Assembly (NCBI RefSeq): GCF_006517175.1
Contig: NZ_CP041186.1
Span: 1,701,001 to 1,765,000, forward strand
Direction of reading: 5' to 3'
From: Persicimonas caeni
GTDB lineage: Bacteria > Myxococcota_A > Bradymonadia > Bradymonadales > Bradymonadaceae
DNA length: 64,000 nt
The notes under the pieces are model-generated. The model ran no database searches, was not told where the DNA came from, and saw nothing but the letters and a program-made list of their open reading frames with translations. Shown in pieces: positions 1 to 64,000 of the stretch. How positions within the stretch are numbered: the stretch's first letter is position 1; every line of letters begins with the position of its first letter. A program made the translations under genes and the position numbers.

Positions 1-65
1 ACGCCCACGAGGCTCAACACCACGACGGCCGCTGCGACATGAATTAGACTGCGGTAAGACTTCAT
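1..65 (-). CDS. Secreted or membrane protein, N-terminus only (cut by window edge)
   Basis: An ATG read leftward from position 65 opens a frame running off the window. The 21 visible residues have a basic start (MKSYR) followed by a long Ala/Val/Leu stretch, a signal-peptide or membrane-anchor pattern. A purine-rich AGGTG lies just upstream on the minus strand. Nothing can be said about function. A second frame opening at the ATG a few bases upstream is also open but looks hydrophilic and unlike a real N-terminus. Confidence 0.5.
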   Translation of the reverse strand, partial: MKSYRSLIHVAAAVVVLSLVG

Positions 66-556
66 ACATCACCTACTTCTTGTTGGTCGTGTCGCGTACA
101 TTCAACAGCTGCGACACAGGTTTTAGTTGACATCCCCGCGCTGACGCGCAACACAGGATTTGTGGGCGAAGAACCCGGTCTATCCTGGTTCCTCGTCGCG
201 CGCGCTATCTAGCTCCCCCACAAGAGCCCGGCACCGCCGGTGCCGTGGTAGACTTTGCCCCGTGTTCAAACACATAATTGCAAAGAACTCAAGAAAGCTA
301 TTTTCTTTTCACAAATTCTTCACACACGCCGCGCGGAGTTTGCGGAATGTGCTAGCGCGCCTGTTGCTTCTCAGGTGAGAGGTACGCAGAAGTACCCGAA
401 ATATTCATCGCCCATCGTCTCCGGTCGTTCGGACTGAGTGTCGCCCGTCGGCATTCGAGTCGAGCAACCCACGACGGAGGGACTCTTCGGCGGCGAGCGC
501 ATCGTGCGCTTGGCGCCGACCGAGGAAAGACTAAGAATTGCCGCAAGGAAGGCAGT
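66..556. other. Intergenic region, 491 bp, no gene supported
   Basis: This divergent region separates the left-edge gene from the NYN gene. It holds an inverted repeat GTGTCGC / GCGACAC (89-95 and 111-117), just upstream of the left-edge gene, and a 15-base palindrome GGCACCGCCGGTGCC near 228-242. Short open frames here have no codon bias, ribosome site or recognisable product. Confidence 0.6.
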
Positions 557-1399
557 ATGAACGAACGCATCGAAGCTACGCCGAATATCGCCATTTTCGC
601 CGACACCGAAAACGTCGCCATCGGCGTTCGCGAAGCCAAATACGGCGAGCTCGACATCGCCCTGGTCCTCGAGCGCCTGCTCGACAAGGGCAACATCATC
701 CTCAAGAAGGCCTACTGCGACTGGTCGAATTACAAGCAGCTCAAAAAGCCGCTGCACGAAGCCGCCTTCGAACTCATCGAAGTCCCCCACGTCAGCTATT
801 CGGGCAAGAACAGCGCCGACATCCGCATGGTCGTCGACGCCCTCGACGTCTGCTACAGCAACGACCACGTCGACCTGTTCGTCATCCTGACCGGCGACAG
901 CGACTTCTCCCCGCTGGTGACCAAGCTGCGCGAGAACAACAAGCGCGTCATCGGCATCGGCGTCAAGCACACCTCGAGCGACCTGCTCATCGAGAACTGC
1001 GACGAGTACATCTACTACGACGACCTGGTGCGCGACAAAAAGAAGTCGAAGTCGAACAAGCGCTCCAAGGGCCGAAAGACCTCCGGCGGACGCTCGTCCA
1101 AAGGTGGGCGAAAGAGCAAAGGCAGCAATCAGAAGTCCGAGGGCGGCTCCAAAGAGGAGGCGCTCGAGATGGTCCTCGACCAGGTCGAGGCGCTGTTCCG
1201 CGAGCGCGACGCCAACGTGTGGGCCTCGCTGGTCAAGCAGACCCTCAAGCGCAAGCGGCCGAACTTCTCGGAGACCTTCTACGGCTACCGCAACTTCAGC
1301 CACCTGCTCGAAGACGCCGAAAAGAAGGGCCTGCTCGAGATCGAAAAGGACGAGAAGTCCGGCGGCTACATCATTCAGGCGTTCGGCCCGAAAGCTTGA
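557..1399 (+). CDS. NYN-domain RNase-like protein with C-terminal OST-HTH/LOTUS domain
   Basis: 280 residues. The N-terminal ~150 residues form a NYN/LabA-like PIN fold: an early Asp in IFADTENVA, SADIRMVVDAL in the middle and LTGDSDFSPLV near residue 115 give the acidic residues expected for a metal-dependent RNase. A Lys/Ser/Gly-rich linker (about 155-195) leads to a C-terminal OST-HTH/LOTUS domain (about 200-275, with FSETFYGYRNFSHLLEDAE), which in this family binds RNA. Known members of this architecture are implicated in RNA handling; the substrate here is unknown. AAGGAAGG lies about 5 bases before the ATG. The last 29 bases overlap the end of the convergent vWA gene. Confidence 0.85.
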   Translation: MNERIEATPNIAIFADTENVAIGVREAKYGELDIALVLERLLDKGNIILKKAYCDWSNYKQLKKPLHEAAFELIEVPHVSYSGKNSADIRMVVDALDVCYSNDHVDLFVILTGDSDFSPLVTKLRENNKRVIGIGVKHTSSDLLIENCDEYIYYDDLVRDKKKSKSNKRSKGRKTSGGRSSKGGRKSKGSNQKSEGGSKEEALEMVLDQVEALFRERDANVWASLVKQTLKRKRPNFSETFYGYRNFSHLLEDAEKKGLLEIEKDEKSGGYIIQAFGPKA

Positions 1400-4085
1400 C
1401 CTTCGCATCACGCGCACTGCGCAACTGACGGGCTCGCTCGACGAGCTCGACGAATTCGAGGCGGTCGGAGTCTTCTCCGGCCACCTCTTTTGCCGTCTGC
1501 GCGATCGCCTCGAGGCTCAGGTACCTGCCCAGGGGCGACTCGCCAAGAATCTCGGCAAAGCCCACCACGCTCGCCGCAAACCGAAGGTCGACCGACGCCT
1601 TCGCGAAGCTCGGCTGCATCACCTCATCGCTCAACGACGCCTCGATCTCGAACGCCTCACTCTTGTCGGGGAGCTTGTAGCGCACCTTGACCGTGCCGAG
1701 CGGCTTTTTGGGCGCCTCGTCGACCAACTCGACCTCGTAGAGCACCGTCACCCGGTGCCCGGCGCCAATCTCGCCGGCGTCGGCCGCCGCGTCGTGCCAG
1801 TCGTCCTCGCTGAGCGTGCGGTTGACGTAGCCGATGCGCCGATAGCTCGAGACGACGGCGGGGTCGAACTCGACCTGCGCCTTCACGTCGCGCGCCACGA
1901 CCACCAGCGTCGACAAGAGCCGCTCGCCGAACAGGCGTTTGGCCTCGTCTTTGTCGGAGATGTAGAAGCTGTTGCCGTCGCCGTTGTCGGCGAGTTGCTC
2001 CATGAGCCCGTCGCCGTAGTTGCTGCGGCCGAAGCCGACCGTCGACAGGGTCACCCCACGCTCGCTCTCCTCTTCGACGGCGGAGAGCAGCGCCCGGTGC
2101 GTCTGGGCGCCCACGTTCGGGTCGCCGTCCGAGAGCAACACGACGCGATTCTCCTTGCCCTCTTCGAAGCCCAGACGCGCCAGCTTGTAGGCGCGCCGAA
2201 ACCCCGCCTCCAAGTCGGTCGCCCCGCCCGCGCGCATCGACTTGATGGCCGAGACGATCCCCGGCTTCTGGTCGGCCGACGCGCGTCCCAAGACCTGGTC
2301 GACCCGGTCGTTGTACTGCACGATCGCGATGGTGTCCTCGGGCCCCAGGTTGCGGGTCAACTCGATGAGCGCGCGTTTGACCAGACCGAGGCGGTCGCCG
2401 CCGCGCATCGACGAGGAGGTGTCGACCAGAAACGTCAGGTTGATGGGCCGCCGTGTCAGCTCGTTCTCGCGCTTGGCCTGCACGCCGATGCGCACGATCT
2501 TGTGCTTCTTGGTGCGCCAGAACGGGCTCGGCGCCCCCTCCACGGTCACCGCGAACGGCTTGTCGGTCGGATAGGGGTTGTCGTAGTCGAAGTAATTGAC
2601 GAACTCCTCGACGCGCACCCGCTCGGCCGGCGGCAACTCGTCTTCCTGCAGGTATCGGCGCGCCAGAGTGTAGCTGCCGGTGTCGACGTCGAGCGCGAAG
2701 GTCGAGCGCGGCTCGTCTTTCGTCGACTTGATGGGGTTCTGGGCGGCTTGTTCGAGCGCATCGGTCTGGCTGGCCAGCTCTGTTTTTGCGGGCTCCTTTG
2801 GTGGGTCGGGAGCAGCGAAGTCGACAGTGGCCGAGCGCTGGGGAGGGCCGGGGACGATTCGAGGCGCGCGAGCCTCCTTCTCGGACGTGGCCTCGGCATT
2901 GGACTTGCTCGCGCCGGCCGACGGACGACTCGACCCGCGATAGACCCGAATGGAGGAGTCCAGCTTCCTGCGCACACGCCGCTTCACACGCGTCTTCCGC
3001 GCGCGGTTGATCACCTCGAGATCTTGGAGCACTTGCTTCATGCTCTTGCGCCGCACCGATCCGAACTCGTGGTCCCCCTCGGGCCGCATCGCGATGTCGA
3101 GTTCGCCGTAACTCGCCCCCAGCGCCAGCAGCTTGGCCTCCTGCTCGGTCACCTCGACGACCACGTTCGTCGGCTGGCCGTTTTGGCCCCCGGAGGCCGC
3201 CAGCACCCGGACGTTCTGCAGCAACGACATCGCCAGGCTCCCGACCACGTCTTGCTTCGAGTCCAGAGTCGACTTAGCCACCACGCGATCCCTCGAGGTC
3301 ATGGGAAGGGTGACGTCGATGTCGATCCACGAGCCCGCCTCCAGATGGCGCGTGACCGCCGCGGGCAGCTCGACCGGCAGCGCCATCGCGCGCATCTCGG
3401 GCGCCAAGCGCCAGGCGACCGGCGCGTTCGAATCGGTTCGCGGACGAGGCTTGGCCTCCTGGCGCTTCTGTCGCTCCCGGTTGAACACCTCGAGGTCCAT
3501 GAGCCCGCTCTTGAGCGACAGGCGGCTCACCGGGCTGATCTCGTCGTTCTTGGGATGCCGCAAGAGCAGCGACAGCTGCCCGCTGGCCTGTGTCACGCGC
3601 AACAGCTGGGCCTCCTCGCGCGTCGCCGCGACCGCCAAGGACCATGTCCCCGGCTTCTCGGCGACCGGCTCGGTACGCAGCACCCTGACGTTTTGCAGGA
3701 TCGTCGTCGCCAGCCAGCCTCCGCCGGGCCGCGACGCCCCTGCAGCGTCCGCAATAATCGGGTCGGGCGGTTGGACCGAATAGACATCGACCGTCAACTG
3801 GATGTCGACGTCGTCACCGGCCCGCACCGTACCTCCGACGGCCTGGCGTGCGTCGAGCTCCAAGAAAATCGCGCGCTCGCCGCGAGGAAGCTGCACCTCG
3901 AGGGCGTGGGGCGCGGGCGCCGAGCCCATGCCCCCCTCCCACAACGCCTCCGGCGCACCCGCGCCCGACTGCAAAAACGCCCCGCCCGGCTCGACCTCGG
4001 TCTGGCCAGCGCCGCGCTCGCAGGCCACCAGCGAGAGAGCCGCTGCGAACGACACGATCCACTTCGACAGGTATCCACGATTCAT
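1371..4085 (-). CDS. Lipoprotein with two CpaB/RcpC-like domains and a YfbK-type von Willebrand A domain
   Basis: 904 residues from the ATG at 4085, chosen because it opens a lipoprotein signal peptide ending in LVAC; a longer open frame upstream lacks a signal. Two similar segments follow (about residues 40-170 and 200-330), each with a TILQNVRVL or LLQNVRVLAA strand and a closing eA..L..a...G.L.l.lR pattern, as in the CpaB/RcpC protein of Flp/Tad pilus assembly. After a Ser/Pro/Ala linker come a vWF_A N-terminal region (FALDVDTGSYTLARRYL), a vWA domain with intact MIDAS DTSSS, and a C-terminal DUF3520-like region, the arrangement of E. coli YfbK. The protein probably sits lipidated in the envelope and binds partners through Mg2+. 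The double CpaB-vWA fusion is unusual. Confidence 0.8.
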   Translation of the reverse strand: MNRGYLSKWIVSFAAALSLVACERGAGQTEVEPGGAFLQSGAGAPEALWEGGMGSAPAPHALEVQLPRGERAIFLELDARQAVGGTVRAGDDVDIQLTVDVYSVQPPDPIIADAAGASRPGGGWLATTILQNVRVLRTEPVAEKPGTWSLAVAATREEAQLLRVTQASGQLSLLLRHPKNDEISPVSRLSLKSGLMDLEVFNRERQKRQEAKPRPRTDSNAPVAWRLAPEMRAMALPVELPAAVTRHLEAGSWIDIDVTLPMTSRDRVVAKSTLDSKQDVVGSLAMSLLQNVRVLAASGGQNGQPTNVVVEVTEQEAKLLALGASYGELDIAMRPEGDHEFGSVRRKSMKQVLQDLEVINRARKTRVKRRVRRKLDSSIRVYRGSSRPSAGASKSNAEATSEKEARAPRIVPGPPQRSATVDFAAPDPPKEPAKTELASQTDALEQAAQNPIKSTKDEPRSTFALDVDTGSYTLARRYLQEDELPPAERVRVEEFVNYFDYDNPYPTDKPFAVTVEGAPSPFWRTKKHKIVRIGVQAKRENELTRRPINLTFLVDTSSSMRGGDRLGLVKRALIELTRNLGPEDTIAIVQYNDRVDQVLGRASADQKPGIVSAIKSMRAGGATDLEAGFRRAYKLARLGFEEGKENRVVLLSDGDPNVGAQTHRALLSAVEEESERGVTLSTVGFGRSNYGDGLMEQLADNGDGNSFYISDKDEAKRLFGERLLSTLVVVARDVKAQVEFDPAVVSSYRRIGYVNRTLSEDDWHDAAADAGEIGAGHRVTVLYEVELVDEAPKKPLGTVKVRYKLPDKSEAFEIEASLSDEVMQPSFAKASVDLRFAASVVGFAEILGESPLGRYLSLEAIAQTAKEVAGEDSDRLEFVELVERARQLRSARDAKVKLSGRTPE

Positions 4086-4260
4086 CTCGACATCCTGCAT
4101 CATTGATATTGTCCGCGCTCCCCCAGAGTAGCACGTCGACGCCTCGGTGGCACCCGCTGTGCCGCGCCACGACACGCCATCGGCAACGGAGCCGTAAGCC
4201 GTGACCGTGACCGTGACCGTCTTACCGTCCCGCACTTCTTAGTTGATGCGCCACGTTGAC

Positions 4261-4842
4261 GGTCGGGGCGCGGTCGTCCCCGGCCGCCGGGGTCCGTCTC
4301 GGGCCCCGCACGTGTCCGAGCAGGGCGTGCGCCCTGCCGAAGACACGCAAGCTGGGGCGGTGACGCCCCAGGGCGGGCGAGGACGCCGCGCGCCCCGGGC
4401 TGGTTGTGCGTGCAGCAAGGTCGGGGCGCGGTCGTCCCCGGCCGCCGGGGTCCGTCTCGGGCCCCGCACGTGTCCGAGCAGGGCGTGCGCCCTGCCGAAG
4501 ACACGCAAGCTGGGGCGGTGACGCCCCAGGGCGGGCGAGGACGCCGCGCGCCCCGGGCTAGTTGTGCGTGCAGCAAGGTCGGGGCGCGGTCGTCCCCGGC
4601 CGCCGGGGTCCGTCTCGGGCCCCGCACGTGTCCGAGCAGGGCGTGCGCCCTGCCGAAGACACGCAAGCTGGGGCGGTGACGCCCCAGGGCGGGCGAGGAC
4701 GCCGCGCGCCCCGGGCTGGTTGTGCGTGCAGCAAGGTCGGGGCGCGGTCGTCCCCGGCCGCCGGGGTCCGTCTCGGGCCCCGCACGTGTTCGAGCAAGGC
4801 GTGTGCCTTGCCTCAGACACGCAAGCTGGGGCGGTGACGCCC
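4261..4842. repeat. 158-bp GC-rich tandem repeat array, four copies, fourth broken by IS21
   Basis: Units begin at 4261, 4419, 4577 and 4735 (exact 158-bp period). Units 1-3 are nearly identical. Unit 4 is cut at 4842 by the IS21 element and resumes at 7483, continuing to about 7520. Each unit carries palindromes, including CCCCGGCCGCCGGGG and GCAGGGC-GTGC-GCCCTGC. In unit 4 the second palindrome reads GCAAGGC-GTGT-GCCTTGC, so both arms changed together. Long open frames across the array on both strands simply repeat with the unit and lack start signals, so they are not called as genes. Upstream, 4201-4218 holds three GTGACC repeats. Confidence 0.9.
4836..4842. repeat. IS21 target-site duplication, left copy (GACGCCC)
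   Basis: Identical to 7483-7489. Joining the flanks at this repeat restores the sequence GGCGGTGACGCCCCAGGGCG seen in the intact 158-bp units, which fixes the element ends. Confidence 0.9.
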
Positions 4843-4966
4843 TGTCAACGGACGGGCAAACTGATCGCGCTCAGTTCGGCCAAAGTGATCGCGATTTTCG
4901 GGCGGATGTCATGGGCGATTTCTCGTCGTTCTCCTCAAGGTGCTGGTTCGGCCAAAGTGATCGGGT

Positions 4967-5719
4967 TTAGGCCGTCTTGGCTCGGGCTTTCGACGGCGGG
5001 TTTCGATACGAGTGCCCGTCGAGCGTGACGACGTGGCAGTGGTGTAGCAGTCGGTCCATCGCCGAGCTGGCGAGCAGCGCGTCACCAAACATGGCGTACC
5101 ACTCGTCGATGGCGCGGTTGGATGTGATCACGAGCGAGCCCTGCTCGTAGCGGCGGCGTATCAGCTCGTACAGGTCGACCGGCTCGTCCTGGGCCAGCGG
5201 ACGCAGCCCAAGATCGTCGATGATCAGGAGGTCGACCGCGCACAGCTTGTACATCAGCTTGTCCCAGCTGCGGTCGGCGCGGGCTGCTCGAAGCTCGCTC
5301 AAAAGCTGATGTGCGGCGACATACCTGGTCTTGTAGCCGGCTCGACAGGCCCGGTGACCCAGCGCCTGGGCGATGTGCGACTTGCCCGTGCCGGCCGGGC
5401 CGACCAGGAGCACGTTTTCTTGGCGCTCGACAAAGCTTGTGGTGCCGAGCTCGATGATCCGCTCGCGTGGGATCTTGGGATTGAAGCTGAAATCGAAATC
5501 CTGAAGCGTTTTGTGGGCCTCGAAATCAGCCTGGCGAATCAAGCGCGTCAGCTTATTGGCATCGCGGCGCTCCACCTCGTCGTGGAGCAGTCGATAGACA
5601 AAGTCGACGTAGCCAAGCTTGTCGTCGACGGCCTGCTCGGCGCGAAGCTCCAGCGTATTGAGAAGCCCCGACAGCCGCAGGCGCTTGAGGATGGGGACCA
5701 GATCATCACGAGCGCTCAT
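4967..5719 (-). CDS. istB: IS21-family helper ATPase IstB
   Basis: 250 residues, normal for IstB. An AAA+ ATPase of the DnaC/IstB type: Walker A GPAGTGKSH (about residues 104-112), Walker B LLIIDDLG (about 165-172), sensor region LVITSNRAIDEWYAMFGD. IstB proteins form ATP-dependent assemblies on target DNA and stimulate the IstA transposase. The ATG at 5719 was chosen because AGGAGG lies 7 bases upstream and because it overlaps the end of istA by 14 bases, consistent with translational coupling; a longer open frame upstream has no such signal. Confidence 0.95.
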   Translation of the reverse strand: MSARDDLVPILKRLRLSGLLNTLELRAEQAVDDKLGYVDFVYRLLHDEVERRDANKLTRLIRQADFEAHKTLQDFDFSFNPKIPRERIIELGTTSFVERQENVLLVGPAGTGKSHIAQALGHRACRAGYKTRYVAAHQLLSELRAARADRSWDKLMYKLCAVDLLIIDDLGLRPLAQDEPVDLYELIRRRYEQGSLVITSNRAIDEWYAMFGDALLASSAMDRLLHHCHVVTLDGHSYRNPPSKARAKTA

Positions 5720-7298
5720 GGTAGACCTCCTCGGCCAGGGCCAGCTCCTCGAAATTTCGGGCAAAACGCGGGTGGGCGAGCTTGCCGTGCACGTAGACGG
5801 CCTGCGGGATGGCAGGCTCTAAGTCGATGCCCTCCACCAGAATCCGCTTGATGCCTTGATAGGTGTAGTTTCCGAAAGCGCGAGCCCTTCGGCAGGCGCC
5901 CTCGGCACGCTCGACGGGGAACTGCTCGAGGTACGACACGATCGCCTGGACTGCGCGCAGCTGATTGAAGACATCGTCGGCCCCGAAGACCTCCTCGACA
6001 TATTCGCCGACGATCGGGCTCATCCGGTCAGCCTTGTCCTGCCACCACTGACGGCTTCGGTGGCGCAGATCGCGCCGCCCCTCAGGAAGGTGTGCCTCAT
6101 GGGTGCTCTTTCTGGGACCGCTTCGCTTGTGCGAGGTGCACAGCTCGTCGTCATAGAAGATATCGACGCTTGCGCCTCGAGCTCGGATCCAGACGGTCTG
6201 GCCGATGAGCCGAAACGGCACCGAGTAGAGCCGGCGCTCGAATTCGACGTGGCTGTCGCGGTGGACCTTGGCCTTCTTCCAGACCACCGGCACAAAGGGC
6301 GTCGGCGGCAGTGCTTTAAGTGCTTCTGCCTCCTCAGCGTCGAAGTGCTCGCGGGGCACCCTGTGAGTGGTGCCGTGGACTCGCCGATTGGCAATCTGGT
6401 CGAGCCACAGGCTCAATTGCTCCTTGGCCTCGTCGAGCTTCTCGAGGGCGCGCGGCGCAAAGAAGTTTGATTTGACGTACTTGACCGCCGACTCGACTTT
6501 GCCCTTCTTTTCAGGGGCATACGGCGGGGTCGGGTCAATCATAAAGCCGTAGTGGCGAGCAAGCTCACGGTAGCTTCGGTTGAGCTCCGGTTTGTCCTTG
6601 AGCCCGAAATAGCAGCGCACAACCGCCGCTTTGAGATTGTCCGGCACCACCGTCTCGGGCACGCCGCCGAAGTACTCGAAGGCGTCGACGTGCAGGCGAA
6701 GCCAGGTGTCGACCTTTTGGTCGAAAACCAGGTCGACGTACATCAGACGGCTGAAGCCCAGGACCATCACGAAGGCATAAGCCTTTCTGACTTTGCCGCT
6801 CATCGGGTCGAAGAGTCGGCCGACATAGCCAAAGTCGACCTGGGCAATCTCTCCTGGCGCGGTCTCGACGCGAATGACCACATCTTGCGGACGTGGGCCT
6901 CTGTCGGCTTTGATGCGGGCGCACATGCGCTTGACGGCGGACAGGCTGCCGTCGAAATCGGCGTGCTCGAGCCGAAGCCTGTCCCAGATGGCTCGGGGTG
7001 AGCGCGTGCGCTCGTACATCTCTTCAATCTGTGCGCGCCACGGCTCGACCGTGGAGGTCTCCTGGGGCGGCGTGCTCGTCGGAAGGAGCTCTGCGACCGC
7101 CTGCTTGAGCTCGTCCAGTGGGATGATCTCGGAAGGCTCGCCTTTGAGCAATCCAGCCTCATCGAGCGCGTGGCGGTATTTGCGCTCGGTATTGGGACTC
7201 ATCTTTAGAAGGCGGGCAATCTCGCGGCAGCCAACGCCCTCACGGTGCATCCGCACCAGGTCTTGTAATCGATGCATGTCGATCCTCTCATTGCTCAT
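5706..7298 (-). CDS. istA: IS21-family transposase IstA
   Basis: 530 residues. An N-terminal helix-turn-helix (MHRLQDLVRMHREGVGCREI) recognises the terminal repeats. A DDE/rve integrase core follows, with AQVDFGYVG (first Asp, about residue 157), a second Asp in VVPDNLKAAV (about 219) and the Glu in PYAPEKKGKVESAVKYVK (about 263). A beta-rich C-terminal region ends the protein. The start at 7298 follows GGAGGACCCG; the upstream in-frame extension lacks a ribosome site. It cuts and joins the element ends together with IstB. Confidence 0.95.
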   Translation of the reverse strand: MSNERIDMHRLQDLVRMHREGVGCREIARLLKMSPNTERKYRHALDEAGLLKGEPSEIIPLDELKQAVAELLPTSTPPQETSTVEPWRAQIEEMYERTRSPRAIWDRLRLEHADFDGSLSAVKRMCARIKADRGPRPQDVVIRVETAPGEIAQVDFGYVGRLFDPMSGKVRKAYAFVMVLGFSRLMYVDLVFDQKVDTWLRLHVDAFEYFGGVPETVVPDNLKAAVVRCYFGLKDKPELNRSYRELARHYGFMIDPTPPYAPEKKGKVESAVKYVKSNFFAPRALEKLDEAKEQLSLWLDQIANRRVHGTTHRVPREHFDAEEAEALKALPPTPFVPVVWKKAKVHRDSHVEFERRLYSVPFRLIGQTVWIRARGASVDIFYDDELCTSHKRSGPRKSTHEAHLPEGRRDLRHRSRQWWQDKADRMSPIVGEYVEEVFGADDVFNQLRAVQAIVSYLEQFPVERAEGACRRARAFGNYTYQGIKRILVEGIDLEPAIPQAVYVHGKLAHPRFARNFEELALAEEVYHERS

Positions 7299-7482
7299 CG
7301 GGTCCTCCAGAGCAGGGGCTAAAGCCATCTGCTCTGCATTCTCCCAGTCTGAGCGTTTCAGGTCATCGACATCCGCCCGATTTTGCGATCACTTTGGCCG
7401 AACCAGGGCCGATCACTTTGGCCGAACCAGCCGTGGTCACTTTGGGCGAACCAGCTACGATCACTTACCCCGGTCTGTGACA

Positions 7483-7489
7483 GACGCCC
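7483..7489. repeat. IS21 target-site duplication, right copy (GACGCCC)
   Basis: Matches 4836-4842. The rest of the fourth 158-bp unit continues directly after it. Confidence 0.9.
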
Positions 7490-7556
7490 CAGGGCGGGCG
7501 GGGACGCCGCGCGCCCCGACCCGGTTGTTCGCCTCCGCCATTTGTGTTGGATGGTG

Positions 7557-7592
7557 AGCCGCAACCGTAGCCGCAACCGTAGCCGCAACCGT
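7557..7592. repeat. 12-bp tandem repeat (AGCCGCAACCGT) x3
   Basis: Three perfect units lie just after the remnant of the 158-bp array and before the lipoprotein promoter; a degenerate continuation (AAGCCGTAACAGC) follows. The motif resembles the GTGACC triplet at 4201-4218 on the other side of the array. Confidence 0.85.
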
Positions 7593-7638
7593 AAGCCGTA
7601 ACAGCAACCGCGCCCCAACCTTGCCCTGCCGCGCCCCT

Positions 7639-7674
7639 TTGGATACGGTGAACATTGTCAGTATCTTTTCACCG
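7639..7674 (+). promoter_or_regulatory. Candidate sigma-70 promoter with inverted-repeat operator
   Basis: TTGGAT (7639-7644), a 17-bp spacer and TATCTT (7662-7667) place a transcription start about 20 bases before the ATG at 7694. An inverted repeat CGGTGAA / TTCACCG (7646-7652 and 7668-7674) covers the spacer and likely start point, where a repressor could bind. This is pattern recognition only. Confidence 0.4.
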
Positions 7675-7693
7675 TGAACGGCTTACCAATCCA

Positions 7694-8986
<1,293 letters not shown>

Positions 8987-9030
8987 ACTCGATTCGACGC
9001 TACTGACCTCGTTCGACGCCCCGAGACCCG

Positions 9031-9309
9031 ATGGAACGCAAGTCCTGGAAGAGCAAGACCCAGAACGGCATCATCGTCGTCATTTTGCTGCTGGTCGCCT
9101 ACTTTGCGCTGACCGACGAACACGGCAAGTTCAGCGTGCCGAGCGCCGGCGGCCTGGCCGTCCAACGCGTCGGCGACGGGTTCGAGTCGATGATCACCGC
9201 GGTCGCCGAGACCACCAAAGAGAAGAACCGCGAGATGCAGCAGGTCCACGACAACTACGAAAGGCGCACCGCCGACCGTGTCGAAGACAACGGCGGCGAG
9301 GCGCCTTGA
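9031..9309 (+). CDS. Small single-pass membrane protein
   Basis: 92 residues. A basic N-terminus (MERKSWKSK) precedes one hydrophobic helix (GIIVVILLLVAYFAL, about 13-28); a soluble tail of about 64 residues then ends in a charged stretch. No family recognised. It fills the gap between two lipoprotein genes on the same strand and may be cotranscribed. GC3 pattern and the clean membrane topology support a real gene, but no strong ribosome site is visible. Confidence 0.55.
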   Translation: MERKSWKSKTQNGIIVVILLLVAYFALTDEHGKFSVPSAGGLAVQRVGDGFESMITAVAETTKEKNREMQQVHDNYERRTADRVEDNGGEAP

Positions 9310-9406
9310 GTTCGCCCGTGGCGGCGGCGCGATTTCCCATCTGCGCGACGATGTCCTAGACTGAGGGCGTTCTTCACAAAGAGCCGTCATTCTCGGACCG
9401 TCAGTC

Positions 9407-12157
9407 ATGCTCGAGCACCACAACAAGCTCCTCGCCACGTTCGCCCTCGTCTTCCTCGCCTCCGGCACCCTCAACTGCGGCAGTTGTGAGGACGGCGCCA
9501 TCAACACCAACAACGGCCGCGACGCCACGCTGCTGCCCGACGCCGACGGGGGCCCCTCGGACGTCTCCGACGCCGAGCCGAGCGACGTGCCGCAGAGCGA
9601 CGGCGACGGCTACGACGACGCCGAGAGTTGCCCCACCGAGTTGTGCGGCGGGGCGTGTTGCGCGTCGGGCGAGGAGTGTGTCGAAGACCAGTGCCTGCCG
9701 GCGTGCGGCGGCACGCGCTGCGGCGACGATCTGGGGTTGTGCTGCACCGGCGATCAGTTGTGCCTGGGCGGCGGATGCGTGCTGCCGGGCGACGCCTGCG
9801 AGCGCACCGAGCAGTGCCCCGTCGACGCCATCTGCGAGCCGACCATCGGCAAGTGCGTGCCGCGCGACGCGGTCGACGTGTGCGAGTTCGTCCCGCCCGT
9901 GGGCGAGTTCTCCCCCGAAGTCGACTGCGCCTGGCCGCCGCCCGATCTGCAGGTCAACTCCGGGCGCATCCACGTGGTCGTGACCCCGGTGGTGGGCAAC
10001 CTGACCGACGACAACGGTGACGGGCTGACCAATACCGACGACATCCCCGACATCGCCTTTTTGTCGCGCAGCCCCGGCTGCTGCAACAAGCCGGCGACGC
10101 TTCGCATCATCAGCGGCGAGTGCAAGGCCGACGGCACGACCACCGAGATTGCCTCGCTCAACGGCGCCCAGATGATCAACGACGCGGCGCTGGCCCTGGG
10201 TGATTTGACCGGCAACGGCGTACCCGAGCTGGTGGCCATCAGCTACAAGGGCGCCCTGAACAACAACAATCGTCAGACCCCTGAAGGCGTGGTCGTGTGG
10301 ACGCGCACCGGAGACGACGGCAGCGCCTGGGACGTCTTGTGGCGCAACCCCGACTACCCGACCGCAGGCGTGCACACCAACGGCGGCGCCGTCATCAACC
10401 TGGCCGACCTCGAGGGCGACGGCAAACCGGAGGTCATCGTGGGCAATGTCGTGCTCGACGGCCAGACCGGCGACCTCAAGTGGGACGGCGTGGTCACCAG
10501 CGGTGGCGACGGCGGCATCGGCAACAACGCCTTCCTCGGGCCGAGCTCGGCGGTGGGCGACATCGATCTGGACGGCAACCAGGAAGTCGCCGCCGGCAAC
10601 ACGCTGTACGACTACGACGGCACCGTGTTGTGGACCTACGATTATCCGGCCAACCCGCCTTCGGGCTGCCAGGGAAGCCTGCCGTGCGACGGCTTCAACG
10701 GCATGGCCAACTTCGACGCCGACCCCGAGGGCGAAGTCGTCATCGTGCGCCGCGGCGAGGTCTTCGTGATCAATCACGACGGCACCCTGCTGTGGCAAAA
10801 AGAGATCCCGTGGGAGGACTGCACCAAGAACGGCGAGCCCGGCAACGAATCCGGCCCGCCCACCGTCGCTGACTTCGACGGTGACGGCCGCCCCGAGATC
10901 GGCACCGCCGGCGCGGACTTCTACGCCGTGATGGACATGGACTGCGACCCCAACGCCGCCCCCGGCGGCAGCGTCCAGCAAAACTGCGATGCGACCTTCG
11001 AGGGTGCGCTGTGGGCCAAGCCCAACCAGGACTGCTCGAGCCGCGCGACCGCCTCGAGCGTGTTCGACTTCGAGGGCGACGGCAAAGCCGAGATGGTCTA
11101 CGCCGACGAGAGCACCTTCCGCATCCGCGCGGGCGCCGACGGCGCGCTGCTGTACGAAGACACCACTCACAGCAGCAACACGCGTATCGAAATGCCGGTG
11201 GTCGCCGACGTCGACAATGACGGCAACTCCGAGGTTGTCATCCCCTCGGCCACGGACAAGGGTCTCAAGATCTGGGGAGATGCCGACGACAACTGGGTGC
11301 GCACCCGGCGCATCTGGAACCAGCACGGCTACTCGGTGACCAATATCACCGAGGACGGCCAGATCCCGTCGCCCCCGCAGGCCAACTGGCGAAACGGCCG
11401 GTTGAACAACTACCGCCAGAATATCCAACCCGGCGGCGTCTTCGACGCGCCCGACCTGGCCGTCGAGAATATCGGCCTGGGCGGCGCGTGCGCCGGCGCC
11501 GACACCACCGACGTCACCGTGACGGTGGCCAACCGCGGCGCGCTGGGTGAGCCGGCCGGCATCGTGGTGCACGTCATCGCCGAGCACAACGGCAGCAGCA
11601 CCCCCATTGCCACTCTGCAAACGACCACCCGGCTGCTTCCCGGCCAGACCGAGACGTTGTCGACGCCGTGGGATATCCCCGACGGTTGGTGGCAAGACGG
11701 GTTCGTGCTGCGCGCAGTGATCGACCCGGACGGCCAGGTCAACGAGTGTGACGAGGCGAACAACGAGCTCGACGGCGACAGCGCCTCGCTGGCGGTCAGC
11801 TCGCCGGGCCTCGAAGTCCAGGCCCTCGAGGTCAACGACGCCACCTGCGGTACGACCTCCGAGGTGACCGTGGAGCTGACCGTGGAGAACGCCTCGTCGG
11901 AGACGATCGCCGCCGATGTGCCCATCTTGCTCGAGGCCGTGGCCAACAACACCACCGAGACGATCGGCACCCTGCGCACCCAGAGCGCGTTGGCGACCGG
12001 CGAAACCGAGCAGTTGAGCACCACCTGGAGCGTGCCCAGCACCCTCTTTGGCATCAACTTCGAGGTGATCGCCACGGTCGATGCAGACGGCGAAGTCTTC
12101 GAATGTGCTCAGAAAAATACCGCCACCACCCAGGCCAGCTGCATCCCCGGTGGATGA
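9407..12157 (+). CDS. Large lipoprotein with Cys-rich head, FG-GAP/VCBS repeats and CARDB-like domains
   Basis: 916 residues. The signal peptide ends with the lipobox LNCG. After an Asp-rich linker come about 90 residues with paired Cys (CGGACC, CGDDLGLCC). From about residue 190 to 670 there are repeated Asp-rich FG-GAP/VCBS motifs such as DLEGDGKPEVIVG, DIDLDGNQEVAAG and DFDGDGRPEIGTAG, predicted to form a calcium-binding beta-propeller. The last ~230 residues carry two CARDB-like adhesion modules (GQTETLSTPWDIP; TGETEQLSTTWSVP). It probably acts as a cell-surface adhesin or scaffold. A very long frame on the opposite strand is a GC-rich shadow. Confidence 0.85.
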   Translation: MLEHHNKLLATFALVFLASGTLNCGSCEDGAINTNNGRDATLLPDADGGPSDVSDAEPSDVPQSDGDGYDDAESCPTELCGGACCASGEECVEDQCLPACGGTRCGDDLGLCCTGDQLCLGGGCVLPGDACERTEQCPVDAICEPTIGKCVPRDAVDVCEFVPPVGEFSPEVDCAWPPPDLQVNSGRIHVVVTPVVGNLTDDNGDGLTNTDDIPDIAFLSRSPGCCNKPATLRIISGECKADGTTTEIASLNGAQMINDAALALGDLTGNGVPELVAISYKGALNNNNRQTPEGVVVWTRTGDDGSAWDVLWRNPDYPTAGVHTNGGAVINLADLEGDGKPEVIVGNVVLDGQTGDLKWDGVVTSGGDGGIGNNAFLGPSSAVGDIDLDGNQEVAAGNTLYDYDGTVLWTYDYPANPPSGCQGSLPCDGFNGMANFDADPEGEVVIVRRGEVFVINHDGTLLWQKEIPWEDCTKNGEPGNESGPPTVADFDGDGRPEIGTAGADFYAVMDMDCDPNAAPGGSVQQNCDATFEGALWAKPNQDCSSRATASSVFDFEGDGKAEMVYADESTFRIRAGADGALLYEDTTHSSNTRIEMPVVADVDNDGNSEVVIPSATDKGLKIWGDADDNWVRTRRIWNQHGYSVTNITEDGQIPSPPQANWRNGRLNNYRQNIQPGGVFDAPDLAVENIGLGGACAGADTTDVTVTVANRGALGEPAGIVVHVIAEHNGSSTPIATLQTTTRLLPGQTETLSTPWDIPDGWWQDGFVLRAVIDPDGQVNECDEANNELDGDSASLAVSSPGLEVQALEVNDATCGTTSEVTVELTVENASSETIAADVPILLEAVANNTTETIGTLRTQSALATGETEQLSTTWSVPSTLFGINFEVIATVDADGEVFECAQKNTATTQASCIPGG

Positions 12158-12207
12158 GCTGTCGACGCGATCGGCCGACGCCTCCAGCGGATTTTGTGAT
12201 ATCTGGT

Positions 12208-12236
12208 TTGTCAACCGCGCGTTTAGGCGCTATTTT
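12208..12236 (+). promoter_or_regulatory. Candidate sigma-70 promoter for infC
   Basis: TTGTCA (12208-12213), 17-bp spacer, TATTTT (12231-12236). Transcription would start near 12243, leaving a leader of about 145 bases before the infC start, in which the inverted repeat GGTTG-N6-CAACC is visible near 12336. Confidence 0.5.
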
Positions 12237-12387
12237 CAAGGGCGGTGAAGTTGCCTGGTAGGAGATCCGGGCGTCGAACGCGTCGGGTCTCCTTGGTGGC
12301 ATTTTTGATGAATGTCGTCTGTTCATGGAGTGACGGTTGGTGGTTCAACCTCGCTCGAACAGACCGAAAACCTCAGACCAAGGGTGA

Positions 12388-12933
12388 ATTACAATCGCTA
12401 GGAGAAGCAGAGATTCCAGAGGTGGAAGTGATTCGTATCGGATCAATCATCAGGTTCGCGCCCGTGAAGTGCGCCTGATCGATCCCGACGGCGAGCAGAT
12501 GGGCATCATGAGCGCCGACGACGCGCGTGAGAAAGCCGAGGAATTCGGCCTCGATCTGGTCGAGGTCGCTCCCAAGGCGCGCCCGCCGGTCTGCAAAATC
12601 ATGGACTACGGGAAATTCAAGTACCAGCAGTCCAAGAAGAAGAAAAAGGCGACCGACAACGTCTCGCTCAAGACGCTGCGCATGCGCCCCAAGACCGAGC
12701 CGCACGACCTAAATACGAAGCTCAATCGCGCCTCGAGCTTTTTGAAGAAGGGCAACCAGGTCAAGTTCGTCGTCCAAATGCGCGGTCGCGAACGTCAGTT
12801 CACCGACCGCTGGGTCGAGCAACTCGAAGACATCATCGACGAGTTGCGCGAGAAGGTCGACCGCGACATCAAGGTGGTCAGCGCCCCCGAAAGTCAGGGC
12901 TGGCAGATCACCGCCGTGGTCGAACCGGCCTGA
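12388..12933 (+). CDS. infC: Translation initiation factor IF-3 with non-AUG (AUU) start
   Basis: 181 residues. The IF-3 N-terminal signature YRINHQVRAREVRLIDPDG begins upstream of the first ATG/GTG, so a conventional start (GTG at 12469) would cut into a conserved domain. The frame opens right after a TGA at 12385, with ATT at 12388 (preceded by AAGGGTGA) and ATC at 12394; no ATG, GTG or TTG precedes the signature. ATT is chosen by analogy with E. coli infC; ATC remains possible, as reported for the Myxococcus IF-3 homologue Dsg. The C-terminal domain (MRPKTEPHDLNTKLNRASSF) is complete. IF-3 binds the 30S subunit and discriminates start codons; an unusual start allows self-regulation. The usual rpmI and rplT partners are absent downstream. 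Confidence 0.93.
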   Translation: MTIARRSRDSRGGSDSYRINHQVRAREVRLIDPDGEQMGIMSADDAREKAEEFGLDLVEVAPKARPPVCKIMDYGKFKYQQSKKKKKATDNVSLKTLRMRPKTEPHDLNTKLNRASSFLKKGNQVKFVVQMRGRERQFTDRWVEQLEDIIDELREKVDRDIKVVSAPESQGWQITAVVEPA

Positions 12934-12942
12934 TCGGCAAGT

Positions 12943-12974
12943 GATCGAGTGATCGAGTGGTCGAGTAATCGAGT
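12943..12974. repeat. 8-bp tandem repeat (GATCGAGT) x4
   Basis: Two perfect and two one-mismatch units follow the infC stop. Reverse-complement copies occur at 13021-13030 and 13064-13071, so the gap can fold back on itself and may act as a terminator or protein-binding site. Confidence 0.75.
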
Positions 12975-13082
12975 GGACGCGGCGATGCATCTGCGTTAAC
13001 CGCGTACCACGCTTACTCCCGCTCGATTACGTGCGCACGTTCGTATTGGTTGTCGACTCGCTCACTCGATCCCCGATCATCC

Positions 13083-13979
13083 ATGCTAAAGACTCTCGCC
13101 GGGCGCCTGCTGCATTTCGCGTGGCGGGTCATCAAAGCCTTCCTCTCCAACCAGGGCATCCTGCTGGCTGGCGGCCTCGCCTACAACAGTCTGTTGTCGG
13201 CCATTCCGCTTGTAGCCGTCGTCGTGATGTCGCTGTCGTACTTTATCGAAGAGCAGCAACTGCTCGAGACGATCTCGGCCGAGCTCGTCCTGCTCATCCC
13301 CAGCCACGCCGACACGCTGACCCAGACGGTGCGCACACTGCTCGAGAACCGCTCGCTGATTAGCGGTCTGGGCATCGTGGTGCTGCTCTTCTTCAGCTCG
13401 ATCGCGTTTCGTATGCTCGAAGAGGCGATCGCCAACATCTTCCACGTCCCCGACCACGTCGAGGGGCGAAGCTTCTGGATGTCGGCGCTCATCCCCTACG
13501 CCTATATCGTGGTCATCGGACTGGCCATCGTCGGGGTGACCGGCGTGACCGCCTTCTTCGAGACCTTCACCGACGCCAGCTTCATGATCCTCGGCTGGGA
13601 GCTCTCCTTGGCCAACCTTCCCGGGATCATCTTGTACGTCTCCGGCTTTGTGGGCATGGCGGCGCTGTTCACCTCGGTGTACGCGGTGCTGCCGGTCATC
13701 CAGATTCAGATCAAGCGCGCGGTCATCGGGGGCGTGATTGCGGCCATTTTGTGGGAGGTCGTGCGCCGCATTTTGGTGTGGTACTTCGCGAGCATTTCGC
13801 TCGTGAACGTCATCTACGGCTCGCTGGCCACGGTGATCGTGGTGCTGCTGGGCCTGGAGATTGGGGCGATCATTTTGCTTCTGGGGGCGCAGGTGATCGC
13901 CGAGCTGGAGCACAGCGCCGAGAACGGTGTCCCGTGGTACGTCGACCCCGAAGACAAAGGCGAGTCGGCTACTTCGTAG
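13083..13979 (+). CDS. YihY/BrkB-family inner-membrane protein
   Basis: 298 residues from the ATG at 13083 (an upstream TTG is less likely). The N-terminal motif QGILLAGGLAYNSLLSAIP is the hallmark of the YihY family. Six or so membrane segments are visible: about 33-55, 92-112, 138-160, 180-200, 213-235 and 247-270. Once called ribonuclease BN, these proteins are now regarded as membrane proteins of unknown transport role. The C-terminus is acidic and cytoplasmic. The last 11 bases overlap the end of the convergent kinase gene. Confidence 0.88.
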   Translation: MLKTLAGRLLHFAWRVIKAFLSNQGILLAGGLAYNSLLSAIPLVAVVVMSLSYFIEEQQLLETISAELVLLIPSHADTLTQTVRTLLENRSLISGLGIVVLLFFSSIAFRMLEEAIANIFHVPDHVEGRSFWMSALIPYAYIVVIGLAIVGVTGVTAFFETFTDASFMILGWELSLANLPGIILYVSGFVGMAALFTSVYAVLPVIQIQIKRAVIGGVIAAILWEVVRRILVWYFASISLVNVIYGSLATVIVVLLGLEIGAIILLLGAQVIAELEHSAENGVPWYVDPEDKGESATS

Positions 13980-15921
13980 GCGCCTCTTTGGCGTCGGCGT
14001 CGGTCTTCGCCGCGTCCGTCCCGCCGTCTTTCTGCGCCTCATCCTTGGCCTCGAGCGCCGAAATCGCCTCGGCCAAGTCCTTTCGAATGCAACCGTAACA
14101 GTCGGACTGCTTGAAAGTACCGCAGCCACTTCGCGGCTGCCGGTCGTAATAGCGCAGCACCTCGAGCCCGCGCGGGTCGCCAGCCTCGACGAGGGCGTCG
14201 ATCTGCTCGCGATGCGAGTCGCACCCGTGGGCAAACCGAAGCTCGATAGAGGCGCGGTTCCACTTGGGCAGCGCGTCGTAGCGCCCGCTGGTCTCGAGCG
14301 CTTCTTTGGCTCGACGTCGGACCGCGCTCGTATCGCCGAGTCGGGCGAGAGCGCTCAACCTGCGCGTACCGACTGCCTCGGGGAGTTGCTCGAGCAAGAT
14401 CTGCTCGGAGAGTTCGACCTGCGCGTCGTTCTCGGAGGTGTAACGGGCGACGACGTCGTCCACCAAGCGGTCTTCGCTGGCGTAACGGCCGTCGAGCTCG
14501 AGCGCGGTGCGATAATTTTCGAGCGCCGCGGTCCAGTCGCCCACGATGGCGTTGGCGCGGCCTTGGAGAAACGACAGGTGGGCGCTGGGTCCGTGGCGCT
14601 CGTCGAGCTTGTCGAGACGCTCGACGGCCTTCGTGGCGTCGCCGGTGGCCAATACGCTGACGATATTCGAGGCGTCGATGTCAGCCAGGTAATGATCGCG
14701 CTCCTCGGTCAGGTTCTTGGCCTCTTGGATGCGCGCTTCGGGGGTCGACGCACCGCCCTCGGGCCACACCAAATAGACCACCGGCCCGACCAGAAGCCCC
14801 GCCAAGAGCACCGCAAACGCCCCCATGGCGACCCCGCGCACGACCGAGTTTTCGTTGACCCAGGTGCGCGCCTGCTCGATATGCGGGCGCACCTCGTGGG
14901 CGACCTGACGAAAGGCTTCCCCGCTGGTGTCGGCCGCATCGCGCGTAAAGGCCATCCAGCTCTGGGTGCCTCCAGTCTGCTTGATGGCCTCGAGCTCCTC
15001 GCGCACCTCTTGCGCCGACGACGGGCGCAACTCGGGCTCCTTGGCCATCAGCTTTTGGACGAGCCGGTCGAGCCGCTTGGGGATACGCGCCTCGGGGATG
15101 CGCTCGCGCACCGAAGGGGGCGCTTCGGTCATATGCATCGCCATGATCTGCGCGGGGTTCTTGGCGACGAAAGGCAGCGTGCCTGTGAGCATCTCGAAGA
15201 GCATGACCCCCAGGGTATACAGGTCGGCGCGATGGTCGATGTCCTCGGCCCCGGCGGCCTGCTCGGGCGACATATACATGGGCGTGCCGTACACCCGCCC
15301 GGCCTGGGTGAGCTTGGCGTCTTCCTCGTCGCCGAAGCGCACGCGGGCGACCCCGAAGTCCATGATTTTGACGAAGTCGTTGTCCTCGTCGCGCTTGACG
15401 AGCATGATATTTTCGGGCTTGAGGTCGCGGTGGACGACCCCGAGGCTGTGCGCCTGGTGCAGCGCGGCCAAGATCTGGTCGGCGATATGGATGGCGCGGC
15501 GCGGCTCGAAGCGCTCCACGCACACCAGCGTCTCGTCGAGGGTGTTGCCCTCCAGGTACTCCATGACCAGAAAAAAGCCACCCTCGGCCATCTCGCCGAA
15601 GTCAGTCGCCACACACACGTTTTGGTGGTCGATATGCGCCGCGGCTTGGGCTTCACGGCGAAACCGCTCGACGGCTTCACCGTGGCCCACCACGTCCGGG
15701 TGGAGCACTTTGACCGCCACGGTCTTCTTCATCAGGGTGTGCTCGGCCCGGTAGACCGTGCCCATGCCCCCTGCACCGAGGCAGCCCTCGATGAGGTAGC
15801 GATCGGAGAGCACGCGACCGGTCAAGTCGCCGTCGTAGCGCGGCGGATTGACCGGCACGACCTCACTCGACTCCTCACTGAGTCCGGCCTGCTTGGTGGC
15901 TGTAGGCTGTTCGGAAGACAT
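13969..15921 (-). CDS. Membrane Ser/Thr protein kinase with extracytoplasmic helical-repeat domain
   Basis: 650 residues. The kinase domain (about 40-315) is complete: glycine loop GCLGAGGMGTVY, Lys in VAVKVLH, catalytic HRDLKPEN, DFG in IMDFGVAR and GTPMYMSPEQ activation segment. One membrane helix (about 370-390, FAVLLAGLLVGPVVYLVW) is followed by a periplasmic region of TPR-like helices. Two CxxxxxxC-type pairs (HGCDSHRE, SGCGTFKQSDCYGC) end the protein. This is the typical myxobacterial-type receptor kinase layout: an external sensor with an internal kinase. The substrate is unknown. It stands between the YihY gene and the sigma-54 activator. Confidence 0.9.
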   Translation of the reverse strand: MSSEQPTATKQAGLSEESSEVVPVNPPRYDGDLTGRVLSDRYLIEGCLGAGGMGTVYRAEHTLMKKTVAVKVLHPDVVGHGEAVERFRREAQAAAHIDHQNVCVATDFGEMAEGGFFLVMEYLEGNTLDETLVCVERFEPRRAIHIADQILAALHQAHSLGVVHRDLKPENIMLVKRDEDNDFVKIMDFGVARVRFGDEEDAKLTQAGRVYGTPMYMSPEQAAGAEDIDHRADLYTLGVMLFEMLTGTLPFVAKNPAQIMAMHMTEAPPSVRERIPEARIPKRLDRLVQKLMAKEPELRPSSAQEVREELEAIKQTGGTQSWMAFTRDAADTSGEAFRQVAHEVRPHIEQARTWVNENSVVRGVAMGAFAVLLAGLLVGPVVYLVWPEGGASTPEARIQEAKNLTEERDHYLADIDASNIVSVLATGDATKAVERLDKLDERHGPSAHLSFLQGRANAIVGDWTAALENYRTALELDGRYASEDRLVDDVVARYTSENDAQVELSEQILLEQLPEAVGTRRLSALARLGDTSAVRRRAKEALETSGRYDALPKWNRASIELRFAHGCDSHREQIDALVEAGDPRGLEVLRYYDRQPRSGCGTFKQSDCYGCIRKDLAEAISALEAKDEAQKDGGTDAAKTDADAKEAPTK

Positions 15922-15994
15922 GCAAGATTCCCAGAGGTGTCAACACTCTCAAAGAAGCTACACAAGATTGGCGCACAGGTGAACCGGAATCCCG

Positions 15995-17530
15995 TTATTT
16001 GAAACGCTTCGGGTCGATCTCGTACTTGTCCACCCGAAGCCCCATCACCCGCTCGCTGACGCCGAGTTGGCGCGCGGCAGCGGCCATGTTGCCCCGGGTC
16101 GACTTGAGCGCGTCGAGCACCAACTCTCGCTCGAGGTTGTCGAGCGCGGTCTGCAGGTCGCCTTTGAACTCGGTGCCCGTCGCCTCGGCCGTCTGCAGGC
16201 TCGGCGGAAGGTGGTGGCCGTGGATGACCCCGTCGGTGCTCATGAGCACGGCGCGCTCCACGCAGTTCTCCAACTCCCGCACATTGCCCGGCCAGTGGTA
16301 GGCGAGCAGCATGTCGATGGCCGGCGTCGAGATGCGGCGCACCTCGGTGTCGTGCGTCTTCGAGTACTTCTCCACGAAATGATCGGCCAGCAACATGATG
16401 TCCGACTTGCGCTCGCGCAGCGAGGGCATGTGAATCGGAAAGACGTTGAGCCGGTAGTACAAATCCTGGCGAAACTTGTCTTCGGCGATGCGCTTCTCCA
16501 GGTCGCGGCTGGTCGCGGCGATGACGCGCACGTCGACCTCGATGGTCTCGGCGCCGCCGACACGCTCGAAGGTATGCTCCTGGAGCACGCGCAAGAGCTT
16601 GACCTGCATCGTGGGTGACAATTCGCCGACCTCATCGAGAAAGATCGTGCCGCCGTCGGCCAACTCGAAGCGTCCCTTGCGGCTCTTGACCGCCCCGGTA
16701 AACGCGCCCTTTTCGTGGCCGAACAACTCGCTCTCGATGAGATTCTCGGGCAGCGCGCCGCAGTTGACCTTGATAAACGGCTTATCGGCCCGGTCGCTGT
16801 TGTAGTGCACCGCGTTGGCAATAAGCTCCTTGCCGGTGCCACTCTCGCCCAGAATCAGCACCGTGGTGTGGCTCTCGGCGACCTGGCGGATCATGTCGAA
16901 GACCTGCAGCATCTTCTTCGACTTGCCGATGATATTCTCCGGCTGGAACCGATCGCGAAGCCGGCGCTGCAGGCGCGTATTCTCCTCGACGAGGCGTTGG
17001 CGCTCCTCTTCGGCCGCTTGGCGAAGGCGCACGGCCTGCGCGATCATCGAGGCGACAATCGACATCAGGCGCGCCTCTTTGACGAGCACCCTTCGACCCA
17101 CGTGCGGCCGGTCACAGCTGAGCGTGCCGATCACTTCGGTCTCCTGACGAATCGGCACGCACAGATACGACACGTCCTCGGCTCGCGCGCGGCTCTCGGG
17201 TCCGGTGCGGTTCAAGAAGGCATCCGAGTCGGCGATCCGCTCGACAATCTGCGGCTCGCCGGTCTCGACCACCTGACCGGTGATCCCCTCGCCGATGCGA
17301 AACCTCCCGCGGGTCTGCTCACTCTCGGAGAGCCCGTACGACTCTTCGGTCACGATCTCCTGCGTCTCGCGATTCAAGAGCGTCAGCGCCGCGCGCGTCA
17401 TCTGCGTCTGCTCGACGAGGTGGCGCACGACCGTCCCCAAGACCTTCTTGAGATTGAGGCTGCGGTCGAGTTCCTGGCTGATATCGAATAGCAGCGTCAG
17501 CTCGCGTAACGATTGGGGTTCTTTGTTCAT
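15995..17530 (-). CDS. NifA-like sigma-54 enhancer-binding activator (GAF-AAA-Fis)
   Basis: 511 residues. The N-terminal GAF domain (about 10-170) may sense a metabolite or P-II protein; a coiled-coil linker follows. The AAA+ domain (about 200-435) has Walker A GESGTGKE, the sigma-54-contacting GAFTGA loop (about 275-280) and Walker [12 protein letters not shown]. The C-terminal Fis-type helix-turn-helix (about 465-505, [20 protein letters not shown]) binds DNA. GAGAGG precedes the ATG. It is divergent from amtB, and the shared gap holds three palindromes and a sigma-54 promoter, so it most likely activates amtB and perhaps controls itself. No nif genes lie in the window, so a general nitrogen regulator is as likely as a true NifA. 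Confidence 0.9.
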
Positions 17531-17580
17531 AGCCTCTCAAAGTTGCTCGGTTCGATTTTGGGACGCGTCACGAGCCCATT

Positions 17581-17596
17581 CCTACAAAAATGTAGG
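17581..17596. promoter_or_regulatory. Palindromic activator site 1 (CCTACAAAAATGTAGG)
   Basis: A perfect 6-4-6 inverted repeat located 51 bases from the activator start codon and about 258 bases upstream of the amtB -12 element. Likely bound by the Fis-type domain of the adjacent activator. Confidence 0.75.
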
Positions 17597-17678
17597 ATCC
17601 ACCACCCGCCGCGCCGTGCCCTTCACGCCTCGATTCAACCAAGAACGCACGAAAAAAGCCGGCCCGCCCTCCCCGAAT

Positions 17679-17694
17679 CCTACATTTTCGTAGG
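17679..17694. promoter_or_regulatory. Palindromic activator site 2 (CCTACATTTTCGTAGG)
   Basis: Same 6-4-6 inverted repeat with one arm mismatch. Its start is 30 bp from site 3, close to three helical turns, so two dimers could bind on the same DNA face. Confidence 0.7.
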
Positions 17695-17708
17695 CTCGGT
17701 GGCCATAT

Positions 17709-17724
17709 CCTACAAAAATGTAGG
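17709..17724. promoter_or_regulatory. Palindromic activator site 3 (CCTACAAAAATGTAGG)
   Basis: Identical to site 1 and about 130 bp upstream of the -12 element of the amtB promoter, the usual distance for an enhancer of sigma-54 transcription. Confidence 0.75.
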
Positions 17725-17831
17725 CTCCTTCACCAGCTTCGTCTTGTCACTCGAGGAGGGGCGAAGAAACTTTCGCCTTCTGCCGCCCCACACGACCCGA
17801 TCTGCAAGAAATTCGCTGATATTTCGCGCCA

Positions 17832-17848
17832 CTGGCATGGCCGTTGCT
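17832..17848 (+). promoter_or_regulatory. Sigma-54 (-24/-12) promoter of amtB
   Basis: CTGGCATGGCCGTTGCT fits the consensus YTGGCAYG-N4-TTGCW at every fixed position. Transcription would start near 17859, giving a leader of about 84 bases. Combined with the enhancer-like palindromes and the adjacent activator gene, this is a strong call. Confidence 0.85.
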
Positions 17849-17942
17849 CATGGGCTCTGGCGAGGTGGCACAAGCGTGTCGCCGTTTATGTACTGTCGAT
17901 TCTCGACATCAAACACCGAACGCTCAACCGACCGACAAAACC

Positions 17943-19373
17943 ATGAATCTACTAAACAAACCGACCGCAACGCGGAGATTATTCGCCCTGATTGGTTTTC
18001 TCGCACTCCTCGCGGTGCCCGGCGCGGCGTTCGCTGCCGACGGCCAATCTCAAGCGCTGACCAGCGACGACGTGCTGTTTTACGTCAATAATACTTGGAT
18101 GCTGGTGGCGACCATCCTGGTCTTCATTATGCACATGGGATTCTCGGCACTCGAGTCGGGATTTACCCGCGCCAAGAATACTGTGAATATCCTCTTCAAG
18201 AATGTCGGCATTTTGGCCATTGGCATTCTGACGTACGCGCTTGTTGGATTCAGCCTGATGTATCCGGGCGCGGAGGCCGCCGGCGGCGTCTTCGGGTTTG
18301 CAGGCTTTGGCGTCGATCCGGGCGCCGAGGGGCTCACAGCAGCCTACAACCCGGGTTACACCTACTGGACCGACTTCATCTTCCAGGCCATGTTCGCCGC
18401 CACCGCGGCCACGATCGTGTCCGGCGCAGTCGCCGAGCGTATCAAACTCAAGCCGTTTTTGCTCTTCTCGGCGCTCTACGTGGCGGTGGTCTACCCCATC
18501 GTGGGTATGTGGCACTGGGGAGGCGGCTGGCTCGCCGAGCTCGGCTTCTACGACTTCGCCGGCTCGACCATCGTACACTCGGTGGGCGGCTGGGCGGCCG
18601 TGGCCGGCGTGATGGTCCTCGGCCCCCGCCTGGGCAAGTACACCGACGACAAGATCAACGATATCAAGGGGCATAACCTGCCATTGGCCGCGCTGGGGGT
18701 CTTTCTGCTGTGGTTTGGCTGGTTTGGATTCAACGGTGGCTCAGTGCTCTCGGCCGACCCGGCGGCGGTCTCCACAGTCTTCGTGACCACAAGCTTCGCC
18801 GCGGCGGCAGGCATCGCCGGCGCGATGGTGACCTCCTGGATCGTGCAGGACAAGCCCGACTTGGGCATGGTGCTAAACGGCGCGCTCGCCGGGCTGGTGG
18901 GCATCACCGCCGGCGCCGACGTCATCAGCGCCTTCGACTCGATCATCGTCGGCGGCGTCAGCGGCGTCATGGTCGTCCTGGCGGTGCTGGGCATCGACCG
19001 CATCAAGCTCGACGACCCGGTGGGCGCCATCGCCGTCCACCTCGTGTGCGGCATCTGGGGCACGCTGGCCGTCGGCATCTTCGCCCCCGGCCAAGCCTTC
19101 TTGCCCCAGCTCATCGGCGTGGCCGCCACCGCCGCCTTCTGCTTTAGCACCAGCTTCGCCCTCTTTACGGCCATCAAAGCGGTGATGGGCCTTCGGGTCG
19201 ACGAACAAGAAGAGCTCGAGGGGCTCGACATCGGCGAGCACGGCATGGAGGCCTACGCCGGCTTCCAGTTCGAGCCGCAGCCCGCCCTCGAGGTGCCGCG
19301 CCGGCCGGTGCACGAGCCGCAGCCCGCGCTGGCGCCGCTCGGCACCACCGCACAGGCCCCGGCAGGCGAATAA
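17943..19373 (+). CDS. amtB: Ammonium transporter Amt
   Basis: 476 residues. The ATG at 17943 opens a signal peptide cleaved after AAFA, as in many Amt proteins; an upstream in-frame ATG lies inside the promoter. About eleven membrane helices follow, with the family landmarks NTWMLVATILVFIMHMGFS, MWHWGGGWLA and a conserved pore His region (SVGGWAAVAGVMVLGPR). The C-terminal tail contains GLDIGEHGMEAY, which contacts the P-II protein in this family, then a Pro-rich extension of about 40 residues. It moves ammonium across the inner membrane. No glnK lies next to it, which is unusual. Expression is predicted to depend on sigma-54. Confidence 0.97.
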   Translation: MNLLNKPTATRRLFALIGFLALLAVPGAAFAADGQSQALTSDDVLFYVNNTWMLVATILVFIMHMGFSALESGFTRAKNTVNILFKNVGILAIGILTYALVGFSLMYPGAEAAGGVFGFAGFGVDPGAEGLTAAYNPGYTYWTDFIFQAMFAATAATIVSGAVAERIKLKPFLLFSALYVAVVYPIVGMWHWGGGWLAELGFYDFAGSTIVHSVGGWAAVAGVMVLGPRLGKYTDDKINDIKGHNLPLAALGVFLLWFGWFGFNGGSVLSADPAAVSTVFVTTSFAAAAGIAGAMVTSWIVQDKPDLGMVLNGALAGLVGITAGADVISAFDSIIVGGVSGVMVVLAVLGIDRIKLDDPVGAIAVHLVCGIWGTLAVGIFAPGQAFLPQLIGVAATAAFCFSTSFALFTAIKAVMGLRVDEQEELEGLDIGEHGMEAYAGFQFEPQPALEVPRRPVHEPQPALAPLGTTAQAPAGE

Positions 19374-19380
19374 AGACCCC

Positions 19381-19544
19381 TTCGGAGGCAGACCAGGAAG
19401 GTCTGGAACCAGCGCTGCAAGCGCGGGCTCCGAAATCAGGATCCCGGTGAGATTCCGGGTACACAAGCGCCGGCTGACGTGACGGGGAAAACCTTGGTTG
19501 GTTCGTACAAGAACCGCAGGGGTCAAGTCAGCCGGCGCTTTTTT
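19381..19544 (+). ncRNA. Structured RNA candidate / complex terminator downstream of amtB
   Basis: Nearly every base can pair. An outer stem TTCGGAG / CTCCGAA (19381-19387, 19428-19434) encloses hairpins CAGACC-AGGAA-GGTCTG (19389-19405) and GCGC-TGCAA-GCGC (19412-19424), forming a three-way junction. Next comes CCCGG-TGAGATT-CCGGG (19443-19459). A 14-bp perfect stem (19465-19478 with 19527-19540) encloses the hairpin GGTTC-GTACAA-GAACC (19500-19515) and is followed by a run of T. It could be a 3'-UTR-derived RNA or riboswitch-like element. It resembles no class I can name; the short CGGTGAGATTCCGG stretch recalls a piece of the cobalamin riboswitch, but the rest does not fit. Confidence 0.5.
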
Positions 19545-19764
19545 GCGTCTAATTACAAGGACGTAAGACGCGTGGCTTTTGAGAAGCGTCTGGCGTGACG
19601 AACCTCCACGACAGTTGCAACCGTTCTTGGCTCTTGGTTCTTGGTAACGACGTCGAGACATCGACCAAGAACCAAGACCTAACCACCAAGAACACGTGCA
19701 TACTTGCCAGGCGATTCAACAGCCATGGAGCGACTCTTAAGATACAAGCGTCACGTGCCTGTGC
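19545..19764. repeat. Gap with a 14-bp inverted repeat (TCTTGGTTCTTGGT)
   Basis: The arms at 19632-19645 and 19664-19677 are perfect complements separated by 18 bases; extra copies of the CCAAGAAC/GTTCTTGG core flank them (19623-19630, 19686-19694). A second weaker inverted repeat AGACGC / GCGTCT lies near 19566-19591. There is no gene. Confidence 0.7.
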
Positions 19765-20211
19765 TTAGGCAGGATACCGTCTTTGGATGAAGTCTACAAA
19801 GTACTGCACGGTCACGTCGCGGTCGTGGGCGATTTCGCGCGCGCAGTCACCGATCGAGATCAACCCCTGAACACTGCCATCGCGCACGACCGGCAGGTGT
19901 CGGCAACGCTTCTCGGTCATCAAAAAGAGACACTGGCGCATGTTGAACCCGGCCTCGATGACCACGACCTGCTTGGTCATGATTTCGTAGACGAAGGTGG
20001 TCTTCGACGAACGACCCTCCAACGCGACCTTGGTCAAGTAGTCACGCTCGGTCATGATCCCGACCATCTCGCCGCCGTCATCTGTGACGACGAGCGAGCC
20101 GATATTTAGATCGACCATCTTCTGGATGGCGTCGAACACGGTCGCCCCCTGTTCGATCGTATGGATAAACCAACCTTTTTGATTGAGTACGTCCCCGACT
20201 AAGCTGTCCAT
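19765..20211 (-). CDS. CBS-domain-pair regulatory protein
   Basis: 148 residues from the ATG at 20211, preceded by GGGAGGG; an upstream in-frame ATG lacks such a site. The whole protein is one pair of CBS domains: VFDAIQKMVDLNIGSLVVTD with GEMVGIMTERDY, and FNMRQCLFLMTEKRCRHLPVV with GLISIGDCAREI. Such stand-alone pairs bind adenine nucleotides or S-adenosylmethionine and modulate partner enzymes or channels. The partner is not evident; it is convergent with amtB across the folded intergenic region. Confidence 0.85.
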   Translation of the reverse strand: MDSLVGDVLNQKGWFIHTIEQGATVFDAIQKMVDLNIGSLVVTDDGGEMVGIMTERDYLTKVALEGRSSKTTFVYEIMTKQVVVIEAGFNMRQCLFLMTEKRCRHLPVVRDGSVQGLISIGDCAREIAHDRDVTVQYFVDFIQRRYPA

Positions 20212-20332
20212 GTAGGCCCTCCCACGGCCACTGGTAGATGAGTGTCGCATGTTCGCGTACTTCATCTCCCCCGCGCACACGCACAGCGTTCAAAGTTAAG
20301 AACAGGTTGAAGCCGGTAAACCCTAGAAGAAG

Positions 20333-21691
20333 CTAGGGATTTGCAAGCTGCGCCCCGGAAACGGGCGAGGCAGGCTGCTTTGTCAGCTCGTCCGGCAAGG
20401 GCTCGCCGGTCAGGGATTTGAGGAAGGCGACGACATCGTCGATCTCTTGGTCGCTCAAGCCCAACGGCACAAGCATCTCTTCGCGGTGGCCCAGCTGAAC
20501 TCGCTCGTCGAGCAGCGAATAAAACCGCACCACTTCCTCGAGCGTCTCGAAGTGACCACCGTGCATGTACGGCGCGGTCAGCTCGACGTTTCGCAGCGTC
20601 GGCGTCTTGAATTGACCGTGGTCTTCGGAGGTGCGTGTCAAAAACTCGATCCACTGGCCGCGCTTGCCGTCGATCTTGTCGCTGTAGGCTCCGGTGGCGT
20701 TGAACTCGCTCTTGGAGACTTTGGTCACCCCGTCCCAGCGCCCTTCGTCTTTGTCGAGCCAATCGCGCGGGCCCAGACCGAGGTTGTGGAAGGTGCCGTC
20801 GGTAAAATTTGGCCCCGTGTGGCACTGCACGCAGTTGCCCTTGCCCAGGAACAAGTCGAGGCCACGCTTCTGCGACTCGGAGAGGGCGGCCATCTTGGCC
20901 TCGTCACCTTCGCTCAGCCCCTCGACGAAGGTGTCGAACGGAGCATCCTTGCGCACGAGCTTCGTCTGGTAGGCCGCCATCGCCTTGGTCACGTTGGTCA
21001 ACACGCGGTTGACCGCCTGACGGTCTTCGGGCGCCATCGCCTGCCAGGCTCGATCATGAGCATGCTCGGGCTCGGCGGGCACCGGGCGAGCCTCCTTGGG
21101 AAAGCGCTCGGCATCGGACATGTCGGGCAACTCGCCAAAGATCGCCTCGTAGGCGCGGCGAAGCTCGGCGTCGGCGTAGATCAAATGGGCCAGTCCGGTG
21201 CGGGTAAAGCCCATCTCCACCGGGCTCTCGAGCGGCCCGACGGCCTGCGCCCACAGGCTGTCTGTGCTCCCGTCCCAGTTGTACCAATGGTGGTAAGCGG
21301 CGTTGAGCAGGCTCGGCGGATGGCGCGGGGTGCCCGCGATGCCGTGGCCCAACGTGGCGGCGACGCTAAACCCGTGGTCGGGCTCGTGACAGCTCGCGCA
21401 GCTGATCTTGTTGTTTTGAGACAGACGCGTATCGAAGAAGAGGAACTGCCCGAGGGTCGCCGCGCGCTCGTCGCCGACCACCGCGTTGGTCTCGTCGACC
21501 GGCGGCTCGCCCAGCGGTGAGAGGCGTTCGATGAGCTTCTTCTCACGCTCGGAGAAGACACCCACGACAGAGTCGGCCGAAGCGCTCGAGGCAGATCGTT
21601 CGGCCTCGGGCGCTTTGTCACACGCCACACTCGAGCTGAGCGCAGCCGCCACGCCGACGATCCCCAGATATGTTGCTACTCGCGACAGCAT
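20333..21691 (-). CDS. Di-haem cytochrome c peroxidase family lipoprotein
   Basis: 452 residues. A lipoprotein signal peptide ends SVAC. Two haem-binding motifs are present: CASCH (about residue 98) in the electron-donor half and CVQCH (about 288) in the peroxidase half, within the usual CcpA/MauG framework (LGQFLFFDTRLSQNNKISC; FKTPTLRNVELTAPYMHGG). The enzyme would reduce hydrogen peroxide in the periplasm using cytochrome c electrons, or carry out a MauG-like oxidation. Its ATG overlaps the end of the upstream YtkA-like gene by 16 bases, so the two are probably translated together. Confidence 0.92.
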   Translation of the reverse strand: MLSRVATYLGIVGVAAALSSSVACDKAPEAERSASSASADSVVGVFSEREKKLIERLSPLGEPPVDETNAVVGDERAATLGQFLFFDTRLSQNNKISCASCHEPDHGFSVAATLGHGIAGTPRHPPSLLNAAYHHWYNWDGSTDSLWAQAVGPLESPVEMGFTRTGLAHLIYADAELRRAYEAIFGELPDMSDAERFPKEARPVPAEPEHAHDRAWQAMAPEDRQAVNRVLTNVTKAMAAYQTKLVRKDAPFDTFVEGLSEGDEAKMAALSESQKRGLDLFLGKGNCVQCHTGPNFTDGTFHNLGLGPRDWLDKDEGRWDGVTKVSKSEFNATGAYSDKIDGKRGQWIEFLTRTSEDHGQFKTPTLRNVELTAPYMHGGHFETLEEVVRFYSLLDERVQLGHREEMLVPLGLSDQEIDDVVAFLKSLTGEPLPDELTKQPASPVSGAQLANP

Positions 21692-22242
21692 TGGACGTCG
21701 AATTTCGCCTGGTCAATCGTGCCATCTTTGTTGAGCACCGTCTCGACGAGCCAGTACCCATGCTCACCCTCGCCCTGCATGTGGAATTTCATGCCGGTGA
21801 CGGTGAAGCTACCGTCTTCGTTCTTGGCGACCTTGGGCTCGGTCTTCATCCCGTGCTTGTGCGCGGGCATCGTCGCACGCACCTGGTCGAGCTCAACGCC
21901 TTCGACGAGCTTCTCGGCCTTCTCGGTTTCGTAGACCTTCACGTCGAGCTCGAAGAGCTCTTGGAACGGGATCGGATTGGGCTTCGGCGTGACAACCACA
22001 TAAAAGTTTCCGCCCTCGGTCTTCCCCTTCATCGTCTGATCGGCGGGGATGTCAGTCTGCGAAGCGCCCTCTTCTTGCTCTTCGGCGGGTTCGGCCTTTT
22101 CGTCACCTTCAGCCTCTGCGGTCTTCTCGGCAGCTTCGGTCGCCTCGTCCGCAGGCTGTTCGGCCTGCTCGGCGTCCTGCTTCTCACACGCCGTCGCCAA
22201 CGCGACGAGCAGTAGGCACAAGATGGTCAATTGCTTCTTCAT
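21676..22242 (-). CDS. YtkA-like domain lipoprotein
   Basis: 188 residues from the ATG at 22242, which opens a lipoprotein signal ending ATAC. An Ala/Glu-rich linker (about 20-70) spaces the domain from the membrane. The C-terminal ~110 residues match the YtkA-like pattern: ATMPAHKHGM, then GSFTVTGMKFHMQGEGEHGYW. The His/Met-rich strand suggests copper binding. The last residues hold two adjacent Cys (VQCCRE). It is the first gene of a two-gene unit with the di-haem peroxidase, which hints at a role in metal delivery or redox protection; this is inference. Confidence 0.8.
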   Translation of the reverse strand: MKKQLTILCLLLVALATACEKQDAEQAEQPADEATEAAEKTAEAEGDEKAEPAEEQEEGASQTDIPADQTMKGKTEGGNFYVVVTPKPNPIPFQELFELDVKVYETEKAEKLVEGVELDQVRATMPAHKHGMKTEPKVAKNEDGSFTVTGMKFHMQGEGEHGYWLVETVLNKDGTIDQAKFDVQCCRE

Positions 22243-22444
22243 AAGACGTCCTCGTCGAGGCAAAAACTGCGTGTCATCACAACAACAAGTCATCGCGCCG
22301 GATCTTTCCCGACGCCGGTGGCGCTAACATAGCAGGATGGGGGTGGGATTCAATGGAGGTGATCGGTTTTTGGCACCCCGCCACAAAGCTGGTAACATTC
22401 GCGTCACCAACACGTCACAACACTGCCACCTCGGTCCAAGCGCC

Positions 22445-25400
22445 ATGAAACCGACCCTTTCGCTCCGACCTCGCCTCCTCCTTGGCTCCGTAGCCATCGC
22501 GACTGTCGCGATGCTCACGATGGGAGCCACCTGTGGCTCCGACTCCAACGAGAATTTCCCGCTGATTGACGCAGGCGGCGACGTCAAAAGCGATATCGGT
22601 GATACGAGTCCGTCGACTCGAGTCGCGGTGCCCATCGCGCTGGACGACTACCTCGAGGACAATGAGTCGACCGATACCGTCAAGGTCTACCAGGTCGAGT
22701 CGAACGACGAACTCGCCGACGGTCCGGTCACCGAGGCGCGCGTAGGCGACTGGGTGCTCGAGAACGGCCGCGTCAAACTGTTCGTCGAGGGGACCGATCG
22801 AGCGATGAGCCCTTGCCCGTGGGGCGGCAATATCGTCGACGCCCAGTACAAACGCGACGATGGCACTTGGACCGACGACGTGACCGGCGAGATTTGTCTG
22901 ATGGTCAACGTCGGCCAGACCTTCGCGCCCGAGGAGTTCGAGGTGCTGCGTGACGGCTCCGACGGCGGGCCGGCGGTGCTGGCCGTCAGCGGCCGCCTGG
23001 AACTGCTCGACTTTCTCAACATCAGCGCGATGGCCAACGACTACGCGCCCGGTATCCTCGACCGCGTCGCCCTCGATCCCGACAAGATCGTGCCTGCCAA
23101 GTTGACCCGGTATCTGATCTTGCACCCCGGCGACACCGGCGTGCGTGTGGTGACTGCGCTTCGAAACGACGGCGAGGAGACCGCCCACATGGCCGTCGGC
23201 CACCTGATGCGAGGCGGTGCTCACGGCAATTATTTCAACCCGCTCAACAGCCTTGGCGGCTGGGGCTACCGCTCGCTGGGGGCCGATAACCTCAACGGCG
23301 ACACCCTCCCCTTTGTCGCCTACGCCGGCCCCGAAGGCGGCTACGCCTACCTGCCCAAGCCCGACCCGAACCTGCGCCCCTCCGCCGAAGCGTTGCCTCG
23401 CGGTGGCGTGCAGGTCTCCATCTCGGGCGTGACCGTGTCGCTCTTGGGCCGCGACAGCGTCCTGCAAACCCTGCTCGCCAGCGAGTCGCGCATCAAAACA
23501 CTCGAGGGGCTCTACCACCTCGAGCCCCAGGAGATCGGCATCGTCGAGCACTGGGAGTTCTTCGGTGACGACAAGCTCAACTCGATGGTCGACCCCATCT
23601 ACGATCGGCTCCAAATCGAGCGCGGCACTATCGCGGGTAGAGTCACCGACTCGACTGGTCAGCCGGTCGCGGGTGCCCTGGTCACTGCGATCGACGCCGA
23701 GGATCGCGGCATGAACCAGACGCGCACCAACGCCGACGGCGAGTACGAAATGACCGTGCCCACGGGCGCCTACACGGTGCGGGCCCGTCTCGACGGGCGA
23801 GTGAGCCGCGAAGCTCCTTCGCTGAGCATCGCCCACACCCAAAGAGGCGACGCCGATCTGGTCTTGAAGGATCCGGCACGTATCGAGGTGAACGTGCGTA
23901 CGCCCGCCGACGAGCCGACCCCGGCACGCGTGATGGTCACCTGCGTGGACACCTGCCCCGACATGCCGACCTCTCAGGAGCGCGACGTCTCCCTCGACTC
24001 GCTCCCCTCGAACGTCTCGCGGATCGTGTCGGTCGGCGTCGACGGCCAGGCGAGCATCGAGCTTCCCGCCGGCGAGTACCGCGTGGCGGTCACCCGCGGC
24101 ATGGAGTGGTCGATCTGGCCGCACAACGCCGCCGACGATGGCGGCTACCTGGTCGACCTCGCCGAGGGCGAGTCGATCGCGCTCGACGCCGAAATCGCCC
24201 GTGTGGTCGACACCTCCGGCGCAATCTCGGCCGATTTTCACGTCCACGGCGTCACCTCGCCCGACAGCATCGTGCGAAAGCACAACCGTGTGAAGAACTT
24301 CATGGGTGAGGGCGTCGACGTGCTCATCAGCACCGACCACGACTTCATCAGCGACTACGGACCCGAGATCGCCCGGCAAGGCGCCGGCCACGAGATCACC
24401 AGCGTCGTCGGAGCCGAAATCACCACCCCGCACTTGGGTCACTTCAACGCCTTCCCGCTGGTACGCGACCCCGCTCACCGCCGTGGCGGCGCGCTCGACT
24501 GGGCGCGCGGCACCGACTACGACATGACGCCCGCGGAGGTCTTCAAGTGGGTGGACGAGCAGGACGGAAACCCCGACAACGCCCAGGTCAAACAGATCAA
24601 CCACCCCGGCAGCACCATCCCGCCGCTCAAAGCCGACGTGCTGCGCGGCATCACCCTGGCCGACCCGGAGACCAAGCGCCTCGATCCCAGCCTGACGGGC
24701 TCGGGAGGACAAGACACCGGGCTGTGGTCGGACGACTTTTCGGCCATCGAGATGATGAACGGGCACAGCATGGGCCGCGTCTGGACGGTGATGCGCTGGT
24801 GGCTGTCGATGGTCAGCCGCGGCTTCTCGCCGACCGCCACCGCGGTCACCGACACCCACAAGCTCTACTCCGACCTGGGCGGAAGCCCGCGGACCTTCGT
24901 CTTCGTCGGCGACGACCACGACACCCCGCAGACCTTCGACGCCCAAGCCTTCGCCGCCGCCTCGAATAACAACCGCGCCATCGGCACCAACGGGCCCTTC
25001 TTTCGCGTCGAGCTCGAAAACTCGAGCGGTGAGACCGCCACGCTCGGCGAGACGCTGGCGGCGGACGACGGGCAAGTGACCGCCCGGATCACCATCGACG
25101 TCCCCGAGTGGATGCAGGTCGACACCATCGACGTCTACAGCAACCTGCCGGCCGACGCGATCGTCACCGCCCCCGGCGGCTCGATCGACGATCCCATCGC
25201 GCCGACCTCGTCGCACCCGTTCACCTTCGAGCAGAGCGATCTGGTCGAGGTCGCGTCGGGCGACCACACGCACAGCCACTGGACCAAAACCGTCGACATC
25301 CCGCTCGATATCTCCGCAGACGCCTACGTCGTCTTCGTGGTGCGCGGCAGCAACCACATGTATCCGGTCATCCCCAGCACCGGCGTGATGCCCTTTGCCT

Positions 25401-25582
25401 TCTCGAACCCGGTCTTCGTCGACGCCGACGGTAACGGCTACGACAACCCGCCACTCGAAGCGCTGGCCCAGACGCCGCTGGAGCCTATGATGTTGCAGAA
25501 AGCAGCGCCCGCGCCTTTCGAAGGCCAACTGACCCCCGAAGAGCTGGGCGGGTTCATCGAGAAGTATGGCCACAAGCACTGA
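22445..25582 (+). CDS. CehA/McbA-type PHP metallohydrolase, secreted, with carboxypeptidase-regulatory-like domain
   Basis: 1,045 residues from the ATG at 22445, which starts a signal peptide with lipobox-like GATC; the upstream GC-rich frame lacks a signal. The N-terminal ~390 residues form an unrecognised beta-rich region. A carboxypeptidase-regulatory-like module (about 395-465, GRVTDSTGQPVAGALV) follows. The PHP metal-binding region (about 595-790) has FHVHG, ISTDHDF, GAEITTPHLGHFN and NHPG. In CehA the PHP domain hydrolyses carbamates and phosphoesters; the substrate here is unknown. Two small Cys-rich lipoprotein genes follow closely. Confidence 0.82.
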   Translation: MKPTLSLRPRLLLGSVAIATVAMLTMGATCGSDSNENFPLIDAGGDVKSDIGDTSPSTRVAVPIALDDYLEDNESTDTVKVYQVESNDELADGPVTEARVGDWVLENGRVKLFVEGTDRAMSPCPWGGNIVDAQYKRDDGTWTDDVTGEICLMVNVGQTFAPEEFEVLRDGSDGGPAVLAVSGRLELLDFLNISAMANDYAPGILDRVALDPDKIVPAKLTRYLILHPGDTGVRVVTALRNDGEETAHMAVGHLMRGGAHGNYFNPLNSLGGWGYRSLGADNLNGDTLPFVAYAGPEGGYAYLPKPDPNLRPSAEALPRGGVQVSISGVTVSLLGRDSVLQTLLASESRIKTLEGLYHLEPQEIGIVEHWEFFGDDKLNSMVDPIYDRLQIERGTIAGRVTDSTGQPVAGALVTAIDAEDRGMNQTRTNADGEYEMTVPTGAYTVRARLDGRVSREAPSLSIAHTQRGDADLVLKDPARIEVNVRTPADEPTPARVMVTCVDTCPDMPTSQERDVSLDSLPSNVSRIVSVGVDGQASIELPAGEYRVAVTRGMEWSIWPHNAADDGGYLVDLAEGESIALDAEIARVVDTSGAISADFHVHGVTSPDSIVRKHNRVKNFMGEGVDVLISTDHDFISDYGPEIARQGAGHEITSVVGAEITTPHLGHFNAFPLVRDPAHRRGGALDWARGTDYDMTPAEVFKWVDEQDGNPDNAQVKQINHPGSTIPPLKADVLRGITLADPETKRLDPSLTGSGGQDTGLWSDDFSAIEMMNGHSMGRVWTVMRWWLSMVSRGFSPTATAVTDTHKLYSDLGGSPRTFVFVGDDHDTPQTFDAQAFAAASNNNRAIGTNGPFFRVELENSSGETATLGETLAADDGQVTARITIDVPEWMQVDTIDVYSNLPADAIVTAPGGSIDDPIAPTSSHPFTFEQSDLVEVASGDHTHSHWTKTVDIPLDISADAYVVFVVRGSNHMYPVIPSTGVMPFAFSNPVFVDADGNGYDNPPLEALAQTPLEPMMLQKAAPAPFEGQLTPEELGGFIEKYGHKH

Positions 25583-25592
25583 GGCTGACGCC

Positions 25593-25865
25593 ATGACCAG
25601 ATTGATCCCCATCGTCTCGTGCGCACTCCTTCTGTTGACCATGGGTTTGACCAGCTGCGCGAGCACCGCCGGCCAGACGGGCGCCGACGAGTACCGTTGT
25701 CCCGAAGGTCGCGAGTTGGATACGTTCTGCGCCAACCTGGTGCGCTATGCGCGCGACCCGGATACCGGCCACTGTTGCCGCTACGAATCCCAGTGTGCCG
25801 CGCCGACCGGCTGGAAGACCTTCGCGTCCCAGTCGGCCTGCGAGGGCGCCGGAGATGACGACTGA
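25593..25865 (+). CDS. Small Cys-rich lipoprotein A (Kunitz-like spacing)
   Basis: 90 residues. The ATG at 25593 begins a lipoprotein signal ending LTSC; an earlier ATG at 25566 lies inside the preceding gene. The mature part shares a pattern with the next gene: C-x7-C (CPEGRELDTFC class), then DPDTGHCCRYESQC, then PTGWKTF and a final Cys. This recalls Kunitz/BPTI inhibitors but lacks the last Cys of that fold. It starts 10 bases after the CehA-like gene and is probably cotranscribed with it. Confidence 0.75.
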   Translation: MTRLIPIVSCALLLLTMGLTSCASTAGQTGADEYRCPEGRELDTFCANLVRYARDPDTGHCCRYESQCAAPTGWKTFASQSACEGAGDDD

Positions 25866-25892
25866 TCCCTTTTGCACACCATTGGATTTGCC

Positions 25893-26288
25893 ATGATGCG
25901 ACTCTGCGCGACGTTGCTCCTGACCGCCACCCTCGCCCTGCTCTCCTTCGGCTGCGACAAGAAACCTCAAAAGCCTCAAACCGAGCAGCCTGCCGAGACG
26001 GGCACCGAACAGCCCGTGACCGACGAAGAGCAGCCCGGCAAAGAAGAACCCGGCGAGACAGCCCCGCAAGCTGACGCCGGCGCCGACGGGGAAGCCGACA
26101 CCGGCGAAACGGCCGAGTGCCCCCAGCCTCGCCAAGCGCAGGGGATGTGCGCCCAGGTCATCACATGGGCCAAGAACCCGGACACCGGCGCTTGCTGCCA
26201 ATACGCCACTCCCTGCGAAGCCCCGCAGAATTGGCAGACCTTCAATAACGAGCAAAACTGCCAGCAGGCAGGCGGACAGACTCCGTAA
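25893..26288 (+). CDS. Small Cys-rich lipoprotein B (paralogue of A)
   Basis: 131 residues from the ATG at 25893 (a second ATG follows at once); the signal ends SFGC. A Glu/Pro/Gln-rich spacer of about 55 residues holds the domain away from the membrane. The C-terminal ~50 residues repeat the pattern of lipoprotein A: CPQPRQAQGMC, NPDTGACCQYATPC, NWQTF and a closing Cys. It lies 27 bases after gene A and arose by duplication. Function is unknown; protease inhibition is a hypothesis based only on spacing. Confidence 0.75.
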   Translation: MMRLCATLLLTATLALLSFGCDKKPQKPQTEQPAETGTEQPVTDEEQPGKEEPGETAPQADAGADGEADTGETAECPQPRQAQGMCAQVITWAKNPDTGACCQYATPCEAPQNWQTFNNEQNCQQAGGQTP

Positions 26289-26365
26289 GAGCCAAACCCT
26301 CCAGGTCAGGTCTGGTCTGGTCTGAAAAAAACAACGGCAAGCCATCACTCCTGTTGGTTATTTGC

Positions 26366-26418
26366 TATAATTGCCAGATTGCCTACCATTTGGTAGAGAG
26401 AATAAAACCAAGTGGTAG
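26366..26418 (+). promoter_or_regulatory. TetR promoter -10 and two operator palindromes
   Basis: A consensus -10 TATAAT (26366-26371) is followed by CTACCATTTGGTAG (26383-26396, perfect 5-4-5 palindrome) and a second copy AAACCAAGTGGTAG (26405-26418) whose start is 22 bp away, two helical turns. Both lie between the predicted start point and the tetR ATG at 26424. No good -35 was seen. This arrangement fits negative autoregulation. Confidence 0.7.
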
Positions 26419-26423
26419 GCAGC

Positions 26424-27083
26424 ATGTCCAACGCACCAAAAAATACCCCCGACGTACGTACCCAGATTCTACATGTGGCGACGCAACTCTTTGCGCGCAA
26501 CGGCTTCGACGGCACCCCGCTCCAGGCGATCTCCGACGAGGTGGGAATCGCCAAACCGTCGCTCCTGTACCACTTTCCATCCAAAGAGGAGCTGCGTCGG
26601 GCGGTGCTCGACGGGGTGATGTCGCACTGGAATGAGGTGATCCCGAAGTTGCTGCAGGCGGCGACGACCGGCGAGCATCGCTTCGAGTCGCTCATCAACG
26701 AGATCGTGGTCTTCTTCAACGAAGATCCGGACCGTGCGCGCCTGTTGGTGCGCGAAATGCTCGACCGTCCCGACGAGATGAAGCTTCTGTTCCAGCAGAC
26801 TCTGGGACCGTGGATGAAGATCTTGTCCGACTATATCCGGCGCGGCCAGGAAGAAGGCATCATCCACGCCGACCTCGATCCGGAAGCCTACATTTTGCAG
26901 ATCATCCAACTGGTGGTGGGCACGATCGCCATCGGCGACGTCGTCGAGTCTTTGCTCGACGCGTTGTCCGACGAGCGCTCTCCGCACCGACGCCAGGTCG
27001 ACGAAGTCATACGAATCGCGCGCTCGAGTCTCTTCATCGAGCCCGACCCACCCGACCAAAACCCCTCGAACCCCGACCCCTAA
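26424..27083 (+). CDS. TetR-family transcriptional regulator
   Basis: 219 residues. The N-terminal helix-turn-helix is typical: ILHVATQLFARNGFDGTPLQ, then ISDEVGIAKPSLLYHFPSKE. The C-terminal ligand domain (about 60-200) is all helical and unassigned. It ends 14 bases before an acyl-CoA dehydrogenase gene on the same strand, so it probably represses that gene and itself, releasing DNA when it binds an acyl-CoA or fatty acid; the ligand is inferred from context. Confidence 0.9.
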   Translation: MSNAPKNTPDVRTQILHVATQLFARNGFDGTPLQAISDEVGIAKPSLLYHFPSKEELRRAVLDGVMSHWNEVIPKLLQAATTGEHRFESLINEIVVFFNEDPDRARLLVREMLDRPDEMKLLFQQTLGPWMKILSDYIRRGQEEGIIHADLDPEAYILQIIQLVVGTIAIGDVVESLLDALSDERSPHRRQVDEVIRIARSSLFIEPDPPDQNPSNPDP

Positions 27084-27097
27084 CGACGAGACGACCC

Positions 27098-29014
27098 ATG
27101 GGAAACTTCTACAAAGACAACGACGATCTTCGGTTTTATATCGAAAAGTGGATCGACTGGGAGCCGCTCGTCCGGTTGACCGAGCACGACTACAACTACG
27201 AGTACGGCTTTCAGAACGCCGACGAGGCAGTCGACTTTTACAAGAACGTGCTCGAGATGATCGGGCGCTTCGTGGCCGAGGAGATCGACCCGTATGTGGC
27301 CGAAATGGAGCGCGAGGGGCCCAAGCTGGTCGACGGGGAGGTGATCTTCCCGGAGCGTTTCGACGAGATCTTCGAGCAGATCAAGCAGCTCGACCTGCAC
27401 GGCATGTGCGTGCCCAGAGAACTCGGCGGCATGAATATGCCGCTGCTGGTCTACATGTTCCAGACCGAGATGATGGCGCGCTCGGACGTCTCGATCGCCG
27501 CCCACCACGGCTTCCACGGCGGTATCGCCATGGCGCTTCTGGTCTACTCGATCATGGAGGGCACCACCGAGTTCGACGAGGAGACCGGCCACATCACCAG
27601 CACGCGCTTCGGCGATGAGATCTCCGAGATCATCACCGGCCAAGCGTGGGGTTCGATGGACATCACCGAGCCGGACGCCGGCAGCGACATGGCCGCCCTT
27701 CGCACCCGTGCCGAGCAGGACGAGGACGGCAACTGGTACGTCACCGGCACCAAGATCTTCATCACCTCCGGCCACGGCAAATACCACGTGGTCATCGCCA
27801 AGACCGAGGAAGAGGACGAGGATGCCGGCGCCTACGCCGGCCTCGCCAAGCTTTCGACCTTCTTGGTGCCCACCTGGGTGGAGGATGAGGACGGCAACAA
27901 AAAGCGCGTGGCCACCGTCGAGCGCATCGAGGAGAAGCTGGGCCACCACCTGTCGTCGACCTGCGTGATGAACTTCGAGAAGACGCCCGCCTACCTCATC
28001 GGCGAGCGCGGCGAGGGCTTCAAGCAGATGCTCTTGCTGATGAACAACGCGCGTATCGGCATCAGCTTCGAGTCGATCGGGCTGTGCGAGTCGGCCTACC
28101 GGATGTCCAAAGCCTACGCCGAAGAGCGCGAGAGCATGGGCAAGACGATCGATCGCCACGAGATGATCGCCGATTACCTCGAGGAGATGCAGACCGATAT
28201 CCAAGGCATGCGCGCGTTGGTCGTCGAGGCAGCCTTCCACGAGGAGATCGCCCAGAAATACCAGATCATGGCCGAGATGTCCGAAGATCCGGTCGAGGCC
28301 AAGGAAGCGCGCGCGAAGTACAAAAAGCACCAGTGGGAGGCTCGCGAGATCACGCCGTTGGTCAAGTACTTGGCCGCCGAGAAGGCCGTCGAGATGTCCC
28401 AGCGCGCCATCCAGATCCATGGTGGCGTGGGCTACACGACCGAGTATGGCGCCGAGAAGCTGCTGCGCGACGCCATGGTCATGCCCATCTACGAGGGCAC
28501 CAGCCAGATCCAGGCGCTCATGGCGATGAAAGACACGATGAGCTCGATCATGCGCAACCCGCAGGAGTTCGTCAAAATGCTCGCCCAGAAACGCTGGCAG
28601 AGCCTGTCGGCGCGCGACCCGCTCGAGCGGCGCCTCGCCAAGCTCGAGAGTCTGCTGTTGAGCGCCGAGCAGCATCTGGTGACCAAGACCGCGGTCGATA
28701 AGTTCAGGTCGCTGTCGGGCGTGCCGATCTTCGATTGGCCTCAGGAGTTGACCCGCGAGTGGAATCCCAAGCGTGATTTCGCGTACGCCATGCTCCACGC
28801 CGAGCGGCTCACCAAATTGTTGACCGACGTCAAGATCTGCCAGCTGTTGTTCGAGCAGGCTCGGGAGTACCCGGAGCGACGCGATGTCTTTGTGCGCTAT
28901 CTCGAGCGCGCCGAGCCCCGTTGCCGCTTTTTGTACGACGAGATCACCACCACAGGGGACCGACTGGTCTCCAAGCTGCACCCGGAACAGCAATTGGAGG
29001 GCGCGGCCGAGTAG
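27098..29014 (+). CDS. Acyl-CoA dehydrogenase, large C-terminally extended type
   Basis: 638 residues from the ATG at 27098; the longer frame upstream overlaps tetR. The core carries family landmarks: GQAWGSMDITEPDAGSD (FAD/substrate region), YVTGTKIFITSGH, and IQIHGGVGYTTEYGAEKLLRD near residue 440, where the nucleotide-binding tail of the fold lies. Beyond the usual ~390-residue core there is an extension of about 130 residues, as in the 600-residue class. It catalyses FAD-dependent alpha,beta-dehydrogenation of an acyl-CoA in beta-oxidation. No catalytic Glu assignment was attempted by eye. Confidence 0.93.
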   Translation: MGNFYKDNDDLRFYIEKWIDWEPLVRLTEHDYNYEYGFQNADEAVDFYKNVLEMIGRFVAEEIDPYVAEMEREGPKLVDGEVIFPERFDEIFEQIKQLDLHGMCVPRELGGMNMPLLVYMFQTEMMARSDVSIAAHHGFHGGIAMALLVYSIMEGTTEFDEETGHITSTRFGDEISEIITGQAWGSMDITEPDAGSDMAALRTRAEQDEDGNWYVTGTKIFITSGHGKYHVVIAKTEEEDEDAGAYAGLAKLSTFLVPTWVEDEDGNKKRVATVERIEEKLGHHLSSTCVMNFEKTPAYLIGERGEGFKQMLLLMNNARIGISFESIGLCESAYRMSKAYAEERESMGKTIDRHEMIADYLEEMQTDIQGMRALVVEAAFHEEIAQKYQIMAEMSEDPVEAKEARAKYKKHQWEAREITPLVKYLAAEKAVEMSQRAIQIHGGVGYTTEYGAEKLLRDAMVMPIYEGTSQIQALMAMKDTMSSIMRNPQEFVKMLAQKRWQSLSARDPLERRLAKLESLLLSAEQHLVTKTAVDKFRSLSGVPIFDWPQELTREWNPKRDFAYAMLHAERLTKLLTDVKICQLLFEQAREYPERRDVFVRYLERAEPRCRFLYDEITTTGDRLVSKLHPEQQLEGAAE

Positions 29015-29066
29015 AGCTCGACGAGCAGCATTCGAGGGGCGTCTTCAGAAAGATTCTAAAAAGTGT

Positions 29067-29094
29067 TTGACAGACGCTCACTCTTTGCTAAAGT
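29067..29094 (+). promoter_or_regulatory. Strong sigma-70 promoter of the small RNA
   Basis: TTGACA (29067-29072) is a perfect -35; a 16-bp spacer leads to TAAAGT (29089-29094). Transcription would begin at about 29101, exactly at the base of the folded RNA described next. Confidence 0.7.
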
Positions 29095-29100
29095 GGGTCT

Positions 29101-29198
29101 TGCCTTCGGAGGACGGTCGCACGTAATTCCCCCCAGACCGTTAGCCAAGTACGTGTCCTATGGCTACGCATACGTCCTCTGAAGGCATTTTTCTTTTC
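29101..29198 (+). ncRNA. Candidate small RNA with three-way junction and C-rich loop
   Basis: Helix P1 pairs 29101-29112 with 29176-29187 (one G-U) and can extend to 29115/29173. P2 pairs ACGGTC (29113-29118) with GACCGT (29136-29141) and presents a 17-base loop containing AATTCCCCCCA. P3 pairs TAGCCA (29142-29147) with TGGCTA (29161-29166). CACGTA in the P2 loop is complementary to TACGTG in the P3 loop, allowing a loop-loop contact. A tail TTTTTCTTTTC (29188-29198) after P1 would terminate transcription. The promoter lies immediately upstream. The unit is about 98 bases long and fits no class I recognise. It could instead be a leader element of the glycerate kinase gene 90 bases downstream. 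Confidence 0.65.
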
Positions 29199-29206
29199 TT
29201 GCAGTT

Positions 29207-29253
29207 CTCCCCGTCCGGGGAGGTGCCGAGCGTAGTTTGCGAGGCGGAGGGGT
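29207..29253. repeat. Dispersed palindromic element, copy 1
   Basis: CTCCCCGTCCGGGGAG hairpin followed by GTGCCGAGCG and GCGAGGCGGAGGGG. A second copy with the same order of parts is at 47674-47724. Both are intergenic, as expected of a REP-like element. Confidence 0.65.
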
Positions 29254-29286
29254 GGTCAACAATCGACTCACTCCGAGATTGAGACC

Positions 29287-30666
29287 ATGTCTTCATCACT
29301 CCAGCATCCCAACGACAATCGACCGCACCGACCAACAGCACTCGCGATACTTGCTGCTGCGTTGAACGCCGTTGCGCCTGATCGACTATTGCGCGAAGCG
29401 TTATCATTCGACGAACAGACTCTGCGTTGCGGCGAGCAGATCTACGATCTCGACGCGTACGAGCGGGTCGTGGTGATTGGCGCCGGCAAGGCGAGCGCGC
29501 CGATGGCCCGAGCGCTCGAGCAGATGCTCGCCGACCGCATCGACGAGAGCTTCGTGGTGGTGCGCGAGGGGTACACGGTGCCGACCGAGCGAATCGAGAT
29601 CTTCGAAGCGGCGCATCCGATGCCCGACGAGCGCTCTCGAGAGGGTGCGGCGCGCGTCCTCGAGATCGCGCGTGCGGCCGGTCCGAGCGATCTGGTGATC
29701 TGCCTGCTATCCGGGGGTGGATCCTCGCTTCTGCTTGCGCCGGCCGACGGGCTCACCCTCGACGACCTGCAGCAGACGACCGACGTGCTGGTAGGAAGTG
29801 GCGCCGACATCACCGCGATCAACACCATTCGCAAGCACTGCTCGAAGCTCAAAGGTGGCAGGCTGGCCGAGGCGATCGCCCCGGCGACGTCGCTCACCCT
29901 GGTCCTGTCGGACGTCGTCGGCAATCCGCTCGACGCGATCGCGTCGGGGCCGACGGTGCCCGACGCATCGACGTACGAAAACGCTTGGCAGGTCGTGGAG
30001 CGCTTCGAGCTCGAAGACAAGCTCCCCGATGCGGTCGTCGCGCACCTTCGCGCCGGCGTCGCCGGTGAGCGCGACGAGACGCCCAAGCGGGGAAGCCAAG
30101 CCTTCGAGAAGACGACGGTGGCTGTCATCGGCGACTGCGCCACCGCCGCCGAAGCCGCGCTCGAGCAGGCGCGAGAGGAAGGATTCGACGCGGCAATACT
30201 GACGACGACGCTGGAGGGCGAAGCGCGCGAGGTCGGCGTGGTCTGTGCCTCGCTCGCCCGCGAGGTGCGAGATCATCACCGGCCCATCGAGCCGCCGGCG
30301 TGCTTGATTCTGGCCGGAGAGACCACGGTCACCCTGCAAGGCGACGGAACCGGCGGACGAAATCAAGAACTCGCGCTGTCGGCGGCTCACGCGCTTGCCG
30401 GCGAAGCCGACATCTTAGTCGCGACCCTCGCGACCGACGGCACCGACGGCCCCACCGACGCAGCCGGCGCCATCATCGACGGCGAGACCGTCGGTCGTGG
30501 CCGACGCAAAGACCTCGACGCCGTCGATCACCTCCGGCGAAACGACGCGTATCCATTTTTGGAGGCGACCGGCGAGCTCATCCTCACCGGTCCGACCAAC
30601 ACCAACGTCAACGATCTGGTGTGCTTGCTCGTTACGGCCCTTTCTCCTTCGGACCCGACGCCTTGA
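29287..30666 (+). CDS. Glycerate 2-kinase (MOFRL family)
   Basis: 459 residues. The N-terminal DUF4147 domain has VVVIGAGKASAPMARALE (about 60-77), LLSGGGSSLL (about 140) and INTIRKHCSKLKGGRLA (about 177). The C-terminal MOFRL domain has LILAGETTVTLQGDGTGGRN and ATDGTDGPTDAAGA. These enzymes phosphorylate D-glycerate to 2-phosphoglycerate with ATP, feeding glycolysis or serving the serine and glyoxylate routes. It is preceded by the small-RNA candidate; it overlaps the convergent oxidoreductase gene by 35 bases. Confidence 0.92.
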   Translation: MSSSLQHPNDNRPHRPTALAILAAALNAVAPDRLLREALSFDEQTLRCGEQIYDLDAYERVVVIGAGKASAPMARALEQMLADRIDESFVVVREGYTVPTERIEIFEAAHPMPDERSREGAARVLEIARAAGPSDLVICLLSGGGSSLLLAPADGLTLDDLQQTTDVLVGSGADITAINTIRKHCSKLKGGRLAEAIAPATSLTLVLSDVVGNPLDAIASGPTVPDASTYENAWQVVERFELEDKLPDAVVAHLRAGVAGERDETPKRGSQAFEKTTVAVIGDCATAAEAALEQAREEGFDAAILTTTLEGEAREVGVVCASLAREVRDHHRPIEPPACLILAGETTVTLQGDGTGGRNQELALSAAHALAGEADILVATLATDGTDGPTDAAGAIIDGETVGRGRRKDLDAVDHLRRNDAYPFLEATGELILTGPTNTNVNDLVCLLVTALSPSDPTP

Positions 30667-31762
30667 CCTCGTCGGGCTTGGGAAATCCAGGCCGAGTGAT
30701 CTCCTGGTCGCGCTCGGGCCGAATCTGCTCCTCGACAGGCTCGACCATGACCGGCTCGCCCTTTCTGGCCGACTCGTAGATCGCCTCGATGATCTGCACG
30801 TCGGCCATGCCCTCGTAGCCGTCCGGCTCGGGGTGTTTGTTGTCCAACACGCAATCGGCGAAGTAGATGAGCTCGGGGCCGAACTGGTCGCGCTTGGGGA
30901 AGGTGTGCGACTGGGTATCCTCGTCGGCGGTCAGCTCGTACTTGATATGCGTGGCGTAGCCGAACGCCGGCTCCATGACCAACTCGCCGTCGGTGCCCAC
31001 CAGGCGAAACGTATCGGTCTTGGCCGACCCGAAGCTCGACGTGAACGTGGCCAACCGATGCCCCGGAAACCGTAAGATCGCGCTCGTCATCTCGTCGCAG
31101 TCCGCGAAGCGCGGATCGTCGGAGCTCTCCGACCAGGCGCTGACCTCGAACGGCTCGCCCCGAAACAGAAACCGAGCCGCGTTGATGCAGTAGATCCCCA
31201 TGTCGTAGACGCTGCCGCCCCCCTTCTCGATGGGGTTGAGCCGAATATCGCCCTCGACGACATCTTGAGTGAAAGTCGCATCGAAGAACCTCAGGTCGCC
31301 GAGCTTCCCCTGTTGGACCAGCTCGACCGCCTCGAGGTTGCCCGCCTCGAAATGCAGCCGGTAGGCGATCATCAGCTTGACGTCGTTTCGCTCGCACGCC
31401 TCGATCATCTCGCGGCACTCTTCGGCGGTGACCGCCATCGGCTTCTCGCACAACACGTGAACGCCGGCCTCGGCCGCCTGAACGGTAAAGTCGCGATGCA
31501 AGTGATTGGGCACCGCAATATAGACCGCGTCGACGAGCCCCTCCTCGAGAAACTCCTCGTAGTCGTCGTAGTGCACACTGTACTCGACGCCGTACTTGTC
31601 GCCGAGCTCGTCGAGCTTGTCCTGGTCGCCCGAGACCAACGCCGTCAGCTCGCAGTTGTCGGCGTTCTCGAATGCGGGCAGCACCGCCGCCTGGGTGATA
31701 TGACCCAACCCGACGACTGCATAGTGGATGGTGTCACGGCCTCTTGTTGTCGATTGACTCAT
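30632..31762 (-). CDS. Gfo/Idh/MocA-family NAD(P)-dependent oxidoreductase
   Basis: 376 residues. The ATG at 31762 is preceded by GAGGAGCAA; a longer frame upstream lacks a site. The Rossmann domain begins YAVVGLGHITQAAVLPAF, and the conserved CEKPMA motif (about residue 97) supplies the active-site Lys. The C-terminal alpha/beta domain includes GGGSVYDMGIYCIN. Family members oxidise or reduce sugars and related compounds; this one resembles glucose-fructose oxidoreductase-type proteins but has no export signal. The exact substrate cannot be assigned. Confidence 0.88.
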   Translation of the reverse strand: MSQSTTRGRDTIHYAVVGLGHITQAAVLPAFENADNCELTALVSGDQDKLDELGDKYGVEYSVHYDDYEEFLEEGLVDAVYIAVPNHLHRDFTVQAAEAGVHVLCEKPMAVTAEECREMIEACERNDVKLMIAYRLHFEAGNLEAVELVQQGKLGDLRFFDATFTQDVVEGDIRLNPIEKGGGSVYDMGIYCINAARFLFRGEPFEVSAWSESSDDPRFADCDEMTSAILRFPGHRLATFTSSFGSAKTDTFRLVGTDGELVMEPAFGYATHIKYELTADEDTQSHTFPKRDQFGPELIYFADCVLDNKHPEPDGYEGMADVQIIEAIYESARKGEPVMVEPVEEQIRPERDQEITRPGFPKPDEVKASGPKEKGP

Positions 31763-31852
31763 TTGCTCCTCCTCGCGCGCTTGGCATGAAACGAAATGCG
31801 TTCCCGTGCCAAATGTGAACACGAAGTGGAGTGCGGTCTCGGAGCCTCCCGT

Positions 31853-33355
31853 TCAGCCGCCCTCGTCGAACTCGAGCAGCCGCCCGTGGCGCCGAAGCTG
31901 GGCGAGGCTCTCCAGCAGGCGTGTCTCGACCCAGCGGCCCTGGTCGGGCCCGAGCCCGCCGGCGGTCACGAGTTCGTCGCCGCCGGCCTCGACGAGCAAG
32001 ACCCCTTCGTCGCTCGTTTCAACACGCTCCAGCCCGGCGAGGTCTCCTTTGGCGAGGGTGCGGCCCTCTTCGATCAACTCGTAGGTCTGCGGGGTCAGCA
32101 GCAGCCGACGCTCGGCGCGCCGGTAGAAGAGCCGCGCGCTGACGAGGCCGAACGCCAACAAGAAGAGCACCGAGCCGATCTTGGCCGGCCAGGCCATCGG
32201 GATGACCAACACGAGCGTAATCACCACGACCAGCCCGAGCGCCGTGTACTCGGGCCGAAGCGTGGGCATGCCGCTGCGGAAGGTCATCTCGACGCGCTCG
32301 GGCATCAAGTCGAGCACCACGTGGCCGGGCGCTCGCTCCAGCCCCTCGTCGATCCGGCTCACGGTGGCGAGCGCGACGTCGAAGCGAAGCCTCGGCGTCG
32401 CCCTATGCTCCACGAGCACGGTCTCTTTGTGGCGGCTGAGCCACGCCTCCTCGCCTGCATCGGTTCGCGCCAGGGCGTGGTCGGCAGGCTCGCCGCCACG
32501 AAGCCTGCGCAGATAAGAGAGCGCCTCTTTGGCTGACTCGAAACGGTCCTCGGCCACCGGCTCCAACAGCCGGTCGATGAAGTCCCGCACGGAGCGCTCC
32601 ACACGCACCTGCTCGTGGAACTGCAGCCGATTGCGCTGCATGTCGAACTCGGCCGGATGCCTGCCGCTGAGCAGATGCACCGCCGTCGCCCCCAGCGCGT
32701 ACAGATCCGAGGCCGGTTGCGCGCGACCCATGAGTTGTTCGGGAGGCAGGTAGCCGGTCGTGCCGACGACGGTCGAGCCGCCGAGTTCGTCGGGCAGCAC
32801 GCTCTGGACGGCGCCGAAGTCGACCAAGACGAGGTCTCCCGAGCTCCCCTGCACGATATTGGCGGGCTTGATGTCACGGTGGACGACGGGAGGGTTTTGA
32901 GCGTGCAGGTAGCTCAAGATCTCCAGGACCCCCTCGAGGATGTCGAGCAACTCGTCCTCGTCGAACCGGCGGCCCTCCTCGATCAAGTCGGCCAGCGAGG
33001 TGCCTGCGACGTACTCCTCGACGATAAAAAAGCGCGTCTGGCCGGTGTCCGGAAGATCCACGTGAAACGCGTCGACGTACGCCGGGATGCGCGGGTGGTC
33101 GAGCGAAGCCAGCACCCGCCCCTCGCGCTCGAACAACTCGACGGTCTTCCAATCGGGCGCTCGAGACAATTCGAGCTCCTTGACGGTGACCACCTGGCTG
33201 GTCTGGCTGTCGTAGGCCAGCCACGTTCGGCCTTGCCCGCCGCGCCCGATCGGCTCGAGCAGCTCGTAGCGCCCGGCGATCAATTCGCCCACACGCGCCT
33301 CGGCGCCCCTCTCCGCCCCGGTGCGCGCGGCCTTGTTTTCGTCCTCGGGCTCCAC
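31853..33355 (-). CDS. Ser/Thr protein kinase with two C-terminal membrane segments
   Basis: 500 residues from a GTG at 33355, supported by AGGAG 8 bases upstream. The kinase domain (about 29-290) has GRGGQGRTW, the Lys in VTVKELE, HRDIKPANIV and VDFGAVQ, then GTTGYLPPEQ. Two adjacent hydrophobic segments (about 378-418, LGLVVVITLVLVIPMAW and VLFLLAFGLVSARLFY) form a hairpin anchor, followed by about 80 cytoplasmic residues. This layout differs from the receptor-type kinases in the window: almost nothing lies outside the cell. Substrate unknown. Confidence 0.88.
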   Translation of the reverse strand: MEPEDENKAARTGAERGAEARVGELIAGRYELLEPIGRGGQGRTWLAYDSQTSQVVTVKELELSRAPDWKTVELFEREGRVLASLDHPRIPAYVDAFHVDLPDTGQTRFFIVEEYVAGTSLADLIEEGRRFDEDELLDILEGVLEILSYLHAQNPPVVHRDIKPANIVQGSSGDLVLVDFGAVQSVLPDELGGSTVVGTTGYLPPEQLMGRAQPASDLYALGATAVHLLSGRHPAEFDMQRNRLQFHEQVRVERSVRDFIDRLLEPVAEDRFESAKEALSYLRRLRGGEPADHALARTDAGEEAWLSRHKETVLVEHRATPRLRFDVALATVSRIDEGLERAPGHVVLDLMPERVEMTFRSGMPTLRPEYTALGLVVVITLVLVIPMAWPAKIGSVLFLLAFGLVSARLFYRRAERRLLLTPQTYELIEEGRTLAKGDLAGLERVETSDEGVLLVEAGGDELVTAGGLGPDQGRWVETRLLESLAQLRRHGRLLEFDEGG

Positions 33356-33445
33356 CTGTCATACTCCTGACGCAATTGCTCGAAACGCCGGCTTCGTGCT
33401 ATCCAACGTAGCCACACAAAGCCACTACAATCGTGAGGTCGAACG

Positions 33446-34207
33446 ATGAATGTTGCAATCGTCACAGGCGCCTCGTCCGGGCTCGGGTGGGAGTACGCCA
33501 AGCAGTTGGCGCCACGCCGAGAGGTCGACGAGGTGTGGTTGGTCGCGCGTCGCCGGGACCGGCTCGAAGAGCTGGCCGGCAAGCTTATCGGTGCCGAGGG
33601 GCGCATCTTTGCGATGGATCTGACCGACGCCGAGCAGACCCGGGAGCTGTTCGAGACCCTCGAGCGTGAACAGCCCAATGTCGCCTGGCTGGTCAACAAC
33701 GCGGGCTTCGGGGCCATCGGGCCCTTCGAGGATATCGACGTCGACACCCACCTGACGATGATCGACCTCAACGTGCGCGCGCTCACCGAGCTAACCCAGC
33801 GCGCCCTCCCCTATTGTGTGCCCGGATCGCGCATTGTGCAGGTCGCCAGCAGCGCGGGCTTTGCGCCGCTGGGCAACTTCGCCGTCTACGCGGCGACCAA
33901 GGCCTATGTGCTTAACTTCGCCAACGCCTTGGCCGCCGAATTGGCGCCCAAAAATATCACTGTGACCGCCGTATGCCCCGGCCCGGTCGACACCGAGTTC
34001 TCCTCGGTGGCTCACCTCGACGGCGACGACAAGGCGCCCGAGTTTATCTACGCCAAGCCCGGCGACGTGGTGCGCAAGTCGATCGCCGACGCCCGCAAAG
34101 GCAAGCTCAACTCCGTGTACGGCGCGACGATGAAGGCCTGGTCGGCCCTCAGCGGCCTGGTGCCCCGACGGCTCAGCGCTTGGACCACCTCTCTCTATCG
34201 CGGGTAG
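33446..34207 (+). CDS. Short-chain dehydrogenase/reductase
   Basis: 253 residues. Nucleotide-binding TGASSGLG (about 7-14), NNAG at about 90, catalytic Ser in ASSAGFAP and YAATK (Tyr/Lys pair, about 152-156) are all present; PGPVDTEF follows. It belongs to the classical SDR group close to the DltE/YqjQ-like members, reducing or oxidising an alcohol or ketone with NAD(P)H. It is divergent from the kinase gene and followed 25 bases later by the large ATPase gene, so the two may be cotranscribed. Confidence 0.92.
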   Translation: MNVAIVTGASSGLGWEYAKQLAPRREVDEVWLVARRRDRLEELAGKLIGAEGRIFAMDLTDAEQTRELFETLEREQPNVAWLVNNAGFGAIGPFEDIDVDTHLTMIDLNVRALTELTQRALPYCVPGSRIVQVASSAGFAPLGNFAVYAATKAYVLNFANALAAELAPKNITVTAVCPGPVDTEFSSVAHLDGDDKAPEFIYAKPGDVVRKSIADARKGKLNSVYGATMKAWSALSGLVPRRLSAWTTSLYRG

Positions 34208-34232
34208 CCAGCGACCGCAGCCAGATATCTGC

Positions 34233-37200
34233 ATGCAAGAACACGCACGAAAAGAGCAGCTCTTCGAACTGCAAAAGGCCTGGGCGGTTGCGCTCAGCGG
34301 CAGGCCGCGCATCGTCTTTGTGGACGGCCCCGACGCCGTCGGCAAGCGCGCGCTGGTCAACTCCTTTCTGGACATGATCCGCGACCAGAAGACCACCGAC
34401 AAGCGGCCCCTGGTCGGCCGCGGCTCCTGCTTCGAGATCGGCGGGTGGAGCGAACCGCTGCGGGTCGCCTGGGATGGGCTCGCAGGTCTGCTCGAGGGGC
34501 GCGCCAGCGAGTCGGCAGGCGTCGATTTCGGCTGCCTGTCGGCCGTCTCCGAGCTCTCGGCGGTCGTCCCCGACGCCCACATCTCGCGGGTGGGGACCAG
34601 CTTGGCGTCGGTGGTCTGCGATGACAGCGGCCACGTGCGCATCCCCCGCGACAAGTATCTGGCTTCGCCCGAAATCCTGATTCGCGACAGCTTGCTAACG
34701 CTGGCCTCGGAGTACCCGGTCGCGCTCTTTTTGGACGAACTCGAGCTCGCCGACGCGGCCACGCTGACACTCTTGGCTAACCTGGTCGACGTGCTCTGGG
34801 AGCAAGACCAGCCGTTCTATTTCATGCTCGTGCTGGCCCATCAGCCCGAGCTGGCCCGAAGCCGCGGGGTGCTCGAGCGCCTCGAGGACCATCTCGAGCG
34901 CCACGATCGCCCCAACAACCGCATCATCGCCCGCGTCTCGCTCAAGGGCGAGCAGACCGACGTGCTCGAGGTGCTCGACGAGCTCGACGAACTCGCCCAC
35001 GAAGTGCTGTCGGTCGCCAGCCTCCAGGGCCGCCGCTTCAGCGCGGCGACGGTCGCCTCGGCCACCGGTCACGACGAGCTTGCTGTGATGCGCACAGCCA
35101 CACGGCTGTGCGAGCGCGGCATCTTGCGCACGGCCAACGGCCCGGCGCCCTTCGACTACTTCGGCCACGGCGTCTTCGAATTTGCCAGCCCTCGGGTCGC
35201 CGCCGCCGTTCGGCGCCGCGTGAGCGTCGAGGAGCGGCGTTTGTTGCACGGGCGGATCGCCAATCACCTGCTCTTGCAGCGCAGCAAGCTTCGCGACGGG
35301 CGCGAGCGGCTCGACTCGAGCTCGGCGGACCGCCCCGATAGCCTATTGACCGACAAATTCGCCCGCGACGCCGACAAGCTCGACGCCGCGCTGCGCTCGC
35401 TCAACCTGATGCTCGCCGAGCACCTCGTAGGCGCCGAGCGATGGATGGAGGCGCCGCGCTTTTTGGCCGACACGGCGCGCGAACTCGAGAAGCCGGCGCG
35501 CCAAAACGACTTCGAGGAGGCCGAGCAGGCTCGCCAGACGGTGTGGCTGACGCACCTGGCCGAGCAGACGCTCCTCTCCTTGATGCGCGTCCAGCCGCGA
35601 AACGAGCCCGCAGATACCATGCGCGCCGCCTTCGACGTGGCGACCATCGCGGCGACCTGCCGCACGCGCATGGGGTGCTACGCGACCGCCCTGTCCCTGC
35701 TCGAACGCGCCCTCGAGTTCGCACGGTGGATGGAGGATCGCGAGCTCGAAATTCGTGCGCTCGGCCGCAAGCTCGGCGCGCTCTATCGCTCCGGACAACA
35801 CGACCGGGCCCGCGCACTCTTCGAAGAAGTCCTCGACCAGTACAAGGTCGACGCCACCCCGTGGCATATCATCGAGGTCTTTCGCACCTTCCAGCAGTGG
35901 GAACACCCCGACGTCAGCGTGCGCCGACTCGAGGCGCTCGCCGAGACCTTCGAGCAGCTCGGCCGACAAGAAATCGCCGACGCGGCCTATACGCTGGTGC
36001 TGCGCGCTCACGCCGAGATGCTCTTCGAGCGATTCGAGACCGGCGAACTCGGCCACAGCGACTTGGCTGACGTGATCGCAGAGGCGGAGAAACATGGCTT
36101 CGGGGGAGAATCTCGGAGCATCCTGCTCGAGAAATTCGAAGAGGGCGTTCGCGAGGAGCTGGTCCGCCACGGCTGGTTCCATCTGCAGTCGCGCGAGCGC
36201 TTGGCCTTGGTGCGCGCGGCGATCGAGCTTCTCGAGCGCAGCCGGCGCATGCGCGAGCTCTTCGAGCTGTGCCGCAGCACCTCGCGCACGGAAAATGACA
36301 CCACGACCGCTGACCGCGCCAAGATAGGCTACGCGCGGGTCTTCGCCCTGTGGCGTGCACGCGCCCAGACGGTTCTGGAGACGTGGGACGCCGCGGCCAC
36401 CGGAGAGGAGCCCGCTCACGACGAAAAGCCGATCGCGAACCTGCGCCGAGAACTCCTCACCGGCAGGCTCGACCACAACACCTACTTCACGGCGCTGCGC
36501 GAGGGCATCGACGCAGCCGACCGTCAGAAGATGCGCCGCGAGGCGATCGCGCTGCGCAGTCGGCTCGCCGCCGAGGGCACCATCAAACGCGACAAGGCCG
36601 AACGCATCCTCGCCGAGGTCGAGCAGTTGGTCTCCCACGCCGACGACGAGAGCCTCAAGCTCTACGTGATGGCCACGCGGCTGCGCATGGCCCGCGGCGA
36701 CGCAGACACCCTCGAGGCCCTGGACAAACGCGCCGAGGCGACGGCGGCCAAGTACTACGCGCGCGCCGCCGATGACGATCGCATCTGGTTGGCGTCGATC
36801 GCCGCCGAGATCGCCGAGACGAGCGGCCGCGACCGTGATCGCGATGCCTGGTTCAAGCACCAGGTGCGCACCCTGGGACGAGCGCGTCCCGACGCGCCCC
36901 CGGCGCCCTTCGAGCCGCTCGACCTCGTCGAAGCGGCCCGCGAGGCGCGCTCGCCGCTGCCCGACGCCCCCTCGGTGCGAAGCCTCATCGAGGCGGCGCG
37001 AGACGCGCACGCCGACGGAGATTTCGACCTCGCCATCGAAAAGCTCGACGCAGCGCGAACCCGTGCGCCGATGGCCCCCGAGGCCTGGCCGGCCGCCCGT
37101 GAGCTCGAGGAGGAGTTGTCACTCGCATGGGAGGCCAAGGCATCGAATGACGCCGACGCCGAGGCGATGACTCGCGCGATCGACGCGCTGTCGCGCTCGG

Positions 37201-37574
37201 TCGACTACTCGCGCAAGCTGGGCCAGTTCGACGTCGCCGTCGAATCCCTGGGGCGCGCCGTCCAGCTCGCCCGAAGAAACCAGACCGAAGTTTTCTGGGA
37301 CCTGCACGCCGAGCTCCGCGCCATGGCCCTGGAGTTGGGAAGCGTCGACCAGGTCGACCGCGCCTTCGACATCTCCTTCGACCTGCTCGCACGCTCCCAA
37401 CGCCGCCCCGTCTTCGGTGAGAGCGAGCCGCTGGAGCTCGAGGACGCGCTCGAAGAGTTCGTCGCCAACAACACGCGCATGCTTCGCCGCATCGGCGCCG
37501 GCAGCCTGTTATCGAAGTGGGACGCGATGCTCGCCCAAGTCATCGAACAGACCAAACAAATCCCCGGCCCCTGA
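34233..37574 (+). CDS. Large ATPase with helical (TPR-like) repeats
   Basis: 1,113 residues. The N-terminal P-loop domain has Walker A GPDAVGKRAL (about residues 32-41) and a Walker B-like VALFLDELELAD (about 164-175), a STAND/AAA arrangement. From about residue 360 onward the protein is Ala/Arg/Glu-rich with repeated helical pairs in TPR style (for example ATALSLLERALEFARWM and GDFDLAIEKLDAARTRAP). No kinase, cyclase or HTH domain was seen. STAND ATPases act as switches in signalling or defence; the output of this one is not visible. It is followed 30 bases later by a Csx17-like gene, and the two probably form an operon. Confidence 0.7.
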   Translation: MQEHARKEQLFELQKAWAVALSGRPRIVFVDGPDAVGKRALVNSFLDMIRDQKTTDKRPLVGRGSCFEIGGWSEPLRVAWDGLAGLLEGRASESAGVDFGCLSAVSELSAVVPDAHISRVGTSLASVVCDDSGHVRIPRDKYLASPEILIRDSLLTLASEYPVALFLDELELADAATLTLLANLVDVLWEQDQPFYFMLVLAHQPELARSRGVLERLEDHLERHDRPNNRIIARVSLKGEQTDVLEVLDELDELAHEVLSVASLQGRRFSAATVASATGHDELAVMRTATRLCERGILRTANGPAPFDYFGHGVFEFASPRVAAAVRRRVSVEERRLLHGRIANHLLLQRSKLRDGRERLDSSSADRPDSLLTDKFARDADKLDAALRSLNLMLAEHLVGAERWMEAPRFLADTARELEKPARQNDFEEAEQARQTVWLTHLAEQTLLSLMRVQPRNEPADTMRAAFDVATIAATCRTRMGCYATALSLLERALEFARWMEDRELEIRALGRKLGALYRSGQHDRARALFEEVLDQYKVDATPWHIIEVFRTFQQWEHPDVSVRRLEALAETFEQLGRQEIADAAYTLVLRAHAEMLFERFETGELGHSDLADVIAEAEKHGFGGESRSILLEKFEEGVREELVRHGWFHLQSRERLALVRAAIELLERSRRMRELFELCRSTSRTENDTTTADRAKIGYARVFALWRARAQTVLETWDAAATGEEPAHDEKPIANLRRELLTGRLDHNTYFTALREGIDAADRQKMRREAIALRSRLAAEGTIKRDKAERILAEVEQLVSHADDESLKLYVMATRLRMARGDADTLEALDKRAEATAAKYYARAADDDRIWLASIAAEIAETSGRDRDRDAWFKHQVRTLGRARPDAPPAPFEPLDLVEAAREARSPLPDAPSVRSLIEAARDAHADGDFDLAIEKLDAARTRAPMAPEAWPAARELEEELSLAWEAKASNDADAEAMTRAIDALSRSVDYSRKLGQFDVAVESLGRAVQLARRNQTEVFWDLHAELRAMALELGSVDQVDRAFDISFDLLARSQRRPVFGESEPLELEDALEEFVANNTRMLRRIGAGSLLSKWDAMLAQVIEQTKQIPGP

Positions 37575-37604
37575 ATCGGCCGATTTGCACCCAAACACGC
37601 GAAT

Positions 37605-38582
37605 ATGACCAACCTTCAAAACGACCTGACCCGCCCCATCGAAATTTGGGTCGACGCCGTCGACTCTACCGACATCCTCGGCGCCCCAGAAGACTTTCTG
37701 GTCGGCTATGGAGCCGTCTGCCGCGCCATCGCCCGACTGCTCGAAACGGGCGACGCCGCCTACGCCCCGAGCCTCTTCACCGCACTGGCGGCCTGCGAGT
37801 TCGTGATGGCCGAACACCCATCGTGGACGAAAAAGGTGGGCTTGCCTCCGCTGCAGCCGCTCTCCGGCGACTGGCTCGAGTTGCTCGACGACGGCTCGGC
37901 CGAGTTGCGCCTCGCCGCCTCGCTCAGCTCGCTACACCCGGCCGGCTTGGCGTCGGACGGCGAGCGCATCCGCCCGCTCCGCACGCACCTCGAACCGATC
38001 GACTACCGCGACGAAGCCGCCTCGGTGCGCTGGGACTTCAAGGCGACCGACGAGGTCGTCTGGGACAAAGAGCCCGACGTCGACGGGCTCAACGCCATCT
38101 TCGCCCGGCGTCTCAAGCTGTGGGACGGCCTGCCGGCCGACTTCGGCCGCGGCGCCATCACCGCGCGCCTCGCCGACATCGACGCTTTTTTGCGCGGCGA
38201 GACCGACGAGGCCAAGCTCTCGCGGCTCTGCTTCTCTCTGTCGCTCGTCGACACCTGGCGGCTGTCGGACGACCCGTTCGAGGACGAGGCGGACGAGACA
38301 GACGTCGACCCCGCCTATGCCCTGCTACGACTCACCTACGCGGGCCGCCCGCTGGGTCCCGAGGTCCCGCTCAACCGCGACATCCACCTGCTCGCCGACC
38401 GCGGCGACCTCGACACGGCCCGAGAGTTCGCCGGCGCTCACCTACGCAAACACGGCTACACGATCGGCCGCGACGACTTCACGAACGAGCTCGACGCACG
38501 CCGCGTTGCCGCCGCGTTGCTCTTCCCGCTCAGCCTCGAAGACCGCACACGCTTGGCCCAGTCGGTCGACTTGTCCGCCTGA
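37605..38582 (+). CDS. Protein resembling the C-terminal half of CRISPR-associated Csx17
   Basis: 325 residues, against roughly 700 for full Csx17. Segments that recall the C-terminal half of that type I-U/I-G family, in order, are PPLQPLSGDWLELLDDGSAE with LRLAASLSSL (about 82-110), RPLRTHLEPID, DEVVW, FARRLKLW, ARLADIDAFLRGETDEAKL with LCFSLSLVDTW (about 185-215), AYALLRL, and a closing RRVAAALLFPLSLEDRTRLA. The match is from memory of the family, not a search. No cas genes or CRISPR array lie in the window, and no N-terminal half is present upstream. It could be a shortened domestic relative, a decayed remnant, or a partner of the upstream ATPase. Confidence 0.5.
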   Translation: MTNLQNDLTRPIEIWVDAVDSTDILGAPEDFLVGYGAVCRAIARLLETGDAAYAPSLFTALAACEFVMAEHPSWTKKVGLPPLQPLSGDWLELLDDGSAELRLAASLSSLHPAGLASDGERIRPLRTHLEPIDYRDEAASVRWDFKATDEVVWDKEPDVDGLNAIFARRLKLWDGLPADFGRGAITARLADIDAFLRGETDEAKLSRLCFSLSLVDTWRLSDDPFEDEADETDVDPAYALLRLTYAGRPLGPEVPLNRDIHLLADRGDLDTAREFAGAHLRKHGYTIGRDDFTNELDARRVAAALLFPLSLEDRTRLAQSVDLSA

Positions 38583-38621
38583 CGGCCATCACCTCTCAAA
38601 ACCCGCCCGCAACCCTCGCTT

Positions 38622-38789
38622 GCGAGAGCTGGAAGCACTCGCTCCGACAGCGCGCGATTCGTTCGGTGCGGGGGCATCTTGCCCTCGTCCGCGAGAGCTG
38701 GAAGCACTCGCTCCGAAAGCGCGCGATTCGTTCGGTGCGGGGGCATCTTGCCCTCGTCTGCGAGAGCTGGAAGCACTCGCTCCGAAAGC
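38622..38789. repeat. 69-bp tandem repeat, about 2.4 copies
   Basis: Units begin at 38622, 38691 and 38760, with only a few base differences. Each full unit contains the palindrome GGGCATCTTGCCC preceded by TTCGGTGCGG. The array fills the gap between two convergent genes and ends at the ATP-grasp stop codon. The units have no variable spacers, so this is not a CRISPR array. It may work as a bidirectional terminator. Confidence 0.9.
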
Positions 38790-40232
38790 TCAACTCAACC
38801 CCAACAGCTCCGGCAACACCCTCTGCACGCCCTCCTGGGCGTCCGCCGGCGTCGCGCCGAACGAAATGACGTCGAGCTTGCCCTTCTTGGCGAGCGGACC
38901 GCAGTTGTAGAAGACGAACCGGCCCTCGCCGGTCTCCGGGTCGAAGAGTTCGTCGCCGACCGCCTCGAGAATATGCGGCAGGCCGACGCCGACGAGTTCG
39001 GGGTGGACGTAGTCTTGGGCGATATACGGTGGGCGGGCGCCGTTGACGAGGCGGTCGACCAGGTGCATGGGGGTGCTAGTGCCGCCCCAGCGACCGTTGC
39101 ATTCGGTGACGCGGATGTCGAAGTCGCCCTCCGGATCTCCGACGACGATGAAGTCGAACGAGCAGCGGCCGACGTAGCCGAACTCCTGGAAGATCGTGGC
39201 CAGCACGAACGAGGCCTCGGCGAGTTGGCGGTTGACCTCGTCGGGCAAGGTCGAGGGGCGACTGCCGACGAAGACGCGCTCGGGGCCGCTCAAGATCTGT
39301 TGGTAGACGCCGTCGAGGCGTACCTCGCCGACATCGGCCGGTGGGATCCACATCTGGGTCGACGGGGACTCGTCGGTCTGGGCCCACTCGACGACGAGGA
39401 CCTCTTCGCCCTCGTCCCACTCGGTCTTGGTCAAAAACTGGCGCACTTGCCGGTCGAGCTCGATGGGCTCGACGCGGCGGATCATCGCGCTCTCGAAGAC
39501 GATATTGCCCATCGCCGAGGCGCAACGTGTGCGCTTCAAGCCGACCATGTGGTGGCGCTCGGCGAGCTCGATGAGCCGGCGGACCATCGCCTCAGGCGCG
39601 GTCTCTTGGTGGGTTTCGACGTTCCAAGCGCCGTCGGCGACGCGGTCGATAACCCCGGCGAGCGCGCCCTTGTCGTTGGCGATCCACAGCGCGGGGGGAG
39701 GCGGGCCGGTCACGCTGGCGTCGACGCCCCGCTCCGAGAGCTTCTCGGCGAGCGTCCAGACCGCCTCGATCGACATATACGGCTCGATGACCACCCCGCC
39801 TCGCTCGGCGGCCCACTCGGCGATCCGGTCGAGGTTGTGGCCATAGGCACACGCCTCGGCAATCGTCATCGGGCCGCTGACGGGCTTGGCTTGAAAGAAG
39901 TCGGGCTCGCCCAACCCGAGTTTTTGCTGGCAATACGCCTCGTAGCCCTCGACGGGGCTCGTCACCGCCACGAACAGGTCACCGGTCTCGGCGCGCACGC
40001 GGGCTCGGTGCTGGTACTCTTCGACACCCGGGATGTCGGCGACGAACGGAATGCCGGAGACGTCTTCCAGGTGCAAGACGGGGCGTTCGTCGCGCACACC
40101 GTCGTGGCGATAGGGGCTGTACGGGGCGAGGGCCGCGTCCAAGTCGAACTCGTCGTAGAGCTCACGGGCGACCTTGCGGGCGTGCTCGAGGGTCTCGGAT
40201 GAGAGGAGCTCGCTAGCGAAAACTTCTTTCAT
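38790..40232 (-). CDS. ATP-grasp enzyme, PGM1-like peptide/amide ligase type
   Basis: 480 residues from the ATG at 40232. The C-terminal half has the ATP-grasp pattern: FDFIVVGDPEGDFDIRVTE, then CNGRWGGTSTP (metal- and nucleotide-binding Glu/Asn, about residue 400). The N-terminal half resembles the pre-ATP-grasp region found in PGM1-type ligases. Such enzymes join a carboxylate to an amine through an acyl-phosphate; the substrates here are unknown. The IS701-type element sits only about 20 bases upstream of its start codon, so its original promoter has been displaced and expression may now depend on the element. Confidence 0.7.
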   Translation of the reverse strand: MKEVFASELLSSETLEHARKVARELYDEFDLDAALAPYSPYRHDGVRDERPVLHLEDVSGIPFVADIPGVEEYQHRARVRAETGDLFVAVTSPVEGYEAYCQQKLGLGEPDFFQAKPVSGPMTIAEACAYGHNLDRIAEWAAERGGVVIEPYMSIEAVWTLAEKLSERGVDASVTGPPPPALWIANDKGALAGVIDRVADGAWNVETHQETAPEAMVRRLIELAERHHMVGLKRTRCASAMGNIVFESAMIRRVEPIELDRQVRQFLTKTEWDEGEEVLVVEWAQTDESPSTQMWIPPADVGEVRLDGVYQQILSGPERVFVGSRPSTLPDEVNRQLAEASFVLATIFQEFGYVGRCSFDFIVVGDPEGDFDIRVTECNGRWGGTSTPMHLVDRLVNGARPPYIAQDYVHPELVGVGLPHILEAVGDELFDPETGEGRFVFYNCGPLAKKGKLDVISFGATPADAQEGVQRVLPELLGLS

Positions 40233-40253
40233 GATAGTCCGTACGTCTATTAG

Positions 40254-41952
40254 TCTGGAGTTTCGCCGAATTTGTCGGCGTTTTCTTCGGTGCGAGGGCA
40301 TCTTGCCCTCGTAAATTGGGCCGAAGGTAGGCCGTTTCAGGCCGCCTTGCGAGCCCCATCGGCCCCTGGCGGCGCGTGTCGGGCCAGTTGAGTTGTCTGT
40401 TTTTCGTAAACCCGGTCGTCAGACCGGGTTTGCCATAATTGTTCTTGCTCCATCTGGCGGTGAAATGCCTGGAGCATGTCGACGAAACTGATTGTCACTT
40501 TGTGCGGATACCACGGGGCCAGATAGCGCGCCCACCATATGTCTTTGAGCGGCTGACCATGGTCGAGATACCACAGCACCACAAAGCTGTAGCACAGCAT
40601 TCCGAATGGAACCGTGCGCTCCGAGGCGATCGGCCGCCGCTCGATAGGAGCCTTGGGCCCGTGGATCGTCGAATCTGCAGGTTCGTCTCCTTGAGCGAAT
40701 CCGTTTTGGACCTCCTCGATGCCCATGTACTGCTTGCAGTCACGGTAGCAGCTCTCCAGCGACCACCGCAGGCTCTGCGGAATCAGGACTTTGGGGCCCG
40801 AGCAGCCCGGCCGGCTTCGAAAGTAGTAGTTATCTTCGAGTCGTCCGCTCGGATCGCGAGTGATGACGACGGTCAGCACGCGATCCTTCCCGGCGCTCTT
40901 CCACTGAGCCTCAAATGTTTTGATCCAAAGCTGCAGTTGTTGACCATAGATGTAAAGGATTTGCTCTTTCCACGGCAGCTGGGGATCCTCAGCGAGCTCG
41001 GCCAACGATGGGAGCCGCTTGCCCCAGATGCGTCGGCGTCCCGGCCCCGGCGTTTGCTCGACCTTGGCATCAAAGAGAGCTGCATTGGCTTTGAATCGGC
41101 CGACCATCTCCATGTTATCGTCCAGGGCCGAAAAAACGGTCCTGTTGACGTAGTCGTTGTCGCCCACGACGACAAAATGGGCCTCGAGCCACCAGCTTCT
41201 CAAGACTGCGAGCATCTCGGCAAAAAGCTGGGGGCGGCTGCAATAGGCCTCAGGCGGACACAGCTTACGGGTGCGGTGCAGACGAAACAGCAACGGAACG
41301 GCGATGCCGCCGCTGTGCATGAAACCGACCGGGACCCAAACTGCCAGCGTCACAAATTGAAGACCCCAGCAGAATGCCGACTTGCGCACCCTCTTGCCGG
41401 TGAGGGTCGAGCGCATCGGGTCTCGATGGATTCCGGCGCCCATCACAAAGGGCCCAGTGCGCCGGCAAACAGTATCATCCACAAGCACATACACCGTTTG
41501 TCCGAGTCGGGCCTTCAAAGCCAACGCCAGCAGATGGCCGAGCTCATCCAGGCTCCATTTGGCCCGCGAAAAGAACCGATAGAATATCGAGAAATGTTTG
41601 GGCTCACCGTCCGGTTTCATCCTCAGCCCCGGCATAAAACGGCCGGCGCGCAACAGGTTACTGATGCATCGCCTAGATTCACATCGGATCCAGGCCAACA
41701 TCAGGTAACTAAAGTTGTCGTAAGTCGGGGTGCTGAAGGCCGGTCGAAACATCTCGATGAGGGCTTTGATAGAGGCCATTGTCGAGCCAGGGCTTGGACG
41801 GTTGGACTGCTTGGTGTACGCAACCCTAGCAACCACCTCCAAGCCCTTCTTATTTTCATTTCGACCACTTATGCCACGTACCTACTAATCGCTGAGCATA
41901 CTAGACGCGCCAACTCAAGGAGTGCCGCCTGAAAAGATGGCGAAACTCCAGA
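40254..41952 (-). mobile_element. IS701-type insertion sequence, complete, about 1.7 kb
   Basis: Terminal inverted repeats TCTGGAGTTTCGCC (left, 40254) and GGCGAAACTCCAGA (right, ending 41952). Flanks are ATTAGT on the left and ATTAGT from 41952 on the right. Read as a 4-bp target duplication TTAG (40250-40253 and 41953-41956) it fits the YTAR target known for IS701; a 6-bp reading is also possible. It carries one intact transposase gene and a palindrome CGAGGGC-ATCTT-GCCCTCG (40293-40311) between the left end and the transposase stop. Confidence 0.9.
40337..41779 (-). CDS. IS701/IS4-type DDE transposase
   Basis: 480 residues from the ATG at 41779 (an upstream frame extension is possible). 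DDE residues are visible: VLVDDTVCRRTGP (first Asp, about 100), VVGDNDYVN (second Asp, about 205) and the Glu in WSLESCYRDCKQYMG (about 363), followed by the YREK-like region of IS4-related enzymes. It cuts and pastes the element into TTAG-type targets. The gene appears intact and could be active. Confidence 0.9.
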   Translation of the reverse strand: MASIKALIEMFRPAFSTPTYDNFSYLMLAWIRCESRRCISNLLRAGRFMPGLRMKPDGEPKHFSIFYRFFSRAKWSLDELGHLLALALKARLGQTVYVLVDDTVCRRTGPFVMGAGIHRDPMRSTLTGKRVRKSAFCWGLQFVTLAVWVPVGFMHSGGIAVPLLFRLHRTRKLCPPEAYCSRPQLFAEMLAVLRSWWLEAHFVVVGDNDYVNRTVFSALDDNMEMVGRFKANAALFDAKVEQTPGPGRRRIWGKRLPSLAELAEDPQLPWKEQILYIYGQQLQLWIKTFEAQWKSAGKDRVLTVVITRDPSGRLEDNYYFRSRPGCSGPKVLIPQSLRWSLESCYRDCKQYMGIEEVQNGFAQGDEPADSTIHGPKAPIERRPIASERTVPFGMLCYSFVVLWYLDHGQPLKDIWWARYLAPWYPHKVTISFVDMLQAFHRQMEQEQLWQTRSDDRVYEKQTTQLARHAPPGADGARKAA

Positions 41953-41961
41953 TTAGTGCAG

Positions 41962-42033
41962 ACAAACAACAATTTGGGGGTCGTTCGATTCGCCTCTTTC
42001 GCTCGTTCGAACGACCCTCAAATTGTTGTTTGT
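41962..42033. terminator. 27-bp perfect hairpin after the kinase gene
   Basis: Arms 41962-41988 and 42007-42033 pair along all 27 positions, with a single G-U, around an 18-base loop. On the minus strand it starts 6 bases after the kinase stop and the outer arm ends TTGTTGTTTGT, so it can terminate kinase transcription. It lies 9 bases from the IS701 end; in the pre-insertion sequence it stood just upstream of the ATP-grasp gene. Confidence 0.8.
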
Positions 42034-42038
42034 ATCCT

Positions 42039-43976
<1,938 letters not shown>

Positions 43977-44043
43977 CCGTTACACATCGTCAATTCATGG
44001 AGCGCTGCCCGAATTGTCAGCTATTTGCTCGAAAATGTCACCC

Positions 44044-44856
44044 CTACCCCAGCGCCACATCCAAGATCATCATGACCGTGAATCCGACCATCAGCGCGTT
44101 GGTCGCCAGGTCGGCGTTACCGCTCAATTGCGCTTCGGGCACGAGCTCTTCGACGACGACGTAGACCATCGCGCCGGCGGCGAAGCTGAGCGCATAGGGG
44201 AGCGCCGGGCGCGCCGACATCACAAAGAGCGCGCCGAGCACCCCGGCCACCGGTTCGACGATGGCCGAGAGTTGGCCGTACCAGAACGACTTGAGCCGCG
44301 AGACGCCCTCACGCCGCAGCGGCATGGCCACAGCGACGCCCTCGGGGAAATTCTGCAAGCCGATGCCGATCGCCAGCGCCACCGCACCGCCGATGCTCGC
44401 CTCGGGAATTCCATGGGCCGCCGCACCGAAGGCCACGCCCACGGCCAAGCCTTCGGGGATATTATGGAGCGTGATGGCCAACACGAGCAGCGTGGCGCGC
44501 CGCCAGGTAGTTTGCGGACCCTCGGCCTCCTCGATCGGAAGACCCGGGTGCAGGTGCGGCAGTACCTTGTCGACGCCCCACAAAAAGAGGCCGCCGGCCA
44601 TGAAGCCAATCGCCGGCGGCACCCACGGGGTCATCCCCTGACGCGTCGCCATGTCGATGGCCGGCGCCAGCAGCGACCAGAAACTCGCCGCGAGCATCAC
44701 CCCCGCGGCAAAGCCGAGCATCGCGTCGAGCACCTTCTGGTTGACCGAGCGGGTCAAGAAGACGGTCGCCGCCCCCAGCGCGGTCACTACCCAGGTGAAG
44801 GTGGTGCCGAAGAAGGCCTGCGTGACGGGGGTGTACTGCTCGATCCATTCAAACAT
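44044..44856 (-). CDS. ZIP-family (GufA/ZupT-like) metal transporter
   Basis: 270 residues. About eight membrane helices. The two metal-binding helices carry [11 protein letters not shown] (about residue 130) and [12 protein letters not shown] (about 168), the His/Glu signatures of the ZIP family. A short cytoplasmic loop holds HLHPG. It imports zinc or another divalent metal across the inner membrane. The GufA subgroup was named in Myxococcus. The start codon at 44856 lacks a Shine-Dalgarno; a tandem repeat array lies immediately upstream. Confidence 0.92.
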
Positions 44857-44860
44857 TTGG

Positions 44861-44966
44861 AAGGGTTACTTAGGGTTACTTGGGGTTACTTAGGGTTACT
44901 TAGGGTTACTTGGGGTTACTTAGGGTTACTTAGGGTTACTTGGGGTTACTTAGGGTTACTTGGGGG
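44861..44966. repeat. 10-bp tandem repeat (30-bp higher order) at the ZIP start codon
   Basis: Ten units of TAGGGTTACT or TGGGGTTACT in the order A-A-G, repeated three times plus a partial unit, end 4 bases from the ZIP start codon on its 5' side. Read on the coding strand the units are AGTAACCCTA-like. The array separates the ZIP gene from the upstream EamA gene. Confidence 0.95.
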
Positions 44967-44986
44967 TATTGGTTCGTGTGGGTGAG

Positions 44987-45865
44987 TCAGGTGTCCTTGG
45001 CGGCTTTCTGCTGATAGAGCGCAATCGCTATCGTGCTGCCGACGATCAGAAGTGCGCCGATGACACTAAGAACAGTGGGAAACTCGTCGAAGAAAAACAT
45101 GCCCCAGACAAAGGCGAAGACAACTTGAAGGTAGCTTACGGCGGTCGCGCGTCCAGCTTCTTCGAGGTGCAAGCCCTTGGTCATGGCCACTTGAGCGATA
45201 TGAGTAACGATGCCGATGGCCAGCAAGACGCCAAGCTCCCACCACGTGGGTATGATCGCGTCGGGCAGCGCAGTCGGGATGGAGGCGGGCGTGGCGATGA
45301 GCGGGAAGTAGAAGACGACCACCAGCGCGTGCTCGCTCTCGCGCAGCTTGCGCACGATGACGTAGGAAATCGCCGCGAAGACCGCCCCGGCCAGCGCCAC
45401 GCCCACGTCGAATGGGTCGAGGCGAGAGGCCCCGCCGAAGATGAACGAAGGTTGGGCGATGAGCACCACGCCCCCCAGGCTGAGCACCACCCCGAGCAGG
45501 TCGACCTTCTTGAGGCGCTCGCCCAAGAACACAGCCGCCAAGAGGGCCGTGAACACCGGGTTGGAGTACATGATCAGCGTGGCGTCGGCCAACGGCAGGT
45601 GCGTCACCCCGTAGTAGAAGCAACTCAGCGCCATGAAGCCCGTAAAGCCGCGCACCACCAGCCACTTTTTGTTGTTGCCCCACGGATTGACCCCGGCGCG
45701 CTTGAGCATCCACCAGGCGAAGATGAGCACCAGCAGGCTTCGAAAGAAGACGATCTCCTGGCTCGGCAGTCGCTCCCCAGCCACCTTGACCAACAGGCCC
45801 ATGATGCTGAAGAAGAACGCACTGATGGCCATGTATGTTAGCCCGGAGACTTCTTTCGACTTCAT
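44987..45865 (-). CDS. EamA/DMT-family transporter
   Basis: 292 residues from the ATG at 45865, which has AAGGAG upstream. Ten membrane helices form the double EamA repeat; characteristic stretches are YMAISAFFFSIMGLLVK in the first half and LAGAVFAAISYVIVRKL in the second. These proteins export or import small metabolites such as amino acids or nucleotide precursors; the substrate is unknown. It reads toward the ZIP gene on the same strand, with only the tandem repeat between them, so ZIP may depend on readthrough from here. Confidence 0.88.
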   Translation of the reverse strand: MKSKEVSGLTYMAISAFFFSIMGLLVKVAGERLPSQEIVFFRSLLVLIFAWWMLKRAGVNPWGNNKKWLVVRGFTGFMALSCFYYGVTHLPLADATLIMYSNPVFTALLAAVFLGERLKKVDLLGVVLSLGGVVLIAQPSFIFGGASRLDPFDVGVALAGAVFAAISYVIVRKLRESEHALVVVFYFPLIATPASIPTALPDAIIPTWWELGVLLAIGIVTHIAQVAMTKGLHLEEAGRATAVSYLQVVFAFVWGMFFFDEFPTVLSVIGALLIVGSTIAIALYQQKAAKDT

Positions 45866-45920
45866 GGGGCTCCTTCTTCGTTCACGCCGCAATCCTCTCT
45901 CGCTCGATCTCTCCTAACAC

Positions 45921-45949
45921 TTGACGCAACAAACGCCACCTTCTACTAA
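45921..45949 (+). promoter_or_regulatory. Candidate sigma-70 promoter of purEK
   Basis: TTGACG (45921-45926), 17-bp spacer, TACTAA (45944-45949). Transcription would start about 33 bases before the purE ATG. No PurR-like operator was recognised. Confidence 0.55.
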
Positions 45950-45988
45950 ACCCATCCCAGACCTTTCCGTCCACTGGAGACATAGGCC

Positions 45989-46486
45989 ATGGCAGAGAAG
46001 ACCCCGCTCGTTTCGATTATCATGGGCAGCCAGTCCGACTGGCCCACGATGCGCCACGCCGCCGATATCCTCGAGGAGCTCGGCGTCCCTTTTGAAAAGC
46101 GCATCATCTCTGCCCACCGCACCCCCGATCGCCTCGTCGAGTTCGCCAAGGGCGCGCGTGAGCGCGGCCTGAAGGTCGTCATCGCCGGAGCCGGCGGTGC
46201 GGCGCACCTGCCGGGCATGTGCGCGTCGATGACCACGCTGCCGGTGTTCGGCGTGCCGGTCAAAAGCCGCGTGCTCAACGGTGTCGACAGCCTGCTCTCC
46301 ATTGTGCAGATGCCCAAAGGCGTGCCCGTGGGTACATTGGCCATTGGACGCTCCGGAGCCATCAACGCCGCGCTCTTGGCCACCTCGGTCGTCGCCCTCG
46401 AAGACGACGAGCTCGCCGGGCGCCTCGAGCAGTTCCGCGCCGCCCAGACCGCCGCGGTCGGCGAAGAGCCGGTCGACGAAGACTAG
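45989..46486 (+). CDS. purE: 5-(carboxyamino)imidazole ribonucleotide mutase PurE (class I)
   Basis: 165 residues. [20 protein letters not shown] at the N-terminus, SAHRTPDRL (active-site His, about residue 48) and [10 protein letters not shown] are all present. It is a class I enzyme, converting N5-CAIR to CAIR in purine synthesis, which fits the purK gene that follows after 39 bases. The octameric core is complete; the last ~15 residues are acidic. Confidence 0.97.
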
Positions 46487-46525
46487 CGATGGCCCCGAGC
46501 CAGCGATTGCCCAGAGGAGGTTGTT

Positions 46526-47653
46526 GTGACTGAGCAGACCTCGAACGCCAAACGCATCCCCACCGGCAGCACCATCGGCATGCTCGGCGCCGGCCAGCTC
46601 GGCCGCATGACCGCCATGGCCGCCGCCCCGCTGGGCTACGAGTTGCACGTCTTCACCCCCAAAGCAGAAAGCCCCACCGCCCAGGTGTGCTCGAAGGTCA
46701 CCGTCGCCGACTGGGACGACAAAGAGGCGCTGGCTGACTTCGCCAAGAGCGTCGACGTCATCACCTACGAGTGGGAGAATATCCCCGTCGACACGCTCGA
46801 GTACCTCGAGGACTTCGGCGACGTCTTTCCGTCTCCGCATATCCTCAAAATCGCGCAGGACCGCCTGGCCGAAAAGCGCTTCGTCAACGACGCCGGCGTG
46901 CCCACCGCGCCGTTTGCCGAGGTGGAGACCTTCGACGAGTTGAAAGAGGCCGTCGACGATATCGGCACCCCGTGCGTGGTCAAGTCGGCGCGCTTTGGCT
47001 ACGACGGCAAGGGTCAGGCGACCATCGAGACGCCCGACGACCTCGAGGAGGCCTGGCGCACCATCGGCGAGCGCCGCGCGATCGTCGAAGGCTTCGTCGA
47101 CTACGTGTGCGAGATGTCGGTCATCATCGCCCGCTCGCCATCGGGCCAGCTCGCCGTGTACGACCCGGTGCTCAACCACCACGTCGATCATGTCCTCGAC
47201 ACCACTGAAGCCCCCTCCCCGGCCGATGCAGCCGTCTGCGAGCGCGCCGTCGACATCGCACGCACGCTGGGCGAGGCCTTCGACTTGGTCGGCATCCTCG
47301 CCGTCGAGCTCTTCTTGACGCGCGACGACGACCTTCTGGTCAACGAGGTCGCCCCCCGGCCCCACAACTCGGGCCACTGGACCATCGACGCGTGTCACAC
47401 CAGCCAATTCGAGCAGTTCGTGCGCGCCGTGTGCGACCTGCCGCTCGGTTCGCCCAAGCGCCACTCGGACGCGGTCATGAAGAACCTGCTCGGGCCCATC
47501 GGCGACCGATGGCTCGAGGCGCTCGAAGATCCGGAGGCCAACTTGCACCTGTACGGCAAGACGGAGGCGTACCCGGGGCGCAAGATGGGGCATGTGACGC
47601 GGCTGCGGCCCCTCTCGGACGCAGAGTATGCGTTTCTGGGTGAGCATAAATAG
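46526..47653 (+). CDS. purK: 5-(carboxyamino)imidazole ribonucleotide synthase PurK
   Basis: 375 residues from a GTG at 46526 with AGAGGAGG upstream. IGMLGAGQLGRMTAMAA begins the pre-ATP-grasp domain; KSARFGYDGKGQ (about 151) and NEVAPRPHNSGHWTID (about 273) are the ATP-grasp signatures of PurK. It uses ATP and bicarbonate to make N5-CAIR, the substrate of PurE. The pair forms a two-gene operon. Downstream the gene is followed by a dispersed palindromic element. Confidence 0.97.
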   Translation: MTEQTSNAKRIPTGSTIGMLGAGQLGRMTAMAAAPLGYELHVFTPKAESPTAQVCSKVTVADWDDKEALADFAKSVDVITYEWENIPVDTLEYLEDFGDVFPSPHILKIAQDRLAEKRFVNDAGVPTAPFAEVETFDELKEAVDDIGTPCVVKSARFGYDGKGQATIETPDDLEEAWRTIGERRAIVEGFVDYVCEMSVIIARSPSGQLAVYDPVLNHHVDHVLDTTEAPSPADAAVCERAVDIARTLGEAFDLVGILAVELFLTRDDDLLVNEVAPRPHNSGHWTIDACHTSQFEQFVRAVCDLPLGSPKRHSDAVMKNLLGPIGDRWLEALEDPEANLHLYGKTEAYPGRKMGHVTRLRPLSDAEYAFLGEHK

Positions 47654-47673
47654 ACGCGTCTCGACTTGCCCCC

Positions 47674-47724
47674 CCTCCCCCGCGTCGGGGAGGTGCCCGC
47701 AGCGAAGCGAAGGGCGGAGGGGGC
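47674..47724. repeat. Dispersed palindromic element, copy 2
   Basis: CTCCCCCGCGTCGGGGAG, then GTGCCCGCAGCGAAGCGAAG and GGCGGAGGGGG, in the same order as the element at 29207-29253. Its position after purK suggests a terminator function, but similarity to the other copy points to a genome-wide repeat. Confidence 0.65.
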
Positions 47725-47767
47725 CACAACAACCCACTCCCCCTCTTACCCGCCGTTAATATCCTAA

Positions 47768-47784
47768 CTGGCAGCATTCTTGCA
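47768..47784 (+). promoter_or_regulatory. Candidate sigma-54 promoter of the metzincin gene
   Basis: CTGGCAGCATTCTTGCA keeps the GG (-24) and GC (-12) elements at the right spacing, with two changes from consensus (positions after TGGCA). Transcription would start about 33 bases before the ATG at 47828. No activator site was recognised upstream. Confidence 0.55.
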
Positions 47785-47827
47785 CTACATGTCGCACCGT
47801 TAACACCCACACACTCTCGTGGTGGAA

Positions 47828-49609
47828 ATGATGCGACTAAAATTGTTCTCGATGCTGGCAGCTCTCTTGATGTTGTCGGCCGCGTGCGGCGGCGATGATT
47901 CGAACCAAGGCGGGTTCGATCTGAGCGACGACACCGACCTCAACGGCGAAGACGCCGGAGAATTCGACGTCGGCCCGGCCGACGCCGAGCCTAACGGCGC
48001 CGACCTCGGCGCGGCGTGCATGGCCAATGGCGACTGCGCCGACGGACGCTGCGTGACCGGCGATCCGTTCGACGGCGGCTACTGCACCACCACCGACGGC
48101 TGCCAGTTCGACACCGACTGCCCCAACGGCAGCTCGTGCACGTCGAGCCCTCAGGGCGCTATCTGCGCCGAGCGCTGCGGCTCGGACGACGAGTGCCGCG
48201 AGGGTTATACCTGCCAAGACTCGCTAGCCAGCCCCTACGATGTCTGCTTGCCGTACATCGAGCCCACCGGCCTCGACGACGGGGAGGCGTGTCGAAGCGA
48301 CGACGAGTGCCGAGGCGGCACCTGCATCCCGCACCCGCGCTGGCCCGACGGCTACTGCACCACCCTCGACTGCGAGACCCAGGACGACTGCGCACGCGGC
48401 GACTACGACAACCGTTGCCTGCGCGGCGGGCAGAACTACAACCTGTGCGTGCGCATGTGCGGCAGCAACGAAGACTGCCGCGAAGGCTACGTCTGTGAGC
48501 TCATCGGCGGCGGCGAAGGATTCTGCGCCCCCGACCGCAGCGTGCAGCTCGGCCTCGACAACACCGACGAGTACCCCTACGAGATCACCTGCGGCCTTGC
48601 CTCGCAAGACGGCACCCTGAGCATCGACTACGAGATCGCTGCGGACACCGTCTCGTACATGATCACCCCGATTGCCCGCGACGGCCAAAACCTACTGCCC
48701 GACAGCATCACGCTGCCCGACGGGAGCGCCGTGACGTTCAACGGAGCGAACGGATTCCAGACGATTCCGGCCCAGCTGTTCGGCTTCGTCAACCCGCTGG
48801 TGATGCCCGCCATCGAAGCGTTCTCCGACCAGCTTCAGTCCGGCGCGCATACCCTGGCGCTCGAGACGAACTCGCAAGACATGTGCTACTACCTGCTCGA
48901 GGAGAGCACCTTCGGCACCACGATCGACTTCAACATCTATATTGTCGGCGTGCCCGGCCTCGACGCGAGCAGCGCGGCCAACGAGCCGGCCATGCAAGAG
49001 ACGCTGCAGTGGTTCGAGACCATCTATCAGCAGGCCGGCATCGAAATCGGCGAGGTCCGCTTCCACGACGTCACCGGCGATGACGCCGATGCCTACCGCA
49101 TCATTCGCAGCGAGGCCGACCTGCAGAACCTGGTCGCCACCTCCAAGAAGCCCGAAGGCGGCTACGACGGGGTCCTCAGCGCCAATATCTTCTTCGTCGA
49201 GAGCATGCAGCTCGGCGGCGTGGGCGGCGGACGCGGCGCCATCGGGGTCTCGCAGGGACTTCCGGGCGCGGCCGCGCTCCACGGCACGCCGTCGTCGGGC
49301 GTGGTCTTCACCTCCGAGTATATGGGCCAGCGCTTCCAGGACCGCGACGGCCAAGTCGTCGACGGCAACAAGCTCACCGGCATCGTGCTCGCCCACGAAA
49401 TCGGCCACTACCTGGGGCTCTTCCACACCAGCGAGCAGTTCGGTCAGGGCTACGACCCGCTCGACGACACGCCGCAGTGCACCAGCGGCTTCCCGGACGA
49501 CTGCCCCGACATCGACAACCTGATGTTCCCGCTGGCCGGCATCTCGCACACCGAGGTGACCGCCCAGCAGACCCACGTCATCAAAGCCAACCCGCTTACG
49601 AAGGACTGA
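47828..49609 (+). CDS. Secreted metzincin-type metalloprotease lipoprotein with Cys-rich head
   Basis: 593 residues from the ATG at 47828; a second ATG follows directly at 47831 and an in-frame GTG at 47819 is possible. The lipoprotein signal ends SAAC. About 170 residues with regular Cys pairs (DDECREGYTC, NEDCREGYVCEL) precede a central beta-rich domain. The catalytic region near residue 520 has HEIGHYLGLFH, the metzincin zinc motif, and LMFP as a probable Met-turn. It should be a surface-anchored zinc protease, useful for digesting external protein; the M43/pappalysin-like group is the closest guess. A HEAT-like gene follows after 4 bases. Confidence 0.85.
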   Translation: MMRLKLFSMLAALLMLSAACGGDDSNQGGFDLSDDTDLNGEDAGEFDVGPADAEPNGADLGAACMANGDCADGRCVTGDPFDGGYCTTTDGCQFDTDCPNGSSCTSSPQGAICAERCGSDDECREGYTCQDSLASPYDVCLPYIEPTGLDDGEACRSDDECRGGTCIPHPRWPDGYCTTLDCETQDDCARGDYDNRCLRGGQNYNLCVRMCGSNEDCREGYVCELIGGGEGFCAPDRSVQLGLDNTDEYPYEITCGLASQDGTLSIDYEIAADTVSYMITPIARDGQNLLPDSITLPDGSAVTFNGANGFQTIPAQLFGFVNPLVMPAIEAFSDQLQSGAHTLALETNSQDMCYYLLEESTFGTTIDFNIYIVGVPGLDASSAANEPAMQETLQWFETIYQQAGIEIGEVRFHDVTGDDADAYRIIRSEADLQNLVATSKKPEGGYDGVLSANIFFVESMQLGGVGGGRGAIGVSQGLPGAAALHGTPSSGVVFTSEYMGQRFQDRDGQVVDGNKLTGIVLAHEIGHYLGLFHTSEQFGQGYDPLDDTPQCTSGFPDDCPDIDNLMFPLAGISHTEVTAQQTHVIKANPLTKD

Positions 49610-49613
49610 CGCG

Positions 49614-50240
49614 ATGAAGACTTTGCTCAAGACAATTGTTCTCGCGCTCACGCTTACGGTCGCGTCGACCGCCTTCGCTCAGCAGGCGCCGTCTGGCAGC
49701 GATGCGGCCGGCGATGGGACCGACCAGGCAGCCTCGCCGAACAGCCCGGTGCCGTTTCCGTTCGACGGCAACGAAGCCGAGTTCGAGCGCGCCAAGCTGT
49801 TGCTGTCGGGCTACCACGGCCTGCCTCCGAAGGAGACCTTCGAGGAGACGCTCGACCAGCCCAAACTGGTCGTCACGGCGATCGCGCTCGACAAGAACGC
49901 GTTCTCGATGCACCGCAAGCACGCTCTGGCGGCGCTGGGATACTGGGCCGATGCGGGCGTGCTGCGCATCTACACCCAGCTTCTGCAAGACGACGGGCTC
50001 CGCGAGGCGATCCATCACAAGCTGATCTTGCTCCTCGCCAAGCACTTCCCCGGCGAAGCTCTGGGTCACATCGAGCCGTACCTGAGCCACGACGACCTGC
50101 AGTTTCGGCTCACCGCCATCGAGGCGATTCGCCGCATCCCCGGCGACAAGGCTGTCGAGGCGCTGCGCGTGGCCAAGAAGTCGGAGACGAACAAGGTCGC
50201 CCTCGAGCGACTCGAGAAGTATACGCGCATCGTGCGTTGA
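49614..50240 (+). CDS. Secreted HEAT-repeat-like protein
   Basis: 208 residues. A signal peptide is cleaved after AFAQ; there is no lipobox. A low-complexity stretch (about 24-45) is followed by helical repeats such as MHRKHALAALGYWADAGVLR and LQFRLTAIEAIRRIPGDKAV, which have the HEAT/PBS-lyase-repeat look. It begins 4 bases after the metzincin gene, so the two are likely cotranslated. It may be a periplasmic scaffold or inhibitor for the protease; that is inference. Confidence 0.75.
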   Translation: MKTLLKTIVLALTLTVASTAFAQQAPSGSDAAGDGTDQAASPNSPVPFPFDGNEAEFERAKLLLSGYHGLPPKETFEETLDQPKLVVTAIALDKNAFSMHRKHALAALGYWADAGVLRIYTQLLQDDGLREAIHHKLILLLAKHFPGEALGHIEPYLSHDDLQFRLTAIEAIRRIPGDKAVEALRVAKKSETNKVALERLEKYTRIVR

Positions 50241-50329
50241 CAGGGCGTAGGCCTTCCAGAGTTGAAACGCCTGCAATCCTGCACCACACTTTCAATTCTT
50301 GAAGCGTGCATAACATTCGGGTGACTCTC

Positions 50330-50343
50330 ACGACTAAAGTCGT
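50330..50343. terminator. Short hairpin with T-run upstream of ndh
   Basis: ACGAC-TAAA-GTCGT followed by TTTC. It could end transcription of the metzincin operon or lie in the ndh leader. The stem is only 5 bp, so this is weak. Confidence 0.35.
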
Positions 50344-50367
50344 TTTCTGAGCACGTGAGGCGCACCC

Positions 50368-51708
50368 ATGGCTTCGTCGCAGCACGACATCGTTGCATCC
50401 GACCGCCCACGGGTGGTCATCCTCGGGGCGGGCTTCGCGGGGCTCAACGCCGCGCGCAAGCTCGCCAAGAAGGACGTCGACGTCTTTATCGTCGACCGCA
50501 ACAACTACCACCTCTTCCAACCCCTGCTCTACCAGGTCGCCACCGCCGGTCTCGACCCGAGCGACATCTCGATGCCGGTGCGCGCGGTGCTCGGCAAATA
50601 CAAGAATACGCGCGTCGTCATGAACGAGGTGCGCGCGGTCGACCGCCAGAACAAAAAGGTCATTCTGGAGCGTGGCGAACTCCCCTACGATTTTCTGATC
50701 GTCGCTACAGGCGCCGAGACCAAGTATTTCGGCCCCGACTCTTGGGAGAAGAACTCCACGCCGCTCAAAACCGTCGAAGACGCCCTCGAACTTCGGCGCA
50801 AAATCCTTACGTCCTTCGAGATGGCCGAGCAGGCCAACGACCCGGACGAGAGGAGCGAGTGTCTCACCTTCGTCATCATCGGCGCCGGGCCCACCGGCGT
50901 GGAAATGGCCGGCGCCATTCGCGAGATCGCCGCCGAGGTGATGCGCCGCGACTTTCGCACCATCGACCCTGAAGACACCCGCGTCGTGCTCATCGACGCG
51001 CAGCCTCACGTGCTTCCGACCTACCCCGAGGAGCTCTCCGAGAAGGCGCGCAAGGAAGTCGAGCGCCGCGGTGTCGAAGTAATGGTCAACTCGCCGGTCG
51101 ACGATATCGGCGAAAACACGGTCACCGTGGGCGACGAGACCATCCGCACGCACACGGTCATCTGGGCCGCCGGCGTGGCGACTGGCTCGGTGATGAACAC
51201 GCTCGACACCGAACTCGACCGCATGGGCCGCGCGCGCATCGACGCCAACCTGACGCTGCCTGACGACCCACACGTCTTCGTGGTCGGCGACGCTGCCAAC
51301 TTCACCCACGATCTGGACGAAGCGCTGCCCGGCCTCGCCCCAGTAGCCATCCAGATGGGCAAACACGCCGCCAAGAATATCCTGCGGCGCGTGCGCGGAG
51401 ACGACTACGAGCCGTTCAAGTATTTCGACAAGGGCCAGATGTCGACGATCGGCCGCGCCGCGGCGGTGGTCGACTTCGGCAAGATCAAGGCCGTGGGGTT
51501 CTTCGCCTGGGTCCTATGGCTCTTCGTGCACCTGATGTACCTCGTCGGCTTCAAAAACCGCGTCGTGGTGCTCATCGAGTGGGCTTACTCGTACCTCGCC
51601 TTCAAGCGCGGCTCGCGCATCATCATCGGGGAGCCGGAGCACGATCATCCCGAAGAGTTGGCCTTCCCCGGCGTCGAGTCGGCGCATCAACACAGCACGG
51701 CGCAGTAG
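50368..51708 (+). CDS. ndh: Type II NADH dehydrogenase (NDH-2)
   Basis: 446 residues. FAD-binding VVILGAGFAGLNAARKLAKK at the N-terminus, the NADH-binding FVIIGAGPTGVEMAGAI (about 172-188) and FVVGDAANFT near residue 307 are the usual three motifs. The YHLFQPLLYQVATAGLDPSD stretch is typical of NDH-2. A C-terminal amphipathic or membrane-associated helix pair (VGFFAWVLWLFVHLMYLVGF) anchors it to the inner membrane. It passes electrons from NADH to quinone without pumping protons. GTGAGG precedes the ATG. Confidence 0.94.
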   Translation: MASSQHDIVASDRPRVVILGAGFAGLNAARKLAKKDVDVFIVDRNNYHLFQPLLYQVATAGLDPSDISMPVRAVLGKYKNTRVVMNEVRAVDRQNKKVILERGELPYDFLIVATGAETKYFGPDSWEKNSTPLKTVEDALELRRKILTSFEMAEQANDPDERSECLTFVIIGAGPTGVEMAGAIREIAAEVMRRDFRTIDPEDTRVVLIDAQPHVLPTYPEELSEKARKEVERRGVEVMVNSPVDDIGENTVTVGDETIRTHTVIWAAGVATGSVMNTLDTELDRMGRARIDANLTLPDDPHVFVVGDAANFTHDLDEALPGLAPVAIQMGKHAAKNILRRVRGDDYEPFKYFDKGQMSTIGRAAAVVDFGKIKAVGFFAWVLWLFVHLMYLVGFKNRVVVLIEWAYSYLAFKRGSRIIIGEPEHDHPEELAFPGVESAHQHSTAQ

Positions 51709-52002
51709 GTTCTGCGGAGCGATTCCATCGAGCCATCGAGCGCGAAGCCAATTCCTCTCGCTGCTCACCGGCGAGAACACCGGCAAACTCTCCGAAACTC
51801 GCTTTTCATCGCCACGTAGAGGCCTCCACGAGGCGTTGGCACCCATCCGGGCGTGCTTGCGAAAATTTCGCGATTATGCTTAAAGCCCCTCACAACGCGG
51901 CATATGAGGGATTGAGTGGCACATAGCCTGATTCTGGGCTAGAGTGAACTTCGTGCTTATTCAAAGTAGTAGCTCGATGTACCCCCGCAGAGGCTAGCAG
52001 CG
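51709..52002. other. Intergenic region between ndh and the ligase-CBS gene
   Basis: 294 bases. The only structure seen is the palindrome GCGAAAATTTCGC (about 51861-51873). No convincing promoter was identified. Short open frames on both strands look like shadows. Confidence 0.5.
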
Positions 52003-54054
52003 ATGGGTCAACAGAACGTCAATGATCGAGCCAGCGAAGAAGAGCGTCGACGCTTTATGCGTCGGCTGCTCCGTGATGTTCGCGCGCTCGAGCAAATGCT
52101 CGAAGATGGGATGTTCGAGACCGGGATTCGGCGCATCGGCGCCGAGCAGGAGATGTTCCTGGTCGACGAGCATTATCGCCCGGCAACCCGCTCCCTCGAG
52201 ATTCTCGAGGAGCTCGACGACGAGCAGTTCACGACCGAACTCGGCCTATTCAACATCGAGTTCAACGCCAAACCGAACGAGTTTGGCGGCGATTGCCTAA
52301 GCAAGCTCGAGCGCCAATTGACCGATGCGGTCGACAAAGCGCGTCGGGCCGCCGGCAAATTCGGCGCCGACATCGCGCTGACCGGCATCTTGCCGACGAT
52401 GAAAAAGTCGGACCTGGGCATGGCGAATATGACGCCGATGCCGCGCTACAAGGCGCTGAACAACTCGATGACCGCGCTGCGCGGCAAAGCCTACGACTTC
52501 CATATCAAGGGCATCGACGAGTTCATCGTCCAGCACGACAATGTGATGCTGGAGGCGTGCAACACCAGCTTCCAGGTCCACTTCCAGGTCGCCCCGGACG
52601 AGTTTGCCCGCCTGTATAATATCGCCCAGGCCGTCGCCGGCCCGGTGCTGGCGGTGGCGACCAACTCGCCGATGCTCTTCGGCAAGCGGCTTTGGAAAGA
52701 GACGCGCATCGCGCTGTTCCAGCAGTCGGTCGACACACGCTCGCCGGGCACTCACATGCGTGAGATGCAACCGCGGGTGAGCTTCGGCCACAAGTGGATC
52801 GAGGATTCCGTCCTCGAGATTTACCGCGACGACATCTCGCGCTTCCGCCTGCTCTTTAGCGGCGGCGAAGCCGAAGACCCCTTCGAAGCCATCGAAGCAG
52901 GTCGCGCGCCGAAGCTGTCGGCGCTTCGTCTGCACACGGGCACCGTCTACCGGTGGAACCGCGCCTGTTACGGCATCTCGGACGGCAAGCCGCACCTGCG
53001 CATCGAAAATCGCGTGCTGCCGTCGGGTCCCACCCCCGCCGACGAAGTCGCCAACGCTGCGTTCTGGTTCGGCCTGATGAGCGGCCTCGTCGCCAAGTAT
53101 GGCGACATCACCGAGCACCTGGAGTTCGTCGAGGCCAAGAACAACTTCTTCTCGGCGGCCCGCCACGGCCTGGCCGGCTCGATGACCTGGGTCGACGGCG
53201 AGCGCGAGCACACCCCGAATCTGGTGCTCGACAAATTGCTACCCTTGGCCGAGACCGGCCTTCGGCGAAGCGGCGTCGACGAAGACGACATCGCCCGCTA
53301 TCTGGGCATCATCGAGAGGCGAGTGCGCGTCGAGCAGACCGGCGCCGATTGGATGCTCGACTCGTTCAACTCGATGGAGGAGACCAACAGCATCGCCGAG
53401 CGGCTCACCGCGCTGACCAAGACGCTGGTCGAAAACCAGCGCCAGGGCATCCTGGGCCACGAGTGGCAGTACGCCTGCACTCCCGAAGAGGCGTCCTGGG
53501 AGGATCACTACCAGTATGTGGGCCAGTACATGTCGACCGACCTGTTCACGGTCAACGAAGATGAAATCATCGACATGGTCGCCGCGGTCATGGAGTGGAA
53601 GCACGTGCGCCACGTGCCCGTCGAGGATAACGACCACCGCCTGGTGGGTCTGGTGACCCGTCGCGCCTTCTTGCGGCTCTTGGCCAAGGGCGTCCCCTCG
53701 GAGGACTCGTCGATTCCGGTGCGTGACATCATGACCACGGACCTGATCACCGTCACCCCCGAGACGACGACCATCGAGGCGATCCAGCTGATGCGCGAGC
53801 ACACCATCTCGTCGCTGCCGGTCGTCGACGACGGCAAGCTCGTCGGCATGGTCACCGAGCGTGATTTCATGGCCATCGCCCGTGACTTGCTCGAGGAGCG
53901 CCTCGCCGCGCGTGCTCAAAACGGCGACGGGCGTGGAGAGGGGCGTGGCAACGGCCACGACCAAGAACTCACCGAAGAATTGTCGGAGCTATCGGACGGC
54001 GGCGTCGACGAGGTCGAGCATAACGAACGCCCGGTTCAGCCACCGGGAGAATAA
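52003..54054 (+). CDS. Glutamate-cysteine ligase (GCS2-like) fused to a CBS-domain pair
   Basis: 683 residues. The N-terminal ~490 residues form a GCS2/YbdK-type carboxylate-amine ligase: RIGAEQEMFLVDE (about 45-57), NIEFNAKP (about 84) and LRIENRVLPSGPTPADE (about 329). The C-terminal part has two CBS domains: VNEDEIIDMVAAVMEWKHVR with LVGLVTRRAFL, and TTTIEAIQLMREHTISSLPV with LVGMVTERDFM, then a low-complexity tail. It probably makes gamma-glutamylcysteine or a related amide, with an adenine nucleotide sensed by the CBS pair; regulation is inferred from architecture. It overlaps the convergent MEMO1-like gene by 19 bases. Confidence 0.85.
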   Translation: MGQQNVNDRASEEERRRFMRRLLRDVRALEQMLEDGMFETGIRRIGAEQEMFLVDEHYRPATRSLEILEELDDEQFTTELGLFNIEFNAKPNEFGGDCLSKLERQLTDAVDKARRAAGKFGADIALTGILPTMKKSDLGMANMTPMPRYKALNNSMTALRGKAYDFHIKGIDEFIVQHDNVMLEACNTSFQVHFQVAPDEFARLYNIAQAVAGPVLAVATNSPMLFGKRLWKETRIALFQQSVDTRSPGTHMREMQPRVSFGHKWIEDSVLEIYRDDISRFRLLFSGGEAEDPFEAIEAGRAPKLSALRLHTGTVYRWNRACYGISDGKPHLRIENRVLPSGPTPADEVANAAFWFGLMSGLVAKYGDITEHLEFVEAKNNFFSAARHGLAGSMTWVDGEREHTPNLVLDKLLPLAETGLRRSGVDEDDIARYLGIIERRVRVEQTGADWMLDSFNSMEETNSIAERLTALTKTLVENQRQGILGHEWQYACTPEEASWEDHYQYVGQYMSTDLFTVNEDEIIDMVAAVMEWKHVRHVPVEDNDHRLVGLVTRRAFLRLLAKGVPSEDSSIPVRDIMTTDLITVTPETTTIEAIQLMREHTISSLPVVDDGKLVGMVTERDFMAIARDLLEERLAARAQNGDGRGEGRGNGHDQELTEELSELSDGGVDEVEHNERPVQPPGE

Positions 54055-54872
54055 AACGCGAACGCGCCGTAGCCGGTCACCGGACCGGTTACGGCGTCTG
54101 TCACTGCAGCATCCGCGGACGTGCTTCGCGCGAGAGTCGTTGCCTTCCACCCTGCCTCGTTCGCCACACGCAACAACCCACGAATGGCGACGCGACCGGC
54201 GCTGTGCTCGCGACTGATTGACTCGGGCACAAGCGTCTCGATGGCCGCTTGTGTCTGGGCATCGAGCGTGTGGGCCTGCTCGGGCTCGACGTCGTGGCTC
54301 ATATTGGCGCAGATGACGATGAGCGTTGCCGGATCATCGACAAACGTCGAGAGCACCTCGGCGACCTCTTCGTCGGTCGCATCCCCCACCAGCACCGGCA
54401 CGATCATTGTCTTTTTCAAAACCTGACGCACGAAGGGAAGCTGCGCTTCGATCGACTCCTCGGGGTCGAAGGCCGGCTCGATGGCGCGCACCTGCTCGAG
54501 GCGCGCGATGGACTCGACCGCCTCGCGGTCGGAGACCACCGGGCCCATCGGTGTATCGAAGCCGTCGTAGCCGGTGACCGCCAAGCCGCGAAAAGGCACC
54601 AGGCGCGACGAGCCGAGGAGCACGATGCGCTCGATGCCCTCGGCACCGGCCACCCGAGCCCACGCCCGCGCCATGACCTCGCCGGCGAAATCAAACTCGG
54701 CGTGAGGCACGATGAGCGCGCGCGGGGCCTCGTCGCCTGCCTCGGCCCCCGACAGCAGACGCTCGATCGCTGCTCGCAGCTCAGCTTTGCCGGCCGGATA
54801 GAGCATGCCGGCAAATTGGGGCTCGCGAAGCGTCAAGTCATTGCGCCCGAAAAGCTTGTCGAAAAATCCCAT
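54036..54872 (-). CDS. Divergent MEMO1 / AmmeMemoRadiSam system protein B
   Basis: 278 residues. Recognised by YDGFDTPMGPV, IEAQLPFVRQV and VICANMSHDV. Two expected metal ligands are changed: the EHS motif reads EES, and the Cys of the CG.GP. motif near the C-terminus is Ala. The N-terminal VPHAEFDFAG keeps its His. The family has been linked to metal binding and redox chemistry alongside AMMECR1 and a radical SAM enzyme, neither of which is in the window. This copy may have lost metal binding. Confidence 0.8.
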   Translation of the reverse strand: MGFFDKLFGRNDLTLREPQFAGMLYPAGKAELRAAIERLLSGAEAGDEAPRALIVPHAEFDFAGEVMARAWARVAGAEGIERIVLLGSSRLVPFRGLAVTGYDGFDTPMGPVVSDREAVESIARLEQVRAIEPAFDPEESIEAQLPFVRQVLKKTMIVPVLVGDATDEEVAEVLSTFVDDPATLIVICANMSHDVEPEQAHTLDAQTQAAIETLVPESISREHSAGRVAIRGLLRVANEAGWKATTLARSTSADAAVTDAVTGPVTGYGAFAFYSPGG

Positions 54873-54905
54873 CGTCTCGCCTTGGGTGGGCTCGTGTCTT
54901 TTAGT

Positions 54906-55568
54906 CTAGCGCTTTCTGGCCAACGTCAGCCCATCACCAATGGGCACGAGGCTGACGGTGACGCGCTCGTCGTCGGCCACATGGGCGTTGAACTCGCGGA
55001 TGGCGACCGTGCTCTCTTCCTGGTCGGACGCGTCGATGACGCTTCCGCCCCACAGCGTATTGTCGACGCCGATGAGTCCGCCGACACGCACCAGTTCGAG
55101 GCAACGCTCGTAATAGGCGATGTAATTTTCTTTGTCGGCGTCGATATAGGCGAAGTCGAACGAGCCGCCCTGCCCGTCCTCGATGAGCCCATCGAGGGTC
55201 TCGAGCGCCGGGGCGATGCGCACGTCGATCTTGTCGGCGACGCCTGCCTGCTCCCAATACTTGCGGCCGATATCGACCCACTCTTCGCTGATATCACACG
55301 CCACGAGTTCGCCGACGTCCGGGAGCACCGAGGCCACACACATCGCGCTGTAGCCGGTGAACGTGCCCACCTCGATGGTGCGCTTGGCGCCGACCAGCTC
55401 GGCCAACAGGCGCATGAACTGGCCCTGCTCGGGCGAGGTCTGCATGTTGGCGTACTCCATCTTGGCGGTCTCTTCGCGAAGCTCGCGGAAGGGCGCGCTT
55501 TCGTGCACGGAGACGGACAACAGGTAATCGTGGAGGGCGTCGTCGAGTTGTAGAGTTTTGGCGGACAT
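54906..55568 (-). CDS. O-methyltransferase, SAM-dependent (family 3)
   Basis: 220 residues from the ATG at 55568; an upstream in-frame ATG runs through a simple-repeat stretch and is rejected. SAM-binding IEVGTFTGYSAMCVASVLP (about 64-82), FAYIDADKENYIAYYE (about 140) and VDNTLWGGSV (about 168) match the caffeoyl-CoA/catechol O-methyltransferase family. It probably methylates a small catechol-like acceptor with a divalent metal. The 33-base gap to the MEMO1-like gene suggests one operon. Confidence 0.93.
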   Translation of the reverse strand: MSAKTLQLDDALHDYLLSVSVHESAPFRELREETAKMEYANMQTSPEQGQFMRLLAELVGAKRTIEVGTFTGYSAMCVASVLPDVGELVACDISEEWVDIGRKYWEQAGVADKIDVRIAPALETLDGLIEDGQGGSFDFAYIDADKENYIAYYERCLELVRVGGLIGVDNTLWGGSVIDASDQEESTVAIREFNAHVADDERVTVSLVPIGDGLTLARKR

Positions 55569-55874
55569 GGGTGGTTTTGTGGTTTTGGGGTCTTGGGGTC
55601 TTGGGGTTTGGGGTCTTGGGAGTGTTAGCACTTGTGTGGAGCTTTGCAACTACCTACCCCCGCTGCCCCTCAAAAATCTGAGACCCCGCACGACGCCCGT
55701 GTCACCCAAGCCCGGAGCAGAAATGCTCCGATCGGCTCTAACAGGCGCCTCGACGGGCTCCTTGGAGCTGTACCCGCGGCTGGCACACATGCTGCATCTC
55801 CAACTCGACGTAATACGACAACATGCTTTATGCTGACGATGCTCGACTACATTTTTGCCGACAGGGGACCCAAG
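55569..55874. other. Intergenic region with GGGGTCTT repeats and a possible sigma-54 promoter
   Basis: 55585-55620 holds GGGGTCTT-type units repeated about four times just upstream of the O-methyltransferase gene. At 55780-55796 CTGGCACACATGCTGCA fits a -24/-12 promoter with two changes and would serve the DUF2330 gene, giving a leader of about 67 bases. The promoter call is weak. Confidence 0.4.
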
Positions 55875-57653
55875 ATGATGAAGCCGAAGACCTCACGCCA
55901 CCTGGTGGCGGCCGCTGCATGCGCGAGCATGATGGCAGCCGGGATCACCGCCTACTCGCCCAGCGCGCAAGCCTGCGGTGGGCTGTTCTGCAACAATCAG
56001 CAGCCGGTCAACCAGGCTGCCGAACGCATCATCTTTAGCGACAACGCCGACGATACCGTCACCGCGCTCGTCCAGATCATGTACCAGGGCCCCAGCGAGA
56101 AGTTCGCATGGGTCTTGCCGGTGCCTGGTGAGCCCGATGTGAGCGTCTCGTCGACCGCGGCATTCGACCGATTGCAGACGGCGACGAACCCATCGTACCG
56201 GATGAACACGACCGTCGAGGGCACCTGTGACACCCGCGGCGGCGGCTTCTTCGGCTCGGACGACGCCACCGCCGAGGCGGGCGGTATGAACAACGCGAAC
56301 CGGAATCCCGAAGACGACGGCGTGACCGTCGTCAACAGCGGTCACGTAGGCCCCTACGACTACACCACCATCTCGGTCGACCCGGGCAACGAGAATCCCA
56401 CCCAGGTCGCCCTCGATTGGCTCGAACAGAACAACTACGACGTCAGCGCTCTGGGCGAGCAGACGATCACGCCGTACCTCGAAGACGGCATGAACCTGTT
56501 GGCCTTCCGGCTGTCGAAGAATGCCGACACCGGCGATATCCGCCCGGTGCGCATCACCTACGACGCCGAGCTTCCGATGATCCCCATCAAGCTCACCGCC
56601 GTGGCCGCCAACGACGACATGGGCGTGATGGTGTGGGTGCTCTCCGATGAGCGCGCCATCCCGTCGAACTACAAGTCGCTTCGCCTCAACGAGGCGGCCA
56701 TCGACTGGTTCAACCCCAACAACAACTACAACGACATCATCAACCGCGCGGCCGACGAAGCCGGCGGCCAGGGTTTCGTCACCGAGCTGGCCTGGCCGAC
56801 CGACCGCACGCTGCCGCCGCCCAACCAATTCTCTAACGGTCAAGACCTCGCCGATGTAATCTTCAGCGAGAACGAAGAGCGTTTTTGGGAAGATCGAATC
56901 AAGAACACCGACTGGACCGGCAACGAATTCGGCCTCCTCCAGCAGTCGTCGCGCTACGCCGCCTTCGACGGCTACCTCGAAGTCCTTGAGGCGACCGTGC
57001 CGGTGCCCTCGCGTTTGACCACCGAAGAGTTCGCACAGTGCCCCAGTTGCTACCAAAGCGAGATGGGCGGCGAAGACGGCGAGATCGACAACTTCGATCC
57101 GCAAACGTTCATCACCCAGCTCGAGCTCAACGTCATCAAGCCGATGATCGAAACTCAGGAGCTGGTCACCTCTCGCCCCTACATTACCAGGCTCTACACC
57201 ACGATGTCGGCCGGCGACATGACCCTCGATCCGGTCTTCGACTTCAATGACAGCCTGGGGGACCACTCCAACGCCCACGTCGCCGAGCGCATCATCGAAT
57301 GCGGTGACGAGGACTACACCCGCAACGAGGCGCCCTGGCGCGTCGAGCTGCCCCAGGGCGACATCGTCTTCGGCTCGGGTAGCACTTGGCCCGTCTCCAG
57401 CGAGGACATGCCCGCGACCCGCGCCATCGTCCAGGACCGCAACTCCGGCGACGGTGAAGTGGTCGTCGACAACGCCCCCGAGATCGACAGCTTCATCGAG
57501 CGCCATAACCAACGCGTCACCGACGAGTTCTCCGGTGGCGGCTGCCAGACCGCCCACCCCGCGTCGGTCTCTCTGGCGCGCAACATGTCGCTGGCGCTGA
57601 TGTTTGGCGCGTTTGGATTGTTGCTGATTCGAGTGCGTCGACGAGAAGAGTAG
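55875..57653 (+). CDS. DUF2330 secreted protein with C-terminal membrane anchor
   Basis: 592 residues from the ATG at 55875 (AGGGGA upstream); a longer frame upstream lacks a signal peptide. The signal is cleaved after AQA, and the mature start CGGLFCNNQQPVNQAAERI is the DUF2330 hallmark. The middle is Asp/Asn-rich without known catalytic motifs. The C-terminus has one hydrophobic helix (SLALMFGAFGLLLI) followed by RVRRREE, a sorting-signal-like tail that would hold the protein at a membrane. Function unknown. Confidence 0.85.
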   Translation: MMKPKTSRHLVAAAACASMMAAGITAYSPSAQACGGLFCNNQQPVNQAAERIIFSDNADDTVTALVQIMYQGPSEKFAWVLPVPGEPDVSVSSTAAFDRLQTATNPSYRMNTTVEGTCDTRGGGFFGSDDATAEAGGMNNANRNPEDDGVTVVNSGHVGPYDYTTISVDPGNENPTQVALDWLEQNNYDVSALGEQTITPYLEDGMNLLAFRLSKNADTGDIRPVRITYDAELPMIPIKLTAVAANDDMGVMVWVLSDERAIPSNYKSLRLNEAAIDWFNPNNNYNDIINRAADEAGGQGFVTELAWPTDRTLPPPNQFSNGQDLADVIFSENEERFWEDRIKNTDWTGNEFGLLQQSSRYAAFDGYLEVLEATVPVPSRLTTEEFAQCPSCYQSEMGGEDGEIDNFDPQTFITQLELNVIKPMIETQELVTSRPYITRLYTTMSAGDMTLDPVFDFNDSLGDHSNAHVAERIIECGDEDYTRNEAPWRVELPQGDIVFGSGSTWPVSSEDMPATRAIVQDRNSGDGEVVVDNAPEIDSFIERHNQRVTDEFSGGGCQTAHPASVSLARNMSLALMFGAFGLLLIRVRRREE

Positions 57654-57677
57654 AGAAGAGCAAGGCGTAACATCTTT

Positions 57678-57726
57678 GTCGCCCCGCCCGTCCCGTGCCT
57701 CGTAACATGAGGCGGGCGGAGGCGAC
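57678..57726. terminator. Long inverted repeat after the DUF2330 gene
   Basis: GTCGCC-CCGCCCG and CGGGCGG-A-GGCGAC form an imperfect stem of about 13 bp with an inner CCTC-N7-GAGG hairpin. It starts 24 bases after the stop codon. No strong T-run follows at once. Confidence 0.6.
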
Positions 57727-57946
57727 ACAACCCCATGCTTTTCACCTCCCCTCCCCCGCCTCAACCCCATTCCTCAAGTTTTCTTTTCTGTATACACCAC
57801 GTCTGCAGACAAACTTCTACCCAAAGTTGCTCTTCCGACGATTTTTCAGCATACTGGTCACAGAACCTTTACTGGGACCACAATTTTCTGACTCGCTCCG
57901 TATTCGACATCGTCGAGCGGAGCCGTTGTGTCGACGGGAGTAGCTG

Positions 57947-59818
57947 ATGTTCTCGAGATTTCTTCGTGTGTCGATGATGGTGCTCTTTGCCATCGTCATC
58001 GGATCGTTTGCCGGCTGTGGGTGTGAAGACGAAGCCCCGAGCGACAAGAATCCCATCACCGACACCGACGGGGGTGACACCAGCCCGACCGACGCCACAG
58101 ACTCGGCCGGCGATGTCGCCCAAGATGGCAGCAGCCAGGACACGAGCACCGACACCTCCGACGACGACACCGACCAAACCGACGGCGGACAAAACGACAC
58201 CGGCCAAACGGACTCGGGCGGCGGCTGCGGCCTCAACGGCACCAGCTGCACCGACAACGCCGATTGCTGCTCGGACATCTGCAACGCCAACGGCATCTGC
58301 TCGGTCACCCCGGGCACCTGCGACCCCGCTGGTGAGTCGTGCGTGAGCGGCGCGTCGTGCTGCTCGGGTCGCTGCAGCGACAGCGGCGTGTGCCTGTCGG
58401 GCGTGGGCGGCTGCGGTTTCGAAGGCGACTCATGCTCGACCGCGGCCGATTGCTGCTCGCTCAGCTGCACGAATGGAAGCTGTGACTCCGGCAGCGTGTG
58501 CACCTCGGCCGGCGAGAGTTGCTCGGCCGACTCGGACTGCTGCAGCAACGCTTGTGGCGCAGACGGCACCTGCCAGGCCGGCCCCCAGTGCCTGACCGCC
58601 GGCGAAAAATGCGCCGACGACGCCGGCTGCTGCTCGAAGGCCTGCGAGCCGTTCGGCACCGACGGCGAGAACCGTTGCATCACCGGCGGACTCTGCCAGA
58701 CCGAAGGTGAGGTTTGCGGCGAGGACAGCGACTGCTGCAACCAACAGTGCGACAACGGCTACTGCCGCAAGCTCAGCGGCGTGGGCATCGTCAGCTGCCG
58801 CATGGTCGGCGAGGCCTGCGAGAACCCCTCCGATTGCTGCTCGTACTCGTGCATCGGCGACGGCACCGGCTTCAAGAGCTGCCAATATCTGGGCGGCTGT
58901 CGCCCCTACGGCGAACTGTGCACCACCGATAGCCAGTGCTGCAGCAACGCCGGCGGCTGCCCGGGCACCGGCCAAGAGAACGACGTGGCCACCTGCAACA
59001 TCTTCACCACGGTCGACGGCACCGATTACGGCCGCTGCGGCCTCGTCCAGGGCCCCAAACCCGCCGGCGAAGTCTGCGACAGCCGCTTCTCGGGCACCCA
59101 CGACTGCTGCGGCGGCCAGACTTCGTGTCAGGCCACCGTCCTCGGCATCGAGCGTTGCTACGGCCCCACCCCCGACCAATGCATCGGCGACGGCCAATCG
59201 TGCGCCTTCGGTGAGCAGTGCTGCAGCGGCCTGTGCGCCCCTGACGCCAACGGCGACCTTGTCTGCTCTGGCTCGAGCTGCACCGACCGCGGCGGCGCTT
59301 GCACCACCGACGGCGAATGTTGCGGCGGCAACTGCAACGCCGACGGCGTCTGCGGACCCGACGCCTGCGTGGCCGACGGCCAGAGCTGCACCGGCGACGC
59401 CGAGTGCTGCTCGGCCTTCTGCGACCCGAACACCGACCAGTGCGCCAGCTGCCTGTCGAACGGCAATAGCTGCTCGACCGACTCGGAGTGCTGCTCGAGC
59501 TACTGCGACCCGACGAGCAACCAGTGCGCCGACCGCCCGGTCGACCAGTGCACCGAAAACGGCCAGGCCTGCACCCGCGGAAGCGAGTGCTGCTCGGGCG
59601 TGTGCAACAGCAACAACGTGTGCGGCACCGCCTGCCTGTCCAACGGCCAGAGCTGCACGGCGAACACCGATTGCTGCTCGACCTTCTGCGACCCGAACAC
59701 CTTCACCTGCGGCGAGGACACCAGCACCTGCGCCGGCTCGGCGGAGACCTGTTCCGACGATACCGACTGCTGCAGTGGTCTGGTGTGCGGATTCGGGTAT
59801 TGCGTGATTCCCGAATAA
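57947..59818 (+). CDS. Large Cys-repeat lipoprotein (knottin-like CC modules)
   Basis: 623 residues; GGGAG precedes the ATG. The signal ends FAGC. After a ~75-residue Asp/Thr/Gln linker the rest consists of about a dozen modules of C-x(5-6)-C-x(4-5)-CC-x(3)-C-x(4-6)-C form (for example CTDNADCCSDICNANGIC), each predicted to be a small disulfide knot. One larger module (about 350-400) breaks the pattern. Such proteins are abundant in predatory deltaproteobacteria and are thought to coat the surface or bind prey; no enzyme motif was seen. Confidence 0.85.
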   Translation: MFSRFLRVSMMVLFAIVIGSFAGCGCEDEAPSDKNPITDTDGGDTSPTDATDSAGDVAQDGSSQDTSTDTSDDDTDQTDGGQNDTGQTDSGGGCGLNGTSCTDNADCCSDICNANGICSVTPGTCDPAGESCVSGASCCSGRCSDSGVCLSGVGGCGFEGDSCSTAADCCSLSCTNGSCDSGSVCTSAGESCSADSDCCSNACGADGTCQAGPQCLTAGEKCADDAGCCSKACEPFGTDGENRCITGGLCQTEGEVCGEDSDCCNQQCDNGYCRKLSGVGIVSCRMVGEACENPSDCCSYSCIGDGTGFKSCQYLGGCRPYGELCTTDSQCCSNAGGCPGTGQENDVATCNIFTTVDGTDYGRCGLVQGPKPAGEVCDSRFSGTHDCCGGQTSCQATVLGIERCYGPTPDQCIGDGQSCAFGEQCCSGLCAPDANGDLVCSGSSCTDRGGACTTDGECCGGNCNADGVCGPDACVADGQSCTGDAECCSAFCDPNTDQCASCLSNGNSCSTDSECCSSYCDPTSNQCADRPVDQCTENGQACTRGSECCSGVCNSNNVCGTACLSNGQSCTANTDCCSTFCDPNTFTCGEDTSTCAGSAETCSDDTDCCSGLVCGFGYCVIPE

Positions 59819-59828
59819 CCCTCTTTCC

Positions 59829-59860
59829 GGGGAGGCCTCGCCTCGCGAGGCTTCCCCTTT
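59829..59860 (+). terminator. Intrinsic terminator of the Cys-repeat lipoprotein gene
   Basis: A 13-bp stem GGGGAGGCCTCGC / GCGAGGCTTCCCC (one G-U) with a CTC loop is followed by TTTAC. It lies 11 bases after the stop codon. Confidence 0.8.
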
Positions 59861-59929
59861 ACACTCCCCTTCCCCGGCCCTAGGTTCGTCCCACCTGCTT
59901 GTTGATTTGAACTTTGGTGGAGAAAGTCT

Positions 59930-61042
59930 ATGCGAGTCGGAATCCTCACCGGCGGTGGTGATTGCCCGGGCCTCAACGCGGTTATTCGTTCGGTAGCCAA
60001 GAGCTTGATGCTCCAATGCGACGCCGAGGTCATCGGCATCGAAGAAGGCTTTTTGGGTCTCATCGAACGACGAACCCGCGAGCTGAGCTACAAGGATGTC
60101 AGCGGCATCCTCGCCCGCGGCGGCACCGTGCTGGGCACCCACAATAAGGCCAATCCCTTTTCGTACTTCGAGCGTGACGGCGAGGACGTCTCCGACGAGG
60201 TCATGGAGTACTACGAGGAGCTCGACCTCGACGCCATCGTGGCCCTGGGCGGTGACGGCACCATGTCGATCTGCCACCGACTCCAAGAGATGGGCATGAA
60301 CATCGTGGGCGTGCCCAAGACGATCGACAACGACATCGTCGCCACCGACCGCACCTTTGGCTTCGACACCGCCGTGTCCATCGCCACCGACGCCATCGAC
60401 CGGCTGCAGACCACTGGCCAGAGCCACAAGCGGGTGATGATCCTGGAGACGATGGGTCGCTATGCCGGCTGGATCGCCCTGCACGCAGGCATCGCCGGCG
60501 GCGCCGACGTCATCTTGTTGCCCGAGCTTCCGTTCAGCGTCGAGGAGGTCGCCCGCGTGGTCAAAGAGCGCGCCGACCGCCAGCGCTTTACGATCGTCTG
60601 TGTCGCCGAGGGCGCCAAGACCGCCGAGGGCGACATGGTCGTCAAAGAACGCATCGAGGAGAGCCCCGATCCCATCCGCCTGGGCGGCATCGCCAACTGG
60701 CTCAAGGAGGAGCTCAAGCCGATGGTCGACAGCGAAATCCGCACCGTCGTGCTCGGCCATATTCAACGCGGCGGCTCGCCGACGGCCTTCGACCGCATCC
60801 TGGCGACGAACTTCGGGGCGATGGCCGCCTCGCTGGTCGCCAAAGAGCAATACGGACGCATGGTCGCGCTGCGTGACCAGCACCTGACGAGCGTCGAACT
60901 CGAGAAGGTCGCCAACAAGACGCGCACGGTGCCCGAAGACGCCATGGGCATTTTGGCCGCGTTCTCGGTGGGCACCTCGCTGGGCGTGCCCGGCATGAAG
61001 CTCGACCCGTCGCAGATCCAAGACTACAAGAAAATCAGCTAG
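59930..61042 (+). CDS. pfkA: 6-phosphofructokinase
   Basis: 370 residues. GILTGGGDCPGLNAVIRS, GGDGTMS (about residue 104), PKTIDNDI (about 124), the TMGRYAGWIA region and GHIQRGGSPTAFDR are present. Key selector residues are Gly at the ATP-type position (GGDG) and Lys at the position where PPi-dependent enzymes have Lys (PKTIDND). This Gly/Lys mix is known from ATP-dependent actinobacterial enzymes, so ATP is predicted as donor. It phosphorylates fructose 6-phosphate in glycolysis. The esterase gene follows 8 bases later. Confidence 0.95.
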   Translation: MRVGILTGGGDCPGLNAVIRSVAKSLMLQCDAEVIGIEEGFLGLIERRTRELSYKDVSGILARGGTVLGTHNKANPFSYFERDGEDVSDEVMEYYEELDLDAIVALGGDGTMSICHRLQEMGMNIVGVPKTIDNDIVATDRTFGFDTAVSIATDAIDRLQTTGQSHKRVMILETMGRYAGWIALHAGIAGGADVILLPELPFSVEEVARVVKERADRQRFTIVCVAEGAKTAEGDMVVKERIEESPDPIRLGGIANWLKEELKPMVDSEIRTVVLGHIQRGGSPTAFDRILATNFGAMAASLVAKEQYGRMVALRDQHLTSVELEKVANKTRTVPEDAMGILAAFSVGTSLGVPGMKLDPSQIQDYKKIS

Positions 61043-61050
61043 TATCGCTT

Positions 61051-62034
61051 ATGGGCATCACATCAAAGCTGCCGCTATCAGAACGACTCCGGAAGGGCGC
61101 CGGCGCGCTCGTGGTCGACAATTTCTTTCGCGGTCTGTCGGTCGTCGGAAAGCTCGACCCACGCAATGATCCCGAAGAGCACGGCGTGCGCGTGCTCACC
61201 GACGTGCCCTACCACCACAGCGGCGATGCGGCTCATCACCTCGACGTGTTCGTCCCCCAAGACTTCGACGGGCCGCGCCCAATCGTGTTGTACGTGCATG
61301 GCGGCGGCTTTCGCATCCTGTCGAAGGACACCCACTTTGGCATGGCGCTACAATTTGCCAAGCGGGGCTATCTGGTCTTCAACATCAACTACCGACTCGC
61401 CCCGCGCCACCCCTTTCCGGCCGCCATCGAGGACGCCTGTCGGGCCTACCGGTGGGTGGTCGAAAACGCGCACAGCTTCGATGGTGACCTCGACCGAGTC
61501 GTGTTGGCGGGAGAATCTGCCGGCGGGAATCTGGTATGCGGGCTGACGATCGCGGCGCATTACGAGCGCGACGAGCCGTGGGCGCGCAGCGTCTTCGAGA
61601 CCGGGGTGACCCCGACGGTGACCGCGCCGGCCTGCGGCATGCTGCAGGTCTCCGACGTCGAGCGCTACACCGCTCAGGACCGGGTCAACTGGTTCGTGCG
61701 TGACCGCCTCGAAGAAGTCTCACACAACTACCTGCCGCCCGACCGGATCGACGGCTCGCCGATCCTCGACTTTGCCGATCCCCTGCTCCACTTCGAGCGC
61801 GGGGACTCACCGACGCGCCAGTTGCCCGCCTTCTTTTTGCCGGTGGGCACCAAAGACATCTTGCTCGACGACACCCGCCGCCTGGCCCGCGCGCTCGACG
61901 CGCTCGGCGCTCCCCATTCGAGCCACTACTACCCGGGTGAAATCCACGCATTTCACGCGCTCGTATGGCGTCCACAAGCGCGTAAATGTTGGCGGCAGAA
62001 ATTCGCGTTTCTCGAGGAGCACGTAGGCCGCTGA
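61051..62034 (+). CDS. Alpha/beta hydrolase, HSL-type esterase
   Basis: 327 residues. The oxyanion motif HGGGF (about 85-89) and the nucleophile elbow GESAGGN (about 151-157) are those of the hormone-sensitive-lipase group. Asp in KDILLDD and His in EIHAFHALVW complete the triad by position. No signal peptide, so it acts in the cytoplasm on short acyl or carboxyl esters. It is probably cotranscribed with pfkA. Its stop is 2 bases from the convergent lipoprotein stop. Confidence 0.93.
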   Translation: MGITSKLPLSERLRKGAGALVVDNFFRGLSVVGKLDPRNDPEEHGVRVLTDVPYHHSGDAAHHLDVFVPQDFDGPRPIVLYVHGGGFRILSKDTHFGMALQFAKRGYLVFNINYRLAPRHPFPAAIEDACRAYRWVVENAHSFDGDLDRVVLAGESAGGNLVCGLTIAAHYERDEPWARSVFETGVTPTVTAPACGMLQVSDVERYTAQDRVNWFVRDRLEEVSHNYLPPDRIDGSPILDFADPLLHFERGDSPTRQLPAFFLPVGTKDILLDDTRRLARALDALGAPHSSHYYPGEIHAFHALVWRPQARKCWRQKFAFLEEHVGR

Positions 62035-62036
62035 GC

Positions 62037-62612
62037 TCAGTTGCCCATCGTCCCCGACGGTGTGTTGATCTCGGGCTCGGGCGGCACGTCGACCTCTTCG
62101 TCGGCGGGCGCCTCCCCGTCGGCCGGCGGCACCTCGATGGTGGTGGTGCCGATATCCTCACCCTGCTCGTCGCGATAGCGAATCTCGTAGGTTCCCGGCT
62201 CGAGCTCGCCCTCCTCGGTCAGCGGAACCGCCGAGCGAAACTCCACAAACGAACTCTCGCGCTCGATGGCCGCCTCGGTCTCGGTGAACGCACGCTCGAC
62301 GATGAGCTCGCCGTCGCGGCGCACCTCGACGGTCCAGGCGGTGGGGTTCGAAAAGGTCCCCGCGGGAGTGTTGACCACCGTGACGACGTACGGATTGCGA
62401 AAGCGCGCCTCCTCGGGCAGCGTCGTCGGCCCGAACGGCTGCACGCAGGTGCGGATATTCATGTTGAAGGCCGACAGGTCCTGCTCGGAGCACTGGGGTG
62501 GACCGCGTCGGGCATAGCGCTCGTCGTCGCCGGTGTCGGGAGAGGTCGCGCAGGCGGTCAGCCCGGCGGTGAGCAGGAGAGTCGAAATGGTGAAAAAGCG
62601 GCGCATGCCCAT
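62037..62612 (-). CDS. Lipoprotein of unknown function
   Basis: 191 residues from the ATG at 62612 (GAGG upstream; ATG at 62606 also possible). The lipobox is LTAC. One predicted beta-sandwich domain (about 50-165, TTLPEEARFRNPYVVTVVN and ELEPGTYEIRYRDEQGE) and an acidic Pro-rich tail. Two Cys (CSEQ, RTCVQ) may pair. No family recognised. It follows the metallophosphoesterase gene on the same strand, 58 bases downstream. Confidence 0.75.
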   Translation of the reverse strand: MGMRRFFTISTLLLTAGLTACATSPDTGDDERYARRGPPQCSEQDLSAFNMNIRTCVQPFGPTTLPEEARFRNPYVVTVVNTPAGTFSNPTAWTVEVRRDGELIVERAFTETEAAIERESSFVEFRSAVPLTEEGELEPGTYEIRYRDEQGEDIGTTTIEVPPADGEAPADEEVDVPPEPEINTPSGTMGN

Positions 62613-62670
62613 AGGTACCTCGTGGGAAAAAATCAGGTGCACGAGTAACGTGTGAACCGCCCGGCCCGGT

Positions 62671-63870
<1,200 letters not shown>

Positions 63871-64000
63871 AAGCTCACCTTATCGGACCAACGCCCAAAC
63901 CACCACGGCCCACGCAGTTGCCCCCTGCTTACGAAAACCGTATCCTTCCGGCAACACACGTTTCAACTCTATGAGATGCGTCCAGACCCCGCATCGTTAC
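63871..64000. other. Right-edge region, no gene seen
   Basis: 130 bases upstream of the metallophosphoesterase gene; presumably its promoter region. No clear promoter elements or repeats were found. Confidence 0.5.

Follow-up and report, generated by a model that had tools for sequence, protein, structure and literature searches.

A pseudoknotted small RNA with a conserved C-run, encoded by a free-standing gene in Persicimonas caeni and its relatives

Positions 29095-29200 of the window analysed here, a 64,000-nucleotide stretch of Persicimonas caeni (RefSeq assembly GCF_006517175.1, contig NZ_CP041186.1, positions 1,701,001 to 1,765,000), are a free-standing small-RNA gene. Its relatives share a three-way junction braced by a covarying pseudoknot, which leaves a run of C residues in a loop, and copies occur in every sampled genome of the bacterial family. 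Hfq is absent from all 21 of these genomes. On balance we think it probable that this is a dedicated small-RNA gene whose product would use the C-run as a seed for Hfq-free repression of mRNAs with G-runs at their ribosome-binding sites.

The small-RNA gene and its fold

The locus lies between two genes, one acyl-CoA dehydrogenase-like and the other glycerate kinase-like, both named from their reading frames and not by family search. The stretch 29067-29200 holds, all on the forward strand, a promoter, the fold and a T-rich tail. The original prediction had placed a consensus promoter at the base of the fold, and this was borne out by a promoter scan, which gave two promoter-like sites in 2.5 kb against 0.3 expected; the -35 element TTGACA (29067-29072), found in the same place in most copies, is followed after a 16-nt spacer by the -10 element TAAAGT (29089-29094), which is also supported by comparison of copies. 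From the position of the latter, the transcript is predicted to start at about 29100-29102. Transcription by a sigma-70-type RNA polymerase would run from about 29100 to the T-tract and yield a discrete RNA of about 95-100 nt.

The closing stem, P1, has its 5′ strand at 29101-29112, with a possible extension through 29113-29114, in which case the stem is 29101-29114/29174-29187; its 3′ strand (29174-29187) is supported both by folding and by alignment covariation. The second stem, P2 (helix 2 in the alignment, 99.2% paired), is formed by ACGGTC (29113-29118) and GACCGT (29136-29141), and the third, P3 (helix 4, 99.4% paired), by TAGCCAAG (29142-29149) and 29158-29166, where A29160 is bulged. 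Two features first noticed from the letters of this copy are both present: a complementarity between loops (CACGTA/TACGTG in the original prediction), which amounts to 7 bp between GCACGTA (29119-29125) and TACGTGT (29150-29156, within the P3 loop), and a loop of six C residues, UCCCCCCA, at 29129-29134. The closed fold does run into a T-tract, TTTTTCTTTTCTT (29188-29200), straight after the closing stem; the same intrinsic terminator tail occurs in many copies, and a simple terminator scan overlooked it because the loop of its hairpin is the whole domain. Folding of the window RNA gave -37.6 kcal/mol (z = -4.1), with one of 200 shuffles as stable. A further hairpin, CTCCCC-GTCC-GGGGAG, lies 3′ of the T-tract at 29207-29222 and has no T-run of its own; in several relatives its place is taken by a second full terminator.

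Covariation support for the fold and the pseudoknot

The original prediction had named a lack of conserved pairing in relatives as a result that would count against it; the pairing is conserved, and 25 of the 31 pairs are changed on both sides. In the alignment used (45 members, 44 distinct rows), 94.1% of cells are paired across P1, P2, P3 and the pseudoknot, compared with 35-43% when the partners are slid by one to three columns, and the covariation score, 0.664, exceeds those of shuffled (0.223 ± 0.011) and slid (0.08-0.13) alignments. Pairs changed on both sides make up 9/9 of the modelled pairs of P1 and 7/8 of those of P3.

The pseudoknot (helix 3) provides an independent test, since the alignment was fitted to P1-P3 and not to the loop-loop contact, and here too 7/8 pairs are changed on both sides. 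When the two loops are searched for their best helix independently of column pairing, that helix has a mean length of 6.7 bp and a score of 15.3, while exchanging loops between members lowers the score to 10.1 ± 0.47, with none of 2,000 exchanges matching the observed value; the same test on 24 divergent representatives gave none as good in 5,000. Loop pairs such as GACCGTCAT/ATGACGGTC, GACGCACA/TGTGTGTC and CTCGACA/TGTCGAG illustrate how far the sequence has changed. The complementary loops thus form a genuine, covarying pseudoknot. As a refinement of the predicted contact, the helix continues directly from the second stem: the pseudoknot strand usually abuts the 5′ strand of P2 with no linker, so that the two can stack, probably into about 12-13 bp. 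In the proposed architecture, P1 would close a three-way junction whose other arms are P2 and P3, pairing between the P3 loop and the 5′ portion of the P2 loop would make P2 and the pseudoknot helix a near-continuous stack, and a strand of 9-10 nt carrying CCCCCC would return alongside the stack to the 3′ strand of P2, unpaired and exposed to solvent.

The sequences of the pseudoknot and P3 vary freely, those of P2 and of some positions in the loops hardly at all. Among RNAs that bind ligands, pseudoknotted three-way junctions are common, and together with these near-invariant positions this brings to mind a trans-acting riboswitch, in which a metabolite or ion would stabilise the pseudoknot and so open or close the C6 strand. 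We regard such ligand sensing as improbable, as few unpaired bases are invariant apart from the C6 run and a UA of the P3 loop, and the copies have no consistent neighbouring pathway.

Distribution and copy number

A covariance search over related genomes, the check proposed for the element, found the pairing kept and gave about 47 members in 25 genomes. These comprise all 21 genomes of the bacterial family, with one to six copies each, and four genomes of a single genus, which belongs to a different family of the same class. A DNA search had recovered the element from many of the family's genomes, including a second copy from that of P. caeni; a first covariance model was built from 19 copies, and a second added the fourth P. 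caeni copy (G000:C1:144241), bringing that genome's complement to four, and one more in another genome (G004). No credible member was found elsewhere among 377 genomes of the phylum, in a search where the strict filters of Infernal may have missed distant members; the weak matches outside the class (G199, G269, G288 and G347) are missing one or more of P3, the C6 loop and a sound fold and are put down to chance. Scanning 84,980 species genomes for the exact pattern yielded 20 stretches, of which 19 were strongly confirmed by the model and one was weak. The confirmed stretches belong to bradymonad or loosely named MAG records, Lujinxingia vulgaris being among the named matches. The weak one, in a Phycisphaerae MAG (L114), has a fold of its own that differs from that of the family and was likewise treated as chance.

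Some members depart from the common arrangement. One genome (G003) has a tandem arrangement of two copies at a distance of 135 nt (L041, 9647-9881); the second lacks its own promoter and may be cotranscribed with the first. In a subgroup (L087, L088, L089, L092 and L093) the closing stem is CGGAGTG...CGCTCCG and there is no promoter with TTGACA; these copies may be under another sigma factor. Two divergent copies in a further genome (L090 and L091, G001), in which the C-run has only five residues and the closing stem is shortened or altered, are possibly decaying.

Independence from neighbouring genes

Promoter-like sites with at least 9 of 12 matching positions lie just before P1 in 29/47 copies, the corresponding figure for positions drawn at random from these loci being 1%. 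The divergent subgroup and the copies from the other family have no clear sigma-70 site, so that paralogues may be controlled differently. Paralogous copies with different promoters would provide one seed for different conditions. T-tracts follow many of the copies, and several copies have a second strong terminator behind them.

The original prediction had left the choice between a trans-acting regulatory RNA and a riboswitch for the glycerate kinase gene. Among the copies, that gene adjoins the RNA only at the window locus, no consistent downstream gene on the same strand was found, and copies within multi-copy genomes have different neighbours. By crude gene calls, the nearest downstream gene lies on the opposite strand in at least ten copies (e.g. 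L039, L041, L083, L095, L100, L104 and L107), and the glycerate kinase riboswitch is therefore rejected, leaving the trans-acting, free-standing RNA, which is supported by the promoters and terminators, the varied neighbours, the multiple copies per genome and the very strong covariation. Two features expected of a trans-encoded small RNA are found here: its own promoter and terminator with no fixed role as the leader of one gene, and a conserved structure with covariation.

One neighbourhood does recur. In about 12 loci (L032, L034, L035, L036, L037, L038, L043-L045, L097, L098 and L105) the RNA lies upstream of a gene for a membrane protein of about 740 aa with a sulfatase/alkaline-phosphatase-like domain, on the same strand and 71-357 nt downstream, often with a PlsX-like gene beside it. 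The recurrence of this gene on the same strand is what one might expect of a cis-acting leader or riboswitch, with glycerate kinase as the regulated gene in the window and the sulfatase-like gene in these loci. We nevertheless hold such a cis role to be highly improbable, given the strong and often tandem terminators behind the copies at the sulfatase-type loci, the unrelated genes downstream of other copies (including that of the window, and with at least ten convergent) and the different neighbours of copies sharing a genome. Because of those terminators, the sulfatase-like neighbourhood appears from the sequence to be a conserved address rather than a leader arrangement.

The C6 loop and its possible targets

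Every copy has a C-run in the loop, of five to seven residues and of at least six in 44/47, which is kept while the surrounding pairing partners change freely. As the pseudoknot sequence varies and the C-run does not, sequence-specific contacts of the run inside the fold are unlikely, and the simplest reading would be that it recognises something outside the RNA.

That something could also be a protein. The pseudoknot and the C6 strand might together form a binding site for a protein or ribonucleoprotein, with RNA polymerase, the ribosome or some C-binding protein as candidate partners, making the RNA a sponge or a polymerase modulator and not an mRNA-pairing molecule. The fold, with its elaborate pseudoknot and three-way junction, is conserved far beyond what plain antisense pairing needs, and at least one copy is present in every genome of the family, as expected of a housekeeping RNA. 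Against this, no unpaired element is conserved as rigidly as the homopolymer C6, and such a run is typical of base-pairing seeds; a 6S-like version is disfavoured by the absence of a long bulged stem. Overall we consider protein binding an unlikely alternative. A sponge for CsrA, which is encoded, was rejected, as GGA motifs occur only in the paired P1 strand of the window copy and not in its loops.

Under the base-pairing reading, which we prefer, the C6 seed would pair, without Hfq, with G-runs at the ribosome-binding sites of several mRNAs and would thereby block their translation. ProQ, too, is absent from the P. caeni genome. Pairing with ribosome-binding sites had been suggested for GGAGG-type sequences; it is plausible by analogy, and the C6 run fits G-run sites (GGGGG) better. 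In the P. caeni genome, GGGGG runs are most frequent at -12 to -9 relative to start codons, which places them at the position of the ribosome-binding site. In a sample of 1245 genes from two genomes, 35 (about 3%) have G5 runs in the Shine-Dalgarno zone, and the pattern TGGGGGGA-N2-8-ATG occurs 96 times in six genomes, against 13 in a reversed control, some of these occurrences being the RNA's own complement or non-genes. Publicly available stranded RNA-seq of Bradymonas sediminis FA350 (PRJNA559243, PRJNA559253; PMC7460792) covers another bradymonad, which carries copies at G008:C1 184032-184131 and 2924265-2924362.

Several perfect complements of C6 stood before lipoprotein genes. An envelope or lipoprotein regulon was considered but found no support: in the 1245 genes, which had been sampled without bias, secreted proteins are 31.4% of the G5 genes and 32.1% overall, and lipobox pattern counts for GGGGGG are not higher than for GGGAGG. 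Secreted proteins are somewhat frequent among the G5 genes of P. caeni and account for 0/13 in Bradymonas, and no consistent functional class was found among the genes with G5 ribosome-binding sites in the 1245-gene sample. Two pairs of near-identical stretches in P. caeni (L176/L180 and L166/L167) have short ORFs after a TGGGGGGA site, in one pair of 86 aa with 96.5% identity, and are possibly a repeated mobile element.

Comparison with known small RNAs

The original prediction recognised no class and proposed an Rfam scan; the locus has no Rfam match at the gathering threshold or at E ≤ 10, and none was returned for ten diverse members at E ≤ 1. In the literature searched, no description of a small RNA from Bradymonadales or Bradymonadia was found.

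Seeds of this general kind are familiar. RsaE/RoxS of Firmicutes and cuckoo/CcsR of alphaproteobacteria direct a C-rich single-stranded seed against Shine-Dalgarno regions and are sometimes multicopy, features that the bradymonad RNA would share; their folds are different, with no pseudoknot brace, and their covariance models do not match it. The Qrr RNAs are likewise several near-identical molecules expressed from different loci, each with its own promoter, but they use Hfq, which the bradymonad family lacks, and their structures are unrelated.

The closest functional parallel is the actinobacterial 6C RNA, known as B11 in Mycobacterium abscessus, a short independent RNA with C-runs in its loops that represses eccB4 when these loops pair with a six-G tract at its ribosome-binding site, independently of a chaperone (PMC10470900). 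A similar mode of action is proposed for the bradymonad RNA, and both sides of such pairing, a C6 run and G5 Shine-Dalgarno sites, exist in bradymonads. Whereas 6C/B11 has two separate C-rich loops (PMC10470900), the RNA from Myxococcota has one C6 strand in a pseudoknotted three-way junction; membership of the 6C family was rejected, as the covariance model is unmatched and the two-hairpin C-loop layout is absent.

This is a new RNA family on a new scaffold and, if the proposal is right, a known kind of regulator. More speculatively, and we think this rather doubtful, the braced junction may be a categorically new regulatory architecture, a rigid, chaperone-free scaffold for C6, perhaps gated by a signal, and the main post-transcriptional regulator in the Hfq-less, predatory Bradymonadia. 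For Rfam it is a new family, whose fold is supported by covariation, whose copies occur in all sampled genomes of the bacterial family and whose seed can be tested; if the pairing is true, C-rich seeds that need no chaperone would have a second route, structurally unrelated to actinobacterial 6C.
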